Source: Elusimicrobiota bacterium (GTDB lineage Bacteria; Elusimicrobiota; Elusimicrobia; UBA1565; UBA9628). Taken from it: a stretch of 46,130 bases of DNA. Below the pieces are notes generated by a model that saw only the letters and a list, made by a program, of their open reading frames with translations, was not told the DNA's origin and ran no database searches. Positions 1 to 46,130 of the stretch are shown here, piece after piece. Each line of letters begins with the position of its first letter. Positions within the stretch are counted from its first letter, which is position 1. The position numbers and the translations under genes are program-made. The DNA lies in the NCBI GenBank assembly GCA_016212825.1, contig JACRDS010000057.1, positions 1 to 46,130 on the forward strand, given 5' to 3'.

Positions 1-33
1 CATATCGCCGAAGGTAACTCTCGAGACTGAGGA

Positions 34-1146
34 CTAAGCGGGGAGGGCGAGGACGTCCCGGTAGGCGGCTTTGTAGCCGGTGAGCATGGCCGGGACCGTG
101 AAATCCGCGGCGACGCGGGCCCGGGCCGCCGCTCCCAGGCGTCGGCGCAGGTCCGGGTCGGCCAGCAGCGAGCCCAGGGCCGCGGCCAGGGCGCCGGGGT
201 CTGCCGGCTCCACCAGGAGTCCGTCCGTCCCGTCCGTCACGGCTTCCGGGACCCCGTCCACCCGGGAGGCGGCCACCGGCAGGCCCAGGGCCATGGCCTC
301 CAGCAGGGCGTTGGGCAGCCCTTCCCAGAGCGAGGGCAGGACGAACACGTCGGCGGCGTTCATCCAGGCGCGCACGTCAGCCCGCTCCCCGGGCAGCTGC
401 ACCGCGCGCTCCAGGCCCAGGCGCGCGGCCTGCCGGCGCAGGCGGTCGCGCAGGGGGCCGTCCCCCACCACGGCGCAGCGCGGACGGTTCGGGCCCTTGA
501 GTCTGGCCGCGGCGTCCAGGAGCACGGAGTGGCCCTTCTGCTCGTCGAGCCGGCCCATGGCGAGCAGGAGCGGTTCGTCCTCGCGCAGTCCCAGCTGCAG
601 GCGCGCGCGCCGGCGCTCGGCCGCGGAAGGGATCTCGGGGAGGTCCACCCCGTTGCGCACGGTCCGGACCCGGTCCGGGGCATAGCCCAGGCGCAGCAGG
701 AAATCGCGGGAGGCGTCGGATTCGGATATGAGCAGGTCGTCGGCGGAGCGGAGCCAGCGGTCGGCGAGCAGGGAGAGGCGGGAGCGGGAGCGGTAGTTGA
801 CGCGAGGGGAGCTCACCAGCCGGAAGGGGACGGCCGAGCGGCGCTCGGCGAAGCGGCAGAGCTGGATGGCCTGATACATCAGGGCGTGCACGAGGTCGGG
901 CTTGGTCTCTGCGATGATCCGGGCCAGGGCCGCGACCTCGCGCCAGGAGGGCCAGCCGATCATCCCGAGGCTGCGGGTCTTCACCCCTTCCCGGTCCAGG
1001 CGCTGGCTGTAGTAGCCGGGGACCTTGAGCCCCACCACGCCGGCCACCTGGAACTCCCCGGGGCCCAGGCGCGTGGCCAGGGTGTAGAGGGTCTTCTCAG
1101 CGCCCCCGACCGTGGTCGACGTCGCGACGAAGAGGATGCGGGCCAT
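34..1146 (-). CDS. Glycosyltransferase family 4 (GT-B)
   Basis: Intact 370-aa ORF with GGAEKTLYTLA N-terminus, AVVGDGPLRDRL and FVLPSLWEGLPNALLEAMALGLPVAAS motifs typical of GT4. Confidence 0.93.
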   Translation of the reverse strand: MARILFVATSTTVGGAEKTLYTLATRLGPGEFQVAGVVGLKVPGYYSQRLDREGVKTRSLGMIGWPSWREVAALARIIAETKPDLVHALMYQAIQLCRFAERRSAVPFRLVSSPRVNYRSRSRLSLLADRWLRSADDLLISESDASRDFLLRLGYAPDRVRTVRNGVDLPEIPSAAERRRARLQLGLREDEPLLLAMGRLDEQKGHSVLLDAAARLKGPNRPRCAVVGDGPLRDRLRRQAARLGLERAVQLPGERADVRAWMNAADVFVLPSLWEGLPNALLEAMALGLPVAASRVDGVPEAVTDGTDGLLVEPADPGALAAALGSLLADPDLRRRLGAAARARVAADFTVPAMLTGYKAAYRDVLALPA

Positions 1147-1149
1147 CCG

Positions 1150-2343
1150 CTAGGGGTGCTTGAAGAAGTCCTTGATCGCCTGGCACACGGCGTCCACGGC
1201 GCCGAGCTCCAGCTCCGGGAACATGGGCAGGGCCAGGGCCGTGCGGCAGGCCTCCTCGGTGTGGGGCAGGGCCGTGGGCCGGATCCGGACTTCCATGTAG
1301 GCCGGCTGGCGGTGCACCGGGATCGGGTAGTAGACCCCGTTGCCGATGCCCTTCTCCGTGAGGTGCCTGGCCAGCTCGTCGCGCCGGTCGCAGCGGATCA
1401 CGAAGAGGTGGAAGGTGTGGTTCGTGCCGGAGCGCCCCGGGTCCGGGAGGAATACGGGCAGCCCCTGCAGGTTCTGGCTGTAGCGCAGGGCCACGGCCCG
1501 GCGCTTCGCCGTCCATTCGGGGAGGTACTTCAGCTTGACGCGCAGCACCGCGGCCTGCAGCTCGTCGAGGCGGCAGTTCTGCCCCACGCGCACGTGCCGG
1601 TAGGCGGGGCCGCCCGTCTCCCGGCCGCAGTTGCGCAGTTGGCGCACGGCCTCGGCCAGCTCCGGGTCCGAGACCGTCACGGCGCCGGCGTCGCCGGCCG
1701 CGCCCATGTTCTTCGAGGGATAGAAGCTGAAGGCGCCCGCGTCCCCGATGGTCCCCACGGTGCGGCCCTTGTAGGTGGTCAGGTGCGCCTGGGCGCAGTC
1801 CTCCACGACGCGCAGGTCCTTCTCCGCGGCCAGGGCCAGGAGCTCGTCCATGTCCGCCGGGTAGCCGAAGAGGTGCACGGGGACCATGGCTTTGGTCTTG
1901 GGGCCTGCGGCGGCGGCGGCCGCCGCCGGGTTCATGGTCATGGTGACCGGGTCGATGTCCACGAAGACCGGCGAGGCGCCCAGGGCCGAGACCGCGGTGG
2001 CCGTGGCGATGAAGGTGAAGGAGGGGACCAAGACCTCGTCCCCGGGCCCCACCCCGACGGCTTCCAGGGCCACGCGCAGGGCGTCGGTGCCGTTGGACAC
2101 GCCCACCGCGTGGGGGGCGCCGGTTGTAAGGAAATCCGTCCGACCGGCACCTGCGGAACCTCCGATACCGCAGGCGCGCAGGGCCGCGGCGAACTCGGCC
2201 TCGAACTGCTTGACCTCCGGGCCCAGGATGAAGATCCCGGAGTCCACCACCCTCACCACGGCCTGGCGCAGTTCCGGGGCCAGTCGTTCGTGCTGGGCTT
2301 TGAGGCTGAGCAGCGGGATGTTGGTCGTCATGGTCTGTTTCAA
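1150..2343 (-). CDS. DegT/DnrJ/EryC1-family PLP-dependent sugar aminotransferase
   Basis: 397-aa ORF; GVSNGTDALRVAL, VEDCAQAH, FSFYPSKNMGAAGDAG (PLP lysine) motifs. Confidence 0.93.
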   Translation of the reverse strand: MKQTMTTNIPLLSLKAQHERLAPELRQAVVRVVDSGIFILGPEVKQFEAEFAAALRACGIGGSAGAGRTDFLTTGAPHAVGVSNGTDALRVALEAVGVGPGDEVLVPSFTFIATATAVSALGASPVFVDIDPVTMTMNPAAAAAAAGPKTKAMVPVHLFGYPADMDELLALAAEKDLRVVEDCAQAHLTTYKGRTVGTIGDAGAFSFYPSKNMGAAGDAGAVTVSDPELAEAVRQLRNCGRETGGPAYRHVRVGQNCRLDELQAAVLRVKLKYLPEWTAKRRAVALRYSQNLQGLPVFLPDPGRSGTNHTFHLFVIRCDRRDELARHLTEKGIGNGVYYPIPVHRQPAYMEVRIRPTALPHTEEACRTALALPMFPELELGAVDAVCQAIKDFFKHP

Positions 2344-3755
2344 TAGGCCCCCTTGGCCGAGAGCATGGCCGGGATGGTCTTGAGGATGATCTCGAGGTCT
2401 AGCCCCAGGGACCAGTGCTCGATGTAGAACATGTCCAGGGCGAAGCGTCGGGCGCCGGAGACGTCGGAGCGGCCGGAGACCTGCCAGAGCCCCGTGATGC
2501 CGGGCAGCACGTTCATGCGCTTGCGGGCCGTCGCGCCGAACTCCGCCTGCAGGGCCTCGAGCTCCCCGGTGGCCAAGGCCAGGGGGCGGGGTCCCACCAC
2601 GCTCATCTCCCCCTTGAGGACGTTGATGAACTGCGGCAGCTCATCGAGGGAGAATCGGCGCAGCCAGCGGCCGGCCCGCGTGACGCGCGGGTCGCCCTTG
2701 GCCTTGAAGAAGGCTCCGCCCTGGGAATTGAGGCCCTGGACCGCGCCGAGGCGGGCTTCGGCATCCGTCGCCATGGTGCGGAACTTGTACATGCGGAAGA
2801 CCCGCCCTTTGTAACCGTAGCGCTTCTGCCTGTAGAGCACGGCGCCGGGGGAGTCCAATCTGATGAGCAGCGCCGCCAGGAACCAGGGCAGTCCCGCGGC
2901 CAGGAAGACCAGGAGACAGAAGAGGAGGTCGAACACCCGTTTGGCCGCGAAGTTGGCGGCGGTCAGGGAACCGTGCTGGATGCGGTAGGCGGGCAGGCCC
3001 AGGCTGTGGTCCATCTGCACCTCGCCCAGGCGCAGCTCGAGGATGTCGGGGAGCATCTTGAAGGACGTGCCCCGGGCGTCGCAGAGCTCCGCGGCCTCCA
3101 GGATGCGGTCATGGGGGAGGGCGGGTTCGAAGAGGATGAACTCGTCGCAGGGGGACTCCGCCAGGAGGCGCTCCAGCTCCGCGGACGGAGGCAGGGCGGC
3201 GAGCTCCCGGACCTCGGCCCCGGGGTGGCTGGAGAGGAAGCGGGCGCGCACCTCCCGGGCCACGGCTCCGCCGCCGATGAGCAGCGCCGTCCGGGCGGCC
3301 CCCAGCATCGCCAGCCGGGAGTCCAGCCACAGGACCAGGGCCTGGCTGGCCGAGACCAGGACCGCGGAGATGGGCAGGGCCAGCATGAGCATCATGCGCG
3401 AGTATTCCAGGCGGGAGTACACATAGGTCGCTACCATGACCGCGGCCGCGGCCAGGCAGCAGCCTTTGACGATCCGGATGAGCCGGTCCGCCAGGCCGAG
3501 CCAGGGGGCTTCGTAGAGGCGCGCCGCATACCACAGGATCATGAGCCAGAGCGGGACCACGGCGTAGAGGAGCTTGGCGTAGAGCGTCCAGTCCGGGACG
3601 GGGCCGGGGACGGGGAAGGCGGCGACCCAGGCCTCGCTGCGGAAGCGCCAGAGATAGGCGAGCCGGTACGCGGCGACCACGGCCGCCGCGTCGCAGACCA
3701 GATGTAGGCCTGCGCGCAGGGCCGCGCGCAGGGTCTGCGGCGCGGAGATCGCCAT
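2340..3755 (-). CDS. Polyprenyl glycosylphosphotransferase (polytopic, WbaP/ExoY-like initiating sugar transferase)
   Basis: 471-aa ORF; N-terminal TM segments, C-terminal KRVFDLLFCLLVF, YRQKRYGYKGRVFRMYKFRTM, DELPQFINVLKGEMSVVGPRP motifs; 4-bp overlap with the next gene. Confidence 0.93.
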   Translation of the reverse strand: MAISAPQTLRAALRAGLHLVCDAAAVVAAYRLAYLWRFRSEAWVAAFPVPGPVPDWTLYAKLLYAVVPLWLMILWYAARLYEAPWLGLADRLIRIVKGCCLAAAAVMVATYVYSRLEYSRMMLMLALPISAVLVSASQALVLWLDSRLAMLGAARTALLIGGGAVAREVRARFLSSHPGAEVRELAALPPSAELERLLAESPCDEFILFEPALPHDRILEAAELCDARGTSFKMLPDILELRLGEVQMDHSLGLPAYRIQHGSLTAANFAAKRVFDLLFCLLVFLAAGLPWFLAALLIRLDSPGAVLYRQKRYGYKGRVFRMYKFRTMATDAEARLGAVQGLNSQGGAFFKAKGDPRVTRAGRWLRRFSLDELPQFINVLKGEMSVVGPRPLALATGELEALQAEFGATARKRMNVLPGITGLWQVSGRSDVSGARRFALDMFYIEHWSLGLDLEIILKTIPAMLSAKGAY

Positions 3756-5620
3756 CAGCGGCTCTGCCCGGCCGTCCCATCGGCCTTGTAGAAGGGCACG
3801 AGCTTCTTCATGGCGGCGAGGAGCGGGGCGGGGTCGGGCCGGGAGCAGAGCTCATCCAGCTCCCGGATCGTGCCGCGCATGAGGGCCAGGTCGGCCTCCT
3901 CGGGCACGGCCGAGAAGATGTCCGGGTGCCCGGTGTCCTTGCGTACGTCCTTCTCGCGGAAGATCTCCTCGAAGAGCTTCTCCCCGGGGCGCAGCCCCGT
4001 GAACGATATCTTGATGTCGCGCTCCGGCTCCAGGCCGGAGAGCAGGATGAGGCTGCGCGCGACGTCGACCACCTTGACGGACTCCCCCATGTTGAGCACG
4101 AAGATCTCCCCGCCGCCGCCCAGGGCGCAGGCCTGCAGGATGAGGTGTACCGCCTCCTGCGTGGTCATGAAGTAGCGGGTCACGTCGGGGTGCGTGACGG
4201 TCAAGGGCCCGCCCGCCGCGATCTGCTCCTTGAAGATGTTGATGGCGGAGCCGGAGCTGCCCAGCACGTTGCCGAAGCGCACGGACATGAACTTCGTCGC
4301 GGAGGTCTCGGAGAGGGCGCGGATGACCATCTCGCCCAGGCGCTTGGAGGCGCCCATGACGTTGGCCGGCCGCACCGCCTTGTCCGTGGAGATGTAGAGG
4401 AAGCGCTCCACCCCGTGCTTGACCGACATCTCCGCCAGGAGATGGGTGTTGAGGGTGTTGTTCTTGACCGCCTCCTGGGGGTTGGACTCCATCAGCGGGA
4501 CATGCTTGTGCGCGGCGGCGTGGAAGACCAACTGCGGCTTGTGCAGCAGGAAGAGGTTCTCCAGGGTGGTCTCGTCGCCCACGTCTCCCGCGACCGGGAC
4601 GTGCACGGCCGGAGCGCGCGCCGCGCTGAGCTCCCGGTCGATGTAGAAGAGGGCGGTGTTGTGGTTCTCCAGGAGGATGAGCTTGGCGGGCTTGAAGCGC
4701 TGGATCTGGCGGCAGAGCTCGGAGCCGATGCTCCCGCCGGCGCCCGTGACCAGGACCGACTTGCCGGCCAGGATGTGCCTGACCGCCTCCAGGTCGGTGT
4801 GCACCGGCTTGCGCTGGAGCAGGTCGGAGAGCTCGACCTTGCGCAGGCCCCGGTGCCGCCCGGACTCGCCGCGCAGGTTCTCCTCGATGGTGGGGACGGT
4901 CTTGAACTGGATGTGCCCGTCGCCGTGGTGCTTGCACAGCTCCATGAGCTCCCGGATGACCCCGCCGCGGGAGTGGTTGAGCGCCACGACCACCTCGTCG
5001 ACCCCGTGGGCGGCGATGAGCCGGGGCAGGACCTGCCGGCCGCCGAGGATGGGCACGCCGTGGATGCGCATGTGCCACTTGGCCCGGTCGTCGTCGACGA
5101 ACCCCACGATCCGGTGGGTGGGGCGCTTGCGCCTCTGCATGTCGCGCACGATGCTCTCGCCCAGGTCCCCGGCGCCGAAGATGAGCAGGCGCGGCAGGTC
5201 CTGGGCGTCCTCCTTCCAGCGCTGCTCGCGCGTGAGGCGGATGCCCAGGCGCATGGAGCCGACCAGGATGAGGGCGAGGACGGGGTCGATGATGAGGACG
5301 GAGCGGGGGAAGTCCGCGTGCTGCAGGAAGAGGGTCGCCGCGATGACCACGACCTGGCTGGCCGCCATGGCCTTGGCCAGGGTCCACAGGTCCGAGAGGC
5401 TCGCGTAGCGCCAGAGGCCCTGGTAGGCGCCCAGGTAGGAGAACGCGGCGCCGCGCAGGGCCAGGACCACCCAGATCGTGCGCCAGAACGCGGGCCAGAC
5501 CCAGGCGGGGGCGTTGAAATCGAACCGCAGCTGGAACGCCAGCCAGTAGGAGGCGGCGAAGGCCGCCAGGTCGAGACCGACGACCGCCACCCGCCGATAG
5601 GGGCCGGAGAGATTCCCCAT
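3755..5620 (-). CDS. CapD/FlaA1/PglF-like membrane NDP-sugar 4,6-dehydratase
   Basis: N-terminal TM region plus VLVTGAGGSIGSELCRQI Rossmann motif and FLYISTDKAVRPANVMGASKRLGE. Start set to 5620 (MGNLSGPYRR) rather than 5638 from the upstream -10 position. Confidence 0.92.
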   Translation of the reverse strand: MGNLSGPYRRVAVVGLDLAAFAASYWLAFQLRFDFNAPAWVWPAFWRTIWVVLALRGAAFSYLGAYQGLWRYASLSDLWTLAKAMAASQVVVIAATLFLQHADFPRSVLIIDPVLALILVGSMRLGIRLTREQRWKEDAQDLPRLLIFGAGDLGESIVRDMQRRKRPTHRIVGFVDDDRAKWHMRIHGVPILGGRQVLPRLIAAHGVDEVVVALNHSRGGVIRELMELCKHHGDGHIQFKTVPTIEENLRGESGRHRGLRKVELSDLLQRKPVHTDLEAVRHILAGKSVLVTGAGGSIGSELCRQIQRFKPAKLILLENHNTALFYIDRELSAARAPAVHVPVAGDVGDETTLENLFLLHKPQLVFHAAAHKHVPLMESNPQEAVKNNTLNTHLLAEMSVKHGVERFLYISTDKAVRPANVMGASKRLGEMVIRALSETSATKFMSVRFGNVLGSSGSAINIFKEQIAAGGPLTVTHPDVTRYFMTTQEAVHLILQACALGGGGEIFVLNMGESVKVVDVARSLILLSGLEPERDIKISFTGLRPGEKLFEEIFREKDVRKDTGHPDIFSAVPEEADLALMRGTIRELDELCSRPDPAPLLAAMKKLVPFYKADGTAGQSR

Positions 5621-5628
5621 GATATGAG

Positions 5629-5637
5629 ATTGTACCA
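5629..5637 (-). promoter_or_regulatory. Extended -10 promoter TGGTACAAT for the CapD/PglF-like gene
   Basis: TGG-TACAAT, 8 nt upstream of ATG at 5620. Confidence 0.5.
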
Positions 5638-5656
5638 AAGATGGACGGGCGGGGGC

Positions 5657-7153
5657 CTAGAAGCGGGGGCGGGAAGCGGCGTTGAGCCTCAGCCAGGGCC
5701 GGATCGCGTCGCGGTTGGCCGCCAGCAGGAGCAGGATGCAGAAGCAGCAGATGACGATGCCGGTGTAGCTCTTGTAGTGCAGGCAGACGCTCATGGTGAT
5801 GAAAAGCATCCAGAAGACCAAAGTGGAGACCAGGTGCGGGAGGCTGACCTGCCCGGCGTGGCTCAGCACCACGAGCAGGTACACGGACATGACGCCCGCG
5901 GACAAGGTGGTCGCCGCGGCGATCCCGGCCAGGCCGAAGCGGCTTTCGAGCAGCCGCCCCGCGACGACCAGCACCGCCACGGAAAGGGTCGCCGCGAAGA
6001 ACACATGCGCCGAGCGCCGGGCGGCGATTAGGTAGCGGGTCAGCACCACGGAGACGCCGAAGAAGGGCAGCTGCACGATCCCGATCTTGATGACGCGCGT
6101 CATGCCGGCGGTGCCGCCTGCCTGCGCGGGCCAGGGGAGGATGACCGCCACGGCCGCGTCCGCCCAGCCGTAGACCGCCATGACGACGGGCAGGGTCGCC
6201 AGGGTGATGACCCATAGGAAGAACGAGGTGTCATGCTCGGCCAGCTCCTTGGCCGTGTCGTGGCGCGACGCGAAATAGGGCACGACCACGGCGGTCAGCG
6301 CCGTCGCGATGACGCCGGTGAGGAACAGGATGACCTTGTAGCCGAAGCCGAACAGGGCGACGCTGCCGGCCGGCAGAGCCGCCGCCAGGGTGTTGGTGAT
6401 GGGGAGCGTGAGGCCGGCGAGGAGGGACGCGCCGACCAGCGGCAGGTACTGCAGGGTCAGCGCCTTGGCGGAAAGTCGCAGGCCGGGGCCAGCCGCCGAC
6501 GGCGGCTCCGCCCTCCCGCGGCCCCAGAGATAGAACAGCAGGAGGGCCAGGTTCACCGCCTGGCCGGCCAGCATCCCCCAGGCCGCCGCCATCACCCCCA
6601 GGGCCGGGTAGAGGGTCAGGACGGCGGCCACGGCGACGACCGCGACCGCCAGCTGCGCCAGCGCGGCCACCGCCTGGTTCCCGGAGGCGTTGAGGGCCGC
6701 GTTCAAGACGATCAGCGAGCCTCCGAGCGCCATGATGGCCGCTCCGACCAGAAGCACCTCGCGGACCGCGGCCAGCTTCTGGGCGTCGAACCCCGGGGCG
6801 ATCCATTGGGCATAACTCCCGAACAGGGTGGCCAGCAGCAGGGCGACCGTCGCCAGGACGGCGCTCAGGCGCAGGACCAGCCGGGTCAGCTCAGGCCAGG
6901 CGCCGGGTCCGCCGCGCAGCAGGCCGGAGCCTACGAAGTGAGGCACCAGCGCGGTCCCCAGCGGGACGAGGAGCACGTTCACGAACAGGGTGGGCACCAC
7001 CATGCCCGTGTAGAAGACGTCGAGGGCGTAGCCCGTGCTGTCGGCGCGCATGAGCAGGTAGTCGCGCAGGAAGAACGCGAGGAAGGTCGCGGCCGTGATG
7101 ACGGCCACGGTCGCGGTCTGGCCCAGGACGGCCAGCCGCTCGCGAGTCCACAT
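5657..7153 (-). CDS. MurJ/MviN-like (MOP superfamily) lipid-linked glycan flippase
   Basis: 498-aa polytopic protein; FFLRDYLLMRADSTGYALDVFY...VNVLLVPLGTALVP resembles MurJ N-terminus. Confidence 0.8.
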   Translation of the reverse strand: MWTRERLAVLGQTATVAVITAATFLAFFLRDYLLMRADSTGYALDVFYTGMVVPTLFVNVLLVPLGTALVPHFVGSGLLRGGPGAWPELTRLVLRLSAVLATVALLLATLFGSYAQWIAPGFDAQKLAAVREVLLVGAAIMALGGSLIVLNAALNASGNQAVAALAQLAVAVVAVAAVLTLYPALGVMAAAWGMLAGQAVNLALLLFYLWGRGRAEPPSAAGPGLRLSAKALTLQYLPLVGASLLAGLTLPITNTLAAALPAGSVALFGFGYKVILFLTGVIATALTAVVVPYFASRHDTAKELAEHDTSFFLWVITLATLPVVMAVYGWADAAVAVILPWPAQAGGTAGMTRVIKIGIVQLPFFGVSVVLTRYLIAARRSAHVFFAATLSVAVLVVAGRLLESRFGLAGIAAATTLSAGVMSVYLLVVLSHAGQVSLPHLVSTLVFWMLFITMSVCLHYKSYTGIVICCFCILLLLAANRDAIRPWLRLNAASRPRF

Positions 7154-7154
7154 A

Positions 7155-8489
7155 TCAGCTCGGCTTGCGGGCGGGCCCCCGCTCCAGCCAGAGGGAGGTC
7201 CAGCCCAGCGCGCCCATCAGCATGAGCAGCTGCAGGTAGGTGTAGCGGAGACGGAAGAGCGTCCCGACGTTGGGCTCGAAGGTCCCGATCATGGTCAGGA
7301 GCGCGCAGGCGAAGACCAGGACCATGGCGGCCCCGAGCGAGCGGCGCCGCCGCTGAAAGACCAAGAGCCCCGGAGCCAGCAGATACCAGACCGCGGTCTC
7401 GCCCACTCCGAGCAGGACGGGCAGGCTGGTCTTGGCGAGCCAGTCGCTCGGGAAGGGAGCGAAGGCCGCCACCTGCAGGGCCCGGGGGGCGTAGCTGATG
7501 ATGTCGCCGGCGCTCTGCAGCGCGGCGTCCCCGTCGATGAGCGTGCGGGCCGCGATGCTGCGGTTGTATTGCGCGAGCCCGTAGCGGGTCTTGCCGACCA
7601 GTTCAGCCTGCTGGTCCAGGTAGGCGGGGAGCCAGGGGGATTGGCGCCAGCCAAAACCGGCCAGCGGCAGATTGGCATACAGGGTCCCTTCCAGAGAGGC
7701 CATGGCGTAGCGCGATGCGCCGGACAGCAGGATCCTGCTGGCCAAGACGCCCGTCGCCACCAGCGCGAGGACCATGGCAGGACCGATGAGCCGGCGCGCG
7801 CCGGCCGGGCGCCGGATGAGCGTCGCCGCGAGCGCGGTCAGCCATGCCGCCAGGGAGGCGACCAGAAGCAGCTTCAGATAATACGGCCGCACGAAGAAGA
7901 CCAGCGCGATGCCTGCCGCGGCATAACCTGCCCCGGCGATGACCCCGCGCCGATCCCCCCGCTCGGCGCGCAGCAAGGCATAGACGATGAGCAGGACGCC
8001 GGCGATCGAGAAGCTGTCCTTGTGGATCTGGCCGTACCAGACCAATGCGGAGGGGAACGTGACGAAGAGCGCGGAGGCGGCGAGGCCGCCCCAGACGCCG
8101 ACCCGGCCCGGCCAGAGCCTGCGGCCGATCTTGAAGATGAGGAGGCCGCTGAGAGCGTGCAGGGCCGCGTTGATGGGGATGAGCAAGGTCGGGTCAGGCC
8201 CGAAAAGGACGTAGAGCGCGGCGAGGGCGGCGACGTTCCCTGAGCCGCCGCCTGCCGGCCACATGGACCAAGCGCTCCAGCCGTCCTTCTTGATGAGCTC
8301 CGCGAGGGCGAGCGCCTGGTTGTGGAAGAAGATGGCGTCGTTGTTGAGCAGCCCGTTGCTCGCGTGCAGCGACCCGAGCATGGGCAGCACCAGCTTCTGC
8401 AGGAGCAGGGCCGCGGTGACCGAGTAGCAGAAATAGGTGACCCCGACCAGGATGGTGTGCCGGGCGGGCCACTCGTGGTCGTTTTTCAC
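7155..8489 (-). CDS. Polytopic membrane protein, possible ArnT/PMT-type (GT39-like) glycosyltransferase
   Basis: 444-aa ORF with GTG start, many TM segments. Confidence 0.55.
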   Translation of the reverse strand: MKNDHEWPARHTILVGVTYFCYSVTAALLLQKLVLPMLGSLHASNGLLNNDAIFFHNQALALAELIKKDGWSAWSMWPAGGGSGNVAALAALYVLFGPDPTLLIPINAALHALSGLLIFKIGRRLWPGRVGVWGGLAASALFVTFPSALVWYGQIHKDSFSIAGVLLIVYALLRAERGDRRGVIAGAGYAAAGIALVFFVRPYYLKLLLVASLAAWLTALAATLIRRPAGARRLIGPAMVLALVATGVLASRILLSGASRYAMASLEGTLYANLPLAGFGWRQSPWLPAYLDQQAELVGKTRYGLAQYNRSIAARTLIDGDAALQSAGDIISYAPRALQVAAFAPFPSDWLAKTSLPVLLGVGETAVWYLLAPGLLVFQRRRRSLGAAMVLVFACALLTMIGTFEPNVGTLFRLRYTYLQLLMLMGALGWTSLWLERGPARKPS

Positions 8490-8497
8490 TGTCCGTG

Positions 8498-8506
8498 ATT
8501 AAACCA
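8498..8506 (-). promoter_or_regulatory. Extended -10 promoter TGGTTTAAT for the membrane protein gene
   Basis: TGG-TTTAAT, 8 nt upstream of GTG at 8489. Confidence 0.45.
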
Positions 8507-8613
8507 TTTTTGGCGCGGCGTCTTGAGGCATCCGCCGCCCGGCGCTTGTCTCGGAGACGGCAAAGAGATATCATGAAGCCTCTTCCGGCGCGACGCTCCC
8601 GATAGGCCTCTGC

Positions 8614-9840
8614 ATGCAGCCTGATCCCTTCAAGAGACTCATCCGCTGGGGACTCTGCGCCTGGGGCCTGTGCCAGCCGGTCTCCATCGCCGGGGCCAAC
8701 ATCGCCACGGGGGCCGTCCTGGCCGGCCTGGTCGGCTATGCCCTGCGCAGCCGCTCCTTCCCAGCCTTGCGGACTCCCCTGGAGAAGCCGCTGGGGCTCT
8801 ATCTCGCCGCGGCGCTGCTGGCCTGCGTGTTCGCGCAGGACCCTGGAGAGAGCCTCCGGCACATGAATACCGAGGTGCACAGGGTGGCGCTCTTCTATCT
8901 CTTCTCGGCCGCGTTCGCGGTCGAGGCAGCGCCGGCCGTGCTGGGCTGGTGGGCCGCGGGGTTCCTCGTGACCGCGGTCATCGGCCTGCTCCAGGTGTTC
9001 TTCTGGCACGCGCTGGGGCCTTTCCCCGAGAACGCCGGGCCCTACTACAAGTGGTGCGAGGTCCCGCACTTCTGGCAGTGGATCTGGTTCTCGAGCCGGG
9101 CGCATGGGACGATCAACGCGGTCTCTTATGGGGAGATCATGGGGCTGGCCCTGGTCGGCGGAGCGAGTCTCGTCGCCGTCCGCCGGCGGCTGGGCGTCGC
9201 GGTCGGCCGGAGCGCCATGGCCTTCTGCGCGCTGGTCTGCCTGGCCTGGGTGCTTAGCGGGACGCGGGGGGCTTGGCTCGGCGCGCTCGTGAGCCTGGGC
9301 CTGCTCAGGGCTCTGTTGGCGCCGCGCCGGGCGGTCTTGGAGCTGGCGGGCGCTTCCCTCGCGGCCGGCATGCTGGTGCTGGTCGCTGGACGGATGCGCA
9401 ACGCCGGCGCGTTGGACGCGGTCAGCTTCACCTGCCGGTGGGAGCTCTGGGATGTGGCGCTGCGCATGTTCCGGGACCATCCGGTTTCCGGCGTGGGGAT
9501 CCACAACTTCGGGGCCATGTTCCCGCGCTACCATTCCGTCCCGTTCCTGTGGCAGCAAACCTGGGGCGACCCGCACAACCTCTGGCTGGCCCAACTGGCC
9601 GAGCGAGGGGTCGTCGGCTTCACGGCGCTGTGCCTGCTGCTGGGCGCGATGATCCGGCAGTCCTGGACTCGGTTCCGCAGGAGCGCGTCCTTCCTCAGCC
9701 TCTGGTGCCTGACCTGGCTGGTCGGCTTCCTGGTCATGAACCTGACCGAATCCGCTTTCCAGGTCGCCATGCTCTGGATGCCGACCATGATCCTCTACGC
9801 CTGGATGGAAAGGGCCGAGGAGAAGATCGCGGCTTCTTAG
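8614..9840 (+). CDS. O-antigen ligase / polymerase family (Wzy_C-like) membrane protein
   Basis: 408-aa polytopic ORF; WVLSGTRGAWLGALVSL and HPVSGVGIHNFGAMFPRYH...DPHNLWLAQLAERGVVG motifs. Confidence 0.88.
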   Translation: MQPDPFKRLIRWGLCAWGLCQPVSIAGANIATGAVLAGLVGYALRSRSFPALRTPLEKPLGLYLAAALLACVFAQDPGESLRHMNTEVHRVALFYLFSAAFAVEAAPAVLGWWAAGFLVTAVIGLLQVFFWHALGPFPENAGPYYKWCEVPHFWQWIWFSSRAHGTINAVSYGEIMGLALVGGASLVAVRRRLGVAVGRSAMAFCALVCLAWVLSGTRGAWLGALVSLGLLRALLAPRRAVLELAGASLAAGMLVLVAGRMRNAGALDAVSFTCRWELWDVALRMFRDHPVSGVGIHNFGAMFPRYHSVPFLWQQTWGDPHNLWLAQLAERGVVGFTALCLLLGAMIRQSWTRFRRSASFLSLWCLTWLVGFLVMNLTESAFQVAMLWMPTMILYAWMERAEEKIAAS

Positions 9841-10231
9841 GAGAGCCGCTTGACGACCTTGGCGGGAACCCCGAAGGCCACGCAGTCCTTCGGGATGCTA
9901 TTGTTCACATAGCTGAAGGCTCCCACGACCGAGTTCTCGCCCACGGTGACCCCGGGCATCACCACCGAATGGGAGCCGATGCGGCAGTTGCGCTCCAGCG
10001 TGACCTGGCCGCCTTTGTCGTCGATCGTGGAGACCGAATAGACCGAGCAGTGAGAGCCGATCTGGACGTGGTCGCCGATGACGACCCCGTTCTTGGCGTT
10101 GATGTAAGTGAAGGCGCCGATGTCCGTGTATCGTCCCAGCTTGAGGTTCCTGCGGTTCTGCACCATCCAGTTGTACTTGGTCGGGCGGCCCTCCGGGATG
10201 GCCGGGAAGCGCCAATTCTTGAACCTGTCGC

Positions 10232-10235
<4 letters not shown>
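9837..10235 (-). CDS. Left-handed beta-helix (hexapeptide) acyltransferase
   Basis: 132-aa product MSDRFKNWRFPAIPEG...NSVVGAFSYVNNSIPKDCVAFGVPAKVVKRLS; start chosen at ATGA overlap with the upstream aminotransferase rather than the longer ORF start. Confidence 0.88.
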
Positions 10236-11360
<1,125 letters not shown>

Positions 11361-11371
<11 letters not shown>

Positions 11372-11963
11372 CGCCCGAGCTGCCCATGAATTCCGGCATC
11401 GTGGCGCTGCCGGGCGCGCTGACGCCCTCCCGCTTGAGCAGGCCGAGGACCGTGCGCCCGATGATCCTCAGGTCGAGCCATAGCGACTGATGTTCCACAT
11501 ACCAGACATCGAGTTCGAATTTCTGCTCCCAGCCGATCGCGTTGCGGCCGTTGACCTGCGCCCAGCCGGTGATCCCGGGCTTGACCTCGTGGCGTCGGGC
11601 CTGGCGGGGAGAATAGCGCGGCAGGTATTGTACCAAAAGGGGCCGCGGTCCCACGATGCTCATGTCCCCGGCCGCGACGTTGAAGAGCCCGGGCAGCTCG
11701 TCGAGGCTCGAGGCGCGCAGGAACCGCCCCAGGGCCGTGAGCCGCCTCTCGTCGGGCAGGAGCTCCCCCGAGGCGTCGCGCGCGTCCGTCATGGTGCGGA
11801 ACTTCCACAGGCGGAAGAGTCCGCCGCGCAGGCCGGGGCGGGTCTGGCCGAACAGCACCGGCGCGCCGAGCTTGAGGCGGACCAGCAGGGCGACGGCCAG
11901 GAGGACCGGGCTCAGGACGAGCAGGCCCAGGAGCGCGGCGCAGAGGTCGAAGGCGCGTTTCAC
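11361..11963 (-). CDS. Monotopic phosphoglycosyltransferase (PglC-like sugar transferase)
   Basis: 200-aa ORF MKRAFDLCAALLGLLVLSPVLL...FRLWKFRTM...SSLDELPGLFNVAAGDMSIVGPRPLL. Confidence 0.93.
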
Positions 11964-11984
11964 GAAGAAGGATTGATTTTACGA

Positions 11985-11990
11985 TATAAT
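11985..11990 (+). promoter_or_regulatory. -10 box TATAAT for the GT4 gene
   Basis: TATAAT, 7 nt upstream of ATG at 11998. Confidence 0.5.
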
Positions 11991-11997
11991 GGCTGTC

Positions 11998-13164
11998 ATG
12001 CGCATCGCGCGCGTCTCCACGGTCCCCTACTTCATGACCGCCCTGCTGGCCGGGCAGCTCGAGTCCCTGCTGCGCGGCGGGGCATCGGTCACGGTCATCA
12101 CCAGCCCGGGCCCGGAGCTGGAGGGGCTGCGGGCGAAGCTGCCCTCCCTGGGGATCGAGACGGTCGACATCGCGCGGCGGGTCTCGCCGCTCCGGGACCT
12201 CCTGGCCCTGGTCCGGCTCTTCCTGGCCCTGCGCCGCGGGCGGTTCGACATCGTCCACTCGACCACGCCCAAGGCCGGCCTGCTCTGCGCCATCGCCGCG
12301 AGACTGGCGGGGATCCCCGTCCGCCTGCATACCTTCACCGGCCAGCCCTGGGTCCACATGCGGGGCCCGCTGCGCTGGCTGGCGCGCTGGAGCGACAGGC
12401 TGGTCGTCGGGCTGAACACGCATTGCTGGGCCGACAGCGAGAGCCAGCGGCGGTTCCTGGTGGAGCAGGGGATCGCGGCTGCGGCCCGGCTGTCGGTCGT
12501 CGGTCCGGGCTCGGTGGCCGGCGTGGATCTGGAGCGCTTCGACCCGGCTCGTTTCCCGGAGGCGGACCGGCTGGCCTTGAGGAAAAGGCTCGGCGTCCCG
12601 GCGGAGGTCCCGGTGCTGCTCTTCGTGGGCCGCCTCACGGCCGACAAAGGGGTGCGCGAGCTGTTGACCGCTTTCCAGGCGCTCAAGGCCGCCGGCAGTC
12701 CCGCGCACCTGGTCCTGGCCGGGCCGCTGGATCCGGACAGCGGCGCGGGCGGAGGGATCTCCGGATCGGATCTTTCCGGCGTCCGGGACGCCCACCCGGT
12801 GGGGCACGTGGACAGCCCGGAATCGTATATGGCCATGGCGGACGTCCTCTGCCTTCCGAGCTATCGGGAAGGATTCGGCAGTTCTGTCATAGAGGCCGCG
12901 GCCATGGGCGTGCCGGCCGTGGGCACGCGCATCTACGGCTTGTCGGACGCCGTGGCCGACGGGACCACGGGCGTCCTGGTGCCGCCGCGGGACGCCGCAG
13001 CCCTGGCGGCCGCTCTGGAGGGGCTCCTGGCCGGCGAGGAGCGCCGGCGGGAGATGGGACGCGCGGCCCGGCGGCGCTGCGCGGAGCTCTTCGATTCCCG
13101 GCGGATCAACGGCCTGCTGGCCGAGGAATACCGCGCCCTGCTGCGCGCTAGCGCCGGGGCTTAG
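11998..13164 (+). CDS. Glycosyltransferase family 4
   Basis: [17 protein letters not shown] and [27 protein letters not shown]; start moved from 11989 to 11998 because the 11989 ATG lies within a TATAAT box (11985-11990). Confidence 0.9.
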
Positions 13165-14026
13165 AGGCCAGCAGGCCCCAGAGATAGCTCGAGTAAGGGC
13201 TGGCGCCCATCCTCTGCGCCTCCGCCCGCACCTGCGCCGGCCCGATCCAGCCGGCATCCAGAGCGATCTCCTCCAGGCAGGCCACCATCAGCCCCTGGCG
13301 GTCCTGCACGGTCTGCACGAAGCTGGCCGCGTCCATCAGGCTCTGGTGCGTGCCGGTGTCGAGCCAGGCGATGCCGCGGCCCATCTTGAGCACCCGCAGC
13401 TCTCCCCGCTCGAGGAAGACCTTGTTGAGGTCCGTGATCTCCAGCTCGCCGCGGGCGCTGGGCTTGAGCCTGGCCGCCTCGGCGCAGACCTCGGCCCCGT
13501 AGAAATAGAGCCCGGGCACGGCGTAGCCGCTCTTGGGCTTCTTGGGCTTCTCCTCCAGGGACATGGCGCGGCCGCGCGCGTCGAACTCCACCACCCCGTA
13601 ACGCTCGGGGTCTTTGACCTGGTAGGCGAAGATGGCCCCGCCGGACCTGGTCCGGGCCGCCTGGCGCAGCATGTCGGTGAGGCCGTGGCCGTAGACGATG
13701 TTGTCGCCGAGGATGAGGCAGGCGGACCGGCCGGCCAGCCAGGACCGGCCGATGGTGAAGGCCTGGGCGAGACCTTCCGGTCTCGGCTGCTCGGCGTACG
13801 CGAAGCGCATGCCCAGGCGCTTGCCGTCGCCGAGGAGCTCGCGGAAGCCGGGCAGGTCGTGGGGAGTGCTGATGACCAGGACCTCGCGGATGCCCGCCAG
13901 CATGAGGGCGCTGAGCGGATAGTAGATCATGGGCTTGTCGTAGACCGGCATCATCTGCTTGCTGACGACCTTGGTGCAGGGGTAGAGCCGGGTGCCCGCC
14001 CCGCCCGCCAGGATGATCCCTTTCAT
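13148..14026 (-). CDS. rmlA: Glucose-1-phosphate thymidylyltransferase-like nucleotidyltransferase
   Basis: 292-aa [57 protein letters not shown]. Confidence 0.93.
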
Positions 14027-14036
14027 GCTCTCCCTC

Positions 14037-15023
14037 CTAGAGCCCGCGCGCCCGCAGGTCGTGTATCTGGACCAGCCCCACGCTCCGGCCGCGGCCGTCG
14101 ACCACGGGCAGCACGTTGAAGGGCCTCTTGCGCAGCTCCATGATCTCCACGGCGCGCGAGGCCAGCGCCTCGGGCCGGATGGTGGTGGGCCGGAGGTTCA
14201 TGATCTGCCGGACGGAGAGCTCCTGGATGTCGCGGCCCTGCTCCAAGACGCGGCGGATGTCGCAGTCCGTGACCAGGCCCTGGAGCCGGCCCCGGCGGTC
14301 CACCACGGCCACGGCGCCGGCGTGCTGACGGGTGAGCTCCACCAGCATGCGGCTGACGCGCGCGTCCTCGCGCACCACGGGGTTGTCCTGGCCCTTGCGC
14401 ATGACGTCGGCCACGGTCAGGGTCAGGCGCTTGCCCAGCTGGCCGGCCGGATGGTTGTGCGCGAAGTGTTCGGCGCGGAAGTTGCGCAGCTTCATGAGGG
14501 CCACGGCCAGGGCGTCGCCCACGGCCAGGGCGGCGGTGGTGCTGCAGGTGGGGGTGAGGTTGAGGGGGCAGGCTTCCTGGGCCACGGGCGTGGCCAGGAC
14601 CACGGCCGCGGCCCGGGCCAGGGTCGAGCGCGGCTCGGCCGTGATGGCGATGAGCTTGGCGCCGATGGCGCGCAGGCGGGGCAGGAGATCGTTGAGCTCG
14701 TCGGACTCGCCGGACTTGCCGATGGCCAGGACGAGGTCCTGCCGCTGGATGAGGCCGATCCCGCCGTGCTTGGCCTCGGCCGGGTCGAGGTGGACGGCCG
14801 GGGTGCCGGTGGAGGCCAGGGTCGCGGCCACCTTCTGCGCGATGAGCCCGGACTTGCCCACGCCGGTGAGGATGACCTTGCCCCGGCAGCGGGCCATGAG
14901 CTCCACAGCCTTCCCGTAGGAGCCGTCGACCGAGGCGCGCAGGGCGCGCAGGGTCTTGGCCTCCAGGGCGATGACGCGGCGGACTTCCTCGGCCACGGCC
15001 CGGTCGCGCGGTTTGTTTTTCAT
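14037..15023 (-). CDS. kpsF: KpsF/GutQ-type arabinose-5-phosphate isomerase (SIS plus two CBS domains)
   Basis: 328-aa [46 protein letters not shown] and C-terminal CBS pair. Confidence 0.92.
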
Positions 15024-15027
15024 GGGT

Positions 15028-15588
15028 TCAGGGGATGCGGAAATCGATGTTCGTGAGATCCATCAGGCTCATGTAGCGGCGGCCGTTGGCGGAAGCGGGG
15101 GAAGGTTCCAGTGTCGCGGTCAGCACCAGGTCCGCGCCGGGCGGCACCTGGTCGAAGCGGGAGACGAAGGTGAAGCGAGCCTCGGCCAGGGCCAGGTCCC
15201 GGACCGTGTCGCGGACGAGCTCGAGGATCTCGTCCTGGGCGACCAGGATGAAGTGCCGGCGGCCCGCGCGGTATTCGCGCGTCAGGACCGTGGTGATGTT
15301 GTCCTGGATCTGCTTGAAGATCCGGAACATGCCGAGGGCGTAGTTGTAGGCTTTGCGCGTCTGCTCCACGGCTCCCTTGAGGGTGAGCAGGTACTGCGTG
15401 CGCTTCCAGTCGAGTTGGGTGACCTTGATGATGCCCTTGCGCGCCAGCCGGCGGATGAGGAGGTTGGTCGTGCCCAGGGACAGGCCCAGGCTTCGGGACA
15501 GGTCGCGCTGGGTGCTGGTGGGCTTGCGGGAGAGCTGCTGGATGAGCAGGAACTCCTTCTCCGCCAGGGGGCTGTCAGGGCTCGGCAT
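15028..15588 (-). CDS. MarR-like winged-helix transcriptional regulator with an uncharacterised C-terminal domain
   Basis: 186-aa ORF; EKEFLLIQQLSRKPTSTQRDLSRSLGLSLGTTNLLIRRLARKGII helix-turn-helix; located inside a polysaccharide locus. Confidence 0.85.
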   Translation of the reverse strand: MPSPDSPLAEKEFLLIQQLSRKPTSTQRDLSRSLGLSLGTTNLLIRRLARKGIIKVTQLDWKRTQYLLTLKGAVEQTRKAYNYALGMFRIFKQIQDNITTVLTREYRAGRRHFILVAQDEILELVRDTVRDLALAEARFTFVSRFDQVPPGADLVLTATLEPSPASANGRRYMSLMDLTNIDFRIP

Positions 15589-15594
15589 GGCTAT

Positions 15595-15609
15595 GTTCGA
15601 ATATTGAAC
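15595..15609. promoter_or_regulatory. 15-bp palindrome O1, putative operator upstream of the winged-helix regulator
   Basis: GTTCGAATATTGAAC, 6 bp from the regulator start codon and abutting a TGATAGAAT extended -10 (minus strand). Confidence 0.75.
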
Positions 15610-15618
15610 ATTCTATCA
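15610..15618 (-). promoter_or_regulatory. Extended -10 TGATAGAAT for the winged-helix regulator
   Basis: TGA-TAGAAT abutting palindrome O1. Confidence 0.5.
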
Positions 15619-16737
15619 TTTCTCCCAGGCCGCGCGCAGTGCCGCAAGCAGGCGCTGGAACTCCCGGCTCTGGGAATGCTCCCGGGCCAGGGCGATGCGC
15701 TCCTCGCGCAGCGCCGAGGTCTCGGTCCGGGGCAGGTCCCGGGCGATGCTCACCCACCCGGAAGGGTCATCGGACACGTGGACCAGCCGGCCCAGGGGCG
15801 CGAAGCAGGGCAAAGAGGTGGCCAGGATGGGGCGGCCCATGGCCAGGCACTCGTAGAGCTTGGCCGGAATCACGCCCAGGAGGAACGGATCCTTGCGATA
15901 CGGCAGGAGGAAGCCGTCGAAGCGCTCCAGGAGCGGCGCCAGTCCATCGTATCCGATGGGGGGCGAGCGCCTCGCGCCGGCCGGCAGGGGCGCGGCGCCT
16001 TTGCCGGGGCCGTGCACCGTGACCTCGAAGCCCGCCTCGCACAGCGCGGCTAGGTAGGCGGGGTCATGGTCGGGCCCCCAGGTCCCGAAGTAGCAGAGTC
16101 GGCGGAACCGCGGATCGGGCGGCTCGACCGCGAAGAAGGCGTCGGGCACGCCCTGGTGGACCTGGACCACGTTGGAGTGTTCCGCGCGCTTCTGCTGATA
16201 GAGGAAATCCGAATCGCAGACGACCAGGTCCGCGCGGGCCAGGAGTTCGGATTCCTGGGTCGGGAGGTCGGCGGGTGCTCCCGGATGCGCCCGGAAGTTA
16301 GCGGCGCAGTCATAGACGGTGACGCGGGGATCGAGCCCGCGGATGAGCGCCAGGCTCGTGGCCGTCGGGAGATAGGCGATCAGCAGCGGCCCGGGCCGCA
16401 GGCCGGCGGCCCGCAGCGCTGAGACGATCCCGGGGATGAGGATGGCCGAGTTGCAGCGGCGGAAGGCGCGGCCTGTCGGGGGCAGCACCCGGGGCGCGAT
16501 GACGCGCAGGTTCTGCGGCAGCCCGGCCCTCCGCGGCGCGGCCAGGGACTTGAGTCTGTCCCAGACCCGGCCCAGGTCGCTCGGGCCGGGGCCGCGGAAC
16601 CCGGTGTTCTCGACGAAGAAAACGTCATGGCCGGCCGCCGCCAGCTGGGAGGCGAAGATCTGGTGGCGCTGCCAGGCCGCCGACCAGTCGACGCCGCTGA
16701 GGACGACGACCTGGGCGCGCTCGAAGCCGGACCTCAT
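15616..16737 (-). CDS. Glycosyltransferase (GT1/GT4-like, TuaH-like)
   Basis: 373-aa ORF; VVLSGVDWSAAWQRHQIFASQLAAAGHDVFFVENTG, FLLPYRKDPFLLGVIPAKLYECLAMGRPIL. Confidence 0.85.
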   Translation of the reverse strand: MRSGFERAQVVVLSGVDWSAAWQRHQIFASQLAAAGHDVFFVENTGFRGPGPSDLGRVWDRLKSLAAPRRAGLPQNLRVIAPRVLPPTGRAFRRCNSAILIPGIVSALRAAGLRPGPLLIAYLPTATSLALIRGLDPRVTVYDCAANFRAHPGAPADLPTQESELLARADLVVCDSDFLYQQKRAEHSNVVQVHQGVPDAFFAVEPPDPRFRRLCYFGTWGPDHDPAYLAALCEAGFEVTVHGPGKGAAPLPAGARRSPPIGYDGLAPLLERFDGFLLPYRKDPFLLGVIPAKLYECLAMGRPILATSLPCFAPLGRLVHVSDDPSGWVSIARDLPRTETSALREERIALAREHSQSREFQRLLAALRAAWEK

Positions 16738-16741
16738 CGCC

Positions 16742-17632
16742 TCACTTGCGGGAGAGGGCGGGGACCAGGAGCGAGACGTAGCGCGCCAGGGAGTCCGCGC
16801 CGGAGGGCATGCGGTCCAAGCCCAGGGCCGCGAGCTTGAAGTTGTTCAGGGCCTCGGAGGCGGGCCGCGGCGCCGGGAGGGGGAACCGGTCCGAGGACAC
16901 GGCCTCGACCTCCACCTGCGCGCCCAACTGCTCGACGATGAGCCGGGCCACGTCGTGGCGCGTGAGGACCCCGGGGTTGGCCATGTGGTAGGTCCCGTAG
17001 TGGCCGGAGGCGACGAGCTCGAGCAGGTTGGCGGCCAGGTCCTCGGTGTAGGTGAGGGTCCCCCGCTTGTCGGCCACGGCCAGCAGGCGCTTCTGCCCGG
17101 CCAGGATCTGCGCCACGATCTTGCCCACGAACTTCTTCTCCTGGGAGATGCCGCCCATCATCCAGGCCGCGCGGATGATGAAATGGCGCCGCGTCGCCTC
17201 CCGGACCGCCTCTTCGCCGCGGAGCTTGCTCTCGGCGTAGCGGTTGCTGGGCGCCGGGACATCGTACTCGGTGTAGGGCTCGGCCTTCGGGTTGGCGCCG
17301 AAGACGGCCGCGGTGCTGATGTAGACGATGGGGATGCCGCGGTCCGCGCAGAGGCGCGCCCAGAGCTGCGGGGTCAGCGCGTTCTGGCGCAGCGCCCACT
17401 CCGGCTCCATCTCGCAGCGGTCCACGTCCGTGGCCGCGGCGAGGTGCATGACGAGCTCGCAGTCGTGGGCCGCCGGCAGCTCCCGGATTGTGTCCCAGCG
17501 GGAGATGTCCAGCCGCAGGCCCGGGTCGGCGGCCTGCAGGTCCACGCCCACGGCGGTGTGGCCGCTGTCAGCCAGCTTGCGCATGACGGCGGTCCCCAGC
17601 ATTCCGGCGCTTCCCGTGACCAGGATCCTCAT
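16742..17632 (-). CDS. RmlD-like / NAD(P)-dependent sugar epimerase-reductase (SDR)
   Basis: 296-aa ORF; MRILVTGSAGMLGTAVMRKL; RYAESKLRGEE (YxxxK). Confidence 0.9.
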   Translation of the reverse strand: MRILVTGSAGMLGTAVMRKLADSGHTAVGVDLQAADPGLRLDISRWDTIRELPAAHDCELVMHLAAATDVDRCEMEPEWALRQNALTPQLWARLCADRGIPIVYISTAAVFGANPKAEPYTEYDVPAPSNRYAESKLRGEEAVREATRRHFIIRAAWMMGGISQEKKFVGKIVAQILAGQKRLLAVADKRGTLTYTEDLAANLLELVASGHYGTYHMANPGVLTRHDVARLIVEQLGAQVEVEAVSSDRFPLPAPRPASEALNNFKLAALGLDRMPSGADSLARYVSLLVPALSRK

Positions 17633-18597
17633 TTCGCCTCCACAGGGTGCAGTCTGGCGCCGTCCCGGAGGATGTGCCAGCGGCAGGATAACAGGTCGTA
17701 GAATCGCAGGAAGCTCTCCAGGGCGCGGTTGACGGGCCGCCCGAGACGGTAGGCCAGCAGCGCCGCGGCGATGTCCCGGCGTCCGGGCGCCAGGCGGGCC
17801 GCGGCCTGCGCGTCCAGGTGGGCCGCGGCGAAGTCGCCGTTGCCGGCGTGCAGGCGCGAGAGGTAGTAGTGCATGTTGGCCAGGGCCAGGGCGTGAACCT
17901 GCGGGCCGATCTCCTCCCGGTACTTCCCGAGGACATGGAGGTGCTCCCGCCGCGCGAGCTCGATGTGCCGGCCGGTGAAGTTGCTGGTCAGCCGCGAGCG
18001 CGAGAGGACCTCCGGGATGAAGCCGACCTCCGCCTCCCGGGCCAAGCGCAGCCAGAGGTCCCAGTCCGCGGGGATGAAGATGCTCTCGTCCCAGCCTCCG
18101 GCCCGCTCGAAGACGGACCGGCGCATGACCGGCGTCGAGTTGTTGATCTGGTTGCCCAGGACCAAGGAGGAGAAGATCCGGCCGGAGGGCCTGGGCGGGA
18201 AGCTCCGCGGGCCCACGATGCGGCCCGCGGCGTCGATCCAGTAGGCGTGGGAATGCACCATCCCGGCCTGGGGGTGTTCCCGCAGGTATTGCGCGGCGCG
18301 CCGCGCTTTGCGCGGCTCCCAGAGGTCGTCGCAGTCCGCGAAGGCGACGAACTCTCCGCGGGAGACGGAGAAGCCGTGGTTGCGGGCGCGGCTGGCTCCG
18401 CCGTTGGCCTGGCGCAGGGAGCGGATGCGGCCGCCGAAGCTCGCCAGGACCGCGGGGGTGTCGTCTTTCGAGCCGTCGTCGACGACGATGATCTCCAGGG
18501 CCGGATAGTCCTGGGCGAGCAGGGACTCCACGGTCAGGCGCGTGAAGGCCGCCATGTCGTAGGCGGGGACGATGACGCTCAAGAGGGGCGTGGGCAT
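17629..18597 (-). CDS. Glycosyltransferase family 2
   Basis: MPTPLLSVIVPAYDMAAFTRLTVESLLAQDYPALEIIVVDDGSKDDTP...FADCDDLW; start set at 18597 within the longer listed ORF. Confidence 0.92.
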   Translation of the reverse strand: MPTPLLSVIVPAYDMAAFTRLTVESLLAQDYPALEIIVVDDGSKDDTPAVLASFGGRIRSLRQANGGASRARNHGFSVSRGEFVAFADCDDLWEPRKARRAAQYLREHPQAGMVHSHAYWIDAAGRIVGPRSFPPRPSGRIFSSLVLGNQINNSTPVMRRSVFERAGGWDESIFIPADWDLWLRLAREAEVGFIPEVLSRSRLTSNFTGRHIELARREHLHVLGKYREEIGPQVHALALANMHYYLSRLHAGNGDFAAAHLDAQAAARLAPGRRDIAAALLAYRLGRPVNRALESFLRFYDLLSCRWHILRDGARLHPVEAK

Positions 18598-18599
18598 GG

Positions 18600-20369
18600 C
18601 TAGATGACCTGGAGGTGGTGGAACCGGCTGTAGGACCGGTCCCGTCCCATGAGCTCCTCGTGCGTGCCGGTCTCCGCGATGCGGCCGTCCTCCATCACGA
18701 CGATGCGGCGCGCGTTGCGGATGGTCGTGAAGCGGTGGGCGATGACGACCATCGTGCGGTCGGCGGCCAGTTTGGCGATGGAATCCTGGATGAGCTTCTC
18801 GGTGGCCGCGTCCAGGGCGCTGGTGGCTTCGTCGAGGATGAGTATGGGGGCGTCGCGCAGGAAGGCCCGGGCCATCGCGATGCGCTGACGTTGGCCGCCG
18901 GACAGGAGCACGCCTCTCTCCCCCAGGCGCGTCTGCTCCCGGTCCGGCAAGGCCATGACGAAGTCCTCGGCATGGGCCTGGCGCAGGGCGCGGTGGAACT
19001 CCTCGCGGCTCGACGCGGGAGCGCCGTACTTGACGTTGTTCTCCAGCGTGTCGTCGAAGATGAAGGCGTCCTGGCTCACGACGGCCACCAGCCGCGTCCA
19101 ATCGGCCTGGCGCAGCTGGGGCAAGGGGACCCCGTCGATGGTGATCGTCCCTGAGGTGGGATCGAAGAGCCGCAGGAGCAGCCTCGCCAGCGTGGTCTTC
19201 CCCGAGCCGGAGGCGCCGATGACCGCCAGCGTCTCGTTCTTGGCCAGGGTCAGATCGATGCCCTGCAGCGCCGGTTCGGCGGCCGTCGGATAGCGGAAGG
19301 CGACGTCCGAGAAGACGATCCGGCTGGTGAACTCCGTCTTCCGGACCTGGCCCCAGCTCAGGGTCGGCAGGCCGCTGAGGGAGAGGATGCGGGGCAGTTC
19401 CGTGATTTTGGAGAAGTATTCGGCGACGCGGATGCGGCCGTTGTTGATGGCCGTGACCCGCGGGATCATCCGGCTGACGACGACCAGGAAGGTCAGCAGG
19501 CGGGCTCCCGAGACGTGGAAATGCGAGATGGCCGCGTAGATGAACAGGCAGAAGAGCCCGTCTCCGACCAGGCCCTCGGAGAACGATCCGTTGGCCGACA
19601 TGTCCTGCAGGGCGTTGGCGTTCTTCGTCGTGCGGCTCGCCAGGCCGCGGAAATTCCGGTCTTCCCGGTCTTCCATGCCGCAGGTCTTGATGACGTCGAT
19701 CCCCTGGTGGACGGCGATGAGATAGGATTTGAGCTCCGTGCGCAGGGCGGTGTTCTCGCCGCCCAGACGGAGCATCTCGCGCATGAAGAACCCGGTCACC
19801 GCGTAGCGCAGGCCGGCCAAGATGACCGTGACCAGCGTCAGCTTCCAGGAGAGGATGCAGATCAAGACCGTGTAGACCGCCGCGGAAAGCGCTCCCGCGG
19901 CGAGGTCGAAGGCGATGGCCAGGCTCTGGCATACGTTGTCGACATCCTGCTCGAGCGTCTGGGTGAGCTGGGCGCTCGAGCCGGCGTGGAAATAGGAAAG
20001 GTGCGACCCGATGATGCGCCGGAAAGCCTCTTCGCGCAGGTCTTGGACGAAGGGATTGTAGATCCGGGCCGACAGGATCTTGGAGGCCCACTTCAGGAGC
20101 AGGGTCATCGTGATCGCGAGGAAGATGCAACCGATCAGGGCGCCGATCGAAGGCTTGACGCCGAGGCCCGAGATGGCGGCGAAGAAGGCCTGGGTGGTCC
20201 GGCCCGAGAGGAAGGCGTCGCCCTGTTGGAGGTAGGCCAGGAGGGGGAAGAACAATCCCATCCCGGCGCCTTCGCAGAGGGAGGCGGCGAACAGCAGGGC
20301 GGCCAGACCCGCCAAGGAGAGGCGGTAGCGCCGCAGGAAGGGCCACAGCGAACGAATCTGTTCCGTCAT
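18600..20369 (-). CDS. ABC transporter, fused permease/ATPase (MsbA/PglK-like)
   Basis: 589-aa ORF; Walker A GASGSGKTT, signature LSGGQRQRIAMARAFL, Walker B ILILDEATSALD. Confidence 0.95.
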   Translation of the reverse strand: MTEQIRSLWPFLRRYRLSLAGLAALLFAASLCEGAGMGLFFPLLAYLQQGDAFLSGRTTQAFFAAISGLGVKPSIGALIGCIFLAITMTLLLKWASKILSARIYNPFVQDLREEAFRRIIGSHLSYFHAGSSAQLTQTLEQDVDNVCQSLAIAFDLAAGALSAAVYTVLICILSWKLTLVTVILAGLRYAVTGFFMREMLRLGGENTALRTELKSYLIAVHQGIDVIKTCGMEDREDRNFRGLASRTTKNANALQDMSANGSFSEGLVGDGLFCLFIYAAISHFHVSGARLLTFLVVVSRMIPRVTAINNGRIRVAEYFSKITELPRILSLSGLPTLSWGQVRKTEFTSRIVFSDVAFRYPTAAEPALQGIDLTLAKNETLAVIGASGSGKTTLARLLLRLFDPTSGTITIDGVPLPQLRQADWTRLVAVVSQDAFIFDDTLENNVKYGAPASSREEFHRALRQAHAEDFVMALPDREQTRLGERGVLLSGGQRQRIAMARAFLRDAPILILDEATSALDAATEKLIQDSIAKLAADRTMVVIAHRFTTIRNARRIVVMEDGRIAETGTHEELMGRDRSYSRFHHLQVI

Positions 20370-20379
20370 GAGCCGGGCC

Positions 20380-21438
20380 TCAGAAGAATTGGGCGTATTC
20401 GGTCTGCGCCTTCCGGTAATCCTGGATCCGGCCGATGTCTATCCAGTATTCGCGGATCGGGAAGCATCCGACGCGGTCCAGCTTGCGCCTGCGGATCTTC
20501 TCCAGGAAGTCCGGCATGTCGCAGCGGACGTTGCGGGGAAGCCAGCCGAGCACTCCCGGATCGAGGACATAGATCCCGGCGTTGACGAAGAACCGGTGGA
20601 CGGGCTTCTCCACGATGCCTTCCAGCTTGTGCCCTTTCATGCGCACGACGCCGTAGGGCACCTGGAACTCGTACTCCCGGACGCAGACCGTCGCCAGGTG
20701 CCGGTCCTCCTGGTGGAAATCCAGGAGGGCGTTGAAATCGATCTTGGTGAGGAGGTCCCCGTTCATCACGATGAGCGGCTCGCTGATCTTGAACTTGATG
20801 AGCGAGAGCGGGCCGGCCGTCCCGAGATGGCTGCGCTCATTGAGGTAGTGGAACGTGGCGCCGAAACGGCGGCCGTCTCCGAAGTGCGCCTTGATCTGGC
20901 CCGCGTGATGCCGGACCGCGAAGATGAACCGCTTGAATCCGGTGGCGATGCACTGCTCGATGGTCGTCTCAAGGATGGGCTTGTCGCCGACCGGCAGGAG
21001 AGACTTGGGGCGCTTCTCGGTCAGGGGATGCAGCCGCCGGCCGAGCCCTCCGACCAGGAAGACGACCCAGTTCGCGCGCTCGCAAGCCTCGCCCAGGTGA
21101 TCGGCCATCTGGGCCAGCCCCTGGACGCGGCCCTGGTCGTCGATCAAGGGCACGCTGGCGCGCTTGTTGACCTGGAAGAAGCGGACGAGCTCCGAGCGGG
21201 GCATCCCGTGGGGCAAGGTGACCGGCCGGGGATTCATGACGATGGAGAGGGGCGTGCGCAGGCCGTGTCCCTGCAGCATGGCCCGGCGCAGATCGTAATC
21301 CACCACGACGCCCTGCAGGCGGCGCCGGGAGTCGACCACGAGCACCATCGCGTGTCCCCGGGTCATGACTTTCATGGCCTGCTGCATGGTGGCCGTGGGC
21401 GGGAGCAGGGCCTCCCGATAATCGGTTGGGGCGGTCAT
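20380..21438 (-). CDS. CBS-domain plus sugar-1-phosphate nucleotidyltransferase (PtmE/LegE-like)
   Basis: 352-aa ORF; N-terminal CBS repeats then FLVGGLGRRLHPLTEKRPKSLLPVGDKPILE. Confidence 0.88.
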   Translation of the reverse strand: MTAPTDYREALLPPTATMQQAMKVMTRGHAMVLVVDSRRRLQGVVVDYDLRRAMLQGHGLRTPLSIVMNPRPVTLPHGMPRSELVRFFQVNKRASVPLIDDQGRVQGLAQMADHLGEACERANWVVFLVGGLGRRLHPLTEKRPKSLLPVGDKPILETTIEQCIATGFKRFIFAVRHHAGQIKAHFGDGRRFGATFHYLNERSHLGTAGPLSLIKFKISEPLIVMNGDLLTKIDFNALLDFHQEDRHLATVCVREYEFQVPYGVVRMKGHKLEGIVEKPVHRFFVNAGIYVLDPGVLGWLPRNVRCDMPDFLEKIRRRKLDRVGCFPIREYWIDIGRIQDYRKAQTEYAQFF

Positions 21439-21447
21439 GTGACGATG

Positions 21448-21456
21448 ATTATATCA
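21448..21456 (-). promoter_or_regulatory. Extended -10 TGATATAAT for the CBS-nucleotidyltransferase gene
   Basis: TGA-TATAAT, 9 nt upstream of ATG at 21438. Confidence 0.65.
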
Positions 21457-21460
21457 TACT

Positions 21461-21475
21461 GTTCATTATTTGAAC
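21461..21475. promoter_or_regulatory. 15-bp palindrome O2, putative operator in a divergent intergenic region
   Basis: GTTCATTATTTGAAC, between the CBS-nucleotidyltransferase (minus) and radical SAM (plus) genes, 7 bp from minus-strand TATAAT. Confidence 0.78.
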
Positions 21476-21521
21476 AACCGTGGGGCGGGCTATTTTGTAG
21501 ACTATGCATGCGAGAAAACAC

Positions 21522-23516
21522 ATGCCCGGGCCTCCGACGCCGCTCATCTATCTGGCGAACCTCGTCCACGTGCGGGACGGCCGGCCTATGAACAATTCCG
21601 TCCCCATAGCGGCGGCCTATCTGGCCTCCTATCTGGACCGCCACCTCGGACGCGGCTGCAAAGTGGAGATATTCAGCCTGCCCGGCGAGCTGGAGGCCGC
21701 CCTGCGCAGCCAGCCGCCGGACCTGCTCGCGGCCAGCGGCTACGTGTGGAACTCGCGCCTCAATTACCTCTTCCTGGAGCAGTTCAAGAAAGCCTATCCC
21801 GGGAGGATCACCGTGATGGGGGGGCCTCAATACCCGGGCGCCAAGCCTCTGCAGGAGAGGTTCCTGCGCGAATTCGAGGCCGTGGACTTCTTCGTCTTCC
21901 GGGAGGGAGAAGCCGTTTTCCTGGAGCTCGTGCGCCGGTGTCTGGACCAGGGGTTCGATCGCGGACGCATCCGCCGCTCGCCGCTGAAGGGCTGCCATTG
22001 GCTCGAGGGCGGAGCGCTGGCCGGCGGCGAAGCGGCCCCGCGGCTGACGGATCTGGCCGAGCTCCCCTCGCCATACTTGGACGGGCGTCTGGACCGTTTC
22101 CTGGAGGCGGGCTTCGTGCCGGTCGTGCAGGGCAACCGCGGCTGTCCCTTCTCCTGCGCCTACTGCCATTGCGGAGCCGAGTACTACAATCGCGTGGTCC
22201 GGTTCCCCGCGGACCGCACCTTGGCGGAGATCGACCACATCGCGGCCCACGTCAGCGCCAAATCCCTCCATATCGCCGACAGCAATTTCGGGATGTTCCT
22301 CGAAGACCAGGGCGTGGCGCGCCGCCTGGCGGAGACGCGCGAGCGGACGGGATGGCCGGTCATGGTCAACGCGGCCACGGCCAAGGCGCACAAGGAGCGC
22401 GTCGCCGAGTGCATCTCCCTGCTGGGGCCTGCCGTGGAGTTCTCCGCCTCCCTGCAGAGCGCGCATCCGCCGACCCTGAAGGCCATCCGGCGCGTCAACC
22501 TCGCGCTCGAGGACTACCACGAGATCCGGGGGCGGCTGCAAAGCCAGCGCGTGCCGTCCATCTGCGAGCTCATCATCCCCCTGCCCGAGGAGACCGCGGC
22601 CAGCCACCTGCGCGGCGTCGAGCGGGCCCTGGACAGCGGCATCGACCAGGTCTGTCCTTACACCTGCATGCTGCTCAAGGACACCGCGCTCGGCGAAGGC
22701 TCCGCCTTCGACCGCTTCGGGCAGCTCCGGCGGTTCCGCGTCATCCCCCGCGCCTTCGGCGAGTATCTCGGCCGCCGCGTCGTCGAGACGGAAGAGGTCT
22801 GCGCGGCCACCGCCTCGATGAGCTTCGAGGAATACGTGGACCTGCGCGGCTTCCACTTCGTGGTGTCCAACTACCACAACCTGGGCGCGCTGCAGGAGGT
22901 CGTCCTGCTCCTGCGCGGCTCCGGGGCCTCGGTCTACTCCTGGCTGCGCCGGGTCCAGGAGGAGCTGGCGCGGGACTCGGGCCCGGCGGGCGAGACTTAC
23001 CGGCTTTTCCTCAAAGAGACCCGCGATGAGCTCTGGGAGAGGGAAGAGGACCTGCGCAAGCACTGCCTGCAAGAGGAAGGCTTCCAGGCCCTCCTTCAAG
23101 GCCGAGCCGGGACGAACCTCCTTCTGAAGAACCAGGCGCTCGCCCTGGAGCGGCTGGCGGCGCTCGCCGACGTCGGGGCCGCCGCGGCGCGCGGCCTGTT
23201 GTCTTCGGCCCAGCTGCCGGCCCTCGAGGAAGCGGTCCGCTTCTGCGTCGCCCTGCGCGGCGGGGTCTTCTCCCGGGAGCAGGCCGAGCTCACCGCCGGA
23301 TTCTCCTTCGACATCCTGGGCTGGCGGCGCGGCGGAGCGTCCGCCGACTGGACGGCTTTCCCGGGGCCCTGCCGGCTGCGCTTCAGCGTCACGGCGGAGC
23401 AGAAGCGCATGCTCGACGACTACTACGCCCAGTATGGCGAGACCGCGGACGCCCGCGGCAAGATCTTGACCAGGCTCTCTGCGCAGATGCTCTACCGCCG
23501 CTGCGAGCCCGTCTAG
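21522..23516 (+). CDS. Radical SAM protein with B12-binding-like N-terminal domain
   Basis: CPFSCAYC (CxxxCxxC) cluster motif, N-terminal VMGGPQYP region; listed ORF begins at 21504, which is directly at a putative -10 box, so the in-frame ATG at 21522 is preferred. Confidence 0.82.
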   Translation: MPGPPTPLIYLANLVHVRDGRPMNNSVPIAAAYLASYLDRHLGRGCKVEIFSLPGELEAALRSQPPDLLAASGYVWNSRLNYLFLEQFKKAYPGRITVMGGPQYPGAKPLQERFLREFEAVDFFVFREGEAVFLELVRRCLDQGFDRGRIRRSPLKGCHWLEGGALAGGEAAPRLTDLAELPSPYLDGRLDRFLEAGFVPVVQGNRGCPFSCAYCHCGAEYYNRVVRFPADRTLAEIDHIAAHVSAKSLHIADSNFGMFLEDQGVARRLAETRERTGWPVMVNAATAKAHKERVAECISLLGPAVEFSASLQSAHPPTLKAIRRVNLALEDYHEIRGRLQSQRVPSICELIIPLPEETAASHLRGVERALDSGIDQVCPYTCMLLKDTALGEGSAFDRFGQLRRFRVIPRAFGEYLGRRVVETEEVCAATASMSFEEYVDLRGFHFVVSNYHNLGALQEVVLLLRGSGASVYSWLRRVQEELARDSGPAGETYRLFLKETRDELWEREEDLRKHCLQEEGFQALLQGRAGTNLLLKNQALALERLAALADVGAAAARGLLSSAQLPALEEAVRFCVALRGGVFSREQAELTAGFSFDILGWRRGGASADWTAFPGPCRLRFSVTAEQKRMLDDYYAQYGETADARGKILTRLSAQMLYRRCEPV

Positions 23517-23526
23517 TCCGCGGGGG

Positions 23527-24750
23527 TCAGGCGACCGGATGCCGCAAGGCCCAGCGGCCGTCTTTCTTCTTCCAGAGGTGCGGAGAGCGGAAGCGGTCCG
23601 CGATGGCGTCGAACTCGGCGCGGGAGATGCCCATGTAGGCCAGGATCTCCGGCAGGTGCCGGGCCGGGTACTCGCCGTCGAACTTGCGGCACAACGCCAC
23701 CCCTTCCTCCCGCGTGATCTTGCCGTTGCGGACCTCCTGCGAGGCGTCGTACATCGTCCTGCCGATCCCGAACTTGACGTGCATGCCGTAGAACCCGACG
23801 GGAGCGATCTTGTCGTCCAGGTCGGAGTACTTGCAGTAGGTCCCTTCCGAGCGCTCCTCCTCGGGCGTGAACCCCGTGTGCTCCTTGGCGTAGTAGTAGC
23901 ATTCCTGGGGGTCCCACCTGAGGTAATAGCCGAGGTAGTGGACCTTCGTCCCGGCCTTCCGGGCGCGGTTGGGATCGATGGGCAGGTAGGGTTCGAGGTC
24001 CTTGAGCGACAGGCCATGGCCCTTCATCAGGTCCCGGCAGGAGACGCCGCCGAGGTAGGTCTCTTCCAGGGCTTGGTCCATGGAGAAATAGATCTCCGAC
24101 ATCTCCACCTCGTCCGTGCTGGCCGGGTCGCCGTACTCGACGTTGCTCTCGCCGTACATGACCAAGGGGATCCCGAAATGGATGGAGAATTTCGGCCCCA
24201 CGTTCTTCTGGCCGAGCACGAAGGGCTGGAAGGGGTGGAGGAGGTTCGTGTAGGCGAGCCGGGTCAGCAGGGCCTGGACCTGCCCGTTGGGCGAGTAGAG
24301 CATGTTGTCCAGGCCTCCCGCATGGATCATGTTGGAGAGGTTCTGCCAGCCGACGGGCCGATAGATGATGGGGCGCCAGGTGACCGTCAGGGGGTTCATG
24401 CCGTACTTGACCTTGAGGATATGCGCGGCGTAGGCGCTGTCCTTGCCGCCGCTGCAGGGGATGATGACGTCGTACCAGCCGTCCTTGCGCCGATAGCGGT
24501 CCAGGAGGCGCAGGAGATCCTCCTCGCGCTTGCTCCAGTCGATGCGGAGCTTCTTCTCGTTGTAGCGGCAGGCCGCGCAGACGCCCTCGGCGTCGAAGCC
24601 GATGTAGGACCGCTTGGTCCCGGCGTTCTTGTGCTCGATGGAGGTGTTGGGCTTCTGGTTGGACATCACGCAGCTCTTGCAGTACCTGACCTCGCGGGGG
24701 AGGCCGTGCCAGGCTTCGAGCTGCTCTTCAGCGACTTCGTATTTGTTCAT
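23527..24750 (-). CDS. N-acetyl sugar amidotransferase (WbpG/WbuX-like), copy A
   Basis: 408-codon ORF from MNKYEVAEEQ; RYCKSCVMSNQKPNT, VCAACRYNEKKLRIDWSKREE, IIPCSGGKDSAYAAHILK (PP-loop); ATGA overlap with hisH-like gene. Confidence 0.92.
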   Translation of the reverse strand: MNKYEVAEEQLEAWHGLPREVRYCKSCVMSNQKPNTSIEHKNAGTKRSYIGFDAEGVCAACRYNEKKLRIDWSKREEDLLRLLDRYRRKDGWYDVIIPCSGGKDSAYAAHILKVKYGMNPLTVTWRPIIYRPVGWQNLSNMIHAGGLDNMLYSPNGQVQALLTRLAYTNLLHPFQPFVLGQKNVGPKFSIHFGIPLVMYGESNVEYGDPASTDEVEMSEIYFSMDQALEETYLGGVSCRDLMKGHGLSLKDLEPYLPIDPNRARKAGTKVHYLGYYLRWDPQECYYYAKEHTGFTPEEERSEGTYCKYSDLDDKIAPVGFYGMHVKFGIGRTMYDASQEVRNGKITREEGVALCRKFDGEYPARHLPEILAYMGISRAEFDAIADRFRSPHLWKKKDGRWALRHPVA

Positions 24751-25382
24751 AGCGAGTCCTCGATCATGCCGATGAAGTTCTCGATGAGGCGCAGGCCGGA
24801 GGCCGAGCTCTTCTCGGGGTGGAACTGACAGCCCAGGATGCGGCCCCGGCCGACCACGCTGCAGAACTCGACCCCGCCGTAGCGGGCGGTCGCCAGGACC
24901 TGGCTCGCGTCGGCGGCGCGCGCGTAATAGGAGTGTACGAAATACATGTCGGGGGCGGCGAGTCCGCGCAGCAGCGGATGCTCCCGCTGCGGCAGGATGT
25001 CGTTCCACCCCATATGGGGGACCTTCGCGCTCCGGTCGAAGGCCGGGTGGCTGTGGAAATGCAGCACCTCCCCGGCGATGAGCCCCAGCCCCTGGTGCAG
25101 CCCGAACTCCTCGCTGGTGTCCATGAGGAGCTGCATCCCCAGGCAGATGCCCAGGATGGCGGCGCCGGCCTCGGCGGCGGAGCGGATCACCGCGTCCAGA
25201 CCGAGGGCCTCGAGCCGGCGCTTGCCGTCGCCGAAGGCCCCGACTCCGGGGAGGATGAGGGCGTCGGCGGCGCGCAGGACGGCCGGGTCATGGGAGACCT
25301 CGACCGTGCGCCCGCAGCGCGCGAAAGCGTTGCCGAGGTTGTAGAGGTTGCCCAGACCGTAGTCGACGACCACCAGCTTCAT
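24747..25382 (-). CDS. hisH: HisH-like glutamine amidotransferase subunit
   Basis: 211-aa ORF; ILGICLGMQLLMDTSEE and GCQFHPEKSSASG catalytic triad motifs. Confidence 0.93.
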   Translation of the reverse strand: MKLVVVDYGLGNLYNLGNAFARCGRTVEVSHDPAVLRAADALILPGVGAFGDGKRRLEALGLDAVIRSAAEAGAAILGICLGMQLLMDTSEEFGLHQGLGLIAGEVLHFHSHPAFDRSAKVPHMGWNDILPQREHPLLRGLAAPDMYFVHSYYARAADASQVLATARYGGVEFCSVVGRGRILGCQFHPEKSSASGLRLIENFIGMIEDSL

Positions 25383-25383
25383 C

Positions 25384-26142
25384 TTAGAGGCGGACCTCCA
25401 GGCCGTCGCCGCGCAGCGCGCTCTTGGCGTCGCCGATGGTCAGCAGGCCGTAGTGGAGCACGGAGGCCATGGCGACGGCGTCCACCCCCGGGGTGCGCAG
25501 GACATCGACCAGGTGCTGGGCGCTCCCCGCCCCGCCGCTGACGATGAGCGGGACCGCGCAGACCCGGGCCGCGGCCGCGACGAGCTCGAGGTCGAAGCCC
25601 TTCTTGGTGCCCTCCGCGTCGACCGAGGTGAGGAGGACCTCCCCCACGCCCAGGGCCAGGGCTTCCCGGATCCAGGCGATGGCGTCGCGGTGCGTGCGCT
25701 CGCGGCCGGTCTCGGTGTAGGCCTCCCACTGCCCCGGCCCCCGGCGCTTGGCCTGGACGGAGAGGACGATGCACTGGGAGCCGAACTTGTGGACGGCCTG
25801 GCGCAGGAACTCCGGGTTGCGGATCGCGGCGGTGTTGACCGCCACCTTGTCGGCGCCCGAATGGAGGATCTCCGTGATGTCCTCGATCTTGCGGATGCCG
25901 CCGCCGACGGTCATGGGCACGAAGACGCGCCGCGCGGCGGCCTTGATGATCTCGGTGAGGCTGTTGCGCTCATAGAGGGAGGCGACGGCGTCGACGTAGA
26001 GGAGCTCGTCGACGCCCTGCGAATAGTAGCGGTCGGCCAGCTCGTCCGGGCGGCCCACCACGCGCAGCCCCTCGAGATGGATGCCCTTGACCACGGTGTT
26101 GTTCTTGATGTCCAGGCGCGCGATGACCCGGAGCTTCTTCAT
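25384..26142 (-). CDS. hisF: HisF-like (WbuZ-like) subunit, probable ammonia-channel partner of the sugar amidotransferase
   Basis: 252-aa ORF; RLDIKNNTVVKGIHLEGLR, VGGGIRKIEDI, LLTSVDAEGTKKGFD; residue 130 is Gln. Confidence 0.92.
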   Translation of the reverse strand: MKKLRVIARLDIKNNTVVKGIHLEGLRVVGRPDELADRYYSQGVDELLYVDAVASLYERNSLTEIIKAAARRVFVPMTVGGGIRKIEDITEILHSGADKVAVNTAAIRNPEFLRQAVHKFGSQCIVLSVQAKRRGPGQWEAYTETGRERTHRDAIAWIREALALGVGEVLLTSVDAEGTKKGFDLELVAAAARVCAVPLIVSGGAGSAQHLVDVLRTPGVDAVAMASVLHYGLLTIGDAKSALRGDGLEVRL

Positions 26143-26945
26143 GCGAAGAACCTCCGCAGTTCCCCATAGGCTTGCGCGAGCCGGTCCGGGTCCCGGTAGT
26201 ACTCGATGACCACGTCGAAGCTGCGCGGCCGGCCCTGCGCCGCTGCGACGATCCGGCGCAAGTCCGCGAACTCCTCATCGTCCGGGGGCCGATGGGCGTC
26301 CACGCCGCGGCGGGGCTTGCTCAGATGCAGCTCGCGGATGAGTCCGGGATCGAAGCCGGACAGGAAGCGCTCGCGAGGCCAGCCCAAGGCCTGGGCGCTG
26401 ATGCGGGCGTGGGCCAGGTCGAGGACCAGCCCGAGCGAGAATTCGCGGCAGAGCGAATTGTAGAAATCCGGCCCGCAGACCCCTTCGTAGGCCCCGGTGG
26501 CGTAGTAGGGCAGGTTCTCCACGGCGAGCTCGCAGTCCGGGGGCAGGCGGCGGCGCAACTCGGCGAGCCGGCTGCGGCAGCGTGCGCGCAGCTCGGAAAG
26601 GCCCAGCCGGCGGCCGAGGCCGCGGTAGCAGCCCGCTTCCTCCCGGACGCGGGAAAAGCAGGGGCCGATGTCGAAGGAGAACCGGCGCACCCGGTGGCGG
26701 CGCAGGAGCGCGTAGGCGCCCAGGGCCTCGAGGTCCTCCAGGAAGCCGTCGAGGACGAGCGCCGCCCCGGAATGGAAGAGCATCTCCTGCCCTGCGGAGG
26801 CGACGAAGCCCTTCAGGTCCTTCTGCTCGAGGGCGGCGAAGCCGGCCCGGAACTCCGGAGGCAGGCGCGCGTAGAGCGTGGAGACCGCCAGGACGGGGCG
26901 GATGCAGTGGCTGCCGGCGCGGACGGGGGGGCGCATGGCGCTCAT
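26139..26945 (-). CDS. TIM-barrel sugar phosphate isomerase/epimerase-like protein
   Basis: 268-aa product from MSAMRPPVRAG; LAVENLPYYATGAYEG and LVLDLAHARISA resemble AP-endonuclease-2/xylose-isomerase-like barrels. Confidence 0.7.
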   Translation of the reverse strand: MSAMRPPVRAGSHCIRPVLAVSTLYARLPPEFRAGFAALEQKDLKGFVASAGQEMLFHSGAALVLDGFLEDLEALGAYALLRRHRVRRFSFDIGPCFSRVREEAGCYRGLGRRLGLSELRARCRSRLAELRRRLPPDCELAVENLPYYATGAYEGVCGPDFYNSLCREFSLGLVLDLAHARISAQALGWPRERFLSGFDPGLIRELHLSKPRRGVDAHRPPDDEEFADLRRIVAAAQGRPRSFDVVIEYYRDPDRLAQAYGELRRFFA

Positions 26946-27904
26946 CCCCTCTGGCAGGCGTGGCAGTCCGGCAGCTTGTCCGAGAGGATGCCGGAGCGCA
27001 CGCTGCGCATGGCCGCGGATCCCCAGGCCTCGGCGATGGTCCCGCTCCTGAGGCTGCCGATCGGCAGGGCGCGGCCGTTGAAGCTGCAGCAAGGGAGGAT
27101 GGTCCCGTCGGCCAGCACCGCGACCCGGGCCCAAGGCGAGCGGCAGTCCCATTTCTTGGGGCGGGCGCCGACGGGGTGGATGCCCGGGCGCGCGTTGAAA
27201 TCGTCGTAGATCTGTATGTCGATCATGTCCGCGCGGTCCCGCCAGAAGGCGATGAAGTCCTCCTTCTCCGCCGTGTTGGACGGCATGTCGACGAAGGAGA
27301 CCCGGACCACGGGCAGGGACCGGCGCCGGGCCTTGCGCTGTTCGAGGAATGAAATGAGATTGGCGCGCACCCGGGAGAATCCCGCGCCGCGGATCTTTCG
27401 GTAGGTCTTCGGCGTGAATGCGTCGAGGGACACGAAGAGGTTCACCAGGCCGCTCGAGAAGGCCTCCTCCGTGTGGCGATCCAAAAGGAGGCCGTTGGTG
27501 ATGAGGCGCGAGTCCACCACGCCCCGCTCGTGGGCGTAGCGCACCATGGCGAAGACGTCCGGGTGGAGCAGCGGCTCCGCGAAGGCGCCCAGGTTGATCG
27601 AGAGCAGGCCCCGAGGCGCGCCTTCGTCGATGACCCGGTGGAAATCGTCCAGGGAGAGCCGGGCCCCGGTGTTGACGCGGTAGCGGACGTCGGGATGCGC
27701 GTCCGGGTTGCGCGGACACATGACGCAGCGCTGGTTGCAGGCGTCGACGAGCTCGAAATCGATGTGGATGGGGAAGGGCGGGGCCTCCCCGCCGGCCTGC
27801 AAGGCCCGCCACTGGGCCCGGTAGGCGGCGTAGCGGGGGCCCAGTTCGCGGGCCAGCAGAGCCTCGACGTCCTTCTCGCTGTGACGCTTGATGTTAGCGT
27901 ACAT
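26942..27904 (-). CDS. Radical SAM protein, likely with SPASM-type C-terminal Cys motifs
   Basis: Starts MYANIKRHSEKDVEALL; CNQRCVMCPRNPDAH (CxxxCxxC); C-terminal ILPCCSFNGRALPIGSL ... CHACQ. Confidence 0.88.
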   Translation of the reverse strand: MYANIKRHSEKDVEALLARELGPRYAAYRAQWRALQAGGEAPPFPIHIDFELVDACNQRCVMCPRNPDAHPDVRYRVNTGARLSLDDFHRVIDEGAPRGLLSINLGAFAEPLLHPDVFAMVRYAHERGVVDSRLITNGLLLDRHTEEAFSSGLVNLFVSLDAFTPKTYRKIRGAGFSRVRANLISFLEQRKARRRSLPVVRVSFVDMPSNTAEKEDFIAFWRDRADMIDIQIYDDFNARPGIHPVGARPKKWDCRSPWARVAVLADGTILPCCSFNGRALPIGSLRSGTIAEAWGSAAMRSVRSGILSDKLPDCHACQRG

Positions 27905-28875
27905 TATCGCAGCAGGGCCGGGACCAGGAGTTCGCCCCGGCGTATGTCCCGCCTGGCCCGGCGGCCGAGGATGCGGAGGTACTCGTCGGCGCCCAGCCCG
28001 CGGCCGGGCCGCTGCGGCCGCAGCGCCACCACGGCCTCCCGGGTGAGCGCGCGCCCCCGGGGGATGTCCCGCGCGGCGAACAGCTTGCGCCGGATGAGAG
28101 CCCGCATCTTGAGTTCGGCCGCGGAGAGGGTCCGCCGGCCCGAGCCCAGGGCCGCGGCGACGCGATCCCCTTCCCGCCGGAGGCGGGAGAATTCCTCGGG
28201 CAGCAGCGACATGGGATTGTCTCCGCCGGGCAGCGCGCGGTCTATGGTGAAGTGCTTCTCGACGACCGTGGCGCCCAGGGCGATGGCGGCGAGGGACGCT
28301 TCCACCCCCGGGGAATGGTCCGAGTAGCCCGTCGGGCAGCGGTAGCGCTCCTGCAGGGTCCTGATGAAGCGCAGATTGAGCTCGGGGAAATCGGCCGGAT
28401 AGCTCAGGGCGCAGTGCAGCAGCGTGAAGTCCGCGCGGCTTCTGCGCAGGAAGCGCACCAAAGCGTCGATCTCGGCCAACGTCGCGCCGCCGAGAGAGAC
28501 CAGCAGCCGCCGGCGCAGGCGCACGGCCCCGCTGAGCAGCTCCAGGTTGTTCATGTCGCCGGACGCGATCTTCACGGCGTCGCCGCCGAGCCGGCCCAAC
28601 AGGGCCAGGCTTTCGGAGTCGAAGGGGGTCGCCAGGAAGCGGCAGCCGCGGGACTCGGCACGGGCCTTGAGCCCGGGATAGGCCTTGAGGGCGAGGCCCT
28701 CTCTTGCGAAGTCGTTCCAATACGCGCTGGAGGGCTCCACGAAGCGTTCCGTGCGCCAGACTTGGAACTTCACATAGTGGGCCCCGGAAGCGGCGGCGGC
28801 GTCGAGCATGCGCCGGGCCAGGCGCAGGTCGCCGTTGTGATTGGTGCCGATCTCGGCTATATAGGTGACGCTCAT
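27904..28875 (-). CDS. neuB: NeuB-family nonulosonate synthase with C-terminal SAF domain, copy A
   Basis: 323-aa ORF; YIAEIGTNHNGDLRLA, FLATPFDSESL, VKIASGDMNN, GYSDHSPG, VEKHFTIDRALPGGDN. Confidence 0.93.
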   Translation of the reverse strand: MSVTYIAEIGTNHNGDLRLARRMLDAAAASGAHYVKFQVWRTERFVEPSSAYWNDFAREGLALKAYPGLKARAESRGCRFLATPFDSESLALLGRLGGDAVKIASGDMNNLELLSGAVRLRRRLLVSLGGATLAEIDALVRFLRRSRADFTLLHCALSYPADFPELNLRFIRTLQERYRCPTGYSDHSPGVEASLAAIALGATVVEKHFTIDRALPGGDNPMSLLPEEFSRLRREGDRVAAALGSGRRTLSAAELKMRALIRRKLFAARDIPRGRALTREAVVALRPQRPGRGLGADEYLRILGRRARRDIRRGELLVPALLR

Positions 28876-28882
28876 GCCGCCC

Positions 28883-30607
28883 TCAGATGAAGTTGCCCGT
28901 CCGGATCCTCTTCAGCCTGTCGAACTCGACGTTGAATTTCGTGATGCGGCACGCCGGGCAGTGCTTCAGGCAGAACTTTGGGTCGAGGACCATCCGGGCC
29001 TGCCGGCGGCGTTCCGGGCCCGTCCAGATGGCGTGGAAGGACTGGCGGTTGATGTTCCCGATGGGGGGGAACCAGGAATGGATGTTGAGCCTGCCGCACA
29101 GGAAGACCGAGCCGTCGGCGGTGATGATGACCGTGAGGGAATGGCAGGGGCAGCCGAGCCCGGCGTTGCCTTTGACGACGTTCTCGGTCATGCCGTCCAT
29201 GATGACCGCGAAGCTGCCGGTCTGGAACTTCTTGAGGTACTCGAAATCGAAGGCAGGCTTGAACTCCGGATGGTCTATCACCGGGCGGAATTGGATGTAG
29301 CTCACCCCGGTCTCGCGCAGGCGCATGGTCAGGGTCTCGATCTGCGACATGTTGCGGTCGGTGGCCACGTAGCCGATCCCGACCACTGGACGATGCCGCG
29401 CGAAGTAGACGATGTTCTCGAGGATGGCGTCGAAGCCCGAATGCCCCTTCAGGGCCGCCATCTCCTCGGGGCAGGAGGCGTCGAGGCTGACGCGGATCCA
29501 CTCGAACTCGTCGACCAGGCGGCTGTCGAGGCGCGTGGACCCGTTGGTGATGAGGCCCAGGGCCAGCCCCTGGTCCTTGAGCGCGCGGACCGCCTCCCGG
29601 AAATGGGGGACTATGGTGGGCTCGCCGCCGCCCTCGATGGTCACGCCTTTCGTGCCGTGGGAGGCCAGGTCCTCGGCGAGCCGGCGGATCGTCTGGAGGG
29701 GCATGTCGTCGGTCTGGGAAGCCCGCAGCTTCTTGTCCGAGCACCAGACGCAGTCGAAGTTGCATTGGTTCGTGAAGGAGAGCTCCACGCTGATGGGGTA
29801 GGAGGGGTCGGGCTTGGCGGGCGTGGCGCGCCGCAGGGCCGCGATCTTGTCCGGGAACAGCAGGATCTTGTTGAGGCCCACCTCGCGATGGCTGTCCTGC
29901 CGGTTGTGCTTCGCGACGATAGGGTTCTCGTCGAGGAAGCGGATGAGCCCCTCGTTGCCCGCCTGGCCTGCGTGCTTGAGGATGCTCTCGATGACCTCGA
30001 GGTCCCGGGGCGTATCCAGGATGACGCGGTACTCATGGCGCGGATCGGGGTAGGGCTGGGCGAACATGCGCAGGCCCTCGGGGTTGGCCCGCAGGTGGAT
30101 GGTGCCGGTCTCCTGGAACTCCGGAGCGATGCGCGCGACGTCGACCTTGGCGAACATGCGCGGGTCGAAGACCTCGCAGTCCGTGCCGAAGACCACGCCG
30201 TTGTAGTGGCCGTTGTAGCTGAACTCGTAGCCTCCGGCGACATGGGCCTTGAGCAGCCGGCTGGCCTCCTTTGGGTCGAAGAGCGGCTTGTGGCCTTCGA
30301 CCTTGAGGACGGGGCCGCGCAGCCCGCGGCAGGCGTCCTTGAGCCGCTGGAGCACGTTGTCGAGGGAGCCGGCGTGCACCGAGGCGCCGAGTCGGCGGGC
30401 TTCCTTCCGGAGCGGCTGGTCCTCGGCCCGGTCCGACGTGGCCAGGACGATCCGCTCGACTTCCGGGATCCGCCGCAGCGATTCGACGATCGTCTGCATG
30501 ACCGTCTTGCCGCTGGCCAGGCGGATCAGGGACTTGTATTCCAGGATGCTCGACTTCCAGGAGCTCTGGATGATGGCGGTCACTCTGGGCATGGCGGGCC
30601 GCGTCAT
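28883..30607 (-). CDS. Fusion of SpsF/NeuA-like nucleotidyltransferase domain (degenerate) with radical SAM/SPASM domain
   Basis: Single ORF; N-terminal VTAIIQSSWKSSILEYKS...VILDTPRDLEVIESIL (SpsF-like), C-terminal CNFDCVWCSDK, GGGEPTIVP, CLKHCPAC. Start 30607 or 30592; the listed 30646 start would read through the palindrome. Confidence 0.85.
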   Translation of the reverse strand: MTRPAMPRVTAIIQSSWKSSILEYKSLIRLASGKTVMQTIVESLRRIPEVERIVLATSDRAEDQPLRKEARRLGASVHAGSLDNVLQRLKDACRGLRGPVLKVEGHKPLFDPKEASRLLKAHVAGGYEFSYNGHYNGVVFGTDCEVFDPRMFAKVDVARIAPEFQETGTIHLRANPEGLRMFAQPYPDPRHEYRVILDTPRDLEVIESILKHAGQAGNEGLIRFLDENPIVAKHNRQDSHREVGLNKILLFPDKIAALRRATPAKPDPSYPISVELSFTNQCNFDCVWCSDKKLRASQTDDMPLQTIRRLAEDLASHGTKGVTIEGGGEPTIVPHFREAVRALKDQGLALGLITNGSTRLDSRLVDEFEWIRVSLDASCPEEMAALKGHSGFDAILENIVYFARHRPVVGIGYVATDRNMSQIETLTMRLRETGVSYIQFRPVIDHPEFKPAFDFEYLKKFQTGSFAVIMDGMTENVVKGNAGLGCPCHSLTVIITADGSVFLCGRLNIHSWFPPIGNINRQSFHAIWTGPERRRQARMVLDPKFCLKHCPACRITKFNVEFDRLKRIRTGNFI

Positions 30608-30612
30608 TTGAT

Positions 30613-30627
30613 GTTCAATAATTGAAC
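30613..30627. promoter_or_regulatory. 15-bp perfect-arm palindrome O3, putative operator in a divergent intergenic region
   Basis: GTTCAATAATTGAAC, between the SpsF-like/radical SAM fusion (minus) and carbamoyltransferase (plus); plus-strand TATAAT at 30632-30637. Confidence 0.8.
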
Positions 30628-30711
30628 ATTGTATAATAAGCCTCATGTCCTGTCAACGAAACCCATTTCCGGGCGGATTTTGTAGAATCCTGCCTTCATG
30701 AAGGAGCGCGG

Positions 30712-32475
30712 ATGAGAATCCTAGGCATCAACATCAACCATACGTCGACGGCGGCGCTGCTGGTCGACGGCCAGATCATGGCCGCGGCCCCCGAGGAGCG
30801 GTTCGTCAGGCGCAAGCTCACGCGGGAGTTCCCGCAGAAGGCCATCGAGTACGTGCTGCGCAGCCAGGGCCTGGACTTGGAGGACATCGACGCGATCACC
30901 ATCCCGTGGAACCCGGCCATCAACATGGACATGTTCCGCCGCGGCTTCTCCCACACCTACTATCGCTGGGCCCCCGAGATCCTGTACGCTATCCCGAACA
31001 ACCTTTTCCGCATGTCCCCGCCTCCGGGCCACGAGTACCTGCACCAGGAGATCGTGTTCGCCGGGAAGAAGAAGATGAGTCTGTATTACGTCAACCATCA
31101 TATGTCCCACGCGGCGCTCGCCTACTACCTCTCCGGGTTCAACCGCGCCGCGGTGCTCTCAGTGGACGGCTTCGGAGAGCGGGCCTGCGTCCTCTGGGGC
31201 CGGGCCGCGGGCAACAAGATCAAGGGCCTGCAGGAACAGCACTTCCCCCATTCCTTGGGCTCGTTCTACGAGACCGTGACGGAGTTCCTGGGCTTCACCC
31301 CGGACAGCGATGAGTGGAAGGTCATGGGGATGGCCGCCTACGGCAAGGCCTCGCGCTACAAGGCGCAATTCGAGAAGCTCGTGCGTTTCCTGCCGCGCGG
31401 CCGGATGGAACTCGACCTGAGCTATTTCAACCATTTCAACTTCGACCAGCCGGGGCTGTCCAACCGGAAGATGGAGGACCTCTTCGGGCCCAAGCGGGGC
31501 CGCGACGAGGACCTGACGGAGAGGCATTTCGACATCGCCACCGGGGCCCAGTGGATGTTCGAGAAGATGCTGTTCCACTGCCTCGACCACCTCCACAAGA
31601 CCACCCAGGAGAGCAACCTGTGCTTCTCCGGCGGCTCGGCCATGAACTGCCTGGCCAACGGGCAGATCATCGGCCGTTCGCCCTTCAAGAGGCTCTCCAT
31701 CTCCTACGCGCCGGACGACGCCGGTCTGGCCATCGGCAGCGCCCTTTACCTCTACCACGACATCCTGGGGCATCGGAAGAACCCCAAGATCGACCGCACC
31801 AGCTATCTCGGGCCAGGCTACTCCAACGCCGAGATCGAGAAGGCCCTGGAGCGCTACGGGATGGACTATCGGCGGTCCCCGGATATCTGCGAGGAGACGG
31901 TCTCCCACATCGAGGCCGGCCGCGTGGTGGCCTGGTATCAGGGACGCATGGAGTTCGGGTCGCGGGCCCTGGGCAACCGTTCCATCCTGGCGGACCCGCG
32001 CCGGGCGGACATGAAGGACATCATAAACATGAAGGTGAAGTACCGGGAGACCTTCCGCCCCTTCGCGCCGGCGGTCCTGGCCGAGCGCGCCGAAGAGTTC
32101 TTCGCCATCGCCGACGGCGATCAGGTCGACTACATGGAGAAGGTCTATCCCATCCGGAAAGCCAAGCAGGCGCTCATCCCAGCGGTGGTCCACCAGGACG
32201 GCACCGGCCGCCTGCAGACGGTTCACCGGAAGGACAACCCCAGGTATTACGACGTCATCAGAGCCTTCGGCCGGCGGACGGGAGTCCCTATCCTGATCAA
32301 CACCTCGTTCAACATCAAAGGCGAGCCGATCGTCTGCACGCCTGAGGACGCCATCCGGACGTTCCACACCAGCGGACTCGACGTGCTGGTGATGGGGGAT
32401 TTCATCATCGAGAAGAAGGCTCACGCGCGCGCCGCCCGGGAGGGCGTCGAACGGCGGCACAAAGTCGTGGCCTGA
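30712..32475 (+). CDS. NodU/TobZ-family carbamoyltransferase
   Basis: 587-aa ORF; LGININHTSTAALLVDG, YYVNHHMSHAALAYY, SGGSAMNCLANG, EFGSRALGNRSILADPR, INTSFNIKGEPIVCTPEDA. Confidence 0.95.
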   Translation: MRILGININHTSTAALLVDGQIMAAAPEERFVRRKLTREFPQKAIEYVLRSQGLDLEDIDAITIPWNPAINMDMFRRGFSHTYYRWAPEILYAIPNNLFRMSPPPGHEYLHQEIVFAGKKKMSLYYVNHHMSHAALAYYLSGFNRAAVLSVDGFGERACVLWGRAAGNKIKGLQEQHFPHSLGSFYETVTEFLGFTPDSDEWKVMGMAAYGKASRYKAQFEKLVRFLPRGRMELDLSYFNHFNFDQPGLSNRKMEDLFGPKRGRDEDLTERHFDIATGAQWMFEKMLFHCLDHLHKTTQESNLCFSGGSAMNCLANGQIIGRSPFKRLSISYAPDDAGLAIGSALYLYHDILGHRKNPKIDRTSYLGPGYSNAEIEKALERYGMDYRRSPDICEETVSHIEAGRVVAWYQGRMEFGSRALGNRSILADPRRADMKDIINMKVKYRETFRPFAPAVLAERAEEFFAIADGDQVDYMEKVYPIRKAKQALIPAVVHQDGTGRLQTVHRKDNPRYYDVIRAFGRRTGVPILINTSFNIKGEPIVCTPEDAIRTFHTSGLDVLVMGDFIIEKKAHARAAREGVERRHKVVA

Positions 32476-32476
32476 G

Positions 32477-33637
32477 ATGGCGCGAGTCCGCAAGGTCATC
32501 TTCTTCGTAGAGTCCACCTTCTGCCGCAGGGACTACGAGCGGTTCGGGTTCGAGACGCTGCGCCGGCAGGGATTCGCGGTCGAGGCCTGGGACTTCACGC
32601 GCCTGCTCGTCCGCGCGCAGTACCATCCCGTCCAGCCCCCGGACCCGCTGGACTGGGCGGGCCTCCGCGTCTTCGCGGACCGCGCTGAGGCGGCCTGCGC
32701 GCTGTCCGGGCTCGACGGTTCGTGCTTCGTCGTCGCCTTCATCAGCTACATCCCGGAATCCCTGTGGATTTTCCGGGCGCTGGGCCGGCGCGGGGCGCGT
32801 TACGGCGTGCAGCTGCCGGCGCTCTACACCGGCGGGGCGGCGCGCTCGCTCTGGCGCCAGCGGCTGAGGATCTTCAGGTGGCGCGACATCCCCCGGTACC
32901 TGGCGCGGCGCCTGCCGACCCGATGGCTCGTCCCGCCGGCGGACCTCGGCTTGGCCTGGGCGCGGCGACACTTCATCTGCCAGCCCTTCGTGCCCGGCGC
33001 CAGCGAGACCCTCTGGGTGCACGCCCTCGATTATGACCGTTACCTCGAGGAGCGGGACCAGCCGGCCTCGGGCGGGCCGCCTACGGCCGTCTTCCTGGAT
33101 CAGTACATGCCTTTCCACTCGGACTTCGCCCACAGCGGGCTGGGGACGCCCATCGCGGCGGAAGAGTATTTCCCGCGGCTGCGGGCCTTCTTCGACTCCA
33201 TCGAGTCTGCGTTCGGCGTGCGGGTGGTCGTCGCCGCTCATCCCCGCTCCGCTTATGAGTCTTGCCCGGGCTGCTTCGGCGACCGGGAGATCGCGCGCGG
33301 GCGGACCTGCGCGCTGGTCCGCGACAGCAGGCTGGTCCTCCTGCACCAGAGCATGGCCGTCAGCTTCCCGGTCCTGTTCCGCAAGCCCATGGTCTTCGTG
33401 GGCGGCAGCCGGGTCAGCGCCGGGCTTGTGGAGGAGCCTAGGATATCCGAGTTGGCGGCCTTCTTCGGCAAGCGGGAACATGACTTGGAACGGCCGGCGG
33501 ATTTCGACGTCGCGGCGGAACTCCGGGTGGATGACGCGGCCTACGAACGCTTTCAGGACGGCTATATCAAGAGCCGCGGCAGCGCCGAGCTGCCTTACTG
33601 GGAGATCGTGGCCCGAAGACTCGCAGAATATCGCTGA
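32477..33637 (+). CDS. Putative GT-B glycosyltransferase, candidate nonulosonate (sialyltransferase-like) transferase
   Basis: 386-aa ORF; VVVAAHPRSAYE (HP motif) and VLLHQSMAVSFPVLFRKPMVFVG region. Confidence 0.55.
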   Translation: MARVRKVIFFVESTFCRRDYERFGFETLRRQGFAVEAWDFTRLLVRAQYHPVQPPDPLDWAGLRVFADRAEAACALSGLDGSCFVVAFISYIPESLWIFRALGRRGARYGVQLPALYTGGAARSLWRQRLRIFRWRDIPRYLARRLPTRWLVPPADLGLAWARRHFICQPFVPGASETLWVHALDYDRYLEERDQPASGGPPTAVFLDQYMPFHSDFAHSGLGTPIAAEEYFPRLRAFFDSIESAFGVRVVVAAHPRSAYESCPGCFGDREIARGRTCALVRDSRLVLLHQSMAVSFPVLFRKPMVFVGGSRVSAGLVEEPRISELAAFFGKREHDLERPADFDVAAELRVDDAAYERFQDGYIKSRGSAELPYWEIVARRLAEYR

Positions 33638-33653
33638 CGCAAAGGAGATCCAG

Positions 33654-34640
33654 ATGCGCTTCACCATCGGCTTCGATCCTCGGGACAAGAAGGCGCTGTT
33701 CCGCTATTGGGATGAGATTCTGACGACCCAGAAATGGGTGGAGGGGAAGTTCACGCGCCTCTTCGAAGAGAAATGGGAGGCGCACAACGGTCTGCCCAGC
33801 CTCGCTTTCTCCAGTTGGAGCGGGGCGGCGGTCGCGGCCCTGGAATACCTGGGGGTGCGGGGAAAGACGGTGCTCTGCCCGTCCAACACGTTCATGGCGA
33901 CTCCCTTGAGCGTCATGGCCGCAGGCGGGAAGGTGGGGTTCGTGGACTGCAACCGCGAGGACCTTTGCCTCTCCCTGGCCGACCTGAGAGTGAAGATCGC
34001 GCGACATAAGCCCGCGGCGGTCTGGGTCGTGCATATTGGAGGGCACATCGCCTTCGATATCGAAGGCATCGCGCGCTTGTGCCGCCGAGAGGGCGTCGTC
34101 CTGCTCGAGGACTGCGCTCATGCGCACGGCGCGACCTTCAAGGGCCGCAAGCCCGGGTCCTGGGGGCGGGCGGGATTCTATTCTTTCTATGGGACCAAGA
34201 CCATATCGACAGGAGAAGGCGGCATGCTGGTCTCCAAGGACAGATCCCTCATGGGATTCGCCGCCAAGTACCGCAATTACGGGAAGCCGGATTACAGGAC
34301 GCCGGGGCTGAATCTGCGCATCAACGAGTTCGCCGCGGCCTTGGGCTGCGTGGAGACGGACCGGCTCCCGGACATCGTGGCCTGGAAGCAGGACTACGCG
34401 CGGCGCTGCCTGGACCCGATCTATCCGAATCGTGTCCGCTTCCCTGCGGGCATGAAGTCCGGCTATTATAAGTACATCGTGTTCGATCCCATAGCCCATT
34501 CCACAGGCAAGGTCTACGACCAGCCCTGCCACCGCATCATGGGACGCAAGGACCGGCTGCCCGATTCGGAGTGGGTGGCGGCCCACCACTGGTGCGTCCC
34601 GCTCTATTATAAGGGCATCGTGCAAAGGAGAGGATCATGA
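33654..34640 (+). CDS. DegT/DnrJ/EryC1-family aminotransferase
   Basis: Starts MRFTIGFDPRDKK with AAAGGAGATC ribosome-binding site; LEDCAHAHGATFKGRKPGSWG, FYSFYGTKTISTGEGGML. Confidence 0.92.
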   Translation: MRFTIGFDPRDKKALFRYWDEILTTQKWVEGKFTRLFEEKWEAHNGLPSLAFSSWSGAAVAALEYLGVRGKTVLCPSNTFMATPLSVMAAGGKVGFVDCNREDLCLSLADLRVKIARHKPAAVWVVHIGGHIAFDIEGIARLCRREGVVLLEDCAHAHGATFKGRKPGSWGRAGFYSFYGTKTISTGEGGMLVSKDRSLMGFAAKYRNYGKPDYRTPGLNLRINEFAAALGCVETDRLPDIVAWKQDYARRCLDPIYPNRVRFPAGMKSGYYKYIVFDPIAHSTGKVYDQPCHRIMGRKDRLPDSEWVAAHHWCVPLYYKGIVQRRGS

Positions 34641-35542
34641 CAGGGTTGAAGACCTGTGTCGCCGACCTGGAGGATTTCTTCGACAAGAACGTCGAGCGCT
34701 ACCTGGACGGCTGCTACGGCGGCAAGCAGCGCTATCCATCCAACGCGGTGCGCAAGAGCATCATGCTGCACTACGTGGACAAGTACTTCAAGTCCCGGAA
34801 GCGCAAGGTCCGCATCCTCGACGCGGGCTGCGGCGCCGGCAATCTCATGGTCGAGCTCCTCGACCGCGGCTATAAAGTCGAGGGGATGGACGTCAGCGCG
34901 AGCATGCTGGAGCATTGCCGCAGAGCCCTTTCCGCGAGAGGCTACAGCCCGGAGCTGGTCCAGAAAGGGGACGTCTTCGCGCTGTCGAAGCTCGTGCGGT
35001 CCCAATACGACCTGGTCCTCTGCGCCGGACTGCTCGGCTATCTGCCGCGGCACGACCTGGTCTTCGCGCAGATCAGGAAGGTGCTCAAACCGGACGGCCT
35101 GGTGATCACGGACATCATCAACCGGCTCTTCGACCTGTTTACGTTCAACAAGCACACCGTCGACTTCCTCGACAGGCTCTTCCAGGAGCAGGGGCTGCCG
35201 ACCGCGGTCCGCCGCTCCGTCACCCGGACGCTGGGCCGGCGGCTCGAGATCGGGAAGGAGTACGAGCTCAAGAAGTCGTTCAAGGGCGAGGAGATCGAGA
35301 GCTCGGAGGTGGATGTCGACTACAACTCCCTCAACTACGCCCGGAGGTTCGCGCAGGCCGGTTTCCGCCTCCGCGACGTCTGGTACTACCACCGGCACCC
35401 GATTCCCACGATATTCGAGCGGAGCTTCCCGAAGCTCTTCCAGCACTCGGGGCCCATCCCGCGCGGCCTGCCGCGCAACGAGTGGTACGACGCCCTGCTG
35501 TGCAACACCAGCGTGGTGGTCCTGGAGCGGGACAAGCGCTGA
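34637..35542 (+). CDS. Class I SAM-dependent methyltransferase
   Basis: 301-aa ORF; VRILDAGCGAGNLMVELLDRGYKVEGMDVSASML. Confidence 0.92.
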   Translation: MTGLKTCVADLEDFFDKNVERYLDGCYGGKQRYPSNAVRKSIMLHYVDKYFKSRKRKVRILDAGCGAGNLMVELLDRGYKVEGMDVSASMLEHCRRALSARGYSPELVQKGDVFALSKLVRSQYDLVLCAGLLGYLPRHDLVFAQIRKVLKPDGLVITDIINRLFDLFTFNKHTVDFLDRLFQEQGLPTAVRRSVTRTLGRRLEIGKEYELKKSFKGEEIESSEVDVDYNSLNYARRFAQAGFRLRDVWYYHRHPIPTIFERSFPKLFQHSGPIPRGLPRNEWYDALLCNTSVVVLERDKR

Positions 35543-35545
35543 GGG

Positions 35546-36307
35546 TCAGCCGTCTTTCCGGAAGGCCTTCCAGCGCCGCGGCACGCGGGCGTTGATCCGG
35601 GCCAGCTCCGGGCGCTCGCGCAGGAAATCCAGGATCTGCGCCAGGGAGAAGTAGCCCTGCCCGAGGGCCGCGAAGTGCCCGACCACGGCCCTGATGAGCT
35701 CGAGGTCCTCCGGCGTGTCGACCTCGAGATAGACGTCGGGATGGCGGTAGCGCGGCGGCGCCTCCAGGTCGCGGATCCGGAAGACCTCGGGCCGGCGCAG
35801 GACGTTGAAGCTGGAATGCTCGCGCAGGGGGTCATCCGCGGCGGTGAGCCGATCCGCCTCGAGCAGGGCCGCGGCGGCATAGACGATGACTTCCTGGCCC
35901 GGGGGATACGTGGTCTTGCGCGAGTTGGTGAGGCAGTCGAGGGCGCGGGAATCCTTCAGGAAGGCGGAGACCACCTCGTCGACCAGTTCGGCATCCGGCA
36001 GGGGCGAGTCGCCGAAAAGCTCCACGTGGACGTCCGGTCTATGTTCACGGATGAGTCCGGCGATGCGCCCCAGGACGTCGTTCTCAGGGCCCCGATAGCA
36101 GGCCACGGCGTGGTCCTTGCAGAACTCGACGATGCGGTCGTCGGCGGCGCTGGTCGTGGTGGCGATGAGGATATCGTTCAGGAGTCGGCAGCGGCGCAGG
36201 CGTTCCACCTGCCACAGCAGCATGGGTTTGCCGCAGATGTCCTTGAGCACCTTCCCAGGCAGGCGGGAAGCTCCCATGCGCGCCTGGATCGAGGCGATGA
36301 CCTTCAT
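35546..36307 (-). CDS. spsF: SpsF-like cytidylyltransferase
   Basis: 253-aa product MKVIASIQARMGASRLPGKVLKDICGKPML ... VELFGDSPLPD ... YLEVDTPEDLELIRAVV. Confidence 0.9.
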   Translation of the reverse strand: MKVIASIQARMGASRLPGKVLKDICGKPMLLWQVERLRRCRLLNDILIATTTSAADDRIVEFCKDHAVACYRGPENDVLGRIAGLIREHRPDVHVELFGDSPLPDAELVDEVVSAFLKDSRALDCLTNSRKTTYPPGQEVIVYAAAALLEADRLTAADDPLREHSSFNVLRRPEVFRIRDLEAPPRYRHPDVYLEVDTPEDLELIRAVVGHFAALGQGYFSLAQILDFLRERPELARINARVPRRWKAFRKDG

Positions 36308-36314
36308 GGCGGGG

Positions 36315-36320
36315 ATTATA
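36315..36320 (-). promoter_or_regulatory. -10 box TATAAT for spsF
   Basis: TATAAT, 7 nt upstream of ATG at 36307. Confidence 0.5.
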
Positions 36321-38222
36321 CTAATCCGCCGGCGCCGGCCACCGCCGCACCAGGTCCTCGGGGACCGCATGCCGTTCCAAGTAGCCGGCCACGGCGCCGT
36401 CGAGAGCTTGCCGGACGGGGGCGCCGGAAAGGATGCGGTCCAGGTAGTCCGAGATGAACCCTCCGACCCGGGCCGGAGCCAGGGTGTCGTCGAAGTGATT
36501 GATCCACCGGCGCCTCCGGGAGAAGTCGCCGATGGAGCCGTCGCCTCGCGAGGCGGCGGCCAGGGCGGCCTTGAAGTCGGCCAGCGAGCGGTACACCACC
36601 TTCTGCCCCGGGTCTTCGTACAGCGGGCTGTCGGGCCAGCCGCAGCAGTCCCAGTGCACGGCCCGGGCGCCGTGCGCGGCGGCCACCACGCCGGCGCTGT
36701 TGATGTTGAAGCAGGCGCAGAGGTCCATGGCCAGTCCGACCGTGATGGGAGAGACCGTGAAATCGGCTATGAAAAGCCGGCCCTCACCCATGAGGCGCGT
36801 CATCCGTTCCTTCAGGCGCGGGCCGCCGGGCAGGCCGCCATAATTCTCCAGCCGGAATGACTTCGGCTTGATAAGCGCGCCCCAGGATGGGTTCACTTCC
36901 AACAGGTCGATGATGGCGGTGATGAAAGCGGCCAGGTCGTCCTGGGTCACGAAGAGGTTGTGGGAGGCCGAGGAGTCGAAGACGGCCAGCTTGAAGGATA
37001 CCCGCGGGCCGAAGCTCGGCAGGCCGGGACCCGACTCTTTTTCCGGCAGCAGCCAGATGCCGCAGGGCAGCAGATAGGCGCAGCCGTGGCCCTTGTTCTC
37101 GACCCAGTCCAGGGCCGACCGGCCCCAGACGAAGTAGACGTGCTCCTGGTAATTCAGAGAGGGCTCCTTGAGCGGGGCGGGGAGGAAGGAGTGATGGGAG
37201 CTCAACATGATGCCGCCGGCCTGCTCCAGGGCGCGGACCTGGGGGCCGCGCTTCCAGAACGCCTCCTGGTGGTGGATGAACAGCTTGACCTGGAAGCGCT
37301 GGAAGACGGCGGTCCAGATGCGGACCAGCAGTTCGTACTCGACATGCAGGAGATGCAGCCAGAACGGCAGCTTCTCGGGTCGGCACAGTAAGCGGCGCAG
37401 GAAGCCCGACCCCTCTCCGAGGCCTAGGCGCATGAGCCTGGCGGGCCGATGGCAGTCCACCCAATGGTAGCCGGCTTGCGAGATCTTGCGGGCGGTCTCA
37501 TCCGTCAGAGGCGTCTCGGGACGGTCCAGGCAGAACACGAAGTCTACGTCATCGCGAGGGACATGCGGCTTCCAGAAGAGCCGCGAGGCGAAGCCGGTCA
37601 GGATCGTGTGCTCGTACTCGATCCACACGGAAGGCCTGATGCGGTACTGGCTGTGCCGAGGCCGAGCCAAGGGGGTCTGCGGCAGGATGGCCGTGGCGAT
37701 GAGGTGGAGCGGCCGCGCCAGGGCGCGCAGGTGGTCTTGCCAGGAGAACGACTGCGCCATCCTGAAGCCGTCGTGCCGATAGCCGAGCAGCAGCGCGGCA
37801 TTGGCCGGATGGCGGCGCAGGTAGAGGACGTGCTCCGCCGCGAGGCCGCGCGCGGCCTTCTCCACCATCACGATGAATCCCATGCGGTCGAGGAGATGGC
37901 AGCCGAGGAAATGTTTGGCTGTGGCGCGGAAGCGCGACCCGGGCGCGAGGCCGCAGCGCTCGCAGAAGAGCTCTAGACAGCGGTCAAGTTCGCCGTCCTG
38001 CCGATAGTAGAGGGTGCGGCCCCGCGCGTCGGCGCCGGCGAGGGTCAGTTCGGCAGGCCGGAACCTTCCGAAGAGGCCGCGGCCTTGGAGAGCCTGCAGG
38101 AGACGGGCGGCCGCGGCGCCGGTCCGATGCTCATCGTAGCGGATCTCGGCTGCGCCCGACCAGGTGCGGGGCCAGAGCGCGAGCAGATCGAGGAGCCCGA
38201 GCTGTTCGACCCAGACGGTCAT
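36321..38222 (-). CDS. Uncharacterised 633-aa protein, possible GT-B surface-carbohydrate transferase
   Basis: Intact ORF in a tightly coupled operon; C-terminal INSAGVVAAAHGARAVHWDCCGWPDS resembles the acceptor/donor region of capsule GT-B enzymes. Confidence 0.8.
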   Translation of the reverse strand: MTVWVEQLGLLDLLALWPRTWSGAAEIRYDEHRTGAAAARLLQALQGRGLFGRFRPAELTLAGADARGRTLYYRQDGELDRCLELFCERCGLAPGSRFRATAKHFLGCHLLDRMGFIVMVEKAARGLAAEHVLYLRRHPANAALLLGYRHDGFRMAQSFSWQDHLRALARPLHLIATAILPQTPLARPRHSQYRIRPSVWIEYEHTILTGFASRLFWKPHVPRDDVDFVFCLDRPETPLTDETARKISQAGYHWVDCHRPARLMRLGLGEGSGFLRRLLCRPEKLPFWLHLLHVEYELLVRIWTAVFQRFQVKLFIHHQEAFWKRGPQVRALEQAGGIMLSSHHSFLPAPLKEPSLNYQEHVYFVWGRSALDWVENKGHGCAYLLPCGIWLLPEKESGPGLPSFGPRVSFKLAVFDSSASHNLFVTQDDLAAFITAIIDLLEVNPSWGALIKPKSFRLENYGGLPGGPRLKERMTRLMGEGRLFIADFTVSPITVGLAMDLCACFNINSAGVVAAAHGARAVHWDCCGWPDSPLYEDPGQKVVYRSLADFKAALAAASRGDGSIGDFSRRRRWINHFDDTLAPARVGGFISDYLDRILSGAPVRQALDGAVAGYLERHAVPEDLVRRWPAPAD

Positions 38223-38872
38223 GCCGGCCGCGCTCGCCGCGGGATCCGGGCCGGGACGCCGACGGCCGTCTTCCCAGCCGGGATGTCTCGGGTGACCACG
38301 GCGCCGGCCGCCACAAGGGCTCGGCGGCCGACATGCTTCCCCTGGAGGAGGACGGCGCCGATCCCGATGAAGGCGCCATCGTCCACGATCACCCCTCCGG
38401 AGAGCAGCGCCCCGGGGCCGATGAAGACGCCCTCGCCCAGGACGCAGTCGTGCTCGATCACCGCCGCAGTGTTGACGACGCAGTCCCGTCCGACGACGGC
38501 CCCCGGATTGACGATCGCGCCGGCCATGACCTGGGAGCCTTCCCCGAGCCGGGCCTGATCGGAGATGACGGCTCCGGGATGGACCAGCGCCGGGAGCTTG
38601 AAACCGAGCCGACGCAGTCTGGTCGCGAGGCTCAGCCGGGGCGCCGTGTCCTTTATGGAGCCGACTCCGACGGCGGCATGGCGTATCCCCCGGCGGAACA
38701 GGCGGGGCAGCAGCTCGTCGCCGCCCAGGACCCGGCAGCCGGGGATGGCGGTGCGGGGCGCCGCCGGATCCACGGCTCCCACCAGGTCGTAGCGTCCGTC
38801 CAGGCGGATGATGTCCGCCAGGACCTTTGCGTGTCCGCCGGCGCCGACCAGGACCAGGGCGGGCTTCTTCAC
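38219..38872 (-). CDS. neuD: NeuD-like sialic-acid O-/N-acyltransferase (hexapeptide, GTG start)
   Basis: 217-aa product VKKPALVLVGAGGHAKVLADIIRL...VVTRDIPAGKTAVGVPARI; 4-nt overlaps on both sides. Confidence 0.9.
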   Translation of the reverse strand: MKKPALVLVGAGGHAKVLADIIRLDGRYDLVGAVDPAAPRTAIPGCRVLGGDELLPRLFRRGIRHAAVGVGSIKDTAPRLSLATRLRRLGFKLPALVHPGAVISDQARLGEGSQVMAGAIVNPGAVVGRDCVVNTAAVIEHDCVLGEGVFIGPGALLSGGVIVDDGAFIGIGAVLLQGKHVGRRALVAAGAVVTRDIPAGKTAVGVPARIPRRARPA

Positions 38873-39537
38873 CAGCGCTCCTGGAGCAGGCAGAACGCCT
38901 CGGCGCAGCGGAAGCCGGCCGTCCCGCCGCGCCACAGGGCCAGGGCCCGGACGCGGTCGGCGCTGCGTGGGAACGGGTGGGCGCCTATCTCCCCGGCGTA
39001 GAGGCGGAAGGCCGAGACCTTGCGCTCCAGGAACGCCGTGATGTCGCAGAAGCTGTTCGGGCAGAAAGCGGACTCCTGAGAGGGCAGGGCGGCATCCGTC
39101 TCGGACAGGGTCTCGTAGCTCCACGCCCGGGCGAGGCTGGGGCACCGGAAGGCCTTGAGGCAACTGGCCGTCGCCTCGAACGCGACGCGATGGTCGGAGT
39201 GGACGTCGCCGCGGTGAGGGAGGAAGATGCCCTCCGGCGCGATATCCTTGAGGAGTCTCCCGATCGCGGCGACGAGGTCCTTGCGGGGAGAGTCCGAGAG
39301 GCTCTGCGCGGGGAACGGCAGCTGGTGGACGCCGGCGAACCGATAGAATCGGGAGACCCGCCGGATCTCCTCGCCGCGGGCCCGGATCTGCCGGGCGGAG
39401 TAGCCGCCGGAGCGCGTCATCCGAGTGAGGATGGCCCAATGCACCGAAGCGCCCTCGGCGATGAGGCGCAGGAGCGTGCCGCCGCAACCGAGGGTCTCGT
39501 CGTCCGGATGGGGCGCCAAGACCAGTATCGTCTTCAT
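38869..39537 (-). CDS. PIG-L/LmbE-family N-deacetylase
   Basis: MKTILVLAPHPDDETLGCGGTLLRL ... LPHRGDVHSDHRVAFEA. Confidence 0.93.
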   Translation of the reverse strand: MKTILVLAPHPDDETLGCGGTLLRLIAEGASVHWAILTRMTRSGGYSARQIRARGEEIRRVSRFYRFAGVHQLPFPAQSLSDSPRKDLVAAIGRLLKDIAPEGIFLPHRGDVHSDHRVAFEATASCLKAFRCPSLARAWSYETLSETDAALPSQESAFCPNSFCDITAFLERKVSAFRLYAGEIGAHPFPRSADRVRALALWRGGTAGFRCAEAFCLLQERW

Positions 39538-40424
39538 AGGATGTACTCTCCCTTGCTGGGGGTTTCGGGGAACTCGTGCTCCAGGATGTCCAGGGCGGCG
39601 TCTCCGGTCTTGACGCGGAAGAGTCCCGGCCGCGCCTCCAGCACCTGGCCCGGTTCGATGTTGTCTTGACGAGGGGCATCCTGCGCGATGCGGGTCTTCC
39701 AAATCCTGATGTCGGCCCCGCGGAATCTGCACAGCGCCCCCCCGTAGGGCCGCGCGAGAGCGCGGACCAGGTCATGGATGCGGCGGGAGGACATGCGCCA
39801 ATCGATGAGCCCGTCCGCGGCCGTGCGCTTGCGCCAGGAGTTGGCCCGAGAATGGTCTTGCGGGGTCCGGGTATAGATGCCGCGGGCCAGCTCCGGCACG
39901 CCTTCCTGGAGCATGGCGGCGCCGAGGTCGCAGACCCGCTCGTAGACGGAGCCGGCGTCATCCTCGGGAGATATCGTGAAAGGGCGCTGCTTCCAGATGT
40001 CCCCGCCGTCCACGCTCTCATCGAGCCAGAAGAAGGTGAGACCGCTCTCCGAGAGACCGTTGGCGATGGCCCAGATGATGGGGTGGCGGCCGCGGTTGGC
40101 GGGCAGCAGGGCCGGATGGCTGCCGATGGAGCCGACCTTGGGCAGCTTCAGGATGTCCCGAGGCACGATCTGGGAGAGGCCCAGGACGAAGAGGAGATCG
40201 CATCTCGCCGCGGCCAGGTAGTCGCGTTCGTCGGCGATGCGCTCGAAGTAGCGGACTTGCTTCCGATGGCGCGTCGCGACGTCCGCCAGGTCGCGGTAAT
40301 CGCTGTTATTCCCGGCGTTGCGAGGGCAGAGGATGCCTGCCACCTCCAGGGGCGAGTCCAGGAGCACGGCCAAGCAGCGGGCGCTGAATTCGACGGCTCC
40401 GACGAAGACGCAGCGCGGCTTCAT
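39534..40424 (-). CDS. Formyltransferase-family protein (sugar N-formyltransferase-like)
   Basis: MKPRCVFVGAVEFSARCL ... GSIGSHPALLPANRGRHPIIWAI ... DESVDGGDIWKQ. Confidence 0.88.
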   Translation of the reverse strand: MKPRCVFVGAVEFSARCLAVLLDSPLEVAGILCPRNAGNNSDYRDLADVATRHRKQVRYFERIADERDYLAAARCDLLFVLGLSQIVPRDILKLPKVGSIGSHPALLPANRGRHPIIWAIANGLSESGLTFFWLDESVDGGDIWKQRPFTISPEDDAGSVYERVCDLGAAMLQEGVPELARGIYTRTPQDHSRANSWRKRTAADGLIDWRMSSRRIHDLVRALARPYGGALCRFRGADIRIWKTRIAQDAPRQDNIEPGQVLEARPGLFRVKTGDAALDILEHEFPETPSKGEYIL

Positions 40425-41587
40425 CGCGGTGTGAAGAACGATTTCTTGACCAAGGCTTGGTCGAGAGGTATCCGCGCCAGGACGGCGGCGATCCGCAGCG
40501 AGGCATCCCGTCCCGCGTAGGGGTTGTGCAGGCCCTGGAGCCGCCTGCGCCAGCGCGGGTCCATCGCCTTGTCGATGGCTGCGGCGATGGCCCGCGCCGA
40601 GCCGCCCTTCACGTCGATGACGTTGGCGGCCCGCAGCCGGCCGCTCTGCCGGTTCCCGATATTGACCGCGGGCAGGCGGAAGGAGGGGGCCTCGATGAGG
40701 CCGCTCGAGGAATTGCCGACCATCAGGGCGGCGTGCTTGAGCAAGGAGAGGTAGCGCAGCCGCCCCAGGGAGGCATGCGCCACGGCCCGAGCCGGGTGGC
40801 GCCGGACGAAGTCCCCGATGCGACGGATGATGGGAGAGTTCTCCGTGTCCATGTTGGGGAAGGTGAACACCCAGAACAGGGCGGGGAAGTGCTCCAAGGC
40901 CTGGATCAGACGACGGCTCTCCTGGGCGGCGCAGCCGCGCTCCAAGGTGACCGGATGATAGGTCACGATTCCCCACGGCTCTTGCATCGGCAGGCGCAGC
41001 TCCTCGGCCAGAGCGGCCTTGCTGTGGAGGGGGAGCCTCTGGATTCCGTCGAGGCCGGGGGATCCGAACCGGAAGACCCTCCCGGGCGCCTCACCCATGC
41101 GCAGCAACCTCTCCCGGTACGTTTCCGTGGCGGGGAAGTGGATGTGGCTCAGCTTCGTGACGGCATGGCGGATCTGTTCATCGATGAGGCCTTCGGTCGC
41201 TTCTCCGCCGTGGATATGGGCCACCGGGAGGCGGAACGGCAGCGCCGCGCTGGCCGCGGAGAGTATCTCGTAGCGGTCGCCGAGCACCACCAGGAGGTCC
41301 GGCTTGAGGCGGCTGTAGGTCTGGGCGAATCCCAGGGTGCCCCGTCCCATGGCCTGGGCGATATCGCATCCCGAGTCCCCGCGCAGGCCGAGGTCGATGC
41401 GGGCCGCGATGGGAAGCCCGTCCCGCTCGATCTCCCGGACGGTGAGGCCGAATCGCCGCATCAGGTGCTGGCCGGTGACGATGAGCAGGAGCCGCAGGTC
41501 CGGGCGCCTGCGGATGGCGTCCAGGAGCCCCTTGAGCAGGCCGTAGTCGGAACGGGCGCCCGTCACCACGGCGATGCGTCTTCTCAT
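40421..41587 (-). CDS. neuC: NeuC/LegG-like hydrolysing UDP/GDP-HexNAc 2-epimerase
   Basis: MRRRIAVVTGARSDYGLLKGLLDAI ... LLVVLGDRYEILSAASAA ... VAHIHGGEATEG. Confidence 0.93.
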   Translation of the reverse strand: MRRRIAVVTGARSDYGLLKGLLDAIRRRPDLRLLLIVTGQHLMRRFGLTVREIERDGLPIAARIDLGLRGDSGCDIAQAMGRGTLGFAQTYSRLKPDLLVVLGDRYEILSAASAALPFRLPVAHIHGGEATEGLIDEQIRHAVTKLSHIHFPATETYRERLLRMGEAPGRVFRFGSPGLDGIQRLPLHSKAALAEELRLPMQEPWGIVTYHPVTLERGCAAQESRRLIQALEHFPALFWVFTFPNMDTENSPIIRRIGDFVRRHPARAVAHASLGRLRYLSLLKHAALMVGNSSSGLIEAPSFRLPAVNIGNRQSGRLRAANVIDVKGGSARAIAAAIDKAMDPRWRRRLQGLHNPYAGRDASLRIAAVLARIPLDQALVKKSFFTPR

Positions 41588-42609
41588 CGGAGCATGTCCC
41601 AACGGAGCAGGGTGTCCGCCTCCGCGGGGCGGCGCAAGGTCCGACCGACGACCTTTCTGGCCAGGGTCGGGGGGATGCCGGTGCCCGGCCGTTTGAACGC
41701 CAGGGAGTCGAGCCGGAGCGGGACGCCCGCCTCCATTCGTCTGGCCAAGACCACGCTGCGCCTGGAGACCCGGCGGATCTCTGCCTCCGAGGGGCGGGGC
41801 GTCTTGACCCCGTCCCCGAGGGCCTCCACGGCCTGCCGCAGGCTCACGACCAGATCCCGCAACTCCCGGGCATCGAGGGAGACCGCATGGTCCGGCCCGG
41901 GCAGGCCCTTGTCGAGGGTGAAATGCTTCTCGATGATCCGCGCCCCTAGAGCGGCGGCCGCCACTGCCACGGCGATGCCGGGCGTATGGTCGGAGTAGCC
42001 GACCGGGACCTTGAAGGCCTCGGCCAGCGTGGACATGGCGCGCAGGTTGGAGTCCTCCGGCTTGGCGGGATAGTTGGAGACGCAGTGGAGCAGGGCGAGG
42101 TCGCGGTTGCCGGCGCGGCGCAAGACTTGGACCGCGGACCGGACTTCTGCGAACGTGCTCATCCCTGTGGATAGGATCACCGGCCTTCCCTTGCGGGCCA
42201 CATGCGCGAGCAGGAACGGGTTGGTGACCTCCCCGGAGGGGAGCTTGAAGGCCTTCATGCCCAGGCGCTCGAGGAAGTCGGCGCTCTCCTCGTCGAACGG
42301 CGTGGACAGGAACAGTATCCTCCGTCTGCGGCAGCGCGCCAGGACGGCCTCATGCGCGGCCGGGTTCAGTTCGAGCGCCTTGAGCATGTCGCGCTGCGAG
42401 GCGCTGCCGCGGGAGCCCCGTCTTTGGTAGCGTGCCTTGGGGGCATCGGCGCAGGCCAGGGCTTCGGCCCGGAAGGTCTGGAATTTGACGGCGTCCGCGC
42501 CGGCCGCGGCCGCGGCGTCCACCAGGCGCAGGGCCAAGTCCTGGCGGCCATTGTGGTTGACCCCGGCTTCAGCGATTACGAAAGGCCTGCCCGATGGGAG
42601 AAAATCCAT
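41584..42609 (-). CDS. neuB: NeuB-family nonulosonate synthase, copy B
   Basis: 341-aa ORF; VIAEAGVNHNGRQDLALRLVDAAAAAGADAVKFQTF, FLSTPFDEESADFLERLGMKAFKLPSGEVTN, GYSDHTPG, IEKHFTLDKGLPGPDH. Confidence 0.95.
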   Translation of the reverse strand: MDFLPSGRPFVIAEAGVNHNGRQDLALRLVDAAAAAGADAVKFQTFRAEALACADAPKARYQRRGSRGSASQRDMLKALELNPAAHEAVLARCRRRRILFLSTPFDEESADFLERLGMKAFKLPSGEVTNPFLLAHVARKGRPVILSTGMSTFAEVRSAVQVLRRAGNRDLALLHCVSNYPAKPEDSNLRAMSTLAEAFKVPVGYSDHTPGIAVAVAAAALGARIIEKHFTLDKGLPGPDHAVSLDARELRDLVVSLRQAVEALGDGVKTPRPSEAEIRRVSRRSVVLARRMEAGVPLRLDSLAFKRPGTGIPPTLARKVVGRTLRRPAEADTLLRWDMLR

Positions 42610-42620
42610 GCAATGAAAGG

Positions 42621-42629
42621 ATTATAGCA
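42621..42629 (-). promoter_or_regulatory. Extended -10 TGCTATAAT for neuB copy B
   Basis: TGC-TATAAT, 11 nt upstream of ATG at 42609. Confidence 0.65.
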
Positions 42630-42633
42630 TGTT

Positions 42634-42648
42634 GTTCAGTAATTGAAC
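42634..42648. promoter_or_regulatory. 15-bp palindrome O4, putative operator upstream of neuB copy B
   Basis: GTTCAGTAATTGAAC, 7 bp from minus-strand TGCTATAAT extended -10. Confidence 0.8.
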
Positions 42649-42671
42649 GACATCTCGCCAGAGGGCCGGAA

Positions 42672-44060
42672 CTAACTCTGGCGGAAACCTCGGAAGGAGG
42701 CATCCCGTCCGATATATAGGGAACGCGCCGCGGATACGGTGCGACGGGCTTGGTGCTGATGGTAGTTCTCGATCAGCCTGCGATTGGCGTCGAAAAGCGC
42801 CTGGTGGAACTCCTCGTCGCTGAGCTCCGTGAAGTTGACGGAAAGCAGGTCCGAGTTGAGGTGCTTGTTCTCGTAGAAGTCGGCGCAATCCTTGAGCAGG
42901 CCCTTTTCCACGGCATGGTCGAACAGGGGCGATCCGGGATAGGGCGTCACGGGCCGGATGGTGCGCATCTGGGCGCCGTCGTCATAGCGCAGCAGGAAGT
43001 CCACGCCCTTGCGCAGGGTCTCCCGGGAGTCGCCGATATTGCCGAAGATGATGTTGAAGCCCGGGCTGATGCCGCTGGCCAAGGTCGCCTCGATCCCAGC
43101 GACGATTTGCTTGGTGGTCAGGGCCTTCTTCATGTTGCGCAGGACCTGGTCGTCGAAGGCTTCGATGCCGTAGTTGATGAAGACGCAGCCGGCTTCCTTC
43201 ATGAGGCGCAAGAGCGCCGGTTCGGCGAAATTGAGGCGGCCGTTGCAGCACCAGCGCACGCCCAGGCGCTTGCCGATGAAGGACCGGCAGAGCTCCTCGG
43301 TCCGGGCCTGGGAGGACATGAGGAGCTCGTCCGAGAAGGCGATGTAGGTGATGCCATGCTCGCGCTTGAGGAAGGCGATCTCCTCGGAGATGGCCTCGGC
43401 CGACCGGGGCCGGAAGCCTTTGTCCATCCTGTAGCAGAAATTGCACGTGAAGAGACAGCCCCGGCCGGAGAGCAGGGGCGCCACGAAATCCGTGGGCTCC
43501 GCGCGCGGCATGCGCAGGAGCCGATAGTAGGTCATGGGGAACAGGTGGTAGGCGGGGCGAGGGATGCGGTCGATGTCGGGGATGAGGGGTCGCGGCGCGT
43601 TGATGACGACCTTGCCTTCTTTTGGGAAGGCGATGCCCGCCACGCCGGAGAGGTCCTTCTTGGCGCTCAGGGCGCGCAGCAGTTCGACGATGGTGTTCTC
43701 GCCTTCCCCCATGACCAAGGCGTCGTAGCGGGTCTTCTCGAAGAAATAGCGCGGGTCCGGCACCGGCCCATGGCCGCCCAGGATGTAGAAGGGACGCTGG
43801 CGGGAACGGTTGATGGCTTGCGAAAGCCCCAGGAGCCTGCGGTATTGGTAGTAGCCGCCGATGACGCTGACCCCGACGATGTCGACGCGGTTCTGGTCCA
43901 GGTATTCCGTCAGCTGAGCGTCGGGATAGTGGTGCTGGTCCTGGTTGTAGACCTCCACGGAGCAGCCTTCCTGCTCCAGGACCGCCGCGATATGGCCGAG
44001 ACCCTGCGGGAACCAGCTGATGAAGGACTGATTATCGTAGACGACGAGCAGGACTCTCAC
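42672..44060 (-). CDS. Radical SAM protein with B12-binding-like N-terminal domain
   Basis: GTG start VRVLLVVYDNQSFISWFPQGLGHIAAVLEQEG; GRGCLFTCNFCYRM (CxxxCxxC). Confidence 0.9.
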   Translation of the reverse strand: MRVLLVVYDNQSFISWFPQGLGHIAAVLEQEGCSVEVYNQDQHHYPDAQLTEYLDQNRVDIVGVSVIGGYYQYRRLLGLSQAINRSRQRPFYILGGHGPVPDPRYFFEKTRYDALVMGEGENTIVELLRALSAKKDLSGVAGIAFPKEGKVVINAPRPLIPDIDRIPRPAYHLFPMTYYRLLRMPRAEPTDFVAPLLSGRGCLFTCNFCYRMDKGFRPRSAEAISEEIAFLKREHGITYIAFSDELLMSSQARTEELCRSFIGKRLGVRWCCNGRLNFAEPALLRLMKEAGCVFINYGIEAFDDQVLRNMKKALTTKQIVAGIEATLASGISPGFNIIFGNIGDSRETLRKGVDFLLRYDDGAQMRTIRPVTPYPGSPLFDHAVEKGLLKDCADFYENKHLNSDLLSVNFTELSDEEFHQALFDANRRLIENYHQHQARRTVSAARSLYIGRDASFRGFRQS

Positions 44061-44065
44061 GGGGC

Positions 44066-45397
44066 TCAGGTGCGGGAGAGGCTTCCGTCGAAGACCGTGC
44101 GGCGCAGGCGCCAGGCGCCCCGCTCGTTCTTCCAGAGATGGGGCGACCGGAACCGGTCGGCCAGCGCCAGGAAATAGGCCTTGTCGACCTCCGGCTGCTC
44201 GAACATGCGCGAGGCCGCCGGGTATTCCTTCCCGGGAAGGCTCAGGTAGCGGAAGAGCTCCGGGGCCCACCGGTCAGGGAACTCGCCGTCGAATTTGCGC
44301 ACCAGGGCGGCGCCTTCTTCGCGGGTGATCTCGCCGTTGCGGATCTCCTGCGCGGCGTCGGCGGTGGCGCGGCCGATGCCGAACTTGACGAAAGTGGTGT
44401 AATAATGGAGGTCGTCCATCTTGTCGTCGATGCTGTTGTATTTGCTGTAGGTGCCCGCGTTGCGTTCAGAGGAGGCCTGGAAGCCGCCGTTCTCCACCGC
44501 GTAATAGTAGGCGCCCTGCGGATGCCAGCGGAGATAATAGCCGAGGTAATGGACCTCCATCTTGAGTTTGCGCAGCTGGTCCGGATCGGGGGGCAGGTAG
44601 GGGATGAGGTCGTTGGGCTCCACTCCGAAATGGGCGACGAGGTCGGCCACCGAGGTCCCGCCCAGGAACACCTGGGATTTGTCCTGGGTGGTGAAGTACT
44701 TCCAGTCCTGGACGGTGTGGGCGGTGCCTTCTACGGGATTGCCGTATTCGGCCTCGGACTCTCCATAGAAGACGAGGGGGACTTTGTGCAGGACCGCCAG
44801 TTTGGGGGAGATGGCTTTCTGGCCGATGATGAAGGGTTGGAAGGGATGGAACAGGTTCTCCAGGGCGAGCCTGGTCAACAGCCGATGGACCCGGCCGTTG
44901 GGCGTGGACAGGATATTGTCGAACCCGGCATGGATCCAGGACAGGAAGTTCCTCCAGCCCCAATCCGTATACAGATGCGGGGCCCAGGTGGCCGTCAGGG
45001 GATGCATGCCATAGACGTACTTGAGCTTGTGGGCCGCGTAGAAGCTGTCCTTCCCGCCGGAGCCCGGCACGATGCAGTCGTAGGAGCCGTCCTTGCTGCG
45101 GTGGCGGGCGCAGAGGTCCTTGAGCTCCTTCTCGCGCAAGGCCCAGTCGATGTCCCGGCTCTTCTTCCCGGTCATGCGGCAGGCGTCGCAGACGCCGTCG
45201 GAGTCGAAAGAGATCGTCTCCTTCTTGCTCGCCTCGGTGTGGCTGTACTCGGCGGTCGAGTTCGGGCGTTGGTTGGAGATGACGCAGCGCTTGCAGAATC
45301 GGACGGCGCGGGGCAGGCCGAACTTGGTCTCGAGCTTGGACTCCGGCTTCTCATAGACCGCGAGGTCCACCGGGCCGGGCGCTCTATAGCGGTGCAT
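44066..45397 (-). CDS. N-acetyl sugar amidotransferase (WbpG/WbuX-like), copy B
   Basis: 443-aa ORF; RFCKRCVISNQRPNST, VCDACRMTGKKSRDIDW, IVPGSGGKDSFYAAHKLK (PP-loop). Confidence 0.92.
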   Translation of the reverse strand: MHRYRAPGPVDLAVYEKPESKLETKFGLPRAVRFCKRCVISNQRPNSTAEYSHTEASKKETISFDSDGVCDACRMTGKKSRDIDWALREKELKDLCARHRSKDGSYDCIVPGSGGKDSFYAAHKLKYVYGMHPLTATWAPHLYTDWGWRNFLSWIHAGFDNILSTPNGRVHRLLTRLALENLFHPFQPFIIGQKAISPKLAVLHKVPLVFYGESEAEYGNPVEGTAHTVQDWKYFTTQDKSQVFLGGTSVADLVAHFGVEPNDLIPYLPPDPDQLRKLKMEVHYLGYYLRWHPQGAYYYAVENGGFQASSERNAGTYSKYNSIDDKMDDLHYYTTFVKFGIGRATADAAQEIRNGEITREEGAALVRKFDGEFPDRWAPELFRYLSLPGKEYPAASRMFEQPEVDKAYFLALADRFRSPHLWKNERGAWRLRRTVFDGSLSRT

Positions 45398-46085
45398 GGT
45401 TCTTCTCCATTAGCGCGGCGATCAGGATAGCGTCCAAAGGGGTGTCGAGCTCCAGAGACCTCTCACGCGGCATCGTGTGCGCGATGGTCCGGGGCGTGAT
45501 GAGGGCGCGGTCCTGGAGCAGCGCCTCCCGCCGCGAGACGTAGACGGCGCCGTTGAGTCGGTAGGTCTTGGGAAGCTCCTGCCGCCTTGGGATGAGCTTG
45601 GAGGCGGGCATGACGGGGACCATCCGGTTGCCGGCTTCAAGAAAATAGGACCAGTAGGGGTTCTCGCCGGACTCGGCCACCGTGACGCAGGAGGGCGCGC
45701 CGGAGGAGTCGCAGAGCGTCAGGCAGGCGTCGATGTCCTGAGCCGTCCTCAGCGGAGAGGTCGCCTGCAGCACGGCGATATAATCATATGGCCTGCCGAT
45801 CGCTTCGACGGCATGCAGGACCGGGGCCACGCCCGGGGTGTCGTCGAGCGCCAGCTCCCGGGGCCTGACGAAAGGGACCTCGCAGCCGTGCTCCTTCGCC
45901 GTCGCGATGATCTCCGCGTCGTCCGAAGACAGGATGAGGCGGTCGATGAACGCCGAGCCCTGGGCGGCCTTGATGGTCCAGACGATGAGGGGCTGGCCCG
46001 CGAAGACCGCCAGATTCTTGCGGGGGACGCCTTTGGATCCGCCTCGCGCGGGGATAATGGCCAGGACGGACTTCCCGCCTATCAT
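45384..46085 (-). CDS. neuA: NeuA-like CMP-nonulosonate cytidylyltransferase
   Basis: 233-aa ORF; VLAIIPARGGSKGVPRKNLAVFAGQPLI ... VLQATSPLRTAQDIDACL. Confidence 0.94.
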   Translation of the reverse strand: MIGGKSVLAIIPARGGSKGVPRKNLAVFAGQPLIVWTIKAAQGSAFIDRLILSSDDAEIIATAKEHGCEVPFVRPRELALDDTPGVAPVLHAVEAIGRPYDYIAVLQATSPLRTAQDIDACLTLCDSSGAPSCVTVAESGENPYWSYFLEAGNRMVPVMPASKLIPRRQELPKTYRLNGAVYVSRREALLQDRALITPRTIAHTMPRERSLELDTPLDAILIAALMEKNHAPL

Positions 46086-46095
46086 GTGCCGAAAA

Positions 46096-46104
46096 AGTAT
46101 ATCA
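46096..46104 (-). promoter_or_regulatory. Extended -10 TGATATACT for neuA
   Basis: TGA-TATACT, 10 nt upstream of ATG at 46085. Confidence 0.5.
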
Positions 46105-46124
46105 TGTTTGACTCTGGAGGTCCT

Positions 46125-46130
46125 ATGGCG
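46125..46130 (+). other. Probable start of a truncated plus-strand CDS running off the window
   Basis: GGAGG at 46116-46120 followed by ATGGCG at the window edge. Confidence 0.35.

Follow-up and report, generated by a model that had tools for sequence, protein, structure and literature searches.

A rare fusion of an eroded SpsF-like cytidylyltransferase domain with a radical SAM/SPASM enzyme in a nonulosonate gene cluster of an Elusimicrobiota bacterium

The coupling of a cytidylyltransferase-like region to a radical SAM enzyme has been catalogued before: in the NCBIfam model TIGR04321 (spiro-SPASM), a CTP_transf_3-like region (model positions about 17-225) precedes the radical SAM and SPASM domains. 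A full SPASM domain follows a seven-cysteine consensus, which ends in CX2CX5CX3C, and holds two auxiliary clusters. The two halves of such a protein each have described relatives. KdsB binds the triphosphate of CTP through arginines in its CTP loop and the catalytic Mg2+ through a pair of conserved aspartates (PMC3149649). CMP-Neu5Ac synthetase is crippled when its metal-site aspartates are mutated or removed (PMC2901514). Among radical SAM enzymes, BlsE acts on a sugar compound, cytosylglucuronic acid (PMC3715490). In the open-access literature that we searched, we found no paper on the spiro-SPASM family by name, on radical SAM enzymes acting on nonulosonates (NulOs), or on radical SAM together with O-antigen and a nucleotidyltransferase domain. 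Here, we describe a protein in which an SpsF-like domain with an eroded active site is fused to a radical SAM/SPASM enzyme, encoded in 46,130 nucleotides of an Elusimicrobiota contig (JACRDS010000057.1; "the window" hereafter means this whole stretch).

The fusion protein and its two halves

The fusion is encoded on the minus strand by one unbroken open reading frame of 587 codons (28883-30646). Its 587-residue product contains three domains, all above the Pfam gathering cut-offs: CTP_transf_3 (PF02348; residues 24-221, 29984-30577; 38.3 against 22.6 bits, E 1.6e-9), Radical_SAM (PF04055; residues 290-438, 29333-29779; 53.6 against 29.5 bits, E 4e-14) and SPASM (PF13186; residues 499-566, 28949-29152; 33.4 against 21.5 bits, E 5.5e-8). 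The union of an SpsF-like nucleotidyltransferase (NTase) with a radical SAM/SPASM enzyme, first proposed from the letters of the DNA, is thus borne out. The frame proposed with it (28883-30607) is real, but 30607 is only the second in-frame ATG and the frame stays open to 30646; a homologue begins level with the third ATG (30592), so that any of the three could be the true start. Both halves fold well in the AF2 model (mean pLDDT 86.3, pTM 0.75). The genome behind the window is a draft in 186 contigs, and two genes might have been merged by assembly or annotation, but the frame has no stop or break, no G+C break was seen at the junction of the fused domains, and the fusion occurs at full length in two independent genomes. 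The frameshift or misassembly that had been raised as an alternative is therefore ruled out, and we consider an artefact of either kind exceedingly improbable.

The N-terminal domain retains the fold of a cytidylyltransferase. A profile of the three fusion N-domains matches the solved cytidylyltransferase 6oew (E 4.3e-29), and Foldseek places the predicted structure on 6oew with a TM-score of 0.88-0.89 by target length. The predicted erosion of its active site is plain in the alignment: the canonical CTP loop QARMGASRLPGK has become QSSWKSSILEYK (residues 27-38, 30533-30568) and the metal-site motif GDSPL has become GHKPL (residues 118-122, 30281-30295), with the second metal-site motif, DTPxDLE, kept (DTPRD, residues 211-215, 30002-30016). 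In window numbering, the two CTP-loop arginines (R29, R34), the metal-binding aspartate of GDxPL (D119) and the histidine of REH (H180) are intact in all nine standalone homologues and replaced in all three fusions: R29 by Ser or Thr, R34 by Ile, Phe or Thr, D119 by His or Asn, and H180 by Thr, Ser or Ala. Where an active CMP-NulO or CMP-Kdo synthetase has the two arginines, the window protein thus has S29 and I34, and the two metal-aspartate positions read H/N/N (119) and D/D/E (211) across the fusions. Lys38 is kept (Arg in one fusion), as is Asp211 in two of the three, and the His or Asn at 119 could still bind metal. By our reading of the shared motifs, the N-domain would correspond residue by residue to KdsB, and from the residues lost we infer that it is catalytically dead.

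This loss has not been followed by general decay. A69, T70, G93, R101, P121 and L122 are kept in all 12 proteins (the three fusions and the nine standalone homologues), and N145xH147 and C157-E158 are common to the three fusions. Fusion domains are 27-36% identical in pairs, a little below the 32-46% of standalone SpsF pairs, which points to continuing constraint on the domain. In the NTase tree, which has long branches, they form one supported group. Conserved apart from the lost residues, the domain looks like a maintained pseudo-cytidylyltransferase, that is, a pseudoenzyme under constraint.

The radical SAM half carries the CX3CX2C motif of its superfamily as CNFDCVWC (C295, C299, C302; 29741-29764), invariant in our alignments. 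Its SPASM-like region falls short of the seven-cysteine consensus: CX12GX4C (C499, G512, C517) is followed by CX3CX2C (C559, C563, C566), and this cysteine pattern probably provides for one auxiliary cluster. The nearest relatives are unfused proteins (L176-L180, L082 and L083), 44-49% identical, and more distant ones are proteins of about 350 residues from bacteria and archaea. Paired paralogues of this shorter family lie a few kilobases apart in many bacteria and archaea (for example L079, 6029-7093 and 10224-11348; also L086, L088, L092, L110 and L116). Among solved structures, the peptide enzyme SkfB matches the radical SAM half best by sequence, and SuiB is the top radical SAM match of the full predicted model. 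This half is also similar to two enzymes that act on sugars, BlsE (TM-score 0.72 by target length) and DesII; since it is like both peptide and sugar enzymes, structure alone cannot choose the substrate.

Gene context and distribution

The fusion is the first of seven closely packed genes on the minus strand, in which neighbours abut or overlap. Only 7 nucleotides downstream lies a divergent NeuB-family synthase with a SAF domain (27904-28875), followed, as judged from profile matches, by a second radical SAM/SPASM protein, this one without an NTase domain (26942-27904), a TIM-barrel protein with a marginal MbnB/TglH/ChrH (MNIO) match and an uncertain start codon (26139-26945), a HisF/WbuZ-like subunit (25384-26142), a HisH-like glutamine amidotransferase (24747-25382) and a WbuX-family N-acetyl sugar amidotransferase whose start is also uncertain (23527-24747). 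Elsewhere in the window, the minus strand encodes an SpsF with intact catalytic motifs (35546-36307), a NeuC/LegG-type UDP-GlcNAc 2-epimerase (40421-41602), a canonical NeuB above the NeuB_NnaB cut-off (41584-42609) and a PseF/NeuA-like CMP-NulO synthetase (45384-46085). A DegT-family aminotransferase is encoded on the plus strand (33690-34640), and a NeuD-type acetyltransferase is also present. The fusion thus lies in a surface-sugar cluster of the NulO type, and because this cluster has its own PseF/NeuA-like cytidylyltransferase and SpsF, the fused domain is not needed for sugar activation.

Several neighbours deserve mention in their own right. The divergent NeuB scores 273.8 bits against the NeuB_NnaB cut-off of 399.65 and is 39% identical to the canonical NeuB of the window; it may make a different sugar. 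The MNIO-like gene, between a radical SAM/SPASM gene and HisF, is unusual for a sugar operon. The window holds a second WbuX-type amidotransferase (44066-45397, minus strand), 51% identical to that of the fusion operon. A B12-binding radical SAM protein (42672-44270, minus strand) adjoins the canonical NeuB; its best NCBIfam matches are BchE and HpnJ, also AprD4, all below cut-off. On a contig of the same genus (L075, 1209-3811), an SpsF is followed by a 40% identical orthologue of the second radical SAM/SPASM protein of the window, which suggests that the pair is conserved.

The fusion is a rare protein that recurs in two other genomes of other phyla. Across about 1,500 genomes, a family-alignment scan and phylum searches recovered two further full-length fusions and no others; in most of the searches only the best three or four candidates of each genome were scored, so that some fusions may have been missed. 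One (L170, genome G731) shares its phylum with the termite-gut 'Deltaproteobacteria' MAG of L083 and is 42% identical over residues 18-564; the other (L182, genome G910) is from Nitrospirota, the phylum of a 'Nitrospirae' MAG, and is 47% identical over the alignment. First searches of genome contigs, viral contigs, plasmids and phages gave no fused homologue, and no more fusions were found among 342 genomes of the window's own phylum, in 313 and 316 genomes of two other phyla, among 42 genomes in the class of G731 or among 130 in the order of G910. In the radical SAM domain tree, all three fusions fall on the same side of one branch (support 92/87), consistent with a fusion that arose once and later spread between phyla.

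The contig of L170 is too short for context, which leaves two fusions with readable surroundings. Both sit in NulO clusters beside NeuB and an intact cytidylyltransferase. In Nitrospirota the order is fusion, DegT, a CMP-NulO synthetase-like gene, GT2 and NeuB, and the DegT of the window is 46% identical to that one. The link to nonulosonate synthesis, part of the original prediction, has therefore held. By profile search, NeuB is near two of the two readable fusions, none of seven close unfused relatives and three of 68 other family loci, although these numbers are small. The last of these counts led us to reject a general link of this radical SAM family to NulO clusters. Several of the close unfused relatives lie in a housekeeping neighbourhood, map-sel1-radical SAM-recO-rluB, and others in unrelated loci. 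In L082, L083 and L177-L180, from termite-gut 'Deltaproteobacteria' MAGs or from genomes that share their phylum, the radical SAM/SPASM gene is in or beside map-sel1-recO-rluB, and L176 adjoins a leucyl-aminopeptidase-type gene. The ancestral substrate thus need not be a sugar. A Diapherotrites archaeon has an unfused relative (32%) near NeuB and an intact SpsF. Finally, plasmid pDCAR1 of Solidesulfovibrio carbinolicus (L061, 2103-12518) carries a NulO-type cluster with pseF, NeuB, PfkB/cytidylyltransferase and SIS genes, followed by three consecutive radical SAM genes, two of them with B12-binding domains.

What the fusion might do

Judging from its domains and neighbours, the fusion probably modifies sialic-acid-like sugars. 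The fuller reading, a nonulosonate-tailoring radical SAM/SPASM enzyme that keeps a dead cytidylyltransferase as a binding or docking module, has in our estimate not quite an even chance. We envision that NeuB would make the nonulosonate, that the intact cytidylyltransferase of the same cluster would make its CMP form and that the pseudo-cytidylyltransferase would hold the sugar or CMP-sugar. The radical SAM half would then reduce its [4Fe-4S] cluster, cleave SAM and abstract a hydrogen from a sugar carbon, leading to dehydration, epimerisation, oxidation or deamination of the sugar, while the SPASM-like cluster would pass electrons on. Ligand binding, substrate and reaction are all points that we infer. 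That the N-domain presents a CMP-nonulosonate to the radical SAM catalyst, as was originally suggested, is plausible: the loss of triphosphate- and metal-binding residues from an otherwise conserved domain fits CMP-sugar rather than CTP binding. This idea is weakened somewhat by the nearest unfused radical SAM relatives, which are not in sugar clusters. In its strict form, in which CMP-activated nonulosonates reach the radical SAM enzyme through a dead copy of their own activating enzyme, the retired cytidylyltransferase serving as substrate presenter, it is possible but doubtful.

Other readings fit parts of the same evidence. The N-domain could serve as a scaffold, docking the radical SAM enzyme onto the genuine CMP-NulO synthetase or NeuB, in which case the substrate would be a hexose precursor or an assembled glycan instead of a held CMP-NulO. 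A domain whose active-site residues are gone and whose overall fold is conserved would suit this role, and the same clusters do encode other cytidylyltransferases. Yet A69, T70, G118, P121 and L122, in the presumed pocket, are invariant in the fusions, which a pure scaffold would not need, and we think this reading rather unlikely. The retained Lys38 (or Arg) and the Asp211 of two fusions might instead point to an N-domain that remains an active nucleotidyltransferase but uses another nucleotide or acid, in a protein bifunctional with radical SAM. Against this, both triphosphate-binding arginines and the metal Asp119 are lost in every fusion and every readable cluster has a separate cytidylyltransferase, so that this possibility is very slight.

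The radical SAM/SPASM half might also modify a protein or peptide, like most characterised SPASM enzymes, with the NTase as its recognition module. In fact, SkfB and SuiB are among its best solved-structure matches, near unfused relatives adjoin Sel1-repeat and peptidase genes, and an MNIO-like gene is part of the fusion operon. The neighbours that recur are nonetheless sugar genes, and the abutting or overlapping genes of the operon leave no space between them for a precursor peptide gene; on account of the same tight packing, we rejected a RiPP operon that includes a precursor gene. A peptide or protein substrate thus seems improbable to us. The nonulosonate-tailoring reading, if true, would add radical chemistry to nonulosonate biosynthesis, and would provide a case of a sugar-nucleotide synthetase that has become a part for binding substrate.

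Comparison with known systems

Each half of the fusion can be set beside a known family. With the SpsF/CMP-NulO synthetases (PF02348, 6oew), the N-domain shares the fold and most motif positions but differs in having lost the triphosphate-binding arginines, the metal aspartate and the REH histidine. The standalone radical SAM/SPASM relatives belong to the same C-terminal family and have the same cysteines, but they have neither an NTase domain nor a NulO context. BlsE and DesII have a radical SAM fold similar to that of the C-terminal half, but at low sequence identity, and the reaction of the fusion is not inferable from them; to our knowledge, neither has a cytidylyltransferase domain.

The whole protein can be compared with TIGR04321. 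The suggestion that its architecture lacks precedent is not supported: the model has the same domain order, so the architecture is not wholly new. In fact, all three fusion N-domains, as well as the intact SpsF of locus L084, match its CTP_transf_3-like region. The fusions are nonetheless set apart from the family by score, at 40.5 bits for the window and 66 bits for Nitrospirota, far below the cut-off of 250 in the comparison with the model. Thus, the fusion is best called a variant of a known architecture, and it gives the spiro-SPASM type a gene context from which a substrate could be guessed and tested.
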